Below are positions 1 through 64,000 of a stretch of 64,000 nucleotides of DNA, one piece after another. A program made the position numbers and the translations under genes. Within the stretch, counting starts at the first letter, position 1, and every line of letters starts with the position of its first letter. Source of the stretch: Chthoniobacterales bacterium. GTDB lineage: Bacteria > Verrucomicrobiota > Verrucomicrobiia > Chthoniobacterales > UBA10450. The notes under the pieces were generated by a model, which saw only the letters and a program-made list of their open reading frames with translations, was not told the origin of the DNA and searched no databases. The DNA lies in the NCBI GenBank assembly GCA_013815325.1, contig JACDGM010000004.1:1-64000 (forward strand), in the 5' to 3' direction.

Positions 1-1
1 T

Positions 2-1933
2 CGCCGGCCTTACACTGTGATCGGCGTGATGCCGGCGCATTTCCAATTCCCGATCCAGACCGAAGCGGTCGACCTCTACACGACGATCGCGGAAGACGCG
101 TCGAACGCGGAGGGATTCAAGCCGGCGACGGAAGCGCGCGGGAGCCACAGCGTGGTGGGCATCGGGCGGCTCAAGTCCGGCGTCTCGATCGCGCAGGCGC
201 AGGCCGATCTCTCGACCATCGCCGCGCGGCTCGAGAAGCAATATCCCGACAGTAACACTTACTTCAGCGTGCTCCTGAAGCCGCTTCGCGAAGACATGGT
301 CGGCGATGTCCGGACGGCGCTTTATGTTTTGTTCGGCGCGGTCGTCTGCGTGCTCCTGATCGCGAACGCGAACGTCGCCAATCTGCTGCTCGCGCGCGCA
401 TCTGTCCGCGGGAGAGAGATCGCGCTCCGCGCCGCGCTCGGGGCCAGCCGCGCGCGCATCGTTAGGCAATTGCTCACCGAAAGTGTGCTCCTTTCCGCGC
501 TCGGCGGGTTGTTCGGCTTACTCCTGGCGGAATGGGGAACCGCGGCCCTGATTCGCGCCGTGCCGCAGAACATTCCGCGCATCGGCGATATCCAGCTCGA
601 TGCCTCCGTGCTCGGCTTTACGCTTCTCGTCTCGCTCGCCACCGGCATTATTTTCGGGCTCGTCCCGGCCTGGCAGGCCTCGCATGTCGATCTCAACAGC
701 TCGCTTAAAAGCGGCATGCGCATCGGCGGCGATGGCGGACACAAAGGACGGCTGCGCAACGGCCTCGTCATGGCGGAAGTGGCGCTTGCGCTCGTGCTCC
801 TGATCAGTGCCGGCCTGCTCATCCAGAGCTTCGCGCGGCTCGGTCAGGTGCAGACCGGATTGCGGCCCGACCGCCTCCTGACCGCGCGCATCAGCCTGCC
901 CGCTTCGGCTTATCCGAAGAACGAAAACGTCATCAGTTTCTTCGCGCAGTTTCTGCCGAAAGTTCGCGCGCTTCCCGGGGTGGAAGCGGCGAGCACGATC
1001 GTCCCGCTGCCCTTGAGCTCGAGCAACATGGTGACCGATTTCGACGACGCGGATCATCCGCTGCCGGAAGGTCAGCGCGCCACCGCACCGGCGCGCATCA
1101 TCGCGACCGATTATTTTAAAACCGTTGGCGTTCCGGTGCGACAGGGCCGGATTTTTGACGAGCACGACACCTTCACTTCGGCCCCGGTCGTGATCGTGAA
1201 CGAACTTTTTGCGAGCAAGTTTTTCGCTGGGCAAAACGCGGTCGGCAAACGCATCGCACCCGGATTCAGCGCCGGCGATGAGAAGCCGTTGATGCGCGAA
1301 ATCATCGGCGTGGTCGGGAACGTGAAACATCATTCGCTGCGCTACGACTACACCCCGGAGATGTATCTGCCGGTGACGCAGATTCCGTTCAACGAAACGT
1401 CGCTGGTCGTGCGCACGCGCGTCGTCAATGCCGCAAGTCTGACGTCGGCCGTACGCGCGCAACTAGCCGCGGTCGATCCAAACATTCCCATAACGAGTGT
1501 AAGAGTGTTCGAGGATTACATTTCGCGCTCGCTCGCCCGGCCGCGCTTCAACGCGCTCCTCCTTTCCATTTTCGCCGCGACTGCGCTCCTTCTCACCGCC
1601 ATCGGGATTTACGGCGTGATGGCTTACTCGGTCGCGCAGCGGACTAATGAGATCGGCATCCGCATCGCGCTCGGCGCGGCGCAGTCTTCCATCTTCCGGC
1701 TCATCGTCGGGCAGGCGATGGCGCTGGTCGCGATCAGTGTCGGGATCGGACTGGCCGGCGCCTTTGCTGCGACGCGTTTGTTGAACAGCCTGCTCTTCGG
1801 AGTGGGCGCGTGGGACCCGCTTACTTTTGGCGCCATCGTTTTTCTGGTAGCGGCAGTCGCCTTTCTCGCCGCCTGGCTGCCAGCGCGCCGAGCCGCGCGA
1901 GTGGACCCAATTGTTGCCCTGCGCACGGAATGA
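2..1933 (+). CDS. ADOP/MacB-type ABC permease, 5' truncated by window
   Basis: This is the C-terminal 643 residues of an orphan ABC permease of the ADOP type (two MacB periplasmic domains, two FtsX blocks, no fused ATPase). The reading frame is open from base 2 (R-R-P-Y-T-V-I-G-V-M-P), so about 170 N-terminal residues lie outside the window and the GTG at 17 is not a real start. The first FtsX block has [14 protein letters not shown] near residue 120, with Asn where the paralogues have Cys. A middle membrane segment and a second periplasmic domain follow, then the C-terminal block with [20 protein letters not shown] and the typical tail [10 protein letters not shown]. It is the first visible member of a thirteen-gene array and the next gene begins 25 bp downstream. 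Substrate is unknown; macrolide or lipoprotein export is only the family precedent. Confidence 0.93.
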   Translation, partial: RRPYTVIGVMPAHFQFPIQTEAVDLYTTIAEDASNAEGFKPATEARGSHSVVGIGRLKSGVSIAQAQADLSTIAARLEKQYPDSNTYFSVLLKPLREDMVGDVRTALYVLFGAVVCVLLIANANVANLLLARASVRGREIALRAALGASRARIVRQLLTESVLLSALGGLFGLLLAEWGTAALIRAVPQNIPRIGDIQLDASVLGFTLLVSLATGIIFGLVPAWQASHVDLNSSLKSGMRIGGDGGHKGRLRNGLVMAEVALALVLLISAGLLIQSFARLGQVQTGLRPDRLLTARISLPASAYPKNENVISFFAQFLPKVRALPGVEAASTIVPLPLSSSNMVTDFDDADHPLPEGQRATAPARIIATDYFKTVGVPVRQGRIFDEHDTFTSAPVVIVNELFASKFFAGQNAVGKRIAPGFSAGDEKPLMREIIGVVGNVKHHSLRYDYTPEMYLPVTQIPFNETSLVVRTRVVNAASLTSAVRAQLAAVDPNIPITSVRVFEDYISRSLARPRFNALLLSIFAATALLLTAIGIYGVMAYSVAQRTNEIGIRIALGAAQSSIFRLIVGQAMALVAISVGIGLAGAFAATRLLNSLLFGVGAWDPLTFGAIVFLVAAVAFLAAWLPARRAARVDPIVALRTE

Positions 1934-1958
1934 AAGTTTGGCCTAACGAGTAAAGCTT

Positions 1959-4379
1959 ATGATAACCGATTTCAAATACGCCTTCCGGATGCTGCTGAAG
2001 TCACCCGGCTTCACCATCGTCGCCGTGCTCACCCTGGCCCTCGGGATCGGCGTGAATAGCGCCATCTTTAGTGTGATCGACACCGTCCTCCTGCGGCCGC
2101 TCTCTTTTCCGAAGCCAGACCAGCTTGTTATGATCTGGGGCACAGACGTCAACCAGCCGGACTCGCAGGAAACGGATTCCTACCCGGACTTCTATGACTA
2201 TCGTGCCCAGAGCCAGAGCTTCAGCGGGATGGCGGCCTTTACCGGAGCGGGCACCGTCCTGAACGGCTTCGGCGAAGCGCAGGAGCTGAGAGGCGTGGCG
2301 GTGAGTGGAGACTTTTTCGAGGTCATGGGAGTGCAGCCGGCATTCGGTCGCGGCTTTACCGCCAAGGAGGCGAAGCTCGGCCAGCCTAACGTTGTTGTTA
2401 TCGGCTACGGACTTTGGCAGCGCGCCTTCGGCAAAGATCCGAAGATCATCGGCCAACAGATCAATCTCTCCGGCCGCAGCGCGACGCTCCTCGGGGTCAT
2501 GCCGCCGGGTTGGAAATTCCCGGTGGAGGCGGAGACGAGCGAATTTATCTCGCCGCTCGAGCCGCTCGTCGCATCACAAGTACCGGATCGCGGCTCGCAT
2601 TTTCTCCGCCTGATCGGCCGCCTCAAACCCGGCGTCATCGCGCAACAAGCCACCGCGGAAATGAAACCGATCGCCGCGCGTCTCGCCGCGCAATATCCGG
2701 ACACGAATACGGGCCGCGATGTGCTCGTTAGGCCGCTGCTCGACGACATCGTCGGCGACGTGCGGCCGGCGTTGTTTGTCTTGTTAGGCGCGGTCGCGCT
2801 CGTGCTTCTGATCGCTTGCGCGAATGTCGCGAATCTGCTCCTCGCCCGGGCGGCGGCGCGCAGCCGCGAGATCGGGATTCGCACCGCGCTCGGCGCGAGC
2901 CGGCTGCGGATCGTGCGGCAATTGCTGGCCGAGAGTTTTCTGCTCGCTCTGTTGGGCGGCACGGGCGGCTTGCTCCTGGCGTGGTGGGGCGTCGATCTCT
3001 TGAGCGCTTTCGGACCGCGCAATGTTCCGCGTCTAAACGAAGTCCATATTGATCTGGCGATTTGTGCGTTCACTTTCGGGCTCGCGGTTTTGAGCACGAT
3101 CATCTTCGGATTGATCCCAGCACTTCAAGTCGCGCGCGCGTCGGTGAACGAATCGCTCCAGCAAGGCGCGAAAGGTTCCACCGGCGGGCTGCACGGCACG
3201 CGCGTGCGCGCGTTTCTCGTCGTCTCGCAGGTTTCCCTTTCCCTGCTCCTTCTCACCGGCGCGGGCTTGCTGATCAAGAGCTTCTTCAATCTGCGCGCGA
3301 CGGATCCGGGTTTCGAACCGACGCGGCTGCTCGTGCTCGATCAATCGATTCCGCGCACGAAATATCCCGAGCCGGAAGCGCAGCGCCGCTTTTACCAGCA
3401 GTTGCTGCCGAAGCTGGCTGCGCTTCCCGGAGTCGTCGCAGTCGGCGGCGCGAATCCATTACCCTTTAGCGGGAACGACAACGCCTCTTCTTTCCGTCTC
3501 GCCAGCCAACCCGAACGCGGGCCCGGCACGCATCCGGATGCTTCGAATCTTGTCGTCGTGCCCGGCTACTTCCGCTCGATGAAAATTCCGCTACGCGCGG
3601 GCCGCGTTTTCGACGAGCACGACAACGAAACCGGCCGGCAGGTCGCGATTGTGAACGAAGCGTTTGTGCGCCGCTTTCTGTCGAGCACCAACCCGATCGG
3701 CGAACGGATTTTGCGCGACAAAGAAGGCGGCGCGGATGCGTTGGAAATCATCGGCGTGGTCGGCAACGCCAAGCAGACCGATCTGAAGGCGGAAGTGGCA
3801 CCGGAGTTTTACCAGCCGTTTGCACAAGCGCCCGGACGCCGTCTCTGGTTGACCTTTCGGACCGAGACGGAAAATCTCGCAGGCTTGGGTTCCGCGATCC
3901 GCAAGGTCATACGCGAGCAGGATCCGGATGTGTTCGTCGGCAACCTCGACGCGATGACTTTCCTCCTCGGCGAAAACCTGGCGCAACCGAAGTTCAATAT
4001 GATGCTGCTGGCGATCTTCGCCGGGGTCGCGCTCATCCTCGCGGCGATCGGCATCTACGGCGTGATCGCCTACAGCGTGGCGCAACGCACGCGCGAGATC
4101 GGCATTCGCATGGCGCTGGGCGCGCAACGCGCCGACATGCTGACGATGATTTTACGGCAAAGCCTGAGCGTAGTGGCGATTGGCCTAACGATTGGTTTGG
4201 TTGCGGCGCTTGCTGCGACGCGTCTTCTCGCGAGTCTGCTCTACGGCGTGGGCGCGAATGATCTTCTCACCTACGTGGCGGTGATCTTCTTGTTAGGCGG
4301 AGCCGCTTTGCTCGCCAGCTACATCCCGGCACGGCGAGCGATGAAAGTCGATCCGATGGTGGCGCTCCGTTATGAGTGA
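1959..4379 (+). CDS. ADOP-type ABC permease (array member 2)
   Basis: Full-length 806-residue orphan permease. The ATG is fixed by alignment with the paralogues: the cytoplasmic lead-in FRMLLKSPGF is followed by the first membrane helix (about residues 20-42) with [16 protein letters not shown] and LLRPLSFP. A first periplasmic domain runs to about residue 265. The FtsX block then carries [20 protein letters not shown] and [18 protein letters not shown] middle helix (QVSLSLLLLTGAGLL) leads to a second periplasmic domain and a C-terminal block with [20 protein letters not shown], ending [10 protein letters not shown]. There is no Walker A motif, so it needs an ATPase in trans if it works as a transporter. 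It starts 25 bp after the preceding gene, with a GCCTAACGA word 9 bp before the ATG, which suggests co-transcription. Confidence 0.93.
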   Translation: MITDFKYAFRMLLKSPGFTIVAVLTLALGIGVNSAIFSVIDTVLLRPLSFPKPDQLVMIWGTDVNQPDSQETDSYPDFYDYRAQSQSFSGMAAFTGAGTVLNGFGEAQELRGVAVSGDFFEVMGVQPAFGRGFTAKEAKLGQPNVVVIGYGLWQRAFGKDPKIIGQQINLSGRSATLLGVMPPGWKFPVEAETSEFISPLEPLVASQVPDRGSHFLRLIGRLKPGVIAQQATAEMKPIAARLAAQYPDTNTGRDVLVRPLLDDIVGDVRPALFVLLGAVALVLLIACANVANLLLARAAARSREIGIRTALGASRLRIVRQLLAESFLLALLGGTGGLLLAWWGVDLLSAFGPRNVPRLNEVHIDLAICAFTFGLAVLSTIIFGLIPALQVARASVNESLQQGAKGSTGGLHGTRVRAFLVVSQVSLSLLLLTGAGLLIKSFFNLRATDPGFEPTRLLVLDQSIPRTKYPEPEAQRRFYQQLLPKLAALPGVVAVGGANPLPFSGNDNASSFRLASQPERGPGTHPDASNLVVVPGYFRSMKIPLRAGRVFDEHDNETGRQVAIVNEAFVRRFLSSTNPIGERILRDKEGGADALEIIGVVGNAKQTDLKAEVAPEFYQPFAQAPGRRLWLTFRTETENLAGLGSAIRKVIREQDPDVFVGNLDAMTFLLGENLAQPKFNMMLLAIFAGVALILAAIGIYGVIAYSVAQRTREIGIRMALGAQRADMLTMILRQSLSVVAIGLTIGLVAALAATRLLASLLYGVGANDLLTYVAVIFLLGGAALLASYIPARRAMKVDPMVALRYE

Positions 4380-4392
4380 CGTGCTTGCATCA

Positions 4393-4525
4393 GCTCCGGG
4401 TAGCGCGCGCGTCTCGCGTGCTGGTTGCGGCGTTTCGCCGCGACGAACTTTCAGACCTGTAGAAAGACTGTTCTTGCGAGACGCAAGAACCAGCACGCGA
4501 GACGCGCGCGCTACCCGGAAGGAGC
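4393..4525. repeat. Large imperfect palindrome between permease genes
   Basis: Two arms of about 30 bp (4393-4426 and 4488-4525) are near-perfect reverse complements, sharing the core GGGTAGCGCGCGCGTCTCGC; the right arm has a 3-base insertion. Between them lie two smaller hairpins, GCGGCGTTTCGCCGC near 4427-4441 and GTTCTTGCG-AGA-CGCAAGAAC at 4470-4490. It fills the 165 bp gap between permease genes 2 and 3 and looks like a REP- or MITE-like intergenic element. No transposase is in the window. Confidence 0.8.
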
Positions 4526-4544
4526 CGCAGCCTAACGAGGAATC

Positions 4545-7019
4545 ATGTTAACCGACCTTAAATATGCCGTGCGCACGCTGTGGAAGGCGCCGGCCTTTAC
4601 TCTCATCGCCATCGCCACCCTCGCGCTCGGCATCGGCGCATCGACCGCGATCTTCAGCGTGCTCGATGCGGTGCTCTTACGCCCACTGCCGTATCCGAAT
4701 CAAGACCGGCTCGTGGAAGTGAACGAGCTGAACGAAGCGGGCCGTGCGATGCCCTTTACGGAGCCGAACTTAGACGATCTCGCCGCGCGCAATCGCAGCT
4801 TCGAAGCGGTGGCTTCATACGCGCGCAGTTCCGAAGCGGTCGCCGGTGGGAAGGAACCGGCGCGCACAGACGTTGCCGGTATTTCCGCTGATTTCTTTCG
4901 TGTCCTCGGCGTCAGGCCGGCGCTTGGCCGCTTGATTTCCGCGGAGACTTTGCGCGAGGGCAATGAGGTCGCGGTGGTCAGCTACGGTTTTTGGAAACGA
5001 ACGCTCGAAGGCCGGACAAATCTGGAAGGAACTTCGCTGCGCTTTACCAACCACGATTTCGCCGTCATCGGTGTGCTGCCGCCAGAAACGGAATTCCCCG
5101 CGGGGGTCGATGTTTGGTATCCGTTCCGGGCGATTTATCCGCCGTTCGAATCGCGCACCGGACATAATTTTCGTGCCATCGCCCGGTTGCGTCCCGCTGT
5201 TTCCTTTGCCCAGGCCGGCAACGAAGTCGCCGCGATTGGCCGTGCCTTGAAATCGCAATACGGAACGCAAACCGACGCTGCCAGTTTTGGTTTGCTCGCG
5301 TTCCGCGAACGTTTCGTGCGCGACATTCGCAGTGTCCTCTTTGTCTTGTGCGGCGCGGCCGGGGTGTTGCTCGCGATCGCCTGTTCGAACGTGGCGAATC
5401 TCTTGCTCGTGCGCGCCTCATCGCGGCGCAAAGAAGTGGCGTTGCGGGCCGCGCTGGGCGCTTCCCGGTGGAGATTGACGCGACAATTCCTCGTCGAAGC
5501 TTTGCTGCTCGCGCTGGCCGCTGGCGCCATCGGCACGCTCCTCTCTACGTGGAGCGTGCAGCTGATCGTCGGCTTGTATCACGGCGATCTGCCGCGCGTC
5601 GGCGAGATCGGCGTGAGCACGAGTGTTCTTCTATTCGCGCTCGCGATTTCAGTGCTGCTCGCGCTCGTGCTCGGGGTGGTGCCGGTGCTGCACGCCTCGC
5701 GGCGTCAATTGCAGAATGATCTGCAAGAGGCGGGCCGCGGCGGCTCGACGGGCGCGCGGCACACGCGTGTGCGCAATGTCCTGATCGTCGCGCAAGTCGC
5801 CTTGACCTTGATGCTGCTCGTGGGCGCGGGCTTGCTCGGGCGAAGTTTGCAGCGGCTGCTCGAGGTCGATCCCGGCTTTCGCGCTGACAGCGTGGTTGCG
5901 TTGACGACCTTGCTGCCGGACCCGCGCGCGGAAATTGCCAATCATGGAAATGCGGAGGGAGAGCTTCGCGCGCTGGCGCAGTTCAATCATCGATTGCTGG
6001 AACGGCTCCGATCATTGCCCGGAGTGACGAGTGCGGGCGGGACGAGCGCGTTGCCGATGAGCGGCAACGGCGCGAATGGCACCTTCATCGAAGAACACGG
6101 GGGCAAGCCGGCCGGGACAGAGCAGGAATTGGCGCGGCAATTCGATGCGCTTTCCCCGAGTGAACGCCTGCGCGACGCCGACTATCGCGCGGTCAGCGCG
6201 GGCTACTTCGAGGTCATGGACATTCCGCTGCTCCGCGGTCGATTGTTCGAGGAACGTGACGGGCCGGATGCGCCGCAGGTGGCCCTCGTTAGTCAAGCGC
6301 TGGCCAAACGCTACTGGCCTAACGAGAACGCGATCGGCAAACAAATCCAATTCGGCAACATGGACAGCGATCTGCGTTTGCTGACGGTGGTCGGTATCGT
6401 GGGCGACGTGCGCGACAACGGTCTGGATCGCGAACCGCGACCGACGATTTATTTGAATTACCTGCAACGTCCGGCGACGACCTCGGAATTTTCCTTCGTC
6501 GTCCGCGGGCAGAGCGATGTCTTCAGCCTAACGAGTGCAATGCGGCGCGAAGCTCGCGCCTTGAATCCGCAAATGCCGATCAAGATTGAAACCGTGCGGC
6601 AGATTGTGGCCGCGTCCTTCGATAACCGCCGCTTCAGCATGATCATGCTTGGCGTATTCGCGGGCGCGGCGCTGGCCCTCGCGATGGTCGGGCTTTACGG
6701 AATCATGTCCTACATCACGTCGCAGCGAACGACCGAGATCGGTATTCGCATGGCGCTCGGCGCGCAGCGTTCCGACATGCTGCGAATGATTCTCCGGCAA
6801 AGTCTGTTCCTGGCCGGCGCAGGTATGACAGCTGGAATTCTTTTGTCGTTAGGCGCGACGCGTCTGCTCGGCAGTTTTCTTTTCGGAGTGGGGGCGACTG
6901 ATTTCTTCACCTACGCGATCGTCCTTTGCTTGTTAGGCGGGGCGGTCTTGCTTGCGAGTTTTGTTCCGGCGCGACGCGCCATGCAGGTCGATCCGATGGT
7001 CGCGCTTCGTTATGAGTAA
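4545..7019 (+). CDS. ADOP-type ABC permease (array member 3)
   Basis: Full-length 824-residue orphan permease, slightly longer than most neighbours because of extra residues in the second periplasmic domain (around residues 465-530, with LREADY-type loop text KPAGTEQELARQFDALSPSE). The N-terminus (VRTLWKAPAFTLIAIATLAL, then [20 protein letters not shown]) defines the ATG. The first FtsX block reads [20 protein letters not shown] and ALGASRWRLTRQFLVEA. The C-terminal block has VGLYGIMSYITSQRTTEIGI and ends [10 protein letters not shown]. The start codon is preceded by GCCTAACGAGGAATC, which gives a weak GAGGA ribosome site. It is separated from gene 2 by the long palindrome and followed by the repeat element at 7021. 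Function beyond ABC permease is not assignable. Confidence 0.93.
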   Translation: MLTDLKYAVRTLWKAPAFTLIAIATLALGIGASTAIFSVLDAVLLRPLPYPNQDRLVEVNELNEAGRAMPFTEPNLDDLAARNRSFEAVASYARSSEAVAGGKEPARTDVAGISADFFRVLGVRPALGRLISAETLREGNEVAVVSYGFWKRTLEGRTNLEGTSLRFTNHDFAVIGVLPPETEFPAGVDVWYPFRAIYPPFESRTGHNFRAIARLRPAVSFAQAGNEVAAIGRALKSQYGTQTDAASFGLLAFRERFVRDIRSVLFVLCGAAGVLLAIACSNVANLLLVRASSRRKEVALRAALGASRWRLTRQFLVEALLLALAAGAIGTLLSTWSVQLIVGLYHGDLPRVGEIGVSTSVLLFALAISVLLALVLGVVPVLHASRRQLQNDLQEAGRGGSTGARHTRVRNVLIVAQVALTLMLLVGAGLLGRSLQRLLEVDPGFRADSVVALTTLLPDPRAEIANHGNAEGELRALAQFNHRLLERLRSLPGVTSAGGTSALPMSGNGANGTFIEEHGGKPAGTEQELARQFDALSPSERLRDADYRAVSAGYFEVMDIPLLRGRLFEERDGPDAPQVALVSQALAKRYWPNENAIGKQIQFGNMDSDLRLLTVVGIVGDVRDNGLDREPRPTIYLNYLQRPATTSEFSFVVRGQSDVFSLTSAMRREARALNPQMPIKIETVRQIVAASFDNRRFSMIMLGVFAGAALALAMVGLYGIMSYITSQRTTEIGIRMALGAQRSDMLRMILRQSLFLAGAGMTAGILLSLGATRLLGSFLFGVGATDFFTYAIVLCLLGGAVLLASFVPARRAMQVDPMVALRYE

Positions 7020-7020
7020 C

Positions 7021-7124
7021 ATAGCCATCCTGGCTGTCGGTCGCGCGGGCATCTTGCCGGCGCATTTCAACCAGGCTGCGGGCTGGAAGCCCGCGCTACT
7101 TATCAGGCTGGAAGCCTGAATTAC
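7021..7124. repeat. Intergenic repeat, copy 1 (AGCCATCCTGGCTGTCGG family)
   Basis: A block of about 105 bp that begins immediately after a permease stop codon and contains short palindromes (AGCC-ATCCT-GGCT; GGCTGCGGGCTGGAAGCC; CAGGCTGGAAGCCTGA). A second copy with the same beginning and end but a divergent middle is at 15473-15577. In both places the identity extends back into the last codons of the permease gene (CGCTTCGTTATGAGTAACA). Confidence 0.85.
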
Positions 7125-7128
7125 GGCC

Positions 7129-8043
7129 ATGCTCCCTGACCTCCGCTTCGCACCACCCCGACTGGGCAAGGCACCCGGCTTCACTTTTATCGCCCTCCTC
7201 ACGCTCACGGTAGCTCTCTCGACGAGTGGAGCGCCGGCGCCTCTCGGCGTCTTTCCTTTTAAACGCGATGGCCAGCTCATGCTGGTGGAAGTCAGCATCA
7301 ATAAGTCCACGCCCGCCCTCTTTTTCGTTGATTCGGGCGCATCCCACACCGTCTTCGATCCGAAATTTGCGAAGGAGCTCGGGTTGAAAATCGAGAGCGC
7401 TCCTCCCACCACTGGAACCGGAACGGGCGACGTGCCCAAGTCTCACTCCGAGCCGGTCGTGATGACATTAAACGGCTTGAAGGTTGATCTGCCCGAGCCT
7501 TGGGTGATCGATCTCAGTAAGGCGTCGTTACCCGCCGCCGTGAGAGGACTCGTCGGAGCGGAGATCTTCAAGACCTACGTGGTCAGAATGGATCCGGTGC
7601 AGTCGACCTTCACCCTCTTCGATGCCGCATCCTATCGTCACGAAGGCGACGCTCCGGCCATTCCTCTCCACGTCGAAGGCGACAAGCTTTTCCTCGAAGC
7701 AGCTCTGGAGGTTCCGGCCGGCCAAACCGTCACGCACAAGCTTCGGATCGACACCGGCTCGGAATCATCCGTTAACGACGAGATCGTGCAGCGCTCAGCC
7801 GAAGTCCGCAGCAGCAATCTGGGCGGCGGATTGGGAGAAAACTTCAAGTCGTACTCAGGCGTTTTCTCTTCCGTCAAAATCGGTCCTTATATCGTTAGGC
7901 ACGTCTGGGGGCCAGGCGGGCCGCGTCCGGCCATCGGCATGGAGCTTTTGCGGCGGTTCATCATCACCTTCGATGCGCCCCACGGGCGGATGTATCTCGA
8001 GCCAACACCAGCCTTGGCTGAACCGGTCCCGACACCGCCTTAA
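7129..8043 (+). CDS. Retropepsin-like aspartyl protease with a permease-derived N-terminus
   Basis: A 304-residue predicted aspartyl protease of the bacterial retropepsin-like type with two lobes. The first catalytic motif is FFVDSGASHTVFD (DSG at residues 68-70) and the second is LRIDTGSESS (DTG at 208-210); each is followed by the expected hydrophobic-Gly segment (VGAEIF near 142, AIGMELL near 278). The first roughly 28 residues (DLRFAPPRLGKAPGFTFIAL and LTLTVAL) are not protease sequence. They match the start of the neighbouring permeases ([27 protein letters not shown]), so a permease start and its first membrane helix now serve as signal or anchor. It lies 12 bp before permease gene 4 and after a repeat element. 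It is likely exported or membrane-anchored; substrates are unknown. Confidence 0.85.
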   Translation: MLPDLRFAPPRLGKAPGFTFIALLTLTVALSTSGAPAPLGVFPFKRDGQLMLVEVSINKSTPALFFVDSGASHTVFDPKFAKELGLKIESAPPTTGTGTGDVPKSHSEPVVMTLNGLKVDLPEPWVIDLSKASLPAAVRGLVGAEIFKTYVVRMDPVQSTFTLFDAASYRHEGDAPAIPLHVEGDKLFLEAALEVPAGQTVTHKLRIDTGSESSVNDEIVQRSAEVRSSNLGGGLGENFKSYSGVFSSVKIGPYIVRHVWGPGGPRPAIGMELLRRFIITFDAPHGRMYLEPTPALAEPVPTPP

Positions 8044-8055
8044 CCTAACGAGTAT

Positions 8056-10470
8056 ATGAATGATCTCCGCTTCGCTCTACGCCAGCTTCGCAAATCGCCC
8101 GGCTTTACTTTCATCGCCGTACTTACCCTCACGCTCGGGATTGGGGCGAACACCGCCATCTTCACCGTCGTATACGCGGTCTTGCTCTCGCCCCTTCCCT
8201 ATGCGGATGCCGACCGCATCATGACGGTGCAATCGCGTAATCTGCAAGAGGACCTGAAGGGGCAGGGATTTGCTCCGGCGGGCTTTCGCGATGTCGAAAA
8301 ACAAGTCACCTCTTTCGAGAGTATCGCGGCCAGTCGTTACAACTATGATAACCTGACGCGCGTCGAGAAACCGACTTCACTCACCGGCAGTCTGGTCACC
8401 CAAGATTACTTCCGGGTGCTGGGCGAGAAGGCACTCATTGGCCGCACTTTCATGCGAGAAGACGCAGCGGCCAATGCCAAGCCGACGGTCATCCTCGGTT
8501 ACGATCTGTGGCAAAAGCAATTTGGCGGCCGGCGCGAACTCGTCGGCGAAACCATCACGCTCGACGACGTGCCGCATGAGGTCATAGGAGTCATGCCGCG
8601 CACTTTCAAAGATCCGTTCAACATCGCATCGGAGTGGCGGGTTCTTCCGAACGAAGGTGGCGAAAACTTCGTCGCGAACTCGCGTTTTTGGGGCGTGATC
8701 GGACGGGTGAAGCCCGGCCTGCCCGTCGCCACGGTCCAGGCGGAGCTCAACACGATCGCCGCCCGGCTCGCACAGAACGACCCGAAATTCTACAAAAGCT
8801 GGGACTTCACTTTGTCTCCGCTGCACGATGAAGTCGTCGGCAACTATCGCGAAGGTTTGCTCCTTGTCGTCGGCGCCGCGCTCCTCGTGCTCCTCATCAC
8901 TTGCGCGAACGTGGCTGGCCTTCAATTCGTGCGCGCTTCCACCAGGCAGCGCGAAGTGGCGATTCGTCTCGCGCTCGGCGCGAGCCGTGCGGCGGTCGCG
9001 CGCGGGCATTTGATTGAGTCGCTCGTGCTCGTCGCGCTTGGCGGCGCGGGTGGTGTCCTGATCGGCAGCTGGGGTTTGGACTTGCTCCTGGCGGGTCTGG
9101 CGCGCGATTGGATTCCGCGCAGTGACGAGATCACATTGAACACGCCGGTGCTTTTGGTCACCGGCGCGATCGCGTTGTTGACCGGGCTCGCTTTCGGTCT
9201 TTACCCGGCCTGGTACGCGACCAGGGTCGACGCAATCGATTCGTTGCGCGATGGCGGCAAGGGCGGCTCCGCTGGTCTGCAATCGGTGCGGGTGCGCGGC
9301 GCGCTTGTCGTCGCTCAGATCGCTCTCACGCTCGTGCTCCTTGTCTGCGCCGGCCTCGTTTGGAAAAGTTTTGCCGCGATCACACGAGTGAATCCCGGCA
9401 TCCAGATCGAGAACACGCTCAGCATGGTGATCACGCTCGCGCCCACTCAGTACGATACCGGCCCCAAACGGATCGACTATTATCATCAGCTCCTCGAGCG
9501 GATGAGCACGATACCGGGAGTGGAATCGGCCGCGTTCACGCAGACGATGCCGTTCACTTGGGGGATTCCCGCCACCTTCTCGATCTACGGTGCGTCCGAT
9601 GAGGCGGTGAAATTGCCGCCGGCCTTTTACGATTCGGTCAGTCCCTCATTCTTTTCCACGCTGCACATTCCGCTGCTGGCCGGGCGCACTTTCGCCGAAA
9701 TTGATGATGTCAAAGCGCCGCAGGTGGCGGTGCTGAGCCAATCGGCAGCGAAGAAATTCTTCCCCCGAGAAAAAAATCCGCTCGGCAAGCGTCTCGTACT
9801 TCCGCCCAGTACCCGGCAACCGAACCCGCAACCGCTCGAAGTAATCGGCGTGGTCGGCGATGTGCCGCGCGAAGGCCTCAATGCCGCCACTCCTTATCAG
9901 GTTTACGCTTCCTTGAACCGGCGCGGCTGGCCTTTCGCCACTCTGCTCGTGCGCTCCCCGCTTCCGGTGGACGCGATTACGCAGACGGTGCAACGCGCGA
10001 TTTGGGCCTTCAATCCCGAGCAGACGATTTCAAACGTCGAGCCGGTGCGAACCTTGGTGAAACAAAGTCTCACCCAACCGCAACTCTACCTCACGCTCTT
10101 CAGCCTTTTCGCCCTGCTCGCACTGCTGCTCGCCGGCATCGGTCTCTACGGCCTGATTGCTTACAGTGTCGCGCAGCGCACGCGCGAGTTTGGCATTCGT
10201 TACGCACTCGGCGCGCAAGTCCGCGACGTCCTGCGCCTCGTGCTCGGCCAAGGGATCAGGCTGACCGCGCTCGGTCTTGTCCTTGGTTTGTTAGGCGCGG
10301 CCGCGGTCGCGCGTCTCATGCAAACTCTTCTCTTCCACACCACCGCCTACGATCCATTGGTTTTCGGCGGGGTCGTCTTCGTGCTCGGCAGCATCGGCCT
10401 CCTGGCCGCGTTGTTGCCTGCATTGCGTGCTACGAAGGCAGACCCAGTCGCAGCCTTACGCACTGAATGA
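8056..10470 (+). CDS. ADOP-type ABC permease (array member 4)
   Basis: Full-length 804-residue orphan permease. The start ATGAATGATCTCCGC sits 12 bp after the protease stop, preceded by ACCTAACGAG. The N-terminal helix is [20 protein letters not shown]. The first FtsX block departs from the consensus: [20 protein letters not shown], where paralogues have NVANLLLAR. The C-terminal block has [20 protein letters not shown] with RYALGAQ and ends [10 protein letters not shown]. Its first 28 codons are the closest visible relative of the fused N-terminus on the upstream protease. The gene has no exact copy of the 9-mer, only one variant at 10288. The next permease begins 10 bp downstream, suggesting a shared transcript. 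Confidence 0.93.
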
Positions 10471-10480
10471 GAACATTCCT

Positions 10481-12892
10481 ATGAACAACCTTCGCCTGGC
10501 TCTGCGCCAACTTCGTAAATCTCCCGGCTTCACCTTTGTCGCCGTGCTGACCCTCGCGCTCGGGATTGGCGCGAACACCGCCATCTTCAGCGTCATTAAC
10601 GCCGTGCTCCTGCGGCCACTTCCCTATCCGGAAGCAAATCGCATCGTCACACTCTCGGAAGCGACTCCGCAACAGCCGGAGATCTCGGTCTCGTGGCCGA
10701 ATTATCTCGATTGGAAAACGGAGAGCACTGTTTTCCAGTCGCTCGCCGTCGGGCGCCGCGAATCGTTCAATCTCAGCGGTCTGCTGGATCGCGGACCGGA
10801 GCGCATTTCCGGTTTCGTGGTGACGGCTGCGTTTTTCAAGGTCATCGGGCTCGAGCCGAAAATCGGGCGGGTTTTTTCCGAAGACGAAGACAAGCCGGGC
10901 GGCCAGCGTTTGGCGGTGATCAGCGACGCGTTATGGCAGCGTGCGTTTGGCCGCGATCCCGCGGTCCTCGGCCGGTCGATCAACCTGCACGATCAGTTTT
11001 ACACAGTGCTCGGCGTAATGCCGCCGGAGATGACTTCGCCCAGCGGCGTGGACGTCTGGCTGCCGTTGATGCGTCGCGTGCCTGACGGGTGGACTCGCTC
11101 GATGCATCCCAGCCTTTTCGCGTGGGGCCGGCTCAAACCGGGCGTCAGCGTCGAGCAGGCGCAAGAGCAAATGAAGACGATCGCCGCCGGTCTCGAGAAA
11201 AGGTATTACTCAGATGACGCAGGCATCAGCGTGGTGGTCAAATCGCTGCTAGAAAACCAGGTTGGCCCCTACCGAAAAAATCTCGGACTCCTGCTCGGCG
11301 CGGTCGGCCTCGTCCTCCTCATCGCATGCGCGAATCTCGCCAACCTTCTCGCGGTACGCGGCGCGGCGCGGGCGCGGGAGTTTGCTTTGCGCGCAGCGCT
11401 CGGCGCGAGTCGCGGCCAGATCATTCGCCAGCTGCTCGTGGAAAGTTCAATTATCGCCCTGCTCGGCGGTCTCGGTGGATTTCTGATTGCGTTCTGGGGC
11501 CGCGACGCGGTCGTTGCGCTGAGTCCGGCGAGCGTGCCGCGTTTGCAAGAGGTGACACTCGACGGCCGCGTGCTCGCGTTCACCGTCGGCCTGGCGCTGC
11601 TGACGAATTTTCTTTTCGGCCTCTGGCCCGCGCGTCTCTCGGCGAACCCCGATCTGCAGCTCGCGCTCAAGGCGGGCGCGCAGGGAAGTTCTGACTCGTT
11701 AGGCACGCGCCGGACGCGCAATTGGCTGGTCGTCGGTGAAATCGCGCTCACCCTTGTGCTCCTCATCGGGGCGGGCCTTGTCTTGAAAAGCTTCGCGCGC
11801 GCGCAGTCGCTCGCCCTCGGCTTCGAGCCGCGGGGAATGCTCACGGTCAGCCTCGATCTGCCCTTTCGGATTTATACCTCGACGGATAAAATCGCGACCT
11901 TCTCCGAACGGGTGATCGAGAAAGTTTGCGCGCTCCCAGGTGTGACCGATGCCGCGTTCGATTCGAGTCCGCCCTTAACATCCCGCTGGCAGACGGGCTT
12001 CTTGCGCGAAGGCGCGCCCGAGCCGCCACCGGAACTCGCGCTTTCCGCCGATACCGAAGTCGTAACGGGAAATTATTTTTCGACGATCCGCGCTTCGCTT
12101 CTGCACGGCCGCGCGTTTAACGAGCGGGACACCGGTAAGTCTCCGCCCGTCACGATCATCGATCAGCTTCTCGCCGACCAGATTTTCCACGGAGAAAACC
12201 CAATCGGCAAAAGGCTGCGGATGGACCCCGGCGACACGGGCAAGAATCAGATGTGGGAAATCGTCGGGGTGGTCGGTCGAATGAAAGCGCGCGCCTTTGA
12301 CGACATCGACACCCTGCCGGTGGTTTATTTCCCGCAGCGGCAGGTGGAGCGGACCAATTACGTTCTGCTCGTGCGGGCCAAAGTCTCCCCCGGGTCGCTC
12401 GAAAAATCGATCCGCGAAATCGTCGCGTCGGTTGATCCCGCGCAACCGGTCTTCGAAGTGCGCTCGATGCTCGAGCGGGTGCAGGAAACGTGGGCCGCTT
12501 CGCGTTTCATCAGCTTTCTGCTTCTCGTTTTTTCGGGGCTGGCCTTGCTCCTTTCCATGGTCGGCTTGTATGGCGTGCTCTCCTACAGCGCGCTCCGTCG
12601 CTTGCGCGAAATCGGCATTCGGCTCGCGGTCGGCGCGCAGCGTTCGGATATTCGCAGGCTCATTTTGGGCCAGGGCGTTCGCCTGCTCAGCCTCGGCCTA
12701 ACGATCGGCATCGCCGGCGCGATCCTATTTTCGCGCGTCCTCGGCAGCTTTCTCTTCGAAGTGAACGCGATCGATCCGGTAATTTATCTGGCGGTCAGTG
12801 TTCTTCTGGCCTTTGCCGCGCTCCTCGCTTGCTGGCTCCCGGCGCGCCGTGCCGCCCGGGTTAATCCCATCGTCGTCTTGCGCAGCGAATGA
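10481..12892 (+). CDS. ADOP-type ABC permease (array member 5)
   Basis: Full-length 803-residue orphan permease. An in-frame upstream start at 10427 would overlap gene 4, but the ATG at 10481 gives the conserved N-terminus [20 protein letters not shown] and is preferred. The first FtsX block has [20 protein letters not shown] and [17 protein letters not shown]. The last block has [20 protein letters not shown], in which the usual SVAQRTRE is replaced by SALRRLRE, and the tail is [10 protein letters not shown]. Two exact 9-mers lie inside (11696, 12696). It starts 10 bp after gene 4 and is followed by a 132 bp gap holding an intergenic palindrome. Confidence 0.93.
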
Positions 12893-12913
12893 GTTTGGAA
12901 TGAAGAAACCAGA

Positions 12914-12999
12914 TGTAGAGGCGGGCGTGTCGCCCGTAACGCCTCGGCAAGAGCCCGTGCATCCGACATTCTTGCGGCCGACACGGCCGCCGCTACACC
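12914..12999. repeat. Intergenic repeat, copy 1 (TGTAGAGGCGG...CCGCCGCTACA family)
   Basis: An element of about 86 bp with inverted ends: TGTAGAGGCGGGCGTGTCGC on the left and GCGGCCGACACGGCCGCCGC with TACAC on the right. A second copy is at 19100-19188 with the same ends and a divergent centre. It lies between permease genes 5 and 6. Short palindromic non-coding elements like this are commonly mobilised by REP-associated transposases in other genomes; none is present here. Confidence 0.85.
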
Positions 13000-13024
13000 A
13001 TTTTGCCTAACGACTAACGAACCC

Positions 13025-15472
13025 ATGCTAACGGACCTCCGCTACGCCTTTCGCATGCTCCTGAAAGCACCGGCATTCAGTATCATCGCGATCGTCGCGC
13101 TCGCTCTTGGGATCGGCGCCAACACCGCCATCTTCAGTGTCGTCGATGCCGTCTTCATGCGGCCGCTCCCCTACCCGCATTCCGAGCAGCTCGTGCTCTT
13201 GCGCGAAAAAATGCCGCTCTTCGACACCGGCGCGGTCAGTTACCCAAACTTCCTCGATTGGCGCGCGGCGCAGCGCAGCTTGACTGATCTGGCGCTCTTC
13301 CGGCGCGAGTCGATGAACTTGTCGAGCCGGGGCGAAGAAACACCGCCGGAACGAATCGCGGGCGCAGTCATGAGCTGGAATCTTCTCCGGATCACCGGGC
13401 TGAAACCGCTTCTCGGACGCGATTTCACGGAGGCGGAGGATGTGCCGCACGGCCCGAAGATCGCGCTCATCAACGAAGCGCTCTGGAAAAAGCGCTTCGA
13501 CGGCTCGCCCAAAGTGATCGGCCAGCAGTTGCTGGTCGATGCCGTGCCGCGCGAGATCGTGGGCGTCCTGCCTAACGAAATGCAAATGATGCGCGCGGCA
13601 CAGGTTTATCTTCCGTTAGGCGATTTGCGCTCGGAGCACGATGTTTTGCAGCGCGATAGTCATCCGGGGTTTTCGGCCTTCGGCCGGCTCAAGCCCGGCG
13701 TCACCCTGAAGCAGGCGCGGGCCGATCTCGACAATATCGCGCACGAGCTGACCCGGCGTTATCCCGCCTCGAACACCGGCCGCACGATCAACGCAATCGA
13801 ACTCCTCGAGTCGGTGATCGGCGATTACCGGCAAAATCTGCACCTCCTCCTCGTCGCGGTCGGTTGCGTTCTGCTTATCGCCTGCGCCAACGTCACCAAC
13901 CTGCAGCTCGCGCGCGCCCTCGCCCGCGGCAAGGAACTGGCGGTGCGCGCGGCGATGGGGGCGAGCCGCTGGCGTTTGATGCGCCTGATGTTGATCGAAA
14001 GCGCGATCCTCGGCGTGGTCGGCGGGCTCGCCGGATTGCTCATCGCGCTCTGGAGTCTCGATGCAATTCATGCGCTCAGTCCGCCTAACGTCTCGCGTTT
14101 CCAGGAGACGCGGCTCGATTTCCTGACACTTGGTTTTGCGACCGCGACCGCTTTGCTTTGTGGAATTCTCGTTGGCATCTGGCCGGCCTGGCGAATCTCG
14201 CGGCTGGTCTCGCTGAGCGGCGTGTTGCATGAAGCGGGGTCGCGCGGCGGGAGCGACAGCGGCGACCGGCAGCGCGCGCGCGGCATCCTCGTCGTGACCC
14301 AGGTGGCGCTCGCCCTCGTCCTCCTGGCAGGGGCTGGCCTAACGATACGGAGCTTTTGGAATTCGGAGAACGCGCGGCTCGGCTTCGAGCCGCACGGCAT
14401 CCTCACGATGACGTTGGCGCTGCCCGAGGCGCGCTACGATTCCAATGAGAAGATTGCCAATTTCAACGCGCAACTGATCGAGCGGGTGAACGCGCTGCCT
14501 GGCGCGGCCATGGCGGCGATCGGCTCGAATGTGCCTTTCGATAACACGGAATGGGACAGCTCCTTTCATCTCACCGGCTCGCCGCCTAACAAACCCGGGC
14601 AGGAGCCCTCGGCGGAAGTGAACGTGATCTCGCCGGATTATTTTAAGGTGCTGAAAATGCCGCTGCTGCGCGGCCGCGGCTTTGGGCGGGAAGAGAGGCT
14701 GAAGCAGCCGCGCTCCGTCGTCATCGACGACGTCCTCGCGAACCGATATTTCCCCGGGCGAGACCCAATCGGTCAGCACATCGACGACAACCAGACGAAC
14801 GATGAGAATCCGCCGCCGCTCACGATCGTGGGAGTGGTGCCGCACGTGCGCCCGGATGTGCCGGGAGGAAAGTTCGACCGGCTTAACCTGCCGCAGATGT
14901 ATTTCAGCGCCGCGCAATTGACGACGCACGATGAAAATAATCTTCTCGTGCGCGTGGCCAGTGGCGATCCCGGTGCGCTCGCGCCCGCGGTCGTTAGGGC
15001 GGTGCAGAGCATCGATCCGGATCAGCCGGTCGCTTCCATCGCGGCGATGGAAAAGAACATCTCGGAAAGTCTGGCGACGCGTCGCCTAACGATGACGTTG
15101 CTGGGCGCGTTCGCCGCGCTCGCGCTCGTCCTCGCGAGCGTCGGCCTCTACGGCGTAATGGCGTTGAGCGTGACGCAGCGGACGCGGGAATTTGGCATCC
15201 GGCTCGCGCTTGGGGCGCCGCGGCGGGATGTTTTCCGGCTGGCCCTTGGCCGCGGGCTGCTCCTCGTTGGAATTGGGCTGGCCCTGGGGTTGTTAGGCGC
15301 CCTTGGCGCGGGCCGCGCCCTAACGAGTCTGCTTTACAATGTCGGAAGTCTCGATCCGGCGGCTTTGTGCACAGCCATCTTCGCGCTCGCGGCGGTCGCC
15401 CTGCTCGCCTGCTGGTTTCCCGCCCGCCGCGCCACGCGCGTCGATCCGATCGTCGCGCTTCGTTATGAGTAA
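13025..15472 (+). CDS. ADOP-type ABC permease (array member 6)
   Basis: Full-length 815-residue orphan permease with N-terminus FRMLLKAPAFSIIAIVALAL then [22 protein letters not shown]. The first FtsX block reads LIACANVTNLQLARALARGK and AMGASRWRLMRLMLIES. The second periplasmic domain is a little expanded (NQTNDENPPPL and VRPDVPGG near residues 590-620). The C-terminal block is [20 protein letters not shown] with ALGAPRRDV, ending [10 protein letters not shown]. It carries three exact 9-mers (13570, 14337, 15084). Its last codons and the following 100 bp resemble the 3' end of gene 3 and its trailing repeat, which points to recombination between array members. Confidence 0.93.
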   Translation: MLTDLRYAFRMLLKAPAFSIIAIVALALGIGANTAIFSVVDAVFMRPLPYPHSEQLVLLREKMPLFDTGAVSYPNFLDWRAAQRSLTDLALFRRESMNLSSRGEETPPERIAGAVMSWNLLRITGLKPLLGRDFTEAEDVPHGPKIALINEALWKKRFDGSPKVIGQQLLVDAVPREIVGVLPNEMQMMRAAQVYLPLGDLRSEHDVLQRDSHPGFSAFGRLKPGVTLKQARADLDNIAHELTRRYPASNTGRTINAIELLESVIGDYRQNLHLLLVAVGCVLLIACANVTNLQLARALARGKELAVRAAMGASRWRLMRLMLIESAILGVVGGLAGLLIALWSLDAIHALSPPNVSRFQETRLDFLTLGFATATALLCGILVGIWPAWRISRLVSLSGVLHEAGSRGGSDSGDRQRARGILVVTQVALALVLLAGAGLTIRSFWNSENARLGFEPHGILTMTLALPEARYDSNEKIANFNAQLIERVNALPGAAMAAIGSNVPFDNTEWDSSFHLTGSPPNKPGQEPSAEVNVISPDYFKVLKMPLLRGRGFGREERLKQPRSVVIDDVLANRYFPGRDPIGQHIDDNQTNDENPPPLTIVGVVPHVRPDVPGGKFDRLNLPQMYFSAAQLTTHDENNLLVRVASGDPGALAPAVVRAVQSIDPDQPVASIAAMEKNISESLATRRLTMTLLGAFAALALVLASVGLYGVMALSVTQRTREFGIRLALGAPRRDVFRLALGRGLLLVGIGLALGLLGALGAGRALTSLLYNVGSLDPAALCTAIFALAAVALLACWFPARRATRVDPIVALRYE

Positions 15473-15577
15473 CACAGCCATCCTGGCTGTCGGTCGCGCG
15501 GGCTTCCAGCCGGCGCGATTCACCAACCTGCAGGCAAGATGCCTGCGCTACCTGTCAGGCTGGAAGCCTGAGTTACG
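15473..15577. repeat. Intergenic repeat, copy 2 (AGCCATCCTGGCTGTCGG family)
   Basis: Second copy of the element at 7021-7124. It shares the start (ACAGCCATCCTGGCTGTCGG) and the end (CAGGCTGGAAGCCTGA then TTACG) and differs in the middle, which here has CAGGCAAGATGCCTG. It immediately follows the TAA of permease gene 6 and ends at the start of the permease pseudogene. Confidence 0.85.
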
Positions 15578-16170
15578 ATGACTGACTTCCGTTACGCTTT
15601 CCGCCAGTTCGCGAAATCACCCAGTTTCACACTGACCGCGCTGGCCACGGTCGCGATCTGCCTCGGAGCGAATCTCGCGATCTTCGCGGTGATCGATTCC
15701 ATTCTGCTCCGGCTGCTGCCTTTTCCGAGGGCCGAGCAGTTGGTGACGATCTTCAAAAACACCTATCCGAAAGCCGGAGTCGAGAATGACGGTTCGTCGC
15801 TGACCAATTACTACGAGCGGCGCGGCCACCTCCCGGCTTTCTCGAGCCTTTCCATCTTTCGCTACGACAGCGAAGTCGTCGGCGACGCGGTGCGACGCAA
15901 CAGGAAGAGCTCATGCGCGTCTCGCCGGATTTTTTCGCGACGCTTGGCGTCAGCCCGGTGATGGGTCGCAGCTTCAACGAGATGGAAACGATGACGGTTG
16001 AAAACAACGGAGTGGCCATCTTGACCGACGCCTACTGGCGCCAGCGCCTCCCTTCCGATCCAAACGTCCTCGGCCGGGAAATCCGCTTGAACGGAGTGCC
16101 AAGAAAAATCGTCGCAACGGTGGAGGCGAATCCGGAAGACTACCCCGCCGAGAAGGCCACCCATTCATGA
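15578..16170 (+). pseudogene. Frameshifted, truncated ADOP permease remnant
   Basis: The N-terminal part of a permease: DFRYAFRQFAKSPSFTLTAL, a first helix and a stretch of the first periplasmic domain up to SIFRYDSEVVGDA. Near base 15888 the frame shifts. The homologous text continues in another frame as ATQQEELMRVSPDFFATLGV, then SFNEME and NGVAILTDAYWRQRLPSDP. The sequence stops at 16170 after about 195 codons, so roughly 600 residues including all FtsX blocks after the first helix are missing. Its TGA overlaps the ATG of the next permease. I read it as a dead copy created when gene 7 arrived or when a deletion joined two copies. Confidence 0.85.
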
Positions 16171-18578
16171 ACGACCTGCTGCTGGACATTCGTTATGCGC
16201 TTCGCGTGCTGTGGAAGTCTCCCGCGTTCACGGTCGTAGCCACCCTCACTCTGATGCTGGGCATTGGGGCAAACGTCGTCGTCTTTGGAGTAGCGAATGC
16301 GGTGCTGCTGCGCCCCCTCGATGTGAGCGAGCCGCACAACCTATATCAAATTCGCCTCAACCCATGGACGAGTGGCAAAGCACTTACTACATCGTATCCC
16401 GCATTCGAAGACTACCTGCAGCAAAACACCACGTTCACCGGCCTGGCAGGCTATAACGGATTTACAGGGGGGAGACTGCGCTGGGGTAACACGGTGAAGA
16501 GTGTCTCGGGCTATTCGGTCACGGGCAACTATTTCGAGTTCTTGGGCGTGCAGCCGCAGCTAGGCCGACTGATCCAGTCGGCGGACGATCGCGGCCCGAA
16601 CTCAGCGCCCTACTTGGTGTTGAGCGATAGTCTTTGGCGAACCGCATTTAACGCTGATCCCAGCGTCGTCGGGACCGCCGTGCGGCTCGGCAAAGATCCT
16701 TTCACCGTAGTGGGCATCGCACCGGCGCGGTTCCACGGCACGGAGCGATTTGGCTGGCCGGAGTACTGGATACCCGTCGTGAATGACTTCGACGCGAAGT
16801 ACCTGCAGGATCGCAAGGGCAGACCTTTGACGGTGCTTGGTCGACTCAAACCGGGCGTGACGCCGGAGCGGGCTGCGGAAGATCTGAGTGCAATCGCCGC
16901 GCAGTTGGCAAAGGAGTATCCGACGACAGACACCGGAGTGCCGCTGCGGCTCGTCCGTCCGGGACTCCAAGGGGACGCCCGTGACGTCATCCACGGATTT
17001 CTTTATGGTGTGACCGGGCTGACTCTGCTCGTGCTCGTCGCAGCGTGCGCCAATCTGGCGAGCCTGTTTGCGGCGCGCGCGGCCGATCGCAATCGGGAAC
17101 TGGCGCTCCGTGTCGCCCTCGGCGCGAGCCGATGGCGGCTGGTGCGGCAACTGTTAACAGAGGCGATAGTGGTGTCGATGCTCGGCGGAGCCGCGGGGCT
17201 GGTGACCGCGAGCCTGCTGCTGGGTGCGCTGAACCGGTGGCAGTCGCCGCCCTATGGCCAGGTGGCAGTCAGCGTGGATACAGGTGTCTACCTGGCGGCT
17301 TTGATCTTGACGCTCGTAAGCGGGCTGCTCTTCGGCTTGATCCCGGCGCGGCAGGTGTGGCAGAGCAGTCCGTTGCAGGCGATGAAGAGCGGACCGGTGG
17401 ATTCAACGCCGCGACGTCGGCTGTCCTTGCGGGATCTGTTGTTAGGCGCACAAATTGCCATATGCACGCTCCTGGTCACCGCCTCATTCGTCGCGGTGCG
17501 CGGGATGGTGCGCGTGCTGCACGCGCCGCTGGGGTTTCAGCCGCAGGACGCAATGATCGCCGAAATGGCCGTGAGCGAGGAAGGCGACGTGCCGCTTGAG
17601 ACGAAGAAGAAGGCGATGCTCGAGGCAGTGCGGAGCATCCCTGGTGTGACGGCGGCGGGGACCGTGAGCAAAGTGCCCTTCACCGGCGGCCTCCGCGGGA
17701 TTCCGATTTTCCCTCCGGGGACGACAGAGTTCACGCTGAATCATGCTGTGCTGGAGCCGTACGGGCTGACGATTTCGCCCGCATACTTCGAGGCTGCCGG
17801 CACCCGGCTCCTGAGTGGCCGCGATGTCTCGTGGTATGACACCGTCCGGACGCCCTATGTGGCAGTCGTAAACGCAACCTTCGCGCGAAAGATGTGGGGC
17901 GACGCGCCAGCGATTGGACAACGCTTCATTGTGTTCGGCCACTTGAGGGAAGTGGTGGGCGTCGTGGAGGACTCAAAGTATAACGAAATCGCCGAGTCGC
18001 CGCCGCCGGCGTTCTATCTGCCGTTTTTGCAATACGAGCAGGCGAACACGACTTTCGTCGTCCGGTCGCAGCGGGCGCAGAACGAGATGGCGGCAGCGCT
18101 CGAACGCACCCTGAGTGGATTCGCGCCCGATGAGTCAATCGCGGTGCAGAGCTGGCGCGATGCGATGGCCGGTGCGCTGTTCCCGTCCCGCTCGGCGGCC
18201 AGCGGACTCGGAGTCATGGGCCTGCTGGCGGCGATGCTGGCGGTGACCGGCATCTTCGGCATGGCCGCCTACAACGTGAGCCGCCGGATGAAGGAGATCG
18301 GCATCCGCGTCGCCTTGGGTGCGCGCACGAAGCATGTGATGAGCGCTGCGGTTGGGAGGCCAATCGTGCTGCTCGGGGTTGGCTCGCTGGTGGGGCTGCT
18401 CTCGGGCGTCTTCGCCAGCCGCTTATTGGGGCAGATTGTGTATCAGGCGAATCCGCGGGATCCCGTCGTCGTGGTCGGCGCGGTGCTAACGATGGCGCTC
18501 CTGGGCATTGGGGCGTCCGCCATTCCAGCCTTGCGAGCGCTTGCCGTCGATCCATCCAAACTCCTGCGGGAAGACTGA
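16167..18578 (+). CDS. ADOP-type ABC permease, divergent (array member 7)
   Basis: Full-length 803-residue orphan permease that differs from its neighbours. The N-terminus is LLLDIRYALRVLWKSPAFTV, with an extra LLxDIRY lead-in. The first FtsX block is VLVAACANLASLFAARAADR and the tail is AVDPSKLLRED instead of VDPxVALRxE. The last block has TGIFGMAAYNVSRRMKEIGI, replacing the common IGIYGV and SVAQRT. Codon choice is more mixed (more CTG, GTG and GGA, fewer CGC runs), and it holds no exact 9-mer, only one TTGTTAGGC variant (17439). The length is normal. Its features suggest a separate ADOP lineage acquired or moved into the array; the start overlaps the stop of the pseudogene (ATGA). Confidence 0.92.
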   Translation: MNDLLLDIRYALRVLWKSPAFTVVATLTLMLGIGANVVVFGVANAVLLRPLDVSEPHNLYQIRLNPWTSGKALTTSYPAFEDYLQQNTTFTGLAGYNGFTGGRLRWGNTVKSVSGYSVTGNYFEFLGVQPQLGRLIQSADDRGPNSAPYLVLSDSLWRTAFNADPSVVGTAVRLGKDPFTVVGIAPARFHGTERFGWPEYWIPVVNDFDAKYLQDRKGRPLTVLGRLKPGVTPERAAEDLSAIAAQLAKEYPTTDTGVPLRLVRPGLQGDARDVIHGFLYGVTGLTLLVLVAACANLASLFAARAADRNRELALRVALGASRWRLVRQLLTEAIVVSMLGGAAGLVTASLLLGALNRWQSPPYGQVAVSVDTGVYLAALILTLVSGLLFGLIPARQVWQSSPLQAMKSGPVDSTPRRRLSLRDLLLGAQIAICTLLVTASFVAVRGMVRVLHAPLGFQPQDAMIAEMAVSEEGDVPLETKKKAMLEAVRSIPGVTAAGTVSKVPFTGGLRGIPIFPPGTTEFTLNHAVLEPYGLTISPAYFEAAGTRLLSGRDVSWYDTVRTPYVAVVNATFARKMWGDAPAIGQRFIVFGHLREVVGVVEDSKYNEIAESPPPAFYLPFLQYEQANTTFVVRSQRAQNEMAAALERTLSGFAPDESIAVQSWRDAMAGALFPSRSAASGLGVMGLLAAMLAVTGIFGMAAYNVSRRMKEIGIRVALGARTKHVMSAAVGRPIVLLGVGSLVGLLSGVFASRLLGQIVYQANPRDPVVVVGAVLTMALLGIGASAIPALRALAVDPSKLLRED

Positions 18579-18691
18579 GGCAGGTGAAAACTAAAACCCT
18601 ACCATTTCGATTTACGCTCGGTCCCTCAGCGGTAGCTGATCTTATTCTCGTTAGGCATTCCTAGCGCTCACTAGTCATTAAGTTCAAATAT
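18579..18691. other. Non-coding gap
   Basis: A 113 bp AT-richer gap between permease gene 7 and the chimeric ORF. It contains one exact TCGTTAGGC at 18648. I see no gene, clear promoter or hairpin. Confidence 0.6.
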
Positions 18692-19078
18692 ATGTGTAAA
18701 CTGATTCAAACATTTTTCCTGGCTGTATTTGCGTGTGGTTGTCTGAGCGCGGAGACGCCTCTATGGCAGCCATCACCGGGACACACTCAAGTGCCGATAT
18801 GGCCAAAGGAACCGCCTGATGCGCAGCCTGTCGCAGGGCCGGAGGAGATGAAAACCTCCTCCGCTAGGGACGCCAAATTGCATGTTGGCGAAACTGTGAA
18901 GGACTCGCTGGTTGCTGGCAAGCCATGGGTTGAGGTGAGCAACGTCTCTCAACCTACCATGACGGTCTATTCGCCCAAGGGAGAGAATACGGTGATCGCG
19001 GTGTCACTCTTTGCCTGTTGGTTTCCCGCGCGCCGCGCCGCGCGAATCGATCCGATCATTGCGCTTCGTTATGAGTAA
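18692..19078 (+). pseudogene. Chimera: esterase N-terminus fused to a permease C-terminus
   Basis: A 128-residue ORF made of two unrelated parts. Residues 1 to about 103 look like the start of a secreted alpha/beta-hydrolase (esterase) of a family whose members begin with a signal peptide and [10 protein letters not shown]-type and [20 protein letters not shown] text just before the catalytic domain. The catalytic domain itself is absent. After SPKGENT the sequence jumps to [20 protein letters not shown] followed by LRYE, which is the last 25 residues of an ADOP permease. The junction is near bases 18990-19003. A deletion that removed most of an esterase gene and most of a permease gene explains it. 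It is probably non-functional although the frame is intact. Confidence 0.8.
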
Positions 19079-19099
19079 ACGTGACGCCACACGGATCGT

Positions 19100-19188
19100 T
19101 GTAGAGGCGGGGGTGTCGCCCGCAAACGTCCGGAGCCAACGTGCACGACCACGCCTGGCTCTGCGGCCGACACGGCCGCCGCTACACA
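19100..19188. repeat. Intergenic repeat, copy 2 (TGTAGAGGCGG...CCGCCGCTACA family)
   Basis: Second copy of the element at 12914-12999: TGTAGAGGCGGGGGTGTCGC at the left and GCGGCCGACACGGCCGCCGC plus TACACAA at the right. The middle about 35 bp differs between copies. It is followed by about 45 bp of simple sequence (CAGCAATCGGCGATCAGTCC type) before permease gene 8. Confidence 0.85.
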
Positions 19189-19234
19189 AATCAGCAATCG
19201 GCGATCAGTCCGCCTCAGGCGGATCAGCAATCTC

Positions 19235-21667
19235 ATGACTAATCTGCGCTACGCCTTTCGCATGCTCTTCAAGTCCCCCGGCTTGAGTGCGATTGCGATT
19301 CTCGCGCTGGCCCTCGGGATCGGCGCGACGACCGCCATCTTCGGCGTCGTTTACGCTTTCCTCCTGCGCCCGCTTCCCTATGCGCAGCCGGAGCAGTTGG
19401 TCGCCATTCAGTCGCGGCAGGTCAAATCGGGCGCGGATCTCGGCGTCAATTATCTCGATTTTCAGGACTGGAGAGAGCAGTCGAAAAGTTTCGCTGACCT
19501 CGCCTATTTCAATCTGCGCTGGAACGGCAACCTGGAGACCGGCAGCGGCGCGACCGAGACGCTCAAGACTACTTTCACGACCTGGAATCTCTTCGCGCTG
19601 CTCGGCGTCGATCCCGTTCTCGGGCGCGGCCTAACGAGTGCAGACGACGCCGCGAATGCGCCGCGCGTCGTGCTCATTAGTCATCGGCTCTGGCAACGCG
19701 AATTCGCTGGCGAGCCTGGAGTGATCGGCCGCACCGTCCGTCTCGATGGCGATCCGCGCACCATCGTCGGAGTCATGCCGCCCGGTTTTCGTTTCCCCTC
19801 GCAATCGGATCTCTGGATGCCGATGGAAAAAATTTTTGCGCAAATTGGCGGTCGTTCCTGGCGGGCGGATCAAGCGATCGCCCGCCTGAAACCTGAGGCA
19901 ACGCTCGCGCAGGCGCAGGCGGAGATGCGCCTGATCGCCGCGCGGCTGGCGCGCGAACATCCGGAGACAAATCGTGAGGTGGCGAGCGCCGTCGTACCGC
20001 TGCGCGCGCCGTGGACCGCGGAAGTGCGCCCCTCGTTAGTCCTGCTCCTGGCAGCTTGCGGCGGCATTCTGTTGCTCGGCTGTTTGAACGTGAGCCAGCT
20101 CCTGCTCAGCCGCGCCACCACACGCGAACATGAGTTGGCGGTGCGCGCCGCTCTCGGGGCCAGTCGCGTCCAACTTGCCCGCCAATTATTTGCCGAAAGC
20201 GCGCTCCTCGCGATCATCGGCGGCCTAATGGGAATCGGGCTTGCCTTCTGGCTCGTGGACCTGATCCGTTTTCTGATTCCAATCGAACTGCCGTTTTGGA
20301 TCCGGTTCGATGTCAACGGCGTGGTCCTTCTCGTGACCGTTGTGATTTCGGCGGCGGCTGCTCTCCTCGCCGGGTTGCTGCCGGCATGGAAAGCGACGGG
20401 CGCGGATGCGGCGCATGCGCTGAAGACGGGCGGCGGACGGATCAGTGGCGATAAGGCAGGTGCCCGTACGCGCGAGGCGCTGACTGCGGCGCAGGTCGCG
20501 CTTTCACTCCTGCTCTTGATCGGGGCGGGTCTGGTCCTGCGCAGCCTAACGACGCTGCGCGAGGTCGATCCCGGTTTCGATCCGCAGCGCGTGCTCATGA
20601 TGGAGATCAACCCCACCTGGATCAGCGCCGAATCTGCGCAAACGAAGGTGGACCGTTACTCCCGGATTCTTGATCGCATCGCGACGCTTCCCGCAGTGGA
20701 AGCGGCGGCGGCCAACAACAGTCCACCCTTCGTTCCGCAGCGGCCGTGGAATCGCGCCGAGTTCACCGCGGAAGGTCAATCGGCCTCCGAGCAGAGCCTC
20801 AATCCGCGGGCGAATTTTCAAACCGTGAGCGCGGATTATTTTCGGGTGCTGCGCATCCCGCTGCTGCGCGGCCGGGTCTTCGACGCGCGCGACCATCTCG
20901 GCGCGCCGGCAGTTTGCATCGTCAGCGCGACACTGGCCGCGCGTCTCTGGCCTAACGAGGACGCGATCGGGAGGAGACTTCGTTTCGGCACGTTTGCGAA
21001 TGAAGAGAAGGAAGAGTGGATGACGGTCATCGGGGTGACGGGCAACATCCGCCACCAGGCGCTTGATGCCCAGCCCGGTGAGGATATCTACAACCCGGTT
21101 CTGCAACTGGCGTGGAAGCAGATGCATTACCTCGTTAGGCTGCGGCCGGGTTCTGAAAAAAATCCGCTCAGCCTCCTGCCCGCCGTGCGCCGGGAGATCG
21201 CTTCAGTCGCGCCCGAGGTTGGCGTCTTCAACGCCGTCGCACTCGAAAACGAAGTGGTTGATTCGCTTTGGCAACCGCGTCTTCGCGCCTGGCTTCTCGG
21301 ATTTTTCTCCGGCCTCGCTCTCCTTCTCGCTGCCTCGGGGTTGTACGGTGTGGTGGCATTTGGCGTCACTCAACGGACGCGCGAAATCGGGATTCGCATG
21401 GCGCTGGGCGCGACTCGCGCCGCGATCCTGCGCCTCGTGCTCAGCCACGGAATGGGCGCCGTCGGACTCGGCATCGTCGCCGGCTTTCTCGGCGCCGCGC
21501 TCTGCGCGCGCATCTTGCGCGCTTCGCTCTACGGCGTGCGCGCAAATGACCTAACGAGTTATCTCGCGGCCGCTTTGCTCCTCGCGTTCACCGCGATCGT
21601 CGCCTGCTGGCTGCCCGCGCGCCGGGCCAGCCGCGTCAACCCAACCGAAGCGCTTCGTGCCGAGTAG
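19235..21667 (+). CDS. ADOP-type ABC permease (array member 8)
   Basis: Full-length 810-residue orphan permease. The N-terminus is FRMLFKSPGLSAIAILALAL, then ATTAIFGVVYAFLLRPLPYA. Its first FtsX block is unusual: LLLGCLNVSQLLLSRATTRE, with Cys-Leu-Asn-Val-Ser-Gln in place of CANVAN, although the following [20 protein letters not shown] is standard. The last block has [20 protein letters not shown] and ends VNPTEALRAE. Four exact 9-mers fall within it (19629, 20544, 20950, 21132), in three different codon registers. It lies 46 bp after the intergenic repeat. Confidence 0.93.
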   Translation: MTNLRYAFRMLFKSPGLSAIAILALALGIGATTAIFGVVYAFLLRPLPYAQPEQLVAIQSRQVKSGADLGVNYLDFQDWREQSKSFADLAYFNLRWNGNLETGSGATETLKTTFTTWNLFALLGVDPVLGRGLTSADDAANAPRVVLISHRLWQREFAGEPGVIGRTVRLDGDPRTIVGVMPPGFRFPSQSDLWMPMEKIFAQIGGRSWRADQAIARLKPEATLAQAQAEMRLIAARLAREHPETNREVASAVVPLRAPWTAEVRPSLVLLLAACGGILLLGCLNVSQLLLSRATTREHELAVRAALGASRVQLARQLFAESALLAIIGGLMGIGLAFWLVDLIRFLIPIELPFWIRFDVNGVVLLVTVVISAAAALLAGLLPAWKATGADAAHALKTGGGRISGDKAGARTREALTAAQVALSLLLLIGAGLVLRSLTTLREVDPGFDPQRVLMMEINPTWISAESAQTKVDRYSRILDRIATLPAVEAAAANNSPPFVPQRPWNRAEFTAEGQSASEQSLNPRANFQTVSADYFRVLRIPLLRGRVFDARDHLGAPAVCIVSATLAARLWPNEDAIGRRLRFGTFANEEKEEWMTVIGVTGNIRHQALDAQPGEDIYNPVLQLAWKQMHYLVRLRPGSEKNPLSLLPAVRREIASVAPEVGVFNAVALENEVVDSLWQPRLRAWLLGFFSGLALLLAASGLYGVVAFGVTQRTREIGIRMALGATRAAILRLVLSHGMGAVGLGIVAGFLGAALCARILRASLYGVRANDLTSYLAAALLLAFTAIVACWLPARRASRVNPTEALRAE

Positions 21668-21716
21668 TCGTTAGGCAAGAACAATCAGAGATCAGAAATT
21701 AACAATCACAAATCCC

Positions 21717-24140
21717 ATGACCGACCTTCGCTTCGCCTTTCGCCAACTTCTGAAGTCTCCCGGCTTCACCTTCATCGCCGTCCTCACCCTCGCTCTCGGC
21801 ATCGGCGCGAACACCGCGATTTTCACCATCGTCCACGCCGTCTTTCTCGAGCCGCTGCCGTATCGCGACGCGAATCGCATTGTCGCCATCTGGGAGACGA
21901 ACGCACAAACCCCGGGGCGTTCCAATGTCGTCGCGCCGGCGAATTTCCTTCGCTGGCAGGAACGTGTGACCTCGTTCGACGCGTTGGCGGCGTTCGCGGA
22001 AACGCGAGTAAACCTTTCCGGCACGGAGAACCCCGAGGAGGTCGTCGCCCAAAATGTGACTGCGCCCTTCTTCTCGGTGCTCGGCATTGGGCCGATGTTA
22101 GGACGCACCTTCACCGCGGAGGAAAGTGCGGACCCGAACTCGTCCGCTGTGATCTTGAGTGAGGAATTATGGCAGCGCCGGTTCGGATCGGACCCGGGAA
22201 TCATCGGCCGCGCGATTCAGTTAAACAGCAAACCGCAGACGGTTGTCGGGGTGATGCCGGCTGGCGTCCGTCTGTTTCTAAAAACCGGCTCATTGGTAGG
22301 CAAGCCGGCCGATCTCTGGCGTACGCTACCGATAGGAGCTGCCGAGCGCGAGCCGCGCGGCCGCGTCCTTTCTGTCATCGGACGTTTGAAGCCGGGTGTG
22401 CGCGTCGAAGCCGCGCGCGCCGAGATGAAGGCGATCTCCGCGAGCCTTGCTTCGGAGTTGCCCGCATTCGATACCGGCTGGACAACGAAGGTCATCCCGC
22501 TGCGCGAAGAGTTAGCGCACGACGTTAGGCGCCCGCTGTTCGTTTTATCCGCCGCGGTCGCCTTCGTCCTCCTGATCGCTTGCGCGAATGTCGCCAATCT
22601 CCTCCTCGCTCGCGGCGCCGCGCGGCAGCATGAGCTCGCCATCCGCATTGCGCTCGGCGCCACACGCGGGCAGATCATCCGGCAACTCCTTCTGGAAAGT
22701 GTGGTTCTCGCAATCATCGGCGGCTTCGCCAGTCTCCTGATTGCGCAATGGGGCGTGGAGTTTCTCCAGGCGCTCAGCCCGGTCGATCTGATCGCGTCTG
22801 GTCCGTTGAAGTTGAGTTATCCCGTGCTGGCCTTTACCGCGACGATTTCAATTCTTACCGCACTCGGCTGCGGCCTCGCCTCGGCTTTGGAAGGCTCGCG
22901 AGGGAATGCCCAGCAATCACTCGTCGAAGGCGGGCGGCAGATCGGTGCTGGCTTGAGGCATCGCCATTTGCGCCACTCTTTTGTCGTCGCCGAGATCGCG
23001 CTCGCGATGGTCCTGCTCGTCGGCGCCGGGTTGATGTTGCGCAGTTTCGCCACGATGCGCCGGGTCGATCCGGGATTCGATGCGAGCAATGTCCTAACGA
23101 TGCGGATGCAATTGCCGCGGGCGAAGTACGCGGATGATGCCGCGCGGATCCATTTCTTTCGCGATTTGACTGCGCGCGTCGCTGCTTTGCCCGGGGTCGA
23201 GAGCGTCGGCGCGGTGAGCTACTTGCCGATGGCCGGACTTGGCGCCGCGACCAGCTTCACGATCGAAGGGCAACCGCCGCCACCACCGGGACAGGACAAG
23301 GACACGGTCGTCACCGTCTGCGATAACGGTTTCTTCCAGGCCCTGAAAATCCCGCTTGTCCGCGGCCGTCTCTTTGCCGCGCGCGAGACGCAGGAGAAGT
23401 CGAACGTCGTCATCATCAACGAAACGTTCGCGCGTCAAAATTTTCCGAAAGGCGATGCGCTCGGCCAACGAGTGACGATTGATATGGCCGACCCGAATGT
23501 GCCGACCGAAATCATCGGGATCGTGGGCGACACAAAATCTGTCGATCTGGTGACGGCCGCGCGCCCGGCGGCCTACTGGCCTCCTCCGCAACTGGCCTAC
23601 GGCGCGATGACCTTGACCGTGCGCACGAAGGTCGATCCGCTTTCCTTGCGCAGCGCAGTCGAAGCGCAGGTGCGCGCGCTCGACAAAGATCAGCCGGTCT
23701 CGGACGTGCGCACGATGGAGCAATGGGTAGAAAAATCGCTCGAACAGGCGCGTTTCAGCTCCCGTCTCCTCGCGCTCTTCGCGGGCCTGGCTCTCGTGCT
23801 GGCCGCGGTCGGCATCTACGGCGTGATGTCATTCGCGGTCAACCAGCGCACCTCGGAGATCGGCGTCCGCCTCGCCCTTGGCGCTGAGGAGCGCGACATC
23901 CTGCGCATGATCGTCGGCGACGGCATGCGCCTAACGGGGATCGGCCTTGGGATTGGCGTTCTCGTCGCGCTCGCCTTGAGCCGCAGCCTAACGAGTCTGC
24001 TTTTCGCGGTTGGCGCTTCCGATCCGGCGACTTTTGTAGTGATCGCGGGACTCATCGCCGCCGTCGCTTTGTTTGCTTCCTGGCTGCCGGCGCGTCGCGC
24101 GTCGCGTGTCAATCCAGTCCAGGCGCTCCGTGCCGCATGA
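21717..24140 (+). CDS. ADOP-type ABC permease (array member 9)
   Basis: Full-length 807-residue orphan permease. The N-terminus is [20 protein letters not shown], then [22 protein letters not shown]. The first FtsX block has [20 protein letters not shown] and [17 protein letters not shown]. The last block has [20 protein letters not shown] with [12 protein letters not shown], and the tail is [10 protein letters not shown], lacking the terminal Glu of most paralogues. Exact TCGTTAGGC (21668) lies in the 49 bp leader and GCCTAACGA (23986) near the 3' end. It is followed by an 82 bp gap with a short repeat. Confidence 0.93.
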
Positions 24141-24150
24141 CCACCAATCA

Positions 24151-24205
24151 GCCCGTAACGCAGCCCCGCATGTGCGGGGCGAGGCCGGGCTTTCCATCAC
24201 CAATC
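24151..24205. repeat. Intergenic repeat, copy 1 (GTAACGCAGCC...GAGGCCGGGC family)
   Basis: A short element, CCCGTAACGCAGCC then a CCCCGCATGTGCGGGG hairpin, then GAGGCCGGGCTTTCCATCA. A second copy with a shorter centre is at 31670-31715. Both copies lie directly upstream of a permease start. Confidence 0.75.
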
Positions 24206-24222
24206 AGAAATCAGCAATTCTT

Positions 24223-26640
24223 ATGACCGACCTTCGCTTCGCCCTGCGCCAGCTCCGCAAATCCCCCGGCTTCACCGCCCTCACCGTCCTGACCCTTGCC
24301 CTCGGCATCGGCCTTAACACCGCGATATTTTCCCTGATCAACGATTTGTTTTTACGCGGCCTGCCTTTCAGCGAGCCGCAGCGATTGCTTCACGTCCAGG
24401 CGAAATCCGGCGACGACGAGCGACCGATTCCGATCGGTGCGCCGCGTTTTCTGCAGCTGCGCGAGGCGAAGGCGGTCTTTTCCGGGTTCGCCGGCGAGAA
24501 CGGCACGGGCGCGACCATGACGGGTCTCGGCGATGCGGTCACGCTTCCAGTCTTTCGAGTGACGGCGAATTATTTCGATGTCCTCGGCGTGCGTCCAATT
24601 CGCGGCCGCAATTTTTTGCCGCAGGAAGAAGAGGGCGCGGATGTCGCCATCGTTTCGGAAAGTTTTTGGAAGAAGCGCCTCGGCGGTGATCCCGAAGTTC
24701 TGGGCCGGGCAGTCACTCTCGACGGCGTGCCGCACACGATCGTGGGCGTGATTCCGAACATGCCGGTGAAATGGGTCGGGCCGAACGGCAACGAGATTTG
24801 GACGACGAAACCGTTTGTCATTCCCGGATTTTCCTATGAGCGCATGATGCGCGGCACCGGTTTTCTGCGCGCGGTTGGCCGTTTGAAACCGGGTGTATCG
24901 TTAGGCCAGGCGCGCGCCGGGCTGGCGACGCTCGAGCAAAATTACCGCAGTCAATTTGCGGATAAAATCGACGCGAAGTACGCGCTCGTCAGCATGACGC
25001 TGCCGGAAGATGTGACGGAAGAAATTCGGCCCGCCTTCGCCACGCTTCTGGCCGCGGTCGCGTTCGTTTTACTGATCGCGTGCAGCAACGTCGCCAACCT
25101 GCTTCTTGTTCGATTCAGCGGACGCCGGCGCGAAATTTCGCTCCGCATGGCGCTGGGCGCATCGCGCGCCAGCGTGGTGCGCTTGTTCGTTTACGAGAGC
25201 GTGCTCATCAGCGTGCTCGCAGGAATTCTCGGCGCGCTCCTCGCCGCGGAGCTGGTCCCGCTCGTGCCGAAACTAGCGGCGGATTTTCTGCCCCTTGAAG
25301 GCAACCGAGCGAGCGGAATGTCCTGGGCAGTGCTGGGATTCACCATCGCCTTGTCGCTGCTCACCGGTTTGCTCATGGGCGTTTATCCGGCGCTGCAAAG
25401 TTCGCGCACGGATTTGGTCGACGGCTTGAAGGAAGGCGGGCGCGGGTCGAGCGGGAGCGTGCGGCAACAACGTTTCCGCCGCGTGCTCGTCGCCGCGCAA
25501 GTCGCGCTCTCCGTCACGCTCCTCGCCGGTGCCGCACTCTTGATCGCGAGTTTCGTGCGCTTGAGTCATCAGGAAACAGGCTTTCGCGCGGAGCGCACCT
25601 GGGTCGGCTTTGTGAATTATCCCAGCTCTTCCTACCCGGACATCGCCGCGCGTCATCGCTTCGCAGAGCAGATCATCGACAAATTACGAAACACGCCCGG
25701 TCTCGAAAGCGCGGCGGCGAGCGGCGATTTCCCTTTGATCGGCGGCAATAACTTAACCCTTTACGCGCGTGGCGATCGCGAGTTGCCGCCGGTGCCGCAA
25801 CGCGCGGCCGCGCCCTCACACGATGTCGCGCCCGGCTACCTGCGCTTCTGGGGCATTCCAATTTTGAGCGGCCGTGATTTCGATCAGCGCGATCTCGACG
25901 GCCGCGCCAACGTTGTTCTGATCAGCAAATCCGGCGCGCGCAAACTTTACGGCGCGGAAAATCCGATCGGCAAAATCCTCGCGGTCACGAGCGGCGGCGT
26001 GCCTTGCGAAATTATCGGCATCGTCGGCGACGTGCGCGGCGACCGGCTCAATCTCGTGCACGACATGGAATTTTATCGTCCGTGGGGTCAGGAAAATTTC
26101 CCCTTCATGACGATCGCGGTGCGCAGTTCGCAATCGCTCGAAGCCATCACCAGGCTGGTGCAATCCGCGATTAACACGCTCGACTCGACGATGGCGATCG
26201 CGCAGCCGCAAATGATGGACACGGTGATGCGACAGGCCTTGGGCCAGGCGCGTTTGATGATGTGGCTGCTCGGCATTTTCGCCGGCGTCGCGCTCCTGCT
26301 CGCGACCGTGGGAATTTACGGCGCGGTGGCTTACACCGTCGAGCAACGCACGGGCGAGATCGGGGTGCGCATGGCGCTGGGCGCGCAGACGGCGGACGTA
26401 TTGCGGCTGGTCGTTAGGCAAGGAATGGGGCCGGTCGTGATCGGGCTGGTCGCCGGACTTGGTGCGGCGGTCGCACTCGGCACTCTGCTCGCTTCGCAGC
26501 TGTATGAAGTCTCGGCGCACAATCCCCTGCTCCTCACCGCCACAGCTTTTACCCCCGCGTTCGCCGCGCTCCTCGCCTGCCTGATTCCGGCGCGACGCGC
26601 CACCTTGGTGAACCCGATCGAAGCGCTCCGCACAGAATGA
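24223..26640 (+). CDS. ADOP-type ABC permease (array member 10)
   Basis: Full-length 805-residue orphan permease. The open frame extends upstream to 24073 into gene 9 and the repeat, but the ATG at 24223 gives the conserved start [20 protein letters not shown]. The first periplasmic entry differs from the others: [20 protein letters not shown]. The first FtsX block has [20 protein letters not shown] and [18 protein letters not shown]. The last block is [20 protein letters not shown], ending [10 protein letters not shown]. Exact 9-mers are at 24898 and 26411. Gene 11 begins 7 bp downstream. Confidence 0.93.
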
Positions 26641-26647
26641 AAATCTC

Positions 26648-29029
26648 ATGAACAATTTACGTTTCGCATTTCGCCGGTTGCGCAATTCACCAGGCTTCAC
26701 TCTCGTCGCGGTGCTCACACTCGCGCTCGGAATTGGCGCGAACACGGCCATCTTTAGCGTCGTCAACGGCGTCTTGCTCCGTCCGTTGCCCTACCCAGAT
26801 CCGGAGCGGTTGGTCACACTGAAATCGAACCAGTCTTCGCTGGAACTGGCGGACATCGCCGCGCAAAACAAGAGCTTCGAGAGTATCGGCGGGGTCGGCG
26901 TTCAAGCCGCGGATTATGCAGGTGGAGTTGAGCCGATCCAGCTCGAGGTCGGTCTGGTCGCGGGCGATTTCTTTCGCGTGCTCGGCACCCGGGCCGCGCT
27001 CGGCCGCACCCTCACCGCGGAGGATGATCGCTTCGGCGGTCCGCACGATGTGGTGCTAAGCCATGAAATTTGGCAGCGCCAATTTGCGGGCGACCCGGGA
27101 GTGCTCAGTCGCAACATCACGCTCGCGGGCCAGAGCTATACCGTCATCGGGGTGCTGCCGGCGGAATTCCGTTCGCCGCGCGGAACCCTCGACGCCTTTG
27201 CTTCGGTCCATGTCTTTTATCCGCTCGCTGCTAAGGCGCGTGGCGCGCATCTGCTCCGGGTGTACGCCAAATTGCGTTCCGGCCTAACGATCGCGGCAGC
27301 GCAGACCGAAATGCGCGTGATCGATCAACGCCTCGCGCTCGCGAATCCGGACGAAAACAAAGATCGACAGAGCACGCTCCTTTCTCTCCACGAACGAATG
27401 GTCGGAGATATTCGCCCCGCGCTTCTCGTCCTCTTCGGCGCGGTCGGTCTGGTGCTGCTGATCGCGTGCGCGAACTTCGCCAACCTGCTCCTCGCGCGCA
27501 CCGCCACGCGCCGCCAGGAGCTGACCGTGCGCGCTGCGCTCGGCGCGGGACGCGGAAGCTTGATCGGCCAGGTGCTGATCGAAAGCATATTACTTGCGCT
27601 GCTCGGCGGAGCCGCCGGTTTATTGTTAGGCAGTTGGGGAGTCGACGCGCTCCTCGCCTTGCGCCCCGAGGATCTTTCGCAGGTCGAGAATGTGCACCTC
27701 GATGGATGGGTGCTCGCCTTCACCTTCCTGCTCGCGCTTGTGACCGGCGTCGTCTTTGGCGTGCTGCCGGCGTGGGAAGCGACGCGGGTGGAAATCAACA
27801 ACGTCCTCAGCTCGAGCAGTCGCAGCGTGACGGCGACGCGTTCAACTTTCCGCAGTTTCCTTGTCATCGCGGAACTCGCTCTTGCGCTCGTGTTGCTCAT
27901 CGGCGCGGGTTTGCTCGGGAAGACTTTTTGGCGCCTAACGAGTGTCGCACCTGGTTTCAATGTCGATCACATCCTAACGATGCGCGTCGAGCTGCCGGAG
28001 GCGCGCTATCGAGCGGTTGAACCGCAGACTCGATTCCGCGAGCAAGTGCTCGAAAATCTGAATGCACTGCCCGGCGTGCAGGCGGCGATGATCAGTGAGA
28101 TGCCGCTTGGCGGGAACGCGATTAATCACAATTTCATCATCGAAGGCCGGCCGCCGCTCACTCCCGGCGAAGAGCCCGAGCTCTTTAACCGCAGCATCGC
28201 GGGCGACTACTTCAAGGTTCTCGGAATTCCGCTTTTACAGGGCCGCGCTCTGACGCGCGACGACCGCGCCGGCGTCCCAGCCGTGGGCGTGATCAACGAA
28301 GCAATGGCGAGAAAGTATTTCCCGAGCGCCAGTCCGCTCGGCGCGCGCATTCGTTGGGCGCGCGACGAAGGCGTGGATTGGATCACGATCGTCGGTGTCG
28401 TCGGCAACGTGCGGCACTTCAGCCTCGCGGCGGCGGAAGAGCCGACGATCTACACGTCCTACGCGCAATCGGGCCAGGAATGGAAACGCTGGAGCGAGAT
28501 CGTGGTGAAAACCGCTGGCACACCCGCGCCGGCCTTCATCGCGCAATGCAAAGCGATGGTCTGGAAAGTCGATCCACTCATCCCGGTGACAAACATCCGG
28601 CCAATGTCCGAAGTCATGGCCGTCTCGCTCGCCGAACAACGTTTCAACACTCTGTTGCTCGCCATTTTCGCGGCCGTGGCGCTCCTCCTCGCCGGCGTCG
28701 GTCTCTATGGCGCGCTTGCCTTTTTGGTCACGCAGCGGACGCGTGAAATCGGCATCCGCGTCGCGCTCGGCGCGCAGGCGCGTGACGTCATGCGGCTCGT
28801 GCTGCGCCAGGGAATGACGTTGTCGCTCGCGGGGATTGTAGCGGGCGTGTGCGTGGCGCTCATCGCCACACGCGTTCTCGCGGGATTGCTTTACGGCGTT
28901 TCGCCGACAGATCCCCTAGCATTCGCCGCGCTCGCAATTTTGCTCCTTCTCGTCGCTCTCGCGGCCTGCGTCGTTCCGGCGCGGCGCGCCATCAAAGTCG
29001 ATCCGATCGTCGCGTTGCGAACCGAATAA
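26648..29029 (+). CDS. ADOP-type ABC permease (array member 11)
   Basis: At 793 residues this is the shortest intact member. The N-terminus is [20 protein letters not shown] and then [14 protein letters not shown]; the first periplasmic domain lacks about 15 residues after the helix, where it goes straight to [20 protein letters not shown]. The first FtsX block has [20 protein letters not shown] and [17 protein letters not shown]. The last block is [20 protein letters not shown], ending [10 protein letters not shown]. It starts 7 bp after gene 10, so translation is probably coupled. Exact 9-mers are at 27282 and 27933, with the TTGTTAGGC variant at 27623. Confidence 0.93.
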
Positions 29030-29045
29030 CCAAAACCCAAAACAT

Positions 29046-31589
29046 ATGATCCACGATTTGAGATTCGCCTTCCGGCAACTTTGGAAATCACCCGGCTTTA
29101 CCTTTGCTGCCGTCACCGTGCTCGCGCTCGGGATCGGCGTGAACACCGCCATTTTCACGCTCGTGAACCAGATGTTATTCCAGCCGCCGGCCTACGAGCG
29201 GCCTAACGAGATCGTGCAGCTCTTTTCCCAGGACAAAAAGGATCCGAAAAGCTTTCGTACTTTCTCCTATCCGACCTACCGAGATGTGCGGGAACAGAAC
29301 ACCGTCTTCTCCGGCCTCCTGGCGCACGACAGAACTCTCGTAGGGCTCGGCGAAAAGGGAATCAACCGCCGCGTCCTCGCGGACATCGTAAGCTCCAACT
29401 ATTTTGCGGTCCTCGGCGTGAGGCCCGCCTTCGGACGCACGTTTCTCCCGGAAGAGGAGAAGGCGGGTCGCGACGAGCGGGTCGCGATCGTGAGCTACAG
29501 CTATTGGCAGAAGCATGGGCGCGATCCGTCGCTCCTCGGTGGCAGTCTCTTAATCAACGGTCGCGCCTTCACCGTCGTCGGGATCATGCCGGAGGGATTC
29601 ACCGGGACGCAGAGCATCCCTTCGCCGTCCGCCTGGCTCCCGCTCGGCGTTTATGACGAAATCATGAACGATCTCGGCGGTGGGTCTAACGAGTCACTGG
29701 CTGCGCGCGGGAACGACCGACTCTTGCTCATCGGCCGGCTCAAACCCGGAGTGACAGCCGCGGCCGCAGCGCCCGCGCTCAAGGGTCTCGCCGCGAATCT
29801 GGAAAAGGCGTTTCCGGTCGAACAAAAAGATCAGACGTTGATGACGGCGCCGCTCGACCGCTTCTCCACCAGCAGTGATCCTTTGGAGCCCGGGCCAGAG
29901 AAGACCATCGGAGTCCTGCTCTCGGCGATGGCGGCCGTGGTCCTGCTCGTGGCCTGTCTGAACCTGGCAAACATGCTCCTCGCGCGCGGGACCGCGCGGC
30001 GCAAAGAGATCGCGACCCGTCTCGCGCTCGGAGCGAGCCGCTTTCGACTCGTTAGGCAACTCCTCACCGAGGGCTTCGTCCTCGCGCTCCTCGGTGGCCT
30101 CGGCGGACTCCTTCTCGGACTCTGGTCCTCCGATTTGCTCATCGCCTCCCTCGGCAAAATCCTGCCGTACGATATCGTCTGGCTGAGCGGGCCGAACCCG
30201 GCGATTCTCGGGGCGACGCTGCTTTTCTGCATTCTCGGCACGCTCTGTTTCGCCCTCGGGCCGGCGCTCAAACTCTCCCGCGTGGCTGTCCTTGGAGATT
30301 TGAAAGAACAAGCCGGCGAGGATGTCGTTAGGCCGGGTTGGAAATTTCTCCCGCGCAATCCGCTCGTCGTCGTGCAAATCGCTTTCTCCCTCGCGCTCGT
30401 GACCGCAGCGGCGCTTTTCATTCGCGGCGCCGGGAAAGCGGCGGCGGTCGAATCGGGACTGCAGGCCGACCAAACCTTCCTCATGGAAGTGGATGCGGGC
30501 CTGGGCGGTTTCGAGCAAAAGCGGGCACAGGTACTTTACCGCACACTGGAGGAGAAATTGGCCTCGCTTCCGGGCGTCGAACACGCGGGCGTTTCGGCGA
30601 CGGTGCCATTAGGGGATCGCTTCGTGATGAGGACGGTGCAGCGCGCCGGCGTCGCGCCCGATCCGAATGCCGAAGCCATCAGTCCGTTCTGGAACAGCGT
30701 CGGGGCGGATTATTTCGCCGCGGCCGGTTTGCCGCTGCGGCGCGGTCGCGCCTTCACGCAGACGGAGGCGACGGAACCCCGCGGACCGGCGGTCGCGATC
30801 ATCGACGAAGTGCTCGCGAAGAAGTTGTGGCCTAACGAGGACGCGCTCGGACAAAGCATCCAGTTCCCGATCCGCACCGACGCGCCCCCGGAAAAAATCG
30901 ACGCCGGGAGCGGCGAGATCCGGCGCGGCCAGTCGATCGAGATCGTCGGCATCGTCGGGGCGGTAAAGACCCGGCTGCTCGGCGAGCAGGCGCCCGGAAC
31001 GCTTTACCTGCCCTTCGCGCGCGGATTCCAGAGCGATGTTTTCTTTTTCGTGCGGTTCGCCTCATTGCCGGCGAGGAACGAGCCCGCCGCCGCCGAGCTG
31101 CTGCGGCGGACCTTGCGAGGTGTCGATCCGGTGCTGCCCATTCTCGAGCTGAGGACTTTCGCGAAGCACACGGATGCCAATCCGCACCTTTGGATTGTGC
31201 GGGCAGGAGCGGCGTTGTTCTCGATCTTCGGCGCGCTCGCGCTCGGCTTGGCGGTGATCGGGATTTACGGTGTGAAAGCGTATTCGGTCGCGCGCCGCAC
31301 GCGCGAGATCGGTATCCGCATGGCCCTCGGCGCGCAGCGCGGGACCGTGCTCTGGATGATTTTGCGTGAAGGCCTAACGATGATTGTGGTCGGGCTCATC
31401 CTGGGATTTCTCCTCGCCATCGCGACCGGCAAAATCGTCAGCAGCATTTTGTTCCAAGTGAGTCCGCTCGACCCGTTCGCGTTCACCCTCGCGCCCGCAG
31501 TTTTGGCGCTGGCCGCTTTGCTCGCGACCTGGCTGCCCGCGCGCCGCGCCACCCGCATCAGCCCGATGGCCGCCCTTCGTCATGAGTAA
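29046..31589 (+). CDS. ADOP-type ABC permease, longest (array member 12)
   Basis: At 847 residues this is the longest member. Its N-terminus is FRQLWKSPGFTFAAVTVLAL, then LVNQMLFQPPAYERPNEIVQ, a distinct entry to the periplasmic domain. Insertions lie near residues 195-215 (DEIMNDLGGGSNESLAARGN) and 610-630 (RTDAPPEKIDAGSGEIRRGQ). The first FtsX block has LLVACLNLANMLLARGTARR. The C-terminal block is IGIYGVKAYSVARRTREIGI, with ISPMAALRHE as tail. Five exact 9-mers lie within it (29201, 30049, 30325, 30830, 31372), the highest density in the array. It may form a subfamily different in partner or substrate from the 800-residue members; this is inference. Confidence 0.93.
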   Translation: MIHDLRFAFRQLWKSPGFTFAAVTVLALGIGVNTAIFTLVNQMLFQPPAYERPNEIVQLFSQDKKDPKSFRTFSYPTYRDVREQNTVFSGLLAHDRTLVGLGEKGINRRVLADIVSSNYFAVLGVRPAFGRTFLPEEEKAGRDERVAIVSYSYWQKHGRDPSLLGGSLLINGRAFTVVGIMPEGFTGTQSIPSPSAWLPLGVYDEIMNDLGGGSNESLAARGNDRLLLIGRLKPGVTAAAAAPALKGLAANLEKAFPVEQKDQTLMTAPLDRFSTSSDPLEPGPEKTIGVLLSAMAAVVLLVACLNLANMLLARGTARRKEIATRLALGASRFRLVRQLLTEGFVLALLGGLGGLLLGLWSSDLLIASLGKILPYDIVWLSGPNPAILGATLLFCILGTLCFALGPALKLSRVAVLGDLKEQAGEDVVRPGWKFLPRNPLVVVQIAFSLALVTAAALFIRGAGKAAAVESGLQADQTFLMEVDAGLGGFEQKRAQVLYRTLEEKLASLPGVEHAGVSATVPLGDRFVMRTVQRAGVAPDPNAEAISPFWNSVGADYFAAAGLPLRRGRAFTQTEATEPRGPAVAIIDEVLAKKLWPNEDALGQSIQFPIRTDAPPEKIDAGSGEIRRGQSIEIVGIVGAVKTRLLGEQAPGTLYLPFARGFQSDVFFFVRFASLPARNEPAAAELLRRTLRGVDPVLPILELRTFAKHTDANPHLWIVRAGAALFSIFGALALGLAVIGIYGVKAYSVARRTREIGIRMALGAQRGTVLWMILREGLTMIVVGLILGFLLAIATGKIVSSILFQVSPLDPFAFTLAPAVLALAALLATWLPARRATRISPMAALRHE

Positions 31590-31669
31590 CCGGACGACGG
31601 CAGTCTTCTGCCCGTGACCCGAGATGAGTGATCGTTAGGCTCTTTTGAAAATCAGCAGTCAAAAATCAA

Positions 31670-31715
31670 CCCGTAACGCAGCCGCAGGGCGAGGCCGGGC
31701 TTTCCATCAGCAATC
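31670..31715. repeat. Intergenic repeat, copy 2 (GTAACGCAGCC...GAGGCCGGGC family)
   Basis: Second copy of the 24151-24205 element, CCCGTAACGCAGCCGCAGGG then CGAGGCCGGGCTTTCCATCA, without the perfect central hairpin. It lies in the 127 bp gap before permease gene 13, just upstream of its ATG. Confidence 0.75.
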
Positions 31716-31716
31716 T

Positions 31717-34119
31717 ATGAATGATCTCCGTTACGCGTTCCGCATTCTTCTCAAATCTCCCGGCTTCACGCTAATCGCCGTCCTTACGCTTGGCTTAGGC
31801 ATCGCCGCCAGCACCGCCATTTTTAGCGTGGTCGATGCGGTCTTGCTTCATCCCTTGCCTTACCCCGACTCAGAGGACATCGTCACCGTTTCGCAGACGG
31901 TCCGCAGCACCGGCGTTTCGAACCACGACAGTTCGCCCGCCAATTTCATCGATTGGGCCGGGCAGAACACAGTCTTCTCCACCATGGCCGCGGGCCGAGG
32001 CTGGCAGGCGAATCTGGCCGGCGGCGCGGAGCCGGAGCGCATCCGCACAACCATGGCGTCGTCGCGTTTCTTCACGCTTTTCGGAGTGAACCCAATCCTT
32101 GGGCGGACTTTCGGCGCCGAGGATGCGAAGCCGGGCAACTCGAACGTTGTCGTCTTGAGCTACGCATTATGGTCGCGCCGATACGGAGCCGACCGCGGAA
32201 TTATCGGGCGCGACCTGATTCTCGATGGCGAAAAGTTCAATGTCATCGGCGTCATGCCGGCGACTTTTTCGCCCGACGATTACGGGGAAATGTGGGTGCC
32301 ATCGCCGTGGGATGTTCCGACCCATCAGCTTGCGCCTAACGATAACCCGAGAGAATTCCGCGATCGCAATTATCTCGACGTCTGGGCGCGCTTGAAACCG
32401 GGCGTGACGCTCGCGCGGGCGCAGGCCGAGATGAGCGCGATCGCCCTCCGCCTCGAAAAACAATATCCAAACGCGAATCAGGATACCGGCGTCGTTCTCG
32501 TCCCAATGCATGAGGAAGCGGTCGGCGGACTCCGGCCGATGCTGCTGGTATTGGTAGGCGCGGTTTCTTTTGTCCTCCTCATCGCCTGCGCAAATGTGGC
32601 CAATTTGCTGCTCGCGCGCGCGGCCGGGCGCTCGCGAGAAATTGCCATTCGGACGGCGTTAGGCGCATCGCGGCTGCGCTTGATCCGACAGTTGCTGACG
32701 GAGAGCGCGCTCCTCGCGTTCCTCGGCGGAGCGCTCGGCGTGTTGCTCGCGACCTGGGCGTTGCCGGTTCTGCTTTCGCTCAGTCCGCCGGAGATTGGCG
32801 GGTTCAGCGGCATCGACCTGAACGGCGAAGTGCTCGGATTCAGTCTCCTCGCTTCCGTCCTCACCGGGACGCTGTTCGGTCTCGCGCCCGCACTTTTCGC
32901 ATCGCGCTCCAATCCCAACGATTCGCTCCGCGAAGGCGAGCGCGGGAGTTCGTTAGGCCGAAGCCCGGCGCGTTCCGCCCTCATCGCGGTCGAGATCGCG
33001 CTGTCGTTAGTCTTGCTCGTGGGCGCCGGTCTGATGATGAAAAGCTTCGTCCGGCTCACCGGGGTTGATCCTGGATTTAATCCGGATCATCTCCTGGTCT
33101 TCAACGTTGGCCTGCCATCGTCCGCCGACACTGTGCGCCAGGCGACATTTTATCAGCAGGTCGTCGATCGCCTTAGCTCGGTGCCAGGTGTACAATCGGC
33201 CGGCGCCGTCAGCCGTTTGCCGCTCGCCGGAGGGAACAGCTCGCGTTCCTATGGCATTCTCGGCAACACCGAGAGTTACGAGGCGGATATCCGAGTAAGC
33301 ACGCCGGAATATTTTCGCACGATGGGCATCCCGTTATTGCAAGGCCGCAATTTTACGGAGCACGACACCCGCACTTCGCTCCCAGTCGCAATTATCAACC
33401 AGGCCGCGGCCGCGAATGCTTTCCCCGGTCAAAATCCGATCGGGAAATACCTGACGAACTTCGGTCCGGCTAGTGCGCAACTGCAAGTTATTGGCGTCAT
33501 CGGGAATGTCCGTCACGTCGCGCTGGAAAAGCAGGCGAGGCCGGAGATTTACACGCCACTCACTCAGACGCAGTGGCCCTCCATGTTCGTCGCGGTAAGG
33601 AGCGCGATCGGGAACCCGCTCAGCCTGATTCCGGCCGTGCAAAGCGCAGTCTGGAGCATCGATCGCAATGTGCCGCTGGCCAATCCACGCACGATGCAGG
33701 ACGTGCTGACTCATTCTGTATCGCGGCGGAAATTTACGATGCTGCTGCTCTCGATTTTCGCCGGTCTGGCGACGCTCCTCGCGGCCATCGGGCTCTACGG
33801 CGTCATCTCCTACTCCGTCGCCCAACGAACAAAGGAGATCGGAATCCGCATCGCCCTCGGCGGCCAGCGCGCGGACGTCCTGGCGATGGTTTTGCGTCAA
33901 AGCGGGATGCTCGTTCTCGTTGGAATGCTGGTTGGTTTGCCGGCCGCGTTCGGCGCCACGCATTTGTTAGGCGCGCTCCTTTACGGTGTCGGCGCAACCG
34001 ATTTCCTGACCTATCTATTCGTCATCGGGCTCCTCGGCGCGGCCGCTTTCCTTGCCAGCATCATCCCGGCCTTCCGGGCCACCAAAGTCGACCCAATGGT
34101 CGCGCTTCGTTATGAGTGA
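31717..34119 (+). CDS. ADOP-type ABC permease (array member 13, last)
   Basis: Full-length 800-residue orphan permease that closes the array. An in-frame ATG at 31645 lies in the repeat region; the ATG at 31717 gives the conserved start [20 protein letters not shown] and is chosen. The first FtsX block has [20 protein letters not shown] and [17 protein letters not shown]. The last block is [20 protein letters not shown] with [12 protein letters not shown], ending [10 protein letters not shown]. Exact 9-mers are at 32334 and 32950. After its TGA comes degenerate sequence rather than another permease. Confidence 0.93.
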
Positions 34120-34149
34120 ACCCGCAATCACAGTTTTCCCAGCTAGCCG

Positions 34150-34390
34150 CCTACGTTGTGAAAGGCTTTGCGTTCTCTAACGAGTGCGACCAGGTCGACC
34201 GGGTCCTGCGCGATGGCGAACCGGCGATCATCGGTGCGGGAGAAAACAAGCAGGCTATTGACGATTTGCGAAAAGTTGCGGGCACTGCTCGATCACATCG
34301 CCAAGCAGCTGGCGCGCTGGCGGCGCCGGAGAATCGAGCGCGCTCTTCACCTGGGCACGGATGAGGGCGTCGGCGTTTTCAGCTCGTGAG
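34150..34390 (-). pseudogene. Sensor histidine kinase remnant
   Basis: Reading the minus strand in two frames gives text like the dimerisation helix pair of a heavy-metal-type sensor kinase: ADALIRAQVKSALDSPAPPA then LLGDVIEQC, and, after a frame change, SQIVNSLLVFSRTDDRRFAI then AQDPVDLVALVRE. The catalytic His box and the ATPase domain are not visible. The fragment is interrupted by stops and is clearly non-functional. Identification rests on the pattern of the HisKA second helix and is moderately secure. Confidence 0.5.
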
Positions 34391-34658
34391 AAGGCGTCGG
34401 AGTTAAAGCGAGTATTTGTCAAAACTGCGTTGCCAGGCGGTACAACATCTCATCAAGACGCGCGCCGGATGGCTGATCTCGTCTTGTGAGGCCGGAGGGG
34501 ATGCGCGCTGGTGCAAGTCGGAGGCGGAAATTTTCTCGGCCGGCGCCAACAACAGCGGCAAAGGCGTTGGCCTGGACCAACTCACCGGGCGGCTTCACCC
34601 GCGCGGTTGTCACGCATTCCTCCAACCTTTGTGGATGCAAACTTTCCCTACCGAACAA
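34391..34658. other. Unassigned intergenic sequence
   Basis: About 270 bp between the kinase remnant and the terminator of the first secreted protease. Several short open frames exist on both strands, none with a recognisable domain. It may be further decayed coding sequence. Confidence 0.4.
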
Positions 34659-34688
34659 ACCGGACCGGCAATTTCTTGCCGGCCCGGT
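34659..34688 (-). terminator. Probable terminator of the upstream minus-strand protease
   Basis: On the minus strand a 13-bp stem with one G-T pair, ACCGGGCCGGCAA and TTGCCGGTCCGGT, closes on a GAAA tetraloop and is followed by TTGTTCGG. It lies 39 bp past the stop of the 921-residue secreted protein. The U-tract is weak. Confidence 0.6.
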
Positions 34689-34726
34689 CGTCAAACTGTG
34701 TTAGCTCTTGTTAGACTGTGCAACGC

Positions 34727-37492
34727 CTACGGGTTTTGCAAGAGCTTGATAGCCGCCTCAGCATTCACGAAACCGAAACCATCCAAAAATGAATAGCCGT
34801 TGCCGAGCGTGTTCGTGAAGGTGCCCCGTAACACGGTGCCATTCGCCAGGGAAGCGCTGAAGGTCGCGCCCCCCGGGGCGACGGTCCCCTGCGGGATACG
34901 AACTTCCGCACCCAGTAAGTCCGCACTGTTACCGCCGACAGCACCGTTGGGCCCGAAGGCATCAGCCTCATCGCGATCCACCCCGAAGTGAATCTCATCT
35001 CCACTGCTGATTGCCCCGGAGTCTATCGACAGGGTCAGTTGTTGAAATTGCCCTTCGACAGCTGGAAGCGGCGCGGGCTCGGAAAACGTGGCGTTGATCG
35101 CGCCCGCATCCACACCTTTGAGGCGGCCCAAGGTAAAGGGGAAGCCTCCCAGTGTAATGTCACGCGTGTCGAATACTAATCCCTGCGGGATTTCCGTGGT
35201 ATCGGCGTTTGAAACGTCGAGAGTTAGAGACGTTAGGCTGCTTCCGCCGGTATATCTCACCTGGAAGAAATTCGGATCCTGCGAGCTCGTATTAGTTCCA
35301 TCCCCGATGGCAACTATGGAAACCCGCTCCCCGCCATTATTGGCGACAGCCACTGCGCGGCTTCCATCCAAATCATGGCGAAAGGCAGATTTCTGCATTG
35401 TTCGGCGCAGATCTTCCGGAAGAAGGGAATGCGGGCCTCCAGCGGCCTGCAACATCAAAGTTGCGATGCCGCCAGCGTGCGGAGCGGCCGCGCTCGTGCC
35501 GAAGAAGTTAGGTAACTTGTCTTTGTCTTGCGTGGCATCGGCGACGAAGAAGGTCGTATTGGCTCCGTCCATCGCGGCCATATCGGGCTTACGACGCACT
35601 TCGGGTTTCGGCAGAGGATTGTTATCCTTGTCGAAGTAAATCGTAGCCGGTCCTGGAGAGGTGAATGACTCTGGCACGTAGGGTTTGTAGAAAGCGTAGG
35701 CGGCCACACCGCTAGCACCATTCGCACTGTTATGTCCGAAAGTTACGGGCGTCGTATACGAGACGTATTCTTTTGGCAAGCCGCCATTGAACCAGACATA
35801 CTTTAAGTGATTGGCCGCCCCAGGGCCCGGTGTATTCGCGCGAGCAATGACCAGTTGGAGGTCGAAGGTGCCTGTGATGGTTGCTAATTCAAGCGGCCGG
35901 TTGGTCGCGAGATTATTTTCCGCGACGGAAAAGAGGAAGTGCCCAGCCGGGTCGAAGAAGAGCAGGTTATAATCGGTCTGAACTAGTTGCGAGCCGCTGG
36001 CTTCGTGGACTTCATAGACGAAATCGCCGGTCGCTCCCTCGAACCCGCCAATGCGAATCGTGTAGGTGCCAGTCACTGGCAGGAATGTCACAAGGGTTTC
36101 CGGATCGGTCGTCGCATCCTGAAAAGCGATCTGGTTTCCGTTCGGGTCAATCAGCGTAATAGTGACATCCGGCAATGGATTGGGACTTCCAGGAGCCGCA
36201 TCGGCGATGATCGCGATACGTTGTCCGGCCGTACCCTGGAAAGGAAAGTCTTCGGTCGGCATTGCCTCAGTCAAAGTTCCCGATCCGGACTGGAGCAGAG
36301 CACCGATGGTCGGTGGCGTGGTATCAAAGGGCTCGTTCCACTGGAAAACAATTGTGCCCGCAGTCACAACGGAAGTGTCTTGCGCGATATCCTGCTTTTC
36401 GGAATTGGTTGAGAAATTCTGGAAACCGCCTGCATAAAGGCTCGGATCCACTCCCGTTAGGTCGATATTAGTTCCATCGGTGGCTCCAGGCCCGGGCGGC
36501 ACGAGACGAAAGTCAGAGTCATAACCCTGGGACGCGGGCCTGTTACCGGCGGACGAAAAGTAAGAGACGCCGGCGGCTGCGACCTCATCGGCCGCTTGAG
36601 CTACGATCCCATCTTGGAACATTGGCTCGTCGAGATAAATAATGTCGTCGATAATCACATCCGCTTGAAAGTGTGGCCTCGACTTGGAGCCGGTCGGCAG
36701 CCCGGCCAGTGACAGGATGTTATCGGCGAAATCGACTTCTCCAAGATCGGCCGTGGCGAAGCCCAGCTTTGATTTTGGCGCGATATCATGGACGATCTGG
36801 AGCATCGCGCGGCCTTCGTCGGTTCCAGTTCCGGCAGTCAGGTCCTCCAGTACGAGGACAGGCGCAGTGTTACCAAAAGGATTTCCCGGGCCAGGCAGGT
36901 CGCCCGTGGAAATGTCATCCTGCGCGGTAATGGGGCCGCCCGAGCTGTTATAACTATCCGAGAGAACGCCGGTTGTAATGCCTTTCCCGTTAATCGATGG
37001 GTCCAGCTGATCGATCCGATGCTGTTCTATCCCTTGCGTCGTTGCGAGGCCGATATCGGCGACCGGTTTCGGGACCAGGTGCACCGCCGAGACACCTTTC
37101 ATCTTGGCGATCCCGGGAGCCTGTGCAAGCGACACGAAGGCTTCGATTACTCCCTTCCGATAGTTGGCCTTGCTGATCGTGATCCTGTTATTGCCCAAGG
37201 CTGTGATGCGGCTCCGCATCGTGGTCAGCGGCACCGTTCCGCTCAGCATGATATCTACCAGGACACGATCCTGCGCGTCGGTGATTTTCAATTTTTCATA
37301 GTCGAGGAATGAGGACACCGTTGCAGCAGAGGTCTGTTTTTGGACAAGACTCCGCAAACCGTTGCCGAGGTTCTGCGGGATGGGCGTGGCGGAAAGGGGG
37401 CTGGAAAGCACCCCTGCGAATAAGGCACCGGTTAGTGCGATGATCCGGGTTTTCCGGTTTTGTACGAGCTTGGGCTCAACTTGTTTGATCAT
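34727..37492 (-). CDS. Secreted subtilase-like (S8) protein with Glu at the catalytic His position
   Basis: A 921-residue exported protein with a signal peptide (residues 1-35, cleavage after PLSA). The subtilisin-like domain is recognisable from LSDSYN (Asp179), the oxyanion site YFSSAGN (Asn317) and the nucleophile box FFGTSAAAPHAGG (Ser667). In place of the HGTHVA box it reads GTDEGRAMLQIVHDIAP, so Glu226 stands where the catalytic His should be. A domain resembling the pre-peptidase C-terminal (PPC) fold is inserted between Asn317 and Ser667 (about 405-495, DVTITLIDPNGN and GTYTIRIGG). The C-terminus (about 740-920) is a beta-rich region shared with its divergent partner at 38196. It may be a Ser-Glu-Asp protease as in sedolisins, or inactive. 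Confidence 0.85.
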   Translation of the reverse strand: MIKQVEPKLVQNRKTRIIALTGALFAGVLSSPLSATPIPQNLGNGLRSLVQKQTSAATVSSFLDYEKLKITDAQDRVLVDIMLSGTVPLTTMRSRITALGNNRITISKANYRKGVIEAFVSLAQAPGIAKMKGVSAVHLVPKPVADIGLATTQGIEQHRIDQLDPSINGKGITTGVLSDSYNSSGGPITAQDDISTGDLPGPGNPFGNTAPVLVLEDLTAGTGTDEGRAMLQIVHDIAPKSKLGFATADLGEVDFADNILSLAGLPTGSKSRPHFQADVIIDDIIYLDEPMFQDGIVAQAADEVAAAGVSYFSSAGNRPASQGYDSDFRLVPPGPGATDGTNIDLTGVDPSLYAGGFQNFSTNSEKQDIAQDTSVVTAGTIVFQWNEPFDTTPPTIGALLQSGSGTLTEAMPTEDFPFQGTAGQRIAIIADAAPGSPNPLPDVTITLIDPNGNQIAFQDATTDPETLVTFLPVTGTYTIRIGGFEGATGDFVYEVHEASGSQLVQTDYNLLFFDPAGHFLFSVAENNLATNRPLELATITGTFDLQLVIARANTPGPGAANHLKYVWFNGGLPKEYVSYTTPVTFGHNSANGASGVAAYAFYKPYVPESFTSPGPATIYFDKDNNPLPKPEVRRKPDMAAMDGANTTFFVADATQDKDKLPNFFGTSAAAPHAGGIATLMLQAAGGPHSLLPEDLRRTMQKSAFRHDLDGSRAVAVANNGGERVSIVAIGDGTNTSSQDPNFFQVRYTGGSSLTSLTLDVSNADTTEIPQGLVFDTRDITLGGFPFTLGRLKGVDAGAINATFSEPAPLPAVEGQFQQLTLSIDSGAISSGDEIHFGVDRDEADAFGPNGAVGGNSADLLGAEVRIPQGTVAPGGATFSASLANGTVLRGTFTNTLGNGYSFLDGFGFVNAEAAIKLLQNP

Positions 37493-38195
37493 AGGATTGG
37501 GTTTCGCGCGTTTAAGTGACAGTTACCTGAACAGTGGTTCTTCTGTTGAACGTTAGTGACGGCCGGTTTTGCTACCGATTGGAGTGGTGCGATTCCCTTG
37601 CCGCACTAGCGAGAGTTGAGGATGGATGCGCAAGTGTCAAGAATATTTTCGCTGCGACCGAAAATTCCCGCTTGGACGCGAATTTGTTCCCGTCTGTTGC
37701 CGGGTGCTTTCTCAACCACTTGGCGAACCGATGACCTTGACCTGCAACCCGGAGGATTGATGTCGGGGCAGCGGCATAGATATTCGGCACTCCTGGGTCG
37801 CAGGCACCCACGTAAGTTACCAAGGACGCTGAGCGAGCCCGCCCGCTCCTGCCCGACGCGGTGCCTCATTGGACAAATCCATGGCTGACCCTAGCACACA
37901 CACTAATCGCCGACTCGCGCGCGAGCTGTCGCGACTGGTGAGAAAGGAGGCCGTGCGGCAGACGCGAATCGATTCCCGCTTGACGGTTGGAATACTTGCC
38001 TTGACGAATCCTAGAAAGCGGGTCTTCTAGTAGCCAGCAAAATCCCTCGGATATCAAACCCACCTCAAGGTTCAGTGGCGAGAAGATTTAGCTTGCCAAG
38101 ACATTGCAATTTCGTAATACTCGGCACTCACCGCGGTTTACTCCAAAACTCTCGGCGTCGGATCACACTCAACTAGAAACCAAATAGCCCACCCT
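37493..38195. other. 700-bp divergent intergenic region
   Basis: This gap separates the two divergent secreted proteases and must hold both promoters. Only short open frames occur, none recognisable, and I see no convincing hairpin or consensus promoter. It contains no 9-mer copy and base composition is less GC-rich than the permease array. Confidence 0.5.
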
Positions 38196-41174
38196 ATGAC
38201 AACTACGTTAGCTCGATTTACATCCAGCAGGCAGTGGAGGCGCTTTGCCATCACCTCTGTTTCGCTTTGCCTCGGCCTGGCCGCCACTTCACTGCAGGCG
38301 AGGCCCGTCCCGCAAAACCTCGCCGGGGGTCTTGACGCACTTGTGGAGAGCAACCTCGCTCTCAAGGCGCAGGCCAACAGCAAAGGCGCACCGACCGCTG
38401 CGCTCTACAACGGCTACGCCACGCAGCGGGCCGCGGATTATGCGGAACGCGCGATTCAAGACGCTGGCACCGGCCGGTTCCTGGTCGACATCTATCCGAG
38501 CAACAACCGTGTGAACGCGGAGAAGCTCGTCTCGATGCTGCAGCAGCGTTTCTCGTCCTTCAAACTCACGGCGCTGAATAAAAAATATCATGGCGTCGGT
38601 GTGGTCGAAGGGTTCATTTCCCTCGATGACGTGCCGGCTCTCGGCAACATGCGCGAAGTGCGCTCCGTCAGCCTGGGGCTCCGGCCCGAGCTGAACCGCC
38701 CGGCGCGCACAGGTGGCGGCATTCAACCGGGCACCACCTTGCCGTTGCTCGGGACGGCCTTCGATCAGGGTGTCTATCAACATCGCGTCGATCAGATCAA
38801 CAAGTTCTATAATCCATCCGCGGACGCGGATTATGAAGGCTCGGGGATTAGCATCGGCTTCCTCTCCGACAGTTACGGCAACTCCGCGACCGACGTGGCG
38901 AATTTCGACTTGCCCGGCGCAGGCGGCAACCCTCTCAACCCTCAGCCGGTAGTTGTCTTGCAGGATATCACCGCCACCGATGAAGGTCGGGGAATGGTCC
39001 AGATCGGCTACAAAATGGCGCCCAAGGCGCGTCTTGGCTTCGCCACCGGCGCGACCGGTGAAGTTGCCTACGCCAATAACATTCGCGCCCTCGCGGCGCT
39101 TCCGGGTTTTGAATATCCGCCGAGAACTCAGCAAGGTTTCAAGGCCGACGTGATCTGCGACGACATCGGCTACGGCGACGAGCCATTCTTCCAGGACGGC
39201 ATCATCGCCGAGGGAGTGGACGATGCTGCCGCCGTCGGCGTCGCCTATTTCTCCTCCGCGGGTAACGACATCGGGACCTATGACTACGACTCCGACTATC
39301 GGAACGTGCCGAATGGCCCCGGTGCGCTGACTGGCACGAACATCAAGCTCGCCGGTGTCCCGTCTAATCTCTACCAGGGTGGCTTCCACGATTTCAATCC
39401 GGCCCATGACCATCAGGATATTGCCCAGACGGTTAACGTGCCTGCCGTCCCGCCGGCGACCAACTTCCAGTGGGATGACCCCTATAACCAGGTGCTCGAT
39501 TTTGACCCAAACCCGATCTATACCAATCACGCTGTCTATAACAATACCCCGCTCACCTTCACGACCCCCTCTCTGACGGCGGGCCAGAACTACGTTATTA
39601 CTGTGACGGCTGATTCGGGCAGCACCTTTGACGCGATTGTCACGATCAAAGATCCCAACGGTAACATCATCGTGAACATGCAGGACACTGGCACGGACGA
39701 GACAATCAATCTCTATCCCCCTATTACCGGCCCTTACATGATCATCGTCACGAACTTTGGCGGAACGACCGGAGCCTTCACAGTGAACATCTATAACGGC
39801 AGCAACCCGCAGCTCACGACCGATTTCAACCTTCTCGTCTTTGACTTGGAAGGCAACTATCTCTCGAATAGCTCGCTCACGACGAATAACTACGCGACTA
39901 ACATCCCGTTCGAATTCGGTGTGACCGCGCCAAAGACTGGTGAGACTCAGGTGCAGTATGTCATCGCTCGCTCGAGCGTACCCAGCGCGCCGCAACCGGC
40001 GACGCACATCCGTTGGATCATCCGCGGTAACGGTCTCTCCGGTATCGGACCAGCGGAGTACTTCAAGGTCAACTCACCGAACACGAAAGGCCACGCCATG
40101 GCTAATGGTTGCAACGGCACCGCGGCGTATAGCGTCTTTCGACCGAACATCCCGGAATATTACACCTCGCCCGGCCCGGCTACCGTTTACTTCGACATGA
40201 TGGGCAATCGCCTGCCGACTCCGGAAGTGCGTCGGCAGCCTGGTGTTGCCGCGGCTGATAATGCCAACACCTCCTTCTTCGGCTTTGATAGCGCGAGTGA
40301 CTTGGATATCGACCCGAACTTCTCCGGCACCAGTGCCGCCTCGCCGCACGCCGCTGCCGTTGCCGCCTTGGTTCTTCAGGCCCATGGCGGTACCGGTAGC
40401 GTTACCCCGACGCAGATGATGGATCTGCTCCATAACAGTGCCTTCCAGCACGACCTCGACCCGAACTTTGCTTCGGGCAGAGCGCGCACTTCGGAGGGCG
40501 GAAGGGTAATTTTCACAGCGAACACGGACCTCGGGCTCAACCCGAGTTCCGGCGTCAACAACGTCAACCACCTTACGGTCTCGTATAAAGGACCAGGAGC
40601 ACTCACCAGTCTCGTCTTCAATCCTGAGGGCACCGCGCAAACCGGCGGCAACACCACCGGGGGTAACAATGGCCTCGATCTGACCAACACTTACTTCAGC
40701 AATATTTACCCCGGCATCGTCTTCGAACCGAGTACGAAGCCTTTCACGGTGGGAACCTCTGATGTAAGCGCTACTGATATCAGCGCAGCCTTCAGCAACC
40801 AGGCTCCGTTGCCTTCGATCGCGGGTCAGTTTTGGACGATGTCGTTGTCATTCGCGAATAACACCTTCACGAGCGAGAAGACGGTGCGCTTCACCGTCGG
40901 TCACGGCCCGCAGCACAACTCCACCCTGACGAATGGAACCGGTCCAGATGGCGGCGCCACCTCCACGGCGTTCACACAGGCCGATCTCTTCGGCAAAGAA
41001 CTGCTCCTGCCAGATGGCACGATTGCGCGCCATGGCATGACCTTTAGCGGCACGACCTCGGGCGGTGGCACCTTTAGCGGGACCATCGAAAACCGTGCCG
41101 GGGCGGGTTACTCTAATCTGGATGGTTACGGATTCCTTAATGCCGAAGCCGCAGTCAAAGCCCCGCTTCACTAA
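38196..41174 (+). CDS. Secreted subtilase-like (S8) protein, paralogue of the 34727 gene
   Basis: A 992-residue exported protein, divergent from and related to the 921-residue one. The signal peptide is about residues 1-35 (SVSLCLGLAATSLQA). The mature start RPVPQNLAGGLDALV parallels TPIPQNLGNGLRSLV of the partner. Catalytic landmarks are FLSDSYGNS (Asp), YFSSAGND (oxyanion Asn) and NFSGTSAASPHAAAVAAL (Ser). The His box is replaced by TDEGRGMVQIGYKMAPKARL, again with Glu at the His position. A PPC-like beta domain (DAIVTIKDPNGN, GPYMIIVTNFGG) is inserted before the Ser box. The C-terminal region, with SGTTSGGGTFSGTIENRAGA, resembles that of the partner. No Shine-Dalgarno is visible. Likely role: extracellular or cell-surface protein degradation, if active. 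Confidence 0.86.
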   Translation: MTTTLARFTSSRQWRRFAITSVSLCLGLAATSLQARPVPQNLAGGLDALVESNLALKAQANSKGAPTAALYNGYATQRAADYAERAIQDAGTGRFLVDIYPSNNRVNAEKLVSMLQQRFSSFKLTALNKKYHGVGVVEGFISLDDVPALGNMREVRSVSLGLRPELNRPARTGGGIQPGTTLPLLGTAFDQGVYQHRVDQINKFYNPSADADYEGSGISIGFLSDSYGNSATDVANFDLPGAGGNPLNPQPVVVLQDITATDEGRGMVQIGYKMAPKARLGFATGATGEVAYANNIRALAALPGFEYPPRTQQGFKADVICDDIGYGDEPFFQDGIIAEGVDDAAAVGVAYFSSAGNDIGTYDYDSDYRNVPNGPGALTGTNIKLAGVPSNLYQGGFHDFNPAHDHQDIAQTVNVPAVPPATNFQWDDPYNQVLDFDPNPIYTNHAVYNNTPLTFTTPSLTAGQNYVITVTADSGSTFDAIVTIKDPNGNIIVNMQDTGTDETINLYPPITGPYMIIVTNFGGTTGAFTVNIYNGSNPQLTTDFNLLVFDLEGNYLSNSSLTTNNYATNIPFEFGVTAPKTGETQVQYVIARSSVPSAPQPATHIRWIIRGNGLSGIGPAEYFKVNSPNTKGHAMANGCNGTAAYSVFRPNIPEYYTSPGPATVYFDMMGNRLPTPEVRRQPGVAAADNANTSFFGFDSASDLDIDPNFSGTSAASPHAAAVAALVLQAHGGTGSVTPTQMMDLLHNSAFQHDLDPNFASGRARTSEGGRVIFTANTDLGLNPSSGVNNVNHLTVSYKGPGALTSLVFNPEGTAQTGGNTTGGNNGLDLTNTYFSNIYPGIVFEPSTKPFTVGTSDVSATDISAAFSNQAPLPSIAGQFWTMSLSFANNTFTSEKTVRFTVGHGPQHNSTLTNGTGPDGGATSTAFTQADLFGKELLLPDGTIARHGMTFSGTTSGGGTFSGTIENRAGAGYSNLDGYGFLNAEAAVKAPLH

Positions 41175-41200
41175 CGATTCGCGTAGGAACAACTAGCGAA

Positions 41201-41235
41201 ACGGCAGGCCAGCAATGGCCTGCCGTTTCTGCTTT
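41201..41235 (+). terminator. Rho-independent terminator after the secreted protease
   Basis: A perfect 11-bp stem ACGGCAGGCCA / TGGCCTGCCGT with a GCAA tetraloop is followed by TTCTGCTTT, 26 bp after the stop codon of the 992-residue protein. Confidence 0.85.
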
Positions 41236-41370
41236 CCAAGACTCACCTCTCACAGCCCTTCGGTTGACGCGCCGGGTGCTCGCATCCATATTCGCGCTCC
41301 TCAATCGTCGGGCGACCGCTTCGTTTGTCCCGGTCAGGCGACCCCCACCTGTATTTCGAGGAATCATCTC

Positions 41371-43185
41371 ATGGACAAAATACGCAACATCGCAATCATC
41401 GCCCATGTCGATCACGGCAAGACGACGCTCGTCGATCAATTGCTCCGTCAATCCGGCACCTTCCGCTCCAATCAAAAAGTCGAGGAGCGCATGATGGACT
41501 CGATGGATCTCGAGCGCGAGAAAGGCATTACCATTCGCGCCAAGAACGCCGCATTTAATTGGAACGGCTACCGCATCAACATCGTCGACACCCCGGGCCA
41601 CGCCGACTTCGGCGGCGAAGTCGAGCGCATCATGAAAATGGTCGACGGAGTCCTTCTCGTCGTTGACGCCCACGACGGGCCGCAGGCGCAGACGCGCTTC
41701 GTCCTCAAAAAAGCGCTCGAGAACAAAGTGAAACCGATCGTCGTCATCAACAAAGTCGACCGCGAAAATGCGCGCCCGCACAAGGTTCTCGACATGGTCT
41801 TCGATCTCTTCGTTGAGCTGAAGGCGAACGACGAGCAACTCGATTTTCCGATCATTTACGCCAGCGCCAAGAACGGCTTCGCCATGCGCGAAGTGCATGA
41901 GAATAGCGAAGACATGACGCCGCTTTTCGAAGCGATCGTGCAATACATCCCGCCGCCCACGATCGCAGCCGAGCCGTATTTTCAAATGCTCGTCTCCAAT
42001 CTGCACTACAGCGATTATCTGGGACGCATTGCTCTCGGGCGCATCGTCAGCGGTCGCGTCGCGGTCGGCGACTCCATCGTCTCCATCCATCGCGACGGGC
42101 GCCGCGAACGCGGCAACGTCACTGCCCTTTATACCTACGCCGGCCTGCAACAGGTCGAGACGCAACACGCCAGCGCCGGCGACATCGTCGGCCTCACCGG
42201 CTTCGAAGAAGTTTACATCGGCGAAACCCTCACCGATCGCGAAGAGCGCGTCCCGCTTCAGTTCGTCGACATCGACCCGCCGACCATCCGCATGCGGATT
42301 TTGGTGAACGATTCGCCCTTCGCCGGTCGTGACGGCAAGTTCGTCACCGCGCGTCACGTGCGCGAGCGCCTCATCCGCGAGACCCGCGGCAATGTCTCGC
42401 TCCAGGTCAATGACACCGAAGCCGCCGGCGCTTTCGAAATCAACGCGCGCGGCGAAATGCAGATCGCGATCCTCGTCGAGCAAATGCGCCGCGAAGGCTA
42501 CGAAGTGATGGTCTCGCGCCCGGAAGTTATCTTTCAACGCGACGAAAGCGGCGCCCTCCTCGAGCCTCTCGAGACTCTTTACGTGGAGGTGCCTAACGAA
42601 AACTTGGGCGATGTCCTGCAGTCGCTCGCCGGCCGCAAAGGCGAGATCGTCGGAATGGATCATCACGCCACACGCGTCTCCGTCGAAGCCATCGTCCCCA
42701 CCCGCGGCCTCATCGGCTTCGAGACCGATCTCGTCAACCTGACTCGCGGCGAAGGCATCATGAGCCACCTCTTTCGCGAGTACTCGCCCTACAAAGGCGA
42801 AATGGAAGGGCGCAACCGCGGCGTTCTCGTCTCGATGGAGCCGGGCATCAGCACCGCCTACGCCCTCAACAACATTCAAGCGCGCGGAACATTATTCGTC
42901 GGTCCCCAAGAGGAAATTTATGCGGGCATGATTGTGGGCGAAAATGCCCGCCCGGATGACCTCCCGGTCAATCCCTGCAAGGCGAAGCACCTCACCAACA
43001 TGCGCAGCCAAGGCGACGGCAAGGGCATCCAGCTCGACGCGCCGCTCAAGATGAGTCTGGAGCGCGCGATCGAGTACATCAGCGCCGACGAGTACGTCGA
43101 AATCACTCCGAAATCGCTCCGACTGCGCAAGCGGATTCTCGACGCCAATTCGCGCAAGCGCGCGGCCAACGCCGCCGCTGCCTAA
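41371..43185 (+). CDS. typA: Ribosome-associated GTPase TypA/BipA
   Basis: A 604-residue translational GTPase of the TypA/BipA family, close to the usual 605-615 length. The open frame extends upstream to 41215, but the ATG at 41371 gives the canonical start [20 protein letters not shown]. The motifs are the P-loop AHVDHGKTT, switch [21 protein letters not shown] and NKVD (NKVDRENA). Elongation-factor domains II and III and a BipA-specific C-terminal domain ending [20 protein letters not shown] follow. The protein binds the 70S ribosome and is needed in many bacteria for 50S assembly and growth under stress or cold. The stop codon is formed by a GCCTAACGA word (43180). Confidence 0.97.
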
Positions 43186-43206
43186 CGAAAGTGGGCAAGC
43201 CAGGCT

Positions 43207-43236
43207 GTGTCGTCAGCCCGGATTACGCGACGACAC
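43207..43236. terminator. Possible bidirectional terminator
   Basis: An 8-bp stem GTGTCGTC / GACGACAC with a 14-base loop lies in the 56 bp between the converging ends of typA and the autotransporter-repeat gene. No clear U-tract is present on either side, so the call is tentative. Confidence 0.4.
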
Positions 43237-43241
43237 CGGGG

Positions 43242-44810
43242 TTATTGCAAAACGGTGAGCGTCAAATCATTCCCATCGCCGCCTTCGTAGTTCACTTGGA
43301 ACTTGTTCCGCCCGGCAGCGAAAGTAGAATCGTCGGCTAAGTTAGCGAAGGTACCGGAGATTGGCGTAGCGGAGGTGTTACTGATTACGGTGAAGACCTT
43401 GCCGGCGGTCAGTTTTTTGTTCGCGACCGCGGTGAAGTTAAACTGCGCGCCGCTGTCGATGGTTACGCCATTGGCAATGACGTAGTAGGCCCTCGCTTTT
43501 CTGGTGTTCAGCCTGTAAGTGTAGGTGCCGTCCGCTTCGAAGGTAAGTGTGCTCTGGATGGTGAGGCCAGTTAGCGTGCTCGCGCCGATCCTTGGCGCAA
43601 GAAAAGCTCCCGTGCCGCTGCCGCTGCCGATCGTCACCGCCCCCGCGACGATGCCGCGGCCGCCCAGGGTGCCGGCATTGACCCTCACCGCTCCGCTGCC
43701 AGTGGCAGAACCAGTCGTGTTGCTGACCACCAACGCCCCGTCACTGATCGTAGTGCCCTCCGTGTAGGTGTTCGCACTGCTCAACGTAAACCTGCCGGTA
43801 CCAATCTTGATCAGCGCCGCCCCGGAACCGCCACTAATGGTCCCGTCCTGAATTAACCCGGAGAATTCGGTGTTCAATGAGTTGCTTCCTATAGTGAGAT
43901 TGTTACTTCCCAAAAAAACGAAACTATCTCCTTCTAACGAGCCAATCGTCAAACCTGGAGAAAGGTGGTCCGTGATGTCTAGCTGTCCAAAGCCGAAAAG
44001 CTCTACCTGTGCCGAGCCGCCGCTCGATTTGGAAGAAAATTGAATGGAACCGCCGTGGGTGATTAAGGTCGAGTTATCAGCCAATGACCCGTCGTTAAAA
44101 TCGGTGTGCCCGCCCCCGTAGTTGATGAACGTGCCATTGGCTGCGCTCGATCGTCCAGCGAAGGCCGTGCTGCCGCCTATGATCCCGCTGCCAGTTGCAC
44201 TGTTATTAATGAAAGTGCCGTCGCCCGCCGTCGAGCTGTCAAAGAAAAACGTCACACCGTGCGCAGTGCTGGTGCTTGTTGCGCCGTTGTTGCTGAAGCT
44301 CCCTTCATCCGCATTCGAGCTGTCAAAGAAATCGATGAACCCGCTGTTGGAAAAGGTCGTCCCGCTCCCGGCCGTGGCACGGTTGAGGAACTCTATTAAT
44401 CCGTCCCCCACTCCTACAACAAAGTTCTGCGCGATCCCGGAGTTATTCGCGATGCCGGCGCCGCTAAGTGTAAGGTTCCCGCTCGGAGCAGTAGCGATGG
44501 TAAAGGCACTAGCGTCGGGATTGAAGACGATGCCATCGACCGTTGTGATGCCTGAGATAGAAACATTGGTTGTATCCGAGCTCTCGAACGTCGCGACGTC
44601 GGCCGGATCATTGGGCACAGTTGCTGGCGTCCAATTGGCGGCGGTATTCCAGTCGCTATTTGTCGGATGGAAGTTCCAGGTTGCGCTACCTGCTTTGACG
44701 CCTTGGGCAGTCAGCCCCAGACTCAACAATTCGAGAAATGCCGCGACGAAAGCGGAGCGTTTGAAGCGCCCAATCCTGCGGGCGGTGGGTTTTGTTGTCG
44801 TATCGTTCAT
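43242..44810 (-). CDS. Autotransporter-associated beta-strand repeat protein
   Basis: A 522-residue exported protein. An in-frame upstream Met exists at 44942, but the Met at 44810 places a basic stretch directly before a hydrophobic signal segment (SAFVAAFLELLSLGLTAQGV). The body is Gly/Ser/Thr/Asn-rich predicted beta-helix. It starts with WNFHPTNSDWNTAANWTPAT, a common opening in such proteins. It contains imperfect repeats of the type ATAGSGTTFSNSG, STAGDGTFINNSA and SSAANGTFINYGG, and one autotransporter-associated beta-strand unit, IGTGRFTLSSANTYTEGTTI. No beta-barrel or PEP-CTERM sorting signal is visible; the protein ends GGDGNDLTLTVLQ. The role is probably surface-located or extracellular; no specific function can be given. 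Confidence 0.8.
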   Translation of the reverse strand: MNDTTTKPTARRIGRFKRSAFVAAFLELLSLGLTAQGVKAGSATWNFHPTNSDWNTAANWTPATVPNDPADVATFESSDTTNVSISGITTVDGIVFNPDASAFTIATAPSGNLTLSGAGIANNSGIAQNFVVGVGDGLIEFLNRATAGSGTTFSNSGFIDFFDSSNADEGSFSNNGATSTSTAHGVTFFFDSSTAGDGTFINNSATGSGIIGGSTAFAGRSSAANGTFINYGGGHTDFNDGSLADNSTLITHGGSIQFSSKSSGGSAQVELFGFGQLDITDHLSPGLTIGSLEGDSFVFLGSNNLTIGSNSLNTEFSGLIQDGTISGGSGAALIKIGTGRFTLSSANTYTEGTTISDGALVVSNTTGSATGSGAVRVNAGTLGGRGIVAGAVTIGSGSGTGAFLAPRIGASTLTGLTIQSTLTFEADGTYTYRLNTRKARAYYVIANGVTIDSGAQFNFTAVANKKLTAGKVFTVISNTSATPISGTFANLADDSTFAAGRNKFQVNYEGGDGNDLTLTVLQ

Positions 44811-45073
44811 GGCGATGCGGTTCCTAACTAATCGTTGCCTAGACATAACCTCACCATCACTTGAGATATGTGACCGACGGTCGTCGACTGGAAGGAACGA
44901 AGTTGAGAAACGCGGTGGGAACTCATGGCGAGGCGATGACACAAAATCTATTTGGCCTTGTCAAACAAATTTTGAGCTTTTTGTTTCGTCTGAAAAGCAC
45001 CGAATACGGCTGCGCTGATCGCTCGCGACGAGCTGCGATATCGTTAGGCAGGAGAGGCCGGCGCATTCAGCAT

Positions 45074-45093
45074 CGCTTCGCAGGCGCGAAGCG
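45074..45093 (+). other. Hairpin upstream of the selenoprotein island
   Basis: A perfect 8-bp stem, CGCTTCGC / GCGAAGCG with an AGGC loop, followed by TCTCTTCTT, about 60 bp before the small selenoprotein ATG. It could be a terminator or leader element. The rest of the 340-bp gap from 44811 shows no gene; one exact 9-mer is at 45041. Confidence 0.4.
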
Positions 45094-45151
45094 TCTCTTC
45101 TTGACCCCATTCCGCTCTCCGTTAACCTGCCTTGCAGGAAAGGAGCGTGCG

Positions 45152-45388
45152 ATGAAAACCGAAATCCGGATCGAATACTGCGCGGTTTGAAACTACGCGC
45201 CGAAGGCCGTCAGTTTGACGGCTAAGATTCTCGAGCTCGGGGATCGCATCGCGTCGCTCACCCTGGTCCCATCCAGCGGCGGCGCCTTCGAAGTCAGCGC
45301 CAATGACAAAACGCTCCATTCCAAACTCGCCAGCGGCGAATGGCCGGACTTCGACGGGCTCGTTAGGCAGCTCAAAAAGCTCAAATAA
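45152..45388 (+). CDS. Small Rdx/SelW-like selenoprotein with CxxU redox motif (in-frame UGA)
   Basis: A 78-residue protein read through an in-frame TGA at 45188-45190 (codon 13). The ATG at 45152 is preceded by GGAAAGGAG, a good ribosome site. The start reads MKTEIRIEYCAV-U-NYAPKA, giving Cys10-Ala-Val-Sec13, the CxxU motif of the thioredoxin-like Rdx family (SelW/SelT/SelH). The following text (LTLVPSSGGAFEVSANDKTL, then GEWPDFDGLVRQLKKLK) fits that fold and its usual 75-100 residue length. A hairpin at SECIS distance follows the UGA. The gene lies directly upstream of tRNA-Sec and selD. Its likely role is a thiol/selenol redox protein; the partner is unknown. Standard gene finding would miss it because of the UGA. 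Confidence 0.88.
45206..45222 (+). promoter_or_regulatory. SECIS hairpin of the small selenoprotein
   Basis: A perfect 7-bp stem GCCGTCA / TGACGGC with a GTT triloop, beginning 15 nt after the UGA; the loop G lies 23 nt past the UGA, within the range of bacterial SECIS elements. The loop is the same as in the selD hairpin. Confidence 0.8.
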
Positions 45389-45432
45389 TCGAGCACGTCG
45401 CGCGGTTGCAGGTTGGACCGTTTCTTTTTTCC

Positions 45433-45523
45433 GGAGAGTGAAGGGTGCCTGGTGGCCCTCGCGATCTTCAAAATCGCCGTCGGCCTTCACCGGCCGAGGT
45501 AGGTTCGATTCCTATCCTCTCCG
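45433..45523 (+). tRNA. selC: tRNA-Sec (anticodon TCA)
   Basis: About 91 nt, the long form typical of selenocysteine tRNA. The acceptor strands are GGAGAGTG and TCCTCTCC, with a mismatch at pair 7 and a wobble at pair 8. The D region is AGGG...CCCT. The anticodon stem-loop is GCGAT-CTTCAAA-ATCGC with anticodon TCA. A long variable arm is formed by TCGGCC and GGCCGA. The T arm is TAGG-TTCGATT-CCTA. The discriminator is G and CCA is not fully encoded (CCC follows). It lies between two selenoprotein genes and upstream of selA and selB, as expected. The mismatched acceptor pair should be checked, but the anticodon and long arm leave little doubt. Confidence 0.92.
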
Positions 45524-45562
45524 CCCTTCCTCTTCCTCGTTCTCGAAAGGAGGTGATTCCGA

Positions 45563-46600
45563 ATGTCGCGCGAACAAATCCGTAAACTGACCTCGCTCTC
45601 CACCTGTGCCGGCTGAGCTTCCAAGTTGAGCCAACAGGCCCTGACGCAAGTTTTGCGTCAGCTCCCTCAGTATCCAAATCGCAACGTTCTCGTCGGTTCC
45701 GCCACGGCGGACGACGCCGGCGTTTTCCGTCTCGACGCCGATCGCGCTCTCGTGCAAACGGTCGACTTCTTCACCCCGATCGTAGACAACCCTTTTGCCT
45801 ACGGTCAAATCGCGGCGGCCAACGCGCTCTCCGATGTTTTCGCGATGGGCGGTCGCCCGCTCACCGCCCTAAATATCCTGGGCCTGCCTAACGATTTGGT
45901 TTCGTCAAAAACAATCGCCGCCATTCTGCGCGGCGGCGCGGAGAAAGCGCGCGAAGCCGGTTGCGCCATCATCGGCGGCCACACCATCCGCAATCCGGAG
46001 CCGATTTACGGCCTCGCCGTCACTGGCCTCGTATCGCCCAAAAAAATGCTGACCAATGCGAGAGCCCGAATCGGCGATCTTCTCGTTCTCACGAAACCGC
46101 TCGGCACCGGCATTGTCACTACCGGGATCAAGCGTGGCCTAACGAGTCGCTCGCTCGCCCGGGAAACGGTCAGCCTCATGTCGCGCGTTAATTCCGCGGG
46201 CGCCGATTTGGCCGAACGCGGCCTCGTCCGCGCGGCCACCGACGTCACTGGCTTCGGCCTGCTCGGTCACCTCGCTTCAATGTGTCGCGCGAGCGAAGTC
46301 AGCGCCGCCCTTTCCGTCGGCGACGTTCCCGCCATTAGCGCGGAAGTTTTCCATCTTATCGAGGCGGATTGCGTTCCCGGTGGCACGGTGCAAAACCTCA
46401 AAACTGCCACGGCCCTGGTGGAATGGAATCGCACCGGCAGGGTCCAGAAGCTCCTCCTGGCCGACGCGCAAACCAGCGGCGGAATGCTTCTCTGCGTAGC
46501 GCCGCGGCATTTACCAGAGGTTTCACGGCTCTTGAAATCGGATGCTGTCGTCATCGGCAAAATCACGCGCCGGAGCGCGCGGTTGATTCGTCTTCTCTGA
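45563..46600 (+). CDS. selD: Selenophosphate synthetase SelD, itself a selenoprotein (in-frame UGA)
   Basis: A 345-residue protein when the TGA at 45614-45616 (codon 18) is read as Sec. The ATG at 45563 follows a near-perfect ribosome site (AAAGGAGGTGAT). The N-terminus reads LTSLSTCAG-U-ASKLSQQAL, aligning Sec18 and Lys21 with the catalytic Cys17 and Lys20 of E. coli SelD. Later landmarks are VGSATADDAGVFRLDADRAL, ANALSDVFAMGGRPLTALNI and AGGHTIRNPE-type text (IIGGHTIRNPEP). The enzyme makes selenophosphate from selenide and ATP. It lies 39 bp after tRNA-Sec and its stop overlaps the selA start (TGATG). An annotation starting at 45626 would lose the active-site residues. Confidence 0.95.
45641..45661 (+). 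promoter_or_regulatory. SECIS hairpin of selD
   Basis: A perfect 9-bp stem CTGACGCAA / TTGCGTCAG with a GTT triloop, starting 24 nt after the UGA; the loop lies about 34 nt past it, near the far end of the usual range. Confidence 0.75.
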
Positions 46601-47934
46601 TGCGATCCCTTCCGGCGGTGGAAAAAGTGCGGCAGGCTCTGGGCGAGACGTCGCTTCCTCGTCCGTTGGTGGTCGATCTCGTTAGGCGCGAATTGGCCCG
46701 CCACCGCGCCGCTGAGGTCGCCCCGTCCTTTGAAGAAATCGTCAGGCAGATCGCCGGGAAAGTTGCGCAACGGGAGCGGAGCCGCCTTCAGCCGGTGATC
46801 AACGGCACCGGCATCATCGTTCACACTAACCTCGGCCGCGCGCCATTGGGTCCCGCGGCGGTCCGAGCCGTGGCCGCGATCGCGTGCGGCTACAACACCC
46901 TCGAATATGACCTGAAAACGGGGGAGCGCGGCCAGCGCGCTGCTTATCTCGAAGAGGCGCTCTCGCTTCTTTGCCAGAGCGAAGCCGCCACCGCGGTCAA
47001 CAACTGCGCCGCCGCGCTTGTCTTGATCGTTAGGCACTTCACGAAGAAGAAACCGGAAGTGATCATTTCGCGCGGCGAGCTCGTGCAAATCGGCGGTGGC
47101 TTTCGCATCGGCGAGATCATCGAGGCCAGCGGGGCGCGTCTGCGCGAGGTCGGCGCGACAAACAAAACGACGCTCAGCGATTACGCGGGCGCGATCGGGA
47201 GCGAGACCGGTTTCATCCTCCGCGTCCATCAGAGCAATTTTTTTATGAGCGGGTTCGCCGATTCTCCGCCTAACGAGGAAATCGCAAAGCTGGCGCGGAG
47301 TCGCCGCCTTCCCTTCGTGGCCGACCTCGGCAGCGGCGCGCTCGTGGCGACGGAAAAATTCGGTCTGGCCGAGCACGAACCGACTCCGGGCGGGACGCTG
47401 AAGGGCGGTGCGGATCTGGTTTGTTTCAGCGGCGACAAATTGTTCGGCGGCCCGCAAGCGGGGCTCATTGCGGGCAAAGCGCGCCTGATCTCCGCGCTCA
47501 AACGCGAGCCGCTCTTCCGCGCGCTCCGCTGCGACAAGCTCGTCTTCGCCGCGCTCGAAGGGACGGCCGATGCGCATTTGCGCAAGGATTGGGAGGAGAT
47601 CCCCGTGCTCGCGCTCCTCCGGACATCCACTGAGGAGCTGCAGGCGCGCGCGAACGCTCTCGTTATGCAAATGCAAAAGTTGCCGCTGGAACTGCGCGTC
47701 GTGCCAAGCAAAGCAGAGATCGGAGGCGGCGCGCTGCCGCGATCGTCCATTCCTTCAGTCGCACTGGAGATTGCTGCAAAATCCCTTTCGCCTAACGAAT
47801 TGGCAGAACACCTCCGCCGGACCTCTCCTGCCGTCGTCGGGTACATAGCCCGCGGCAGATTCCGACTCGATCTGCGGACCGTCTTTCCTGCGCAGGATGA
47901 GTTGATTGCCGCGGCCCTAACGAACTTGCAGTGA
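46600..47934 (+). CDS. selA: L-seryl-tRNA(Sec) selenium transferase SelA
   Basis: A 444-residue PLP enzyme that converts Ser-tRNA(Sec) to Sec-tRNA(Sec) with selenophosphate. The open frame extends upstream inside selD, but the ATG at 46600 overlaps the selD TGA and gives RSLPAVEKVRQALGETSLPR, the expected N-terminal domain. The hallmark NGTGIIVHTNLGRAPLG follows near residue 67, and the PLP lysine lies in FSGDKLFGGPQAGLIAG (Lys280). The C-terminal LRRTSPAVVGYIARGRFRLD is typical. Length is close to the 460 of E. coli SelA. It is part of the selD-selA-selB translationally coupled operon; its TGA overlaps the GTG of selB. Confidence 0.97.
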   Translation: MRSLPAVEKVRQALGETSLPRPLVVDLVRRELARHRAAEVAPSFEEIVRQIAGKVAQRERSRLQPVINGTGIIVHTNLGRAPLGPAAVRAVAAIACGYNTLEYDLKTGERGQRAAYLEEALSLLCQSEAATAVNNCAAALVLIVRHFTKKKPEVIISRGELVQIGGGFRIGEIIEASGARLREVGATNKTTLSDYAGAIGSETGFILRVHQSNFFMSGFADSPPNEEIAKLARSRRLPFVADLGSGALVATEKFGLAEHEPTPGGTLKGGADLVCFSGDKLFGGPQAGLIAGKARLISALKREPLFRALRCDKLVFAALEGTADAHLRKDWEEIPVLALLRTSTEELQARANALVMQMQKLPLELRVVPSKAEIGGGALPRSSIPSVALEIAAKSLSPNELAEHLRRTSPAVVGYIARGRFRLDLRTVFPAQDELIAAALTNLQ

Positions 47935-49808
47935 CGCCGGCCAATTTCATCCTCGCCACGGCCGGTCATGTCGATCACGGCAAGACCGCGCTGATTAAAG
48001 CGCTTACCGGCACGGACACCGACCGGCTGCCTGAGGAAAAAGCGCGCGGGATGACAATCGATCTCGGTTTTGCCCATCTCGCGCTTCCTGGTTTTTCCAT
48101 CGGCGTGATTGATGTTCCCGGTCACGAGGATTTCGTCCGCAACATGATCGCCGGCGTGGGCTCGATCGATCTCGCGCTTCTCGTCGTCGCCGCGGACGAC
48201 GGTTGGATGCCGCAAACCGAAGAGCACCTCCAAATCTTGAGCTATCTCGGTGTGACCCGCATCGTAGTCGCGTTGACGAAAGCTGACCTCGGCCAGACCG
48301 CGGAGCGCCGCGCGGAAATTCGTCAGCAACTGCGCGGGACGCCGTTCGCCGACGCTCCAATCGTCGAGACCTCGATTCGCGACGAGACCGGTATTGCGCT
48401 CTTGGGGGAAGCGCTCGCAGCTGAGTTCGGAAAACTTCCGCACGATCGTGCTGGGGAGAAGCCGCGGCTCTTTGTCGATCGCGTTTTCACCGTTCGCGGA
48501 AGCGGCACGGTTGTAACGGGCACGCTCAGCGGCGGCCCACTCACGAGGGGGGCGACCGTGCGCGTGCTGCCGCAAAAACTGGTCGCTCGCATCCGGATGA
48601 TCCAGAGCCACAACCAAACACTGGAAATCGCCGAACCAAGAACACGGACGGCGTTAAACCTTGCCGATTTAAGCGCGGATGAGGTCGCGCGTGGCGCCGT
48701 CATTGTGTCGCTCGATGCGGGCGAGCCTTCCTCGATGCTCGACGTCGTTCTCGAAAGATCGAAACGTTTGCTCCCTTCCGCGCGTCGCTTGAAATCGGGA
48801 TCCATTTTGAACATTCATCACGGCAGCGCGCGGGTCCCGGCGCGGGTGCAATTGCGCGGCCGGAAGGAGCTTCTGCCTAACGACAAGGCAATCGCACGCC
48901 TTCTCCTCCGTACTCCGGTTTTGGCTTTTTTCGGCGACCACTTCATCGTGCGCGATTCTTCCGAGCAAGTGACCCTGGCGGGGGGGGTCGTCCTCGATGC
49001 CTGTGGCGAAGGAATAAAATTTCGTTCTTTGCCGCAGCGCGCGTTGCTCGACGCGCGGCGGCGCGCGCCTAACGACTGCCTAACTTTTTTGCAAACACAA
49101 TTGCAGCGGGATCATTTCTCCCTGCGATGTGACCTCTTGTCGAAATCGCCCTTCCAGCGGGAAGTGATTTTCCGTGGGCTCGAGACGCTGCAGGCGGATG
49201 GCCGCATCTTTCTCGACGAGAAGATCGCGGCGGATGGGAAGTGGTGGCGATCGCTTCTGGAAGAGGCGGCGAACTGGGTCGACGCCGAGCACGCCGCGCA
49301 CCCCGAGCAGGCTGGGCTGGAACTTGCGCGGCTGCGTGAGGCTTTGCGTCTCGCGCACGCGGATGTTTTCGAAGCATTGCTGCGAGATTTGGCGAAAGAG
49401 GGTTTTGTCCAGACGCGCAATGCAGTCCATCGAGCGTCGCATCGGCCGTCGCTTCCGCCGACGTTGCGAGGCGCGGGCGATCGCATCCGGGCCTCTCTTA
49501 CCGCCCGACCGCTGGACCCGCCGTCGCGCAAAGAATTGGCGACGGGCGCGGGCGCGCCAGAGGCATTGCGTTTTCTTTGCGAGACCGGCGAAGTCATCTC
49601 GTTAGGCGAAGAAGTGGTCATTTCCGCGGATGCTTTCGCGCAGCTCACGGCCTTGGTCGTAGAACAGTTGCGGGCAAAAAAGGCGGCGACGGTGAGCGAG
49701 CTGCGCCAGGCCACCGGCACCACCCGCCGTGTGATCGTCCCTCTGCTGGAACGTTGCGATAAACTTGGCCTAACGACGCGGGAAGGAGATTACCGCCGGC
49801 TTCGTTAG
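47931..49808 (+). CDS. selB: Selenocysteine-specific elongation factor SelB
   Basis: A 625-residue translation factor. The GTG start overlaps the selA stop (GTGA). The EF-Tu-like GTPase domain has GHVDHGKT (12-19), [22 protein letters not shown] and LTKADL. Domains II and III continue with [20 protein letters not shown]. The C-terminal third (about 380-625) consists of winged-helix modules that bind the SECIS RNA, ending [20 protein letters not shown]-like text ([20 protein letters not shown]). It carries Sec-tRNA(Sec) to UGA codons marked by the hairpins described here. Its TAG stop lies within a TCGTTAGGC word and overlaps by 4 bp the converging stop of the formate channel gene. Confidence 0.97.
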
Positions 49809-50644
49809 GCGCCCTCGCCTGCGCCGCTGCTGATATATTCGGCGTGCGCGATCGCCGCCACGATGGAGGATCCGCCGATGATGTTCCCGAGCAGGATCGG
49901 CCCGATGTAGGCGAAGTATTGGGCAAAGGTTTTCACGCCCGTCATGACGAGATAAAACGCGTCGACCGAGCCGGCCACGCTGTGGGAGAATTCTCCGATC
50001 CCGACGATGTAGGTGATGATGATGATGACCGCGACGCGGGCGGTCTCCGCGAATGGCAGCAGCCAGACCATGAGCGCGATGAGCCAGCCGGCGAAGATGC
50101 CGCGGAGGAGGAGCGTGCCGAAGCCGTGATTCATGCTTGCGAGCCCAAGTTCCTTCATCGCCTGGTGCACGTTCGGCGCGACCACGCTGGTGTTGCCCAT
50201 CACCCAGGCGACGATGAGCGCGCCAACCAGATTGGAGGCGAGCACGATGGCCCAGAGCCTAACGACGTTGCCAAAGGTGCGCAGATCTTTCTTGCGCAGC
50301 AGCGGCAAAATAACCGTGAGCGTGTTCTCGGTGAAAAGCTGTTGCCGGCCGAGCACGACGACGAGGAATCCGATGCAGTAGCCGAATTTTGCCACGAGCG
50401 GCCGCCACGGTGTATCCGGCAGATGGCTGCGCAGGAGACCTTCGCTCAAAAGCGAAAAACCCATGGATAATCCCGCCGCAAGTCCGGACCAGGCGAGCGC
50501 CGCGTTGGAGCGCTCGAGCTCATCTTCGCCTTCCTTCTTAACCGCCCGGTAAACGATGTGGCCGCCGGGAGACGAACGCTGCTCGACCTCCTTCGCTTCC
50601 GAATCGGCTTTTTCCCCGGACGGCTTTTCCTTCTCGTTAGGCAT
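49805..50644 (-). CDS. Formate/nitrite-type channel, YfdC-like
   Basis: A 279-residue inner-membrane protein of the FNT family with six predicted helices. A charged 45-residue N-terminal tail precedes ERSNAALAWSGLAAGLSMGF. The signature is VVLGRQQLFTENTLTVILPL, closest in my memory to E. coli YfdC rather than FocA (which has a shorter N-terminus). Later segments are AGWLIALMVWLLPF and GEFSHSVAGSVDAFYLV. The gene is last in the minus-strand formate dehydrogenase operon, 18 bp after the NrfD-like gene, so it probably carries formate, perhaps importing it for the dehydrogenase. The start codon is followed at once by a 9-mer (50634). Confidence 0.85.
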   Translation of the reverse strand: MPNEKEKPSGEKADSEAKEVEQRSSPGGHIVYRAVKKEGEDELERSNAALAWSGLAAGLSMGFSLLSEGLLRSHLPDTPWRPLVAKFGYCIGFLVVVLGRQQLFTENTLTVILPLLRKKDLRTFGNVVRLWAIVLASNLVGALIVAWVMGNTSVVAPNVHQAMKELGLASMNHGFGTLLLRGIFAGWLIALMVWLLPFAETARVAVIIIITYIVGIGEFSHSVAGSVDAFYLVMTGVKTFAQYFAYIGPILLGNIIGGSSIVAAIAHAEYISSGAGEGA

Positions 50645-50662
50645 GACGGAAGATTGGATCGG

Positions 50663-51646
50663 TTAACCTTGGGAAGCAAAAACCGCTTCGGGATCCTTGC
50701 CGGAGACGCGGCCGGCAGCGATCCAGCCGAAGCGGCTCAAGAGCGCGCCGAGGAGGAAGGAAACGGCGGCCAGTGGAACTAGATTCGTTAGGCGAAAAAT
50801 AATTGGGAGCGGACCGGAAAGGATTTCGCCGGAGCGAATGAGCCAGCCGGAACCGCCCGCATGGAGCGCGCGATCAGCCGGCCCGTGTTTGTCGAACTCG
50901 AGCCAGAGCCAGAGCAGCGTCTCGATGGTCGCGACGAACATTCCGAGGAAAAAGAGAGGGCGAATTTGAAAACCGAGCAGCTCGAGAATCGCAGCGGCGC
51001 AGCCGAGACCGGCGGTGCCGAAATGAATCGGGAGCAGCACGTGATGTAGGAACCACGCCGGGATGGCGGTCGCGCCGATCAGGACTCCCGTGTAGGTCGC
51101 CAACCCAAGGCCCCAATAGGCGGCTCCGAACGTCAGCACCTCTGCAACCACGGCGACAAACGTGTCGAGCGAACCGCTGAGGACGTGGTGGAGATGCAGC
51201 TCAAACGCGATGCAGGCCGGCACTGCGAACGTGCCGAACATCGCGAGAATCCAGGCGCCGACCGACATTGGCGATTGATATTTGAAGACGCGCAGCATGT
51301 TGAGAAAGAGCCGCGGTCGCCCTAGATCCATGATGAGCAGGATCGGGGAAATAATCGCGCCGGCCGCGGTGATCCAAAGGGCGGCGCGAGCCAAATCGGT
51401 TAGGCCGAGAAACAATCCCGCGCAAGCGAAGAGCGGCGCCATACCGGCCGCGCCGCCGGCGAAAAAGTAAAGCGGGATTTCCCACGTCCAGACCGGCGGC
51501 CTAACGACAGCCTCGCCGTAGTAGCCGGGCCGCCGCGGGATCGGTCCGCCGGCGACATTCACGCCGCGACCGCTGACGGCGCCGCCGTGTTTCGCCTCTT
51601 TGCGCCACGACTCGAGACGCTCCTCGAAATTACGATCGGCACTCAT
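50663..51646 (-). CDS. NrfD-like membrane subunit of formate dehydrogenase
   Basis: A 327-residue polytopic protein of the NrfD/PsrC family with about eight helices. The first helix contains PPVWTWEIPLYFFAGGAAGM, followed by the loop MDLGRPRLFLNMLRVFKYQS with PMSVGAW, characteristic of the family. It would anchor the catalytic and Fe-S subunits to the membrane and pass electrons to the quinone pool, in place of the cytochrome b subunit of E. coli FdnI. It sits between the Fe-S subunit gene (a 162 bp gap with an inverted repeat) and the formate channel gene. Function is inferred from context. Confidence 0.88.
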   Translation of the reverse strand: MSADRNFEERLESWRKEAKHGGAVSGRGVNVAGGPIPRRPGYYGEAVVRPPVWTWEIPLYFFAGGAAGMAPLFACAGLFLGLTDLARAALWITAAGAIISPILLIMDLGRPRLFLNMLRVFKYQSPMSVGAWILAMFGTFAVPACIAFELHLHHVLSGSLDTFVAVVAEVLTFGAAYWGLGLATYTGVLIGATAIPAWFLHHVLLPIHFGTAGLGCAAAILELLGFQIRPLFFLGMFVATIETLLWLWLEFDKHGPADRALHAGGSGWLIRSGEILSGPLPIIFRLTNLVPLAAVSFLLGALLSRFGWIAAGRVSGKDPEAVFASQG

Positions 51647-51676
51647 CGATTGTCTTCGTCCGAGGCGGCTGCCCCC

Positions 51677-51781
51677 GGAGCATAGGCAGCCTGCCTGTGG
51701 GGAAAGCAGGCGGCTCGCCTGCTTCGGAGTTTACTGCGGGCGGGCCGCCCGGGCTCCCCACAGGCAGGCTGCCTGTGCTCC
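51677..51781. repeat. Inverted repeat between the Fe-S and NrfD genes
   Basis: Two 26-bp arms (51677-51702 and 51756-51781) are reverse complements with one mismatch; the left arm begins GGAGCATAGGCAGCCTGCCT. Between them lies a second hairpin, AAGCAGGCG-GCT-CGCCTGCTT, and a GC-rich spacer. This is a REP-like element placed inside an operon, where it could attenuate or stabilise the transcript. Confidence 0.85.
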
Positions 51782-51808
51782 AGACCGCCGTTTTCGTTAC
51801 ATGTTGCA

Positions 51809-52678
51809 TCACGCGAAGAAGCTGAAAGCGGCGCCGACGGCGGCGATCGCTCCGATGGCAGTGACGACGGCCGCGGCCCACGAGGACTTGAGGTAAATTG
51901 TCGGAATCTGCGGCCTCGGCGGCAAGCCGTACGCTTCCGCCTCGCCTAACAATAAGAAAAAAGCGTGAATGCCGCCGACGGAAGTTTCCTGCGGATCATA
52001 GAGTTGCGCGTCATCGTAGCCTTGCCCTTGCAGCGTTCTCACCCGTGCCGCCCCGCGCGCACGCAGATCATCGAGCCGTCCGAAGACTATCGATTCGGTC
52101 GGGCAAACTTTGGCGCAGGCAGGCGTGAGCCCGCTCTTTTGGCGGTCATAACAGAAGGTGCACTTGAATGCGCCGCCGGCGTCGGGCAGCGGTTCAGGCC
52201 GCCGATCGATCACGCCGAACGGGCAGGCAACGACGCAATAACCGCAGCCGTTGCAGACGTCGTTTTGCACGAGAACCGAGCCGACTTCTGTGCGCACGAT
52301 GGAACCGGTCGGGCAGGCTTCCAGGCAGCCGGCATTCTCACAATGTTTGCAAACGTCGGATAAGAAAATCCAGCGAAACGGATCTTCGCTGTCGTTGCCT
52401 AACGACATTGGTCCGGCAATCTGATTTCCTTTCGTGCGGTCTTGTTCGACGAAGAGGACATGGCGCCAGGTGGAGGCGCCGAGGTGGCCGGTGTTGTCGT
52501 AGGAATTTCCCGTCCAGGTGAACCCGTCGTCCGGGACTTCATTCCATTCTTTGCATGCGACCTCGCACGCTTTGCAGCCGATGCAGACGCTCGGGTCGGT
52601 GAAGAAACCAACTTCGACATGGTCCTGCGCGAAGGAGTGCTTCCGCTGATTCGTGCTCTGCGTGCCTTCGCCGATCAT
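51809..52678 (-). CDS. fdhB: Formate dehydrogenase Fe-S subunit (four 4Fe-4S clusters)
   Basis: A 289-residue electron-transfer subunit like E. coli FdnH/FdoH. Four cysteine groups are visible: CIGCKACEVAC (32-42), CKHCENAGCLEAC (110-122), CNGCGYCVVAC (142-152) and CTFCY with CAKVC (173-192). The C-terminus has a single helix (WAAAVVTAIGAIAAVGAAFS) that anchors it to the membrane. It passes electrons from the molybdopterin subunit to the NrfD-like protein. It lies 111 bp downstream of the alpha subunit gene, with an inverted repeat in the gap. Confidence 0.93.
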   Translation of the reverse strand: MIGEGTQSTNQRKHSFAQDHVEVGFFTDPSVCIGCKACEVACKEWNEVPDDGFTWTGNSYDNTGHLGASTWRHVLFVEQDRTKGNQIAGPMSLGNDSEDPFRWIFLSDVCKHCENAGCLEACPTGSIVRTEVGSVLVQNDVCNGCGYCVVACPFGVIDRRPEPLPDAGGAFKCTFCYDRQKSGLTPACAKVCPTESIVFGRLDDLRARGAARVRTLQGQGYDDAQLYDPQETSVGGIHAFFLLLGEAEAYGLPPRPQIPTIYLKSSWAAAVVTAIGAIAAVGAAFSFFA

Positions 52679-52687
52679 GAATGAGAA

Positions 52688-52787
52688 AATCTGGAAACCA
52701 GGAGACCACGAGGGAGAAAGAAATCGGACGTCGGGTGTGAAAGCGCGTCCTCCCTTTTTTCTGGCTTCCTGGGTTCCAGATTCATTT
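52688..52787. repeat. Inverted repeat between the alpha and Fe-S subunit genes
   Basis: Imperfect arms AATCTGGAAACCAGGAGACC... and its reverse-complement partner (...GGCTTCCTGGGTTCCAGATT) span almost the whole 111-bp gap, with purine-rich GAGGGAGAAAG opposite CTCCCTTTTTTCT. It is another palindromic element within the operon. Confidence 0.75.
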
Positions 52788-52789
52788 TT

Positions 52790-55700
52790 TTAAGCCGATT
52801 TGCCGTGTTGTCCGTGGCCGGACTCGAGTTTCCCGCCGCTCGGCGCGCCGAGTGGTGGCTGCTCGGGATGCAAAACCGCCGGTCCGCTTTGCGGCGCAAA
52901 GCTGTCTAGCCAAGGGAGAAACTCTTTACCGCGCGGGCGGCGGCCCGGCACCACGTTGCAGACGAGCGCTTTGGTTTCCATAATGGTGACGTTCGGCTCC
53001 CCGGAGATCGCCATGAGATCGTTCGCGACGTCGCCGCGAATGGGACCAGCCGATCCCCAATGAAACGGGATGGCTACTTGATGCACCGTTTTGCCATTGA
53101 GCTGCAACGGCCGCATCCGGCGGCTAACGAGGGCGCGCACTTCGATCGCCCCGCGCAAGGTGACGATGCAAACGTAATCCGTATTTTTGATCCCAAGACC
53201 AACCGCGGCTTCCGGCGAAATTTCGACGAACATTTCCGGCTGCAACTCCGCCAGATGCGGCAGGAACCGGCTCATCCCGCCGGCGGTGTGGTGTTCCGTT
53301 AGGCGATAAGTCGTGAGGACAAACGGGAAACGCGTATCGCCCGGCGGCGCGAAGCGGTTTTCCTCGCGCGTAAACCAATTTTCCACGGGATTCGTGTCGC
53401 GCTCGTAGAGCTTGTTGTTGACCGGCGATTCGAGCGGTTCGTAGTGCGTCGGCAGCGGGCCGTCCTGCAATCCTTCGGGAATGTAGAGCCAGCCAAGACC
53501 GTCCTCGTGCAGGATGAACGGAGCGTCGCCCGGAAGCGCCTCCAGCCCTCTTGCGTGACCGTCGGGTCGGTAATCAGGACTCTTGTCTTTCTTGAAGTCC
53601 ACGACGTCCTGCCCGGTCCACTGCTTGTTTTCCGCACTCCACCAGACGAGTTTCTTCCGCTCGCTCCACGGCTTCCCGTTAGGCGCGGCACTCGCGCGGT
53701 TGTAAATGATGCGGCGATCGCTCGGCCAAGCGAAGCCCCAGCCGTGGCCGAGGTAGTCGTTAGACTGACGCGCCAGCGCTTTGTTTACGCCGTCGCTCGC
53801 GTAAACACCGCAGTAAATCCAGCAGCCGCTCGCGGTCGTGCCGTCGTCTTTGAGTTCCTCGTATTCGTCGATCTGCGGGCCGTGATGCAGCTGCCCGTCG
53901 CGATCGTGGGTGAAAACACTCCCCGTGGCGTTGACTTCGGGCGTTGTTTTCCAGCCGTTGATTTCGGCGAGGACCGCTTCCATCTCCGGTTCACCATCTT
54001 TCGTCTCCGGATACCACCAATCGAGTGCGCGCAGCGGCTCGTCGTTAGGCTCACCAGAGGCTTTGGCTTTCTCGATCAGGCGCAACGCCAAACGATGGAT
54101 AAACCAGCTTTCGCTCCGGCAATCGCCCGGCGGATCGACCGCCTTTTCTCGCCATTGCAAGAGACGCTGCGTGTTCGTAAAGGCGCCTTCTTTTTCGGCG
54201 TGACCCGCGGCGGGAAAAAAGAAAACCTCGGTCTCGATCTCTTCGGTTTTCAATTCGCCGCGCTCGATCTCGGGAGAATCATACCAAAAGGCGGCCGACT
54301 CGATCTCGACCATGTCGCGCACGACGAGCCATTTCAGACGCGAGAGCGCTTTGCGTTCGAGCCGGGCATTCTGCGCGCCGACAGCGGGATTCTGTCCCAT
54401 GAGAAACATCCCTTCCATCTCGCCGTCGAGCATTTTGTAGAGGAATGAAAAATAGGAGTGATCGCCCGTGATCTTCGGCACCCATGCGTAACCGAAGTCG
54501 TTGCTCGACGTCGCGCGGACGCCATAGTAGGCCTTGAGGAGACTAACGAAATAAGCGGGGAACTGTTGCCAGAGGCCTGTTCGGTTGGTGTGCTTCTCAA
54601 GATAATCCTGGAGCGTTTCTTCATCCTTGCCGGCGCGCGGCATCGAGAGGTAACCGGGCAGGATGTCGTAGAGCGTCGGGATATCGGTCGACCCCTGAAT
54701 CGAGGCGTGACCGCGCAAGGCCATAATGCCTCCGCCGGGCCGGCCGATGTTGCCTAACAAGAGCTGGAGGATCGCAGCCGTGCGAATCACTTGCACGCCT
54801 TTCGAGTGATGGGTCCAGCCGACCGCGTAACATATCGCCGCCGTCTTCTCCGGCCCGGAAGCACTCGTTAGGGCATCCGCCACCTTCTGGAAAAGCTCGG
54901 GTGGAATCCCGCACACCTGCTCCACCATTTCGGGCGTGTAGCGGGAGAAATGGCGCTTCAGCGTTTGGTAAACGCAGCGCGCATCCTGCAGCGAGAGATC
55001 GCGCTTCGGATAACTCAGCCCTTCGCCTTCGTAGAGCCAGCTCTCGTGGTTGTAGGCGCGCTTCTCCTCGTTCCAGCCGGAGAAATAACCGGTCGCGCCT
55101 TCGTCGGAATCGCGAAACTCTGGCCGCAGAATGCAGGAAGCATTGGTGTAATGGACGACATATTCGCGGAAGCAGAGGTCGTTCTCGAGCACGTGCCGAA
55201 TGATTCCGCCGAGGAAAGCGATATCGGATCCGGCGCGGATCGGAACCCAAATGTCGGCCAGCGCGCTCGTGCGCGAGAAGCGCGGATCGACGTGGATGAT
55301 GGTGGCGCCGTTTTCCTTTGCTTTCATGACCCAGCGAAAACCCACCGGGTGCGCCTCCGCCATGGACGAGCCTTCGATCAGAATGCAGTCCGAGCGCGCA
55401 AGATCCTGTTGCGCGGTCGTGGCTCCGCCCCGGCCGAAGGAGGTGCCCAGACCGGGCACCGTGCTGCTATGTCATATCCGGGCCTGGTTCGACACGCACA
55501 CCATGCCCAGGCCTCCGGTAAACAATTTTTTTATCAGGTAATTTTCTTCGTTGTCGAGCGTCGCGCCGCCGAGGTGGCAGAGTCCTTCGGTGTGATTGAC
55601 GACCGAGCCGTTTTTCTCCCTAACGAATGTGCGTTTGCGCGATTCCCAAACGCGGTCGGCCACCATTTCCATCGCTTGGTCGAGCGACAGCTCAGTCCAC

Positions 55701-56038
55701 GACGTGGCGCGCGGCGCACGATATTTTACTTTTGTTTCGCGGCGCGAATGGGTGAGGAGCTGATAGGAGGCCGCGCCTTTCGGGCAAAGGTTCCCCTGGC
55801 TGATCGGGCTCTCCGGATCGCCCTCGATCGAGACCAGCTTGTTGTTCTTGTGATAAATCAGCTGCCCGCAGCCGACGCCGCAGTAGGGACAAATCGAGCG
55901 GGCGACCTTCGCGCCGTCGGTCCGCGCGTGCATGGCGCGCGTTTTATCGGACATCGACTCGAGGCCGGTGCCATCCCTGCGTTGCCGAATTTGCCTAACG
56001 AGCGGCCACTTTGAAAGCAGTTGAATCAGAGAGGCCAT
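52790..56038 (-). CDS. fdhA: Formate dehydrogenase alpha subunit, selenocysteine- and molybdopterin-containing
   Basis: One 1082-residue gene interrupted by an in-frame TGA (minus strand, 55474-55472, codon 189) that must be read as Sec; without it, two ORFs appear. Across the codon the text is VSNQARI-U-HSSTVPGLGTSFGRGG, matching the Sec site of E. coli-type formate dehydrogenases (R-V-U-H-G-P). The 4Fe-4S motif is CPYCGVGC with a later LCPKG (Cys50, 53, 57, 85). Bis-MGD domains follow, and the C-terminal domain contains FVLTTYRLTEHHTAGGMSRF. No twin-arginine signal is visible, unlike FdnG. The start at 56038 has no clear ribosome site; Met29 is an alternative. It is the first gene of the minus-strand operon and faces selB. 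Confidence 0.95.
55442..55460 (-). promoter_or_regulatory. SECIS hairpin of the formate dehydrogenase
   Basis: On the minus strand, GGTGCCC-GGTCT-GGGCACC forms a perfect 7-bp stem with a GGTCT loop, starting 11 nt after the UGA. From memory, the E. coli fdhF SECIS has the same GGUCU apex and the same 11-nt spacing from its UGA. Confidence 0.9.
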
Positions 56039-56140
56039 TAAAGATTTATCGCCTGCCGAGGCGCGCTTGGTTACTCAAAAAATTCCTAACAATGTTGATG
56101 AAAGTCCAGCTAAAAACGAATCAGACACTTCGCGGCAAAG

Positions 56141-56318
56141 TTAAAAAATTACCTGCATGCGCAAGAGCACTTCGTCGAATTCGGTATCGCCGAACTGTGG
56201 ATGAGCGGCGCGGAAATCCACAGGTGTGAACGTAATCGGCCATCAGCTTAGTGGAGTCGCCGTGAATGTAATAGTTGAGTCCGGCGGTAATGGAATGGAT
56301 GCTCTCATCGATATTCCT
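56141..56318 (-). pseudogene. Broken duplicate of the OprP-like porin 3' end
   Basis: The minus strand repeats the last about 55 residues of the porin at 56797. IHSITAGLNYYIHGDSTKLM matches IHSLTGGLNYYIHGDDIKLM. After a 2-base deletion at the TWSD position the frame changes and DFRAAHPQFGDTEFDEVLLR with MQVIF parallels DFRAANPQFGDDQFDEVILR with LQLMF. Nothing upstream of this segment matches. It is a relic of a second porin copy. Confidence 0.85.
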
Positions 56319-56368
56319 TACCAGCTTTTCGTAACAAACGACAAGTACGCATGCGCCGGTCAACACGG

Positions 56369-56796
56369 ATGAATTCCAAAAGAATATCTAAACGGATTGT
56401 CGCGGTTGTTGTTGCGTTAGCCTCCTTTATTCAGGATGAGACCGCCGCCGCCAAGGAAAACGACGAAAATCAAGCGATACCGTTGTTTGACGATGGCGTA
56501 ATCCTTCGGATTCCAGTCAAAATGTTCGACGAAATACTCTATTTCGTCGTTGATACCGGGAGTAGCATCTCGATGCTCGATAGCAAGTATAGAGAGCCTC
56601 GCTGCGCCACCGTTTCACATTAAGGAATCGGATACGTTGGGGGGCAAAGCTCGTCCCGCAATTGGCCGAACAGTTCAAACATCTTGGCACGAGCTTCAAT
56701 ATCGCTGCGGAAGGATCGACCACGGGTATCGCTGCGATTACGTTCGGGAGCCAGCCGCGCCTTTGCAGCCTCGCAAGCTGGCAAAAGGTTTTGGCC
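56369..56796 (+). pseudogene. Retropepsin-like aspartyl protease remnant
   Basis: The ATG at 56369 starts a signal-like N-terminus (ISKRIVAVVVALASFIQDET) and a catalytic motif YFVVDTGSSISMLDS (Asp62-Thr-Gly). The frame shifts near 56590 and the homologous text continues as IESLAAPPFHIKESDTLGG in another frame, then decays. There is no second lobe. It lies between the broken porin copy and the intact porin, so all three are probably relics of one duplication. The upstream gap 56039-56140 shows no gene. Confidence 0.65.
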
Positions 56797-58254
56797 TTAG
56801 AACATCAACTGCAGGCGCAGGATGACTTCGTCGAACTGATCATCGCCAAACTGTGGGTTTGCAGCGCGGAAATCCGACCAGGTGTGAATGTAGTTGGCCA
56901 TCAACTTGATATCGTCGCCGTGGATGTAGTAGTTGAGCCCACCGGTGAGGGAGTGGATGCCGTCGTTGCCTTTTTGCCCCGGATTTAAATCCTGCCACTG
57001 AACCGCAGCTTGAAGCTTCTTCGGGATGATGAAATAGCTTCCCTGAACATAGTATCCGTTCGTCGTAAAGTTGGCGAACCCCGGTGGGACGCCGTTTACC
57101 GTGCGACCGTTCACGTCTTCCTGGAGGTATTCACCGATTAGATCAAACGGACCCAGTTTGAGCCAGGCGTCCACACTCCATGCCGTCCTTTCATCCGCCC
57201 CGGGCAGGACGAATGACGAGAGGGAACCGTCGTCGTTGACCAGCAGATTGCCCGTTTGTGAGATATTTGTGCCCTTGTCGTCGCGGCTGTTGAGGACATC
57301 GCCGCCCAGCTTCAGACTGGAATCCTGACCGAAGAGTTTGCCTTTGAACGGCTGGAGCTCCAGCCGCCCGACATACATGAAGTTGTTGTTGTCGTTGTTC
57401 GTCGTGTTGCGTCCGTTTCCGTTAAAGATGCCGCCGTAATAGGTCACGAGATCTTTCTGTTCCGGCCACACATTCGTCAGCGGCTTGCCCCAGAGTTGCA
57501 CACCGATCTGCCGCTCCGGCGTGATTGCGCCGGTGGGCAAGCTTCGTTCGATCGTGAAAATCTTCGTGTCGGGCGTGAGTTGCTCCAAACCAAAGGGCGC
57601 TTTGTACTGGCCGACTTTGATGTTCGCTTCCGCAATCGCATGCCAGTTGACAAAGATGTCCGTGCCGGAGAACTCCGTGCGCGTGGAATTTGAGACAGTC
57701 GTCGTCTTGCCGGTTATCACATCGACAGACTTCAGTGCCGTGATGGCGGCATCGCTTTGCTCGAAGTCACCTTCAATTTTGAAATCGAACTGCTCCGCAA
57801 ACTCGCCGCTCAGATTGATGCGCGCCCGGCGCAGACGGAACCGGTCTTTTAGCGCCGTCGAACCAAAGCGGCCTTCGAAAGCGGAGACATCGCCATCCTC
57901 AAAATTCACTTGGATGAATCCGCCGAGCGTGAGCTTGAATTCCGGACCGGCCGGGTGCACGTCGACTGGCGGCGGCAGCGGCGCGCTGAAGATGGCTTTG
58001 TTGCCATTGCCGGCGGTTGCTTTGTTTTCGGTTTCGGGCAGCACCGGAGCGAACGGGCTCTTCTTCGCCTTGAGTTCCTGCACTTCGCGCTCCAACTCGC
58101 CATTGCGTTGTTGCAATTGATCGACCGACCGCTCCAATTTTTGGAGCCGATCGGCTTCGGAGGCGGCCTGCGCCGAAAGCGGCAGCGCCGCGAGCAAAAT
58201 ACTTCCAGCCAGGCTCGCGCCTGCTGTCCTTAAGATGAATCTGTTGATAAACAT
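56797..58254 (-). CDS. OprP/OprO-like outer-membrane porin
   Basis: A 485-residue outer-membrane beta-barrel protein of the phosphate-selective porin O/P family. The Met at 58254 is chosen over an upstream one because it follows GGAGAAAACA and begins the signal peptide (FILRTAGASLAGSILLAALP, cleavage after AQA). A short coiled coil (DRLQKLERSVDQLQQRNGEL, residues about 33-65) precedes the barrel, as in several verrucomicrobial and planctomycetal porins. Barrel landmarks are FKLTLGGFIQVNFEDGD, FRLRRARINLSGEFAEQFDF, NIKVGQYKAPFGLEQLTP and the C-terminal FDEVILRLQLMF with terminal Phe. Phosphate specificity is family precedent only. It is monocistronic as far as visible. Confidence 0.9.
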   Translation of the reverse strand: MFINRFILRTAGASLAGSILLAALPLSAQAASEADRLQKLERSVDQLQQRNGELEREVQELKAKKSPFAPVLPETENKATAGNGNKAIFSAPLPPPVDVHPAGPEFKLTLGGFIQVNFEDGDVSAFEGRFGSTALKDRFRLRRARINLSGEFAEQFDFKIEGDFEQSDAAITALKSVDVITGKTTTVSNSTRTEFSGTDIFVNWHAIAEANIKVGQYKAPFGLEQLTPDTKIFTIERSLPTGAITPERQIGVQLWGKPLTNVWPEQKDLVTYYGGIFNGNGRNTTNNDNNNFMYVGRLELQPFKGKLFGQDSSLKLGGDVLNSRDDKGTNISQTGNLLVNDDGSLSSFVLPGADERTAWSVDAWLKLGPFDLIGEYLQEDVNGRTVNGVPPGFANFTTNGYYVQGSYFIIPKKLQAAVQWQDLNPGQKGNDGIHSLTGGLNYYIHGDDIKLMANYIHTWSDFRAANPQFGDDQFDEVILRLQLMF

Positions 58255-58444
58255 TGTTTTCTCCTGGTTTCTGACGTTTTCGGGGAATTGGCTCCCACTC
58301 AATGCGACGGAAGCTAGAAAATGATTGTGACAGCCGTATGACGGACGCGTAACGATTCCGAAAACTTTGCTGCCGAAGAGGCGACGATTCTTTTGTAATA
58401 AAACGCGCGCCCCCTGACTTTACTTAACCAGGATCGACCTTCCG

Positions 58445-58996
58445 ATGGATCGCGACAAACAAAGCCTTCGATTTCTCAGTCTGCTCCGGCCGATCGAGGG
58501 CGACCTCGAAAATTACTCGCGCCGGATGGTTTTTGATCGGCGCGATTTCGAAGATGCGCTGCAAAACGCCGTGCTTCGCGCCTTTCGCGCCTTCGATCGC
58601 TATCACGATGACGCCAGTTTTCGCGCCTGGATGTTTAAGATTTTGACGAACGAAATCTTTACGATAAATCGCAAACGCGGCCGGGTGATGGAGTTCGAGG
58701 TCGCGGTCGAACCGGAGGAGATGGAAGAGTTCGCCGTCCTCAATTTTTCCGGCGAAACCCCGATTTCGTGGGAGACCCTGGCCGATGCACTCGAGGAAGA
58801 AATGCTCGCCGGCTTGCAAAGCCTGAACGACTCCGAGCGCTCCGTCTTGCTCATGCGCGCGATCGGCGACTTGCGTTATCGCGAGATCAGCGAATGCCTC
58901 GGAATTCCGCTCGGAAGCGTGATGGGCCATCTGTCGCGAGCCCGTCAAAGAATGCGCGACATCATTTTGCGTTCGCGCCGGAGATCATCCTTATGA
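58445..58996 (+). CDS. ECF-type RNA polymerase sigma factor
   Basis: A 183-residue sigma factor of the extracytoplasmic-function class. Region 2 is visible at about residues 20-90 (FEDALQNAVLRAFRAFDRYH, FRAWMFKILTNEIFTINRKR) and region 4 at about 120-175 (LNDSERSVLLMRAIGDLRYR and EISECLGIPLGSVMGHLSRA). It is translationally coupled to its anti-sigma gene by an ATGA overlap. It probably controls the genes that follow, and possibly itself, in response to an envelope signal; no promoter consensus could be confirmed in the 190-bp upstream gap. Confidence 0.93.
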   Translation: MDRDKQSLRFLSLLRPIEGDLENYSRRMVFDRRDFEDALQNAVLRAFRAFDRYHDDASFRAWMFKILTNEIFTINRKRGRVMEFEVAVEPEEMEEFAVLNFSGETPISWETLADALEEEMLAGLQSLNDSERSVLLMRAIGDLRYREISECLGIPLGSVMGHLSRARQRMRDIILRSRRRSSL

Positions 58997-59760
58997 AATG
59001 TGCCGAAGCCAGAAAGCTGCTCCAGCTTTACCTCGATTCGGAACTCGACTCGAAAAACAGCTTTGAAGTGGCTGAGCATTTGGAGCTTTGCGCGGAGTGC
59101 GCCGGGCTCTTCGAGGCGGAGGAAAAATTCGCAGGACGGCTGGGCAAATTTTTGCGCCACGGTTCGCGCACGGCTTCGCTGTGGAGGCAAATCGAGTCAC
59201 AGGTCGAGCCTGCGCGTTCACCAGCTCGCTTGTTCCCGTTCTCGTGGTTCGCCGCGGCAGCTGCGATCGTCCTGTTGTTTGCAGGCGGGTTGGTTTGGAC
59301 CAAAGCTCAACCGTTCGATTTGGCGAAAGCCGCGGGCGAATGCCATAACGCTTATGTGCACCGGCTTGCTGCGCCGGAGTTCACTGGCGCGGTTCCACGC
59401 GAGATAGAAAAGGAGTTCGGGAGCGAACTGGATGTTGCCGCTTTCACCTATCATCCGGCGGCGGCCGGATTCAGTTCCCGTGGCTCGCGATTCTGCCATA
59501 TCACGAACGTCCCATGCGCGCTCATCATGGGCGATGTCGGCAAAGTTCCCGTCTCCGTCATTGTCTTTGAAAAAGCCAAGCTCGCGCAGTTTCCGCAAGC
59601 CCGAGAGAGGCTTGCTTCCGGCGATTCGGTGGTTTGCGGCCGCAGCGGCCGTTACCACTTCGCGCTGCGCGTGGTGGATAGTCACGTCGTCTGCGTTGTC
59701 GCCGAAGCGCCCCAGTCTGTCGTCGAAGACCTGGCCAAGTCGGTAACCGATGGCGCTTGA
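58993..59760 (+). CDS. Membrane anti-sigma factor with zinc-binding N-terminus
   Basis: A 255-residue protein. An open frame extends upstream, but the ATG at 58993, overlapping the sigma stop, gives KCAEARKLLQLYLDSELDSK and the zinc anti-sigma motif HLELCAEC (His29, Cys33, Cys36; Cys3 may be the fourth ligand). One membrane helix follows at about 84-102 (WFAAAAAIVLLFAGGLVW). The periplasmic domain of about 150 residues contains two cysteine pairs (GSRFCHITNVPC; VVCGR, VVCVV), suggesting redox or metal sensing. It would hold the sigma factor at the membrane until stress. The signal is not known. Confidence 0.9.
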   Translation: MKCAEARKLLQLYLDSELDSKNSFEVAEHLELCAECAGLFEAEEKFAGRLGKFLRHGSRTASLWRQIESQVEPARSPARLFPFSWFAAAAAIVLLFAGGLVWTKAQPFDLAKAAGECHNAYVHRLAAPEFTGAVPREIEKEFGSELDVAAFTYHPAAAGFSSRGSRFCHITNVPCALIMGDVGKVPVSVIVFEKAKLAQFPQARERLASGDSVVCGRSGRYHFALRVVDSHVVCVVAEAPQSVVEDLAKSVTDGA

Positions 59761-59807
59761 TTCTCGCGTTCCAGAAAAACAAACGTCCTAACGAAAAATA
59801 ACTCGCA

Positions 59808-60302
59808 ATGAACAAACGAAACCTCCTCCTTACCGTGAGCGCCGCGCTGCTCGTCAGCGGATGTGCCTGGGCGGGGCCAACCGTCGTGAACGCGCCAGTG
59901 GGGCCACGTCCGCCGGGTTTGCTCGAAGACGGGTATGCCGGGTTTTTGACGGTTTATAGCGCGACTGAGCAGCACCGAGACGGCGACAACACCTACGCCA
60001 ACGTGCACACCGACTATCAAATCCATACGCCCGATGGGCACCTGTTTAAGCAAGTGAGCAACTCCCTGGGCCCGAGGAGCGAAATACCGGTCACCGTAAA
60101 ACTGCCCAAAGGCTTTTACTCGGTCGTGGCACAATCCGAGACCATGGGCGCGGTCACCATTCCCGTGGTCGTTGGGACAGGAAAGACGACCGAACTTCAT
60201 CTGGAAAGAGAGAAGGATTGGAGGCGGGTCGCGGTCAACGCGCGGGAATCTGATCTCGTTCGCCTGCCCAATGGACAAATCATCGGTTACCGCGGTCGTT
60301 AG
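59808..60302 (+). CDS. Small lipoprotein ahead of the RND pump genes
   Basis: A 164-residue predicted lipoprotein: NLLLTVSAALLVSGC gives a lipobox with Cys19. The mature part reads APVGPRPPGLLEDGYAGFLT and has a beta-sandwich look (TDYQIHTPDGHLFKQVSN, PVTVKLPKGFYSVVAQSE). I do not recognise a named family. It lies 47 bp after the anti-sigma gene and 30 bp before the RND pump gene, so it probably belongs to the same operon and stress response. No exact 9-mer occurs, only a TCGTTAGGG variant at the stop codon. Confidence 0.75.
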   Translation: MNKRNLLLTVSAALLVSGCAWAGPTVVNAPVGPRPPGLLEDGYAGFLTVYSATEQHRDGDNTYANVHTDYQIHTPDGHLFKQVSNSLGPRSEIPVTVKLPKGFYSVVAQSETMGAVTIPVVVGTGKTTELHLEREKDWRRVAVNARESDLVRLPNGQIIGYRGR

Positions 60303-60332
60303 GGCGATTCGTTAAAGAGACTTCTCGCTCCG

Positions 60333-63300
60333 ATGGTTAAGGCCGCGCTCAAGAATCCCTACGCGGTCATCGTGCTCGCGCTGGCCATTCTCGTCATCGG
60401 GTTGATGGCGATCTCGAAGTTGCCCACGGATATTTTGCCGACCTTCAGAACGCCGGCGGTGCAGGTCGTCACGTTTTATCCCGGCATGCCGGCGGAGGTG
60501 ATGGAAAAAGACATCACCTCGCGCATCGAGCGCTGGACCGGACAGTCCAACGGCATCGCGCGGCAGGAAGCAAAATCGATGGTCGGCATCAGCATCGTGA
60601 AAGATTATTTCCGCGAAGACATCGATCCGAACACCGCCATGTCGCAGGTCACCTCGCTGGCGATGAGCGATCTCTTTTATCTGCCACCGGGCACGATCCC
60701 GCCGATGGTGATGCCGTTCGATCCGACGGCGTCGATCCCGCTTGCGCTCATCGCGGTCTCCAGCCCGACCTTCGACGAGACGAAGCTCTACGACGTCGCT
60801 TATTTCGATTTACGCAACCGCTTGCAATCGATCAACGGCGTGATCGCGCCGGCAGTTTATGGCGGCCGCTTGCGGCGCATCATGGCCTACGTCGATCCGC
60901 TGAAAGCGCAGGCGCACGGACTGGCGCCGCTCGATGTGATCAACGCAATCCGCGATTTCAACGTCATGATTCCAACCGGCAACGCGAAGTTCGGCGCGCT
61001 CGATTATCAGATCAATGCCAATGGCATGGTGCCAAAAGTGGCCGAGCTGAATGACCTTCCGCTCCGCGTCGGCAACGGGCCGCCCACTTACATCCGCGAT
61101 GTCGCGAAGGTCGAGGATTCGCACCAAATCCAGACGAACATCGTGCGCATCGAGGGCAAGCGGCAGGTCTATATCCCGATTTATCGCCAGCCTGGCGCCA
61201 ATACCATCGCCGTCGTCGATGGGATCAAAGCGCAGCTCAAGCCGATCCTCGAGCGGATCAAAGGAATCAACCTCGATGTCGTGATGGATCAGTCCGTTTA
61301 CGTGCGCGAGGCGATCCGCAACCTCGTCCAAGAGGCGATCATCGGATTCCTGCTCGCGGCGGCGATGGTCTTCATTTTCCTGGGCAGCGCGCGACCAATG
61401 CTCATCGTGCTGATTGCGCTGCCGCTCGCGTGTCTCGGCTCGTTGATCGGTTTGTATTTTACGGGCGAAACACTGAACGCGATGACGCTCGGCGGCGTTG
61501 CGGTCGTAATTGGGTTGCTCATCGACGAGTCGATTGTCGTCCTCGAAAACACCGCGCGCCATTTGCATCTGGGCGAGACGCCGTTTCAGGCCGCACTCGA
61601 CGGCGCGGGCGAAGTGATGCGGCCGCTGACGATCGTCACCGTGACCATCTCGGTCGTGTTTTTCCCGATCATCTTCATAAGCGGCATCGGGAAATTCCTC
61701 TTCACGCCATTGGCTAAAGCGGTGATCTTTGCCATCTGGACGAGCCGTCTCCTCGCCGCCACGCTCGTGCCAGTCTGCGCCGCGAAGTTTTTCAAACCCA
61801 CGCCGGTGGTGCGCGAGCATGCAGACGAGACGGGGCGGTTCGCGCGCCTGCGCGGTCGCTACCTGCGCGCGCTCGCAGACGTGCTGCGGCGGCGGTGGCT
61901 CGTGCTCGGCGCAACGGCCCTCGTTTTCCTCGTCTCCATGATCCTTTTCAAATTCATCGGTGCCGAACTCTTCCCCCAGACCGATGCCGGACAATTCACA
62001 ATCAAAGTCCGCGGCACAACTGGACTGCGGGTGGAAAGAACTGAGGACTTGGTGGCGGGAGTCGAGAAAGTGATTACCTCGACCATCCCGCAGAGCGATC
62101 GCAAGCTCGTCATCTCGAACATCGGCGTGCTCCTCGATTGGCCGGCCGCTTACACGCCCAACTCCGGTTCACAGGACGCGTTCGTTCTCGTGCAACTGAC
62201 CGATCATCACGCGCGCTCGACCTTTTCCTACGTGGACGAGCTGCGCAGAAAACTGCCGCAGAAATTTCCCGGCGCCGAGTTCGACTTCGAGACCGGCGGC
62301 ATGCTCACGGCGGCGCTCAACGGCGGTCTGCCCTCGCCGATCAACGTCCAGATTGAAGGCAACAAACTCGAAGTCGCGCACGACATCGCGGAAAAGATCA
62401 AGCGTTACGCGGAGACGGTGCCGGGCGCGGTGGATGTGCGGATTCAGCAGCGGCTGGACGCGCCGGAGATCAATGTCGATGTGGACCGCGTGAAGGCGGC
62501 GCAGGTCGGGCTCACGCAGCAGGAGATCGTCAAGAACATCGTCACCGCGCTCAATAGTTCGACGAACTTTGCGCCCTCGTTCTGGATCGATCCCAAAAAC
62601 GGCAATCACTACCTGATCGGCGCGCAGTATCCCGAATCCGACATTCGCTCGATCAACACCGTCCTCGACATCCCGATCACCGGCAATAAACAGCCGGTAC
62701 CGATCCCGCTGCGCACGGTTGCGACCTTTTCGCGCGGGACCGCTTATTCCGAAATCAACCACCTCGACATCACGCGCGTGACCGATCTCTTCGTCAACGT
62801 GCGCGGGCGCGATGTCGCTGCCGTCGCGGCCGACATCGAGCGCTTCATCGGCAAAATCCAAAATGACCGCGCGCAAGTGCCGGAGGGTTACAACATCGCG
62901 ATGCGCGGTGAAGTGAAATCGATGCACGATTCGTTCAAGTCGCTCGGGTTCGGGTTCCTCCTCGCGGTTGTGCTCGTCTATCTCGTGATGATCGTGCAGT
63001 TCCGGTCGTTTCTCGATCCGTTCATCGTCATGTTTGCCGTGCCGCTGGGCTTGATCGGGGTGGCCTGGATGCTGTTTCTCACCCACACCTATTTGAGTAT
63101 CCAGTCGGTCATGGGCAGCATCATGATGGTCGGCATCGTGGTGAGTTTCAGCGTCCTGCTGGTGGATTTTGCCAACCGTATCCTGGCCGAGGCGGCGGAA
63201 AAACGTGAACGCAAGACGCCGCGCGACGCAATCGTGGAAGCGGCCGGGATTCGGCTGCGCCCGATTTTGATGACCGGCATTGCCGCGGTCCTCGGTCTCA

Positions 63301-63446
63301 CGCCGATGGCGATTTTTGGCGGCGCAAACATCCCGCTAGCGCGCGCGGTGGTGGGAGGAATTCTGGCTGCCCTCGTGCTCGTGCTCTTCGTCGTGCCCGT
63401 GCTCTACGTCTTGTTCAAACGCGAAACGCAAACTGCGACTGCATGA
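60333..63446 (+). CDS. RND-family efflux pump inner-membrane protein
   Basis: A 1037-residue resistance-nodulation-division transporter of usual length. It starts with the first helix (PYAVIVLALAILVIGLMAIS) and the porter-domain opening KLPTDILPTFRTPAVQVVTF. The central helices include IGFLLAAAMVFIFLGSARPM and VVIGLLIDESIVVLENTARH, where acidic residues on helix 4 serve proton coupling. The second half repeats the pattern (GFGFLLAVVLVYLVMIVQFR; MVGIVVSFSVLLVDFANRIL). Heavy-metal (CusA-like) or drug (AcrB-like) specificity cannot be decided; no methionine copper relay is obvious. It overlaps the fusion protein gene by ATGA and works with it and an unseen outer-membrane channel. Confidence 0.95.
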   Translation: MVKAALKNPYAVIVLALAILVIGLMAISKLPTDILPTFRTPAVQVVTFYPGMPAEVMEKDITSRIERWTGQSNGIARQEAKSMVGISIVKDYFREDIDPNTAMSQVTSLAMSDLFYLPPGTIPPMVMPFDPTASIPLALIAVSSPTFDETKLYDVAYFDLRNRLQSINGVIAPAVYGGRLRRIMAYVDPLKAQAHGLAPLDVINAIRDFNVMIPTGNAKFGALDYQINANGMVPKVAELNDLPLRVGNGPPTYIRDVAKVEDSHQIQTNIVRIEGKRQVYIPIYRQPGANTIAVVDGIKAQLKPILERIKGINLDVVMDQSVYVREAIRNLVQEAIIGFLLAAAMVFIFLGSARPMLIVLIALPLACLGSLIGLYFTGETLNAMTLGGVAVVIGLLIDESIVVLENTARHLHLGETPFQAALDGAGEVMRPLTIVTVTISVVFFPIIFISGIGKFLFTPLAKAVIFAIWTSRLLAATLVPVCAAKFFKPTPVVREHADETGRFARLRGRYLRALADVLRRRWLVLGATALVFLVSMILFKFIGAELFPQTDAGQFTIKVRGTTGLRVERTEDLVAGVEKVITSTIPQSDRKLVISNIGVLLDWPAAYTPNSGSQDAFVLVQLTDHHARSTFSYVDELRRKLPQKFPGAEFDFETGGMLTAALNGGLPSPINVQIEGNKLEVAHDIAEKIKRYAETVPGAVDVRIQQRLDAPEINVDVDRVKAAQVGLTQQEIVKNIVTALNSSTNFAPSFWIDPKNGNHYLIGAQYPESDIRSINTVLDIPITGNKQPVPIPLRTVATFSRGTAYSEINHLDITRVTDLFVNVRGRDVAAVAADIERFIGKIQNDRAQVPEGYNIAMRGEVKSMHDSFKSLGFGFLLAVVLVYLVMIVQFRSFLDPFIVMFAVPLGLIGVAWMLFLTHTYLSIQSVMGSIMMVGIVVSFSVLLVDFANRILAEAAEKRERKTPRDAIVEAAGIRLRPILMTGIAAVLGLTPMAIFGGANIPLARAVVGGILAALVLVLFVVPVLYVLFKRETQTATA

Positions 63447-64000
63447 AGCCAGAGGTATCACGCAAAGGGCGCCAAGGTCGCAAAGGATCCGAGGTTTGGA
63501 GTTTTCCTTCGCGTCCTTTGCGTGAGCTAATTCTTTGCTGCTTTCTGCTCGCAAGTGCGCTTCTGCAAACCGGCTGCGGCAGGTCCAGCGGCCCGGCGGC
63601 GCCGGGCGCGTTCGTTCAAACCATTCATCCAAAGCGCGGCCAGATTGTGCGCCAAGTCACGCTCCCCGGCAATGTGATGGCTTACCAGGAAGCAATACTC
63701 TACGCCAAGGTCGATGGTTATCTGAAAACGGTCAGTGTGGATAAAGGCGATAGCGTGAAGGAAGGCGACCAGCTCGCCGAAATCGAAGCGCCCGAGATGC
63801 TGGCCGATCTCATCAAGGTCAAGGCGGAAGCCGAAGCGGCGCAGCTCGATTACAAGCGCGTGACCGCGGCGCAAAAAAAGGCTTCGGATTTGGTGATGCC
63901 GCAAACAGCCGATGCGGCGAAAGCGAAAGCGGACGTCGCCATCGCGGGAGTGCAGCGCATCGAGACGCTGCTCAACTACGCGCAGATCACCGCGCCGTTC
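63443..64000 (+). CDS. RND membrane fusion protein, 3' truncated by window
   Basis: An open frame of 186 codons running off the end of the window. It begins with the ATG overlapping the pump stop (ATGA). A lipobox (LLASALLQTGC) lies about residues 35-45. The typical adaptor text follows: KRGQIVRQVTLPGNVMAYQE, AKVDGYLKTVSVDKGDSVKE (lipoyl half-domain), LAEIEAPEMLADLIK, and a coiled-coil arm (VKAEAEAAQLDYKRVTAAQK) up to LLNYAQITAPF. It links the pump to the outer-membrane channel. The first about 25 residues are encoded by a palindromic repeat (63459-63526), so the true start could be a TTG near 63520. Confidence 0.9.
   Translation, partial: MKPEVSRKGRQGRKGSEVWSFPSRPLRELILCCFLLASALLQTGCGRSSGPAAPGAFVQTIHPKRGQIVRQVTLPGNVMAYQEAILYAKVDGYLKTVSVDKGDSVKEGDQLAEIEAPEMLADLIKVKAEAEAAQLDYKRVTAAQKKASDLVMPQTADAAKAKADVAIAGVQRIETLLNYAQITAPF
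63459..63526. repeat. Palindromic CACGCAAAGG repeat at the start of the fusion protein gene
   Basis: Left arm CACGCAAAGGGCGCCAAGGT with CGCAAAGGA, right arm TCCTTCGCGTCCTTTGCGTG. Repeats of this CACGCAAAGG-type are common as intergenic elements in bacterial genomes; here the unit lies between the pump stop and the lipobox and is read as the N-terminus RKGRQGRKGSEVWSFPSRPL. Confidence 0.75.

Follow-up and report, generated by a model that had tools for sequence, protein, structure and literature searches.

An esterase-permease chimera and a probable integron-cassette-derived segment in a Chthoniobacterales permease cluster

How does a reading frame come to hold the start of an exported esterase at one end and the last residues of a membrane permease at the other? 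The question is raised by an open reading frame (ORF) at 18692-19078 on the forward strand of a 64-kb stretch of DNA, here called the window, from a Chthoniobacterales bacterium, at a locus formed by a tandem cluster of 13 genes for ADOP duplicated permeases (TIGR03434, MacB_PCD plus FtsX). The frame runs from ATG to TAA without internal stops and encodes 128 aa, namely the N-terminal ~100 residues, exported leader included, from an alpha/beta-hydrolase of ~313 aa, continued in frame by an ADOP tail of 25-28 residues. An earlier note on this DNA had explained the fusion by recombination hot spots at permease ends. We consider it probable instead that the chimera is the right junction of an integron-cassette-derived segment lying inside an already broken ADOP gene, termed Y. 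The features that enter the argument are these:

13025-15472, forward strand: ADOP permease gene T, with the tail closest to that of the chimera.
15578 to ~16164, forward strand: 5' fragment of ADOP gene Y, frameshifted near 15886 and ending at the start of gene A, a pseudogene remnant (tblastn with the orthologue of relative G004).
16167-18578, forward strand: intact ADOP permease gene A, 803 aa, with patchy orthologues in relatives and cassette-like in relative G010.
18590-18656, forward strand: right half of an attC site, with R' (GTTAGGC) at 18650-18656 and no left half (similarity to attC of relatives; covariance model R1).
18692-18991, forward strand: 5' part of the esterase, ~100 codons with leader, truncated before the catalytic domain (homologue alignments; Pfam on the homologue in relative G022).
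18989-19003, forward strand: junction zone from esterase to permease (comparison with esterase homologues and Y permeases).
18993-19078, forward strand: ADOP 3' end within the chimera, most likely of gene Y, with a Y-like VSL start and a T-like last ~60 nt (TIGR03434; tail comparisons).

Each half of the ORF is significant by itself, that is, above chance; joining in frame alone has a chance of 1 in 3. Residues 101-128 match positions 776-803 of TIGR03434, its last 28 (E 2.2e-8), bearing out the earlier claim of an in-frame run into the last 25 ADOP residues, and the tail shows the conserved PARRA..DP..ALR.E end of these permeases. Unlike them, the chimera has 25-28 of ~800 residues, without a periplasmic or a complete FtsX domain, and its 32.7 bits fall below the curated TIGR03434 cut-off of 622.3 for full-length members. 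Neither a Pfam search of the ORF nor a search of a plasmid collection with it gave a match. On the esterase side, where the earlier note had proposed comparing residues 1-103 with alpha/beta-hydrolases, 30-odd esterases can be aligned to residues 12-107, most of them with 42-60% identity, and 34 loci in public genomes encode relatives. The chimera shares the leader, the family motif and the first ~100 residues with exported alpha/beta-hydrolases (PF07859 Abhydrolase_3 / PF20434 BD-FAE), but lacks their entire catalytic domain. Its best same-family relative is a full-length 313-aa esterase gene in G022 (69% identity to the chimera), with an Abhydrolase_3 domain at 94-285 (Pfam); family resemblance is lost after the equivalent of residue 90, 3-4 residues before that domain, so the N-terminus is indeed cut just ahead of it, as had been proposed. 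A ~36-nt insertion in the window's esterase part is absent from homologues, and the missing esterase 3' part was not found anywhere in this genome assembly. Codon-position counts give more third-position differences in the esterase part, an excess that reflects its past as a working gene and has no bearing on the chimera.

The esterase-permease reading frame itself is real, and the same full-length composition occurs in none of 384 genomes of the class and none of the 34 homologous esterase loci, nearly all of which continue into the catalytic domain, stop at a contig end or are frameshifted. The fusion was seen in this genome alone among those searched, supporting the view that recombination made it. 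It is extremely unlikely that the ORF encodes a functional new secreted protein built of esterase leader and permease tail: the frame is open, with its start and leader intact, but the catalytic domain is gone, the 384 class genomes hold no orthologue, a membrane-helix tail would sit on an exported peptide, and the 36-nt insertion has no counterpart in homologues. Most likely, the ORF is a non-functional remnant or pseudogene, its frame left open through the 1-in-3 chance.

A source for the esterase part is indicated by the DNA just upstream. Copies of the intergenic stretch 18590-18671 are numerous across the family, and those in relatives and in this genome form arrays with a spacing of 0.4-1.3 kb; against attC regions of relatives, 18590-18656 shows 80% identity over 84 nt and 82% over 67 nt. 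Full attC sites read GCCTAACC...GTTAGGC, with long and imperfect arms. An alignment of 27 sites from relatives and this genome displays the classical fold with R''/R' and L''/L' stems and compensatory changes on both sides in 10 of 23 pairs; these pairs, together with the arrays, rule out an ordinary interspersed repeat and identify attC. The covariance model built from the 27 sites (R1), with the window site left out of training, gives one strong match in the 64-kb window, at 18539-18656 (38.2 bits, E 1.9e-8), and the next scores 16.4 bits. The R' motif (GTTRRRY) and the conserved right arm are present (GCTGATCTTATTCTCGTTAGGC, ending at 18656); R'' (RYYYAAC) and the pairing left arm are absent: the left half of the model covers the final codons of gene A, and several of its pairs are broken. 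Since these codons are conserved in the gene A orthologues of G010 and relative G003, the right half alone is real, and this is a half site. The single-strand fold of the region has a z-score of -0.18.

Integrons are at home in this genome, which has ~54 attC model matches in 4.15 Mb and full-length integron integrases above the TIGR02249 cut-off on contigs C30 and C179, none of them at the window locus; the one on C30 is oriented divergently to a cassette that has an attC behind it. The 11 relatives tested have 1-80 attC sites each, and Verrucomicrobiota is listed among the phyla with integrons (PMC8618304). The setting resembles integron cassettes and CALIN (attC clusters lacking an integrase) in its R''/R' and L''/L' arms, its arrays and the integrases elsewhere in the genome; it differs in that the attC is halved and the cassette gene truncated, both within a permease cluster, and in that the joins lie off the attC cleavage point.

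Other repeats and variant sites were seen alongside. The second-best attC model match in the window (16.4 and 15.6 bits on the two strands) is a 43-nt stretch at 49768-49810, with palindromic ends GCCTAACGA..TCGTTAGGC, where two convergent genes meet, and is probably not attC. In G003, two attC sites (L072, contig C99, 299-442 and 1180-1323) carry an identical ~21-nt right-arm insertion (CCAGTCGAAGACTCACTGTGGTGAGCGG), possibly marking a sub-type. Short dispersed palindromic repeats of the CTGCGGCCGACACGGCCGCCGCTAC and CCGCCTCAGGCGG type lie at 19162-19186 and 19196-19232 of the window, and many of the family's genomes have copies of them.

The G022 esterase is cassette-borne, as a complete attC (5944-6064 of L074, 47.7 bits) lies 6 nt ahead of its ATG; GCCTAACC, the beginning of the next attC, follows ~8 nt past the esterase stop. 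The corresponding distance in the window, from the end of the attC half to the esterase ATG, is 35 nt. A close esterase homologue occurs in two of the 58 genomes searched, this one and G022. Beside the other 34 esterase loci no attC was found with the present model, which is lineage-specific, so that other attC types are possible there. With the attC half directly in front and a cassette-borne orthologue in G022, an integron is a better source of the esterase than a hot spot at permease ends. The same evidence bears on an ordinary deletion that joined a resident esterase gene to a neighbouring permease gene, next to an attC half present by coincidence. Such a deletion would need a single event at the right junction, and with 54 matches in 4.15 Mb attC is common in the genome; however, the only strong attC-like site of the 64-kb window falls exactly there, its distance of 35 nt from the esterase start is echoed by the 6 nt in G022, and the esterase is found in no other genome of the genus. 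We regard this deletion as unlikely.

The neighbouring gene A extends the cassette reading to the left. Its orthologues were found, among 8 genomes, in G010 (78%) and G003 (75%) only. In G010 an attC remnant precedes it (53.2 bits), and downstream come an attC-like 3' end, recognized by eye only and unscored by the model, and then another small gene. The upstream attC of G010 (L102, contig C12, 7840-8104) is interrupted, ahead of its R' end, by ~120 nt of inserted DNA. Near gene A of G003 there is no attC. The pattern suggests that the 2.4-kb permease gene A behaves like a cassette; the missing attC in G003, the downstream end seen by eye in G010 and the half site in the window weigh against a cassette origin of the segment.

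To the left of gene A lies what is left of Y. The Y orthologue of G004 matches at 75% identity over 103 aa and then at 60% over 78 aa in a different frame, and PED..HS residues tentatively extend the fragment to ~16164; orthologues of Y are present in 9 of 18 relatives. Their tails nearly all begin VSL.A(C/S) or VSI.A, a motif rare among other ADOPs, and the chimera tail begins VSLFAC, its DNA TGATCGCGGTGTC matching that of Y (TGACCGCGGTGTC). Further along, the tail DNA comes closest to the end of gene T, with 59/66 nt and a third-position identity of 0.80 over 20 codons; for the last 25 residues the log-odds favour T (2.74) over Y (-2.4). A precedent for such a mixed tail exists in relative G005, where, just as in the window, Y comes directly after T and the two genes are almost identical over their last ~55 nt; third-position identity is 0.90 in the tails and 0.27 in the bodies (L142, contig C60, 735-5630), which reads as a clear case of local gene conversion between tandem permeases. 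An unconverted end of Y is weakened as an explanation by the last 22 residues of the chimera, and Y was kept as the tail source because of the first residues (VSL), the position and the G005 conversion. In the simplest reading, the fragment at 15578 to ~16164 and the chimera tail would be the two ends of one Y gene, the tail converted from T.

There is a small chance that the tail next to the same cassette-derived segment is a separate piece of T or of a T sister, in which case the locus would have lost Y's end together with the front part of another permease. The 59/66 nt, the third-position identity and the log-odds would all suit this version. Against it, the first residues (GCGGTGTCACTC, VSL) are of the Y type, the Y 5' end lies just upstream in the same orientation, and G005 has undergone T-to-Y tail conversion without losing Y.

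The joins themselves can be placed closely, as read from one assembled genome. At the right join the window reads AATACGGTGATCGCGGTGTC, where esterase homologues have AATACGGG.. and Y permeases ATGACCGCGGTGTC..; it is esterase-like up to AATACG(G) at 18991-18992 and Y-permease-like from TGATCGCGGTGTC at ~18993. The microhomology that the earlier note had proposed to look for at 18990-19003 thus comes to ~1-4 nt at most, as judged on relatives in place of the true parents. At the left join the window reads GCCACCCATTCATG and the G010 leader of gene A CCGCCCATTCATG; judging again by relatives, CATTC would be common to the gene A leader and the conserved RHS/HS codons of most Y orthologues. As neither join sits at the attC cleavage point, illegitimate recombination is likelier than an integrase reaction, and site-specific insertion by IntI at a secondary site is disfavoured on the same ground. 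It is highly unlikely that unrelated contigs of this fragmented genome (209 contigs) were joined by the assembly. Repeated permeases and attC sites could mislead an assembler, yet each parent has few nt in common with the joins, tail and T match exactly over no more than 18 nt at a stretch, and for sequence spanning the joins the exact matches within the window's first 30 kb reach at most 10 nt. Usual k-mer assembly would need longer matches than these, and runs of N are absent.

Under the preferred reading, a segment of ~2.8 kb, composed of permease gene A, the half attC and the 5' part of the esterase cassette, would have replaced the middle of Y by illegitimate, short-homology recombination at both ends, in one event or several. 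Y codons from about 180-215 to about 780 would be missing, and the tail would be Y's own 3' end after conversion from T.

What, then, of hot spots at permease ends? Third-position identity of the last 20 codons was compared with that of the body in 52 adjacent, 294 other same-genome and 2580 between-genome ADOP pairs. The ends gave 0.406, 0.405 and 0.409 and the bodies 0.403, 0.407 and 0.401, respectively, with no excess of ends over bodies across the 52 adjacent pairs, which speaks against a general hot spot; recombination at a permease end holds up in one case, the G005 tail conversion. A protease fusion that the earlier note had counted as a further permease-end case falls away as well, as it involves the start of a permease: the aspartyl protease at 7129-8043 of the window (PF13650) has ADOP-start-like residues in its first ~28 positions. 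Its composition is not a one-off, because a 78% paralogue on contig C43 (L078, 13370-14346) also lies directly behind an ADOP gene, in a frame beginning MNDLRFALR.

For tandem permeases, the G005 pair provides a clear case of tail conversion. It is very unlikely, although conceivable, that tandem permease clusters of this lineage repeatedly receive pieces of integron cassette arrays, and that nearby paralogues and tail conversion would there give rise to novel chimeric proteins for export, some of which are retained. At the window locus, an unspecific hot spot gives way to a probable source that can be traced, namely leakage of integron cassettes into gene clusters of the chromosome, and the setting of this leakage would be an integron-rich lineage with large permease arrays.
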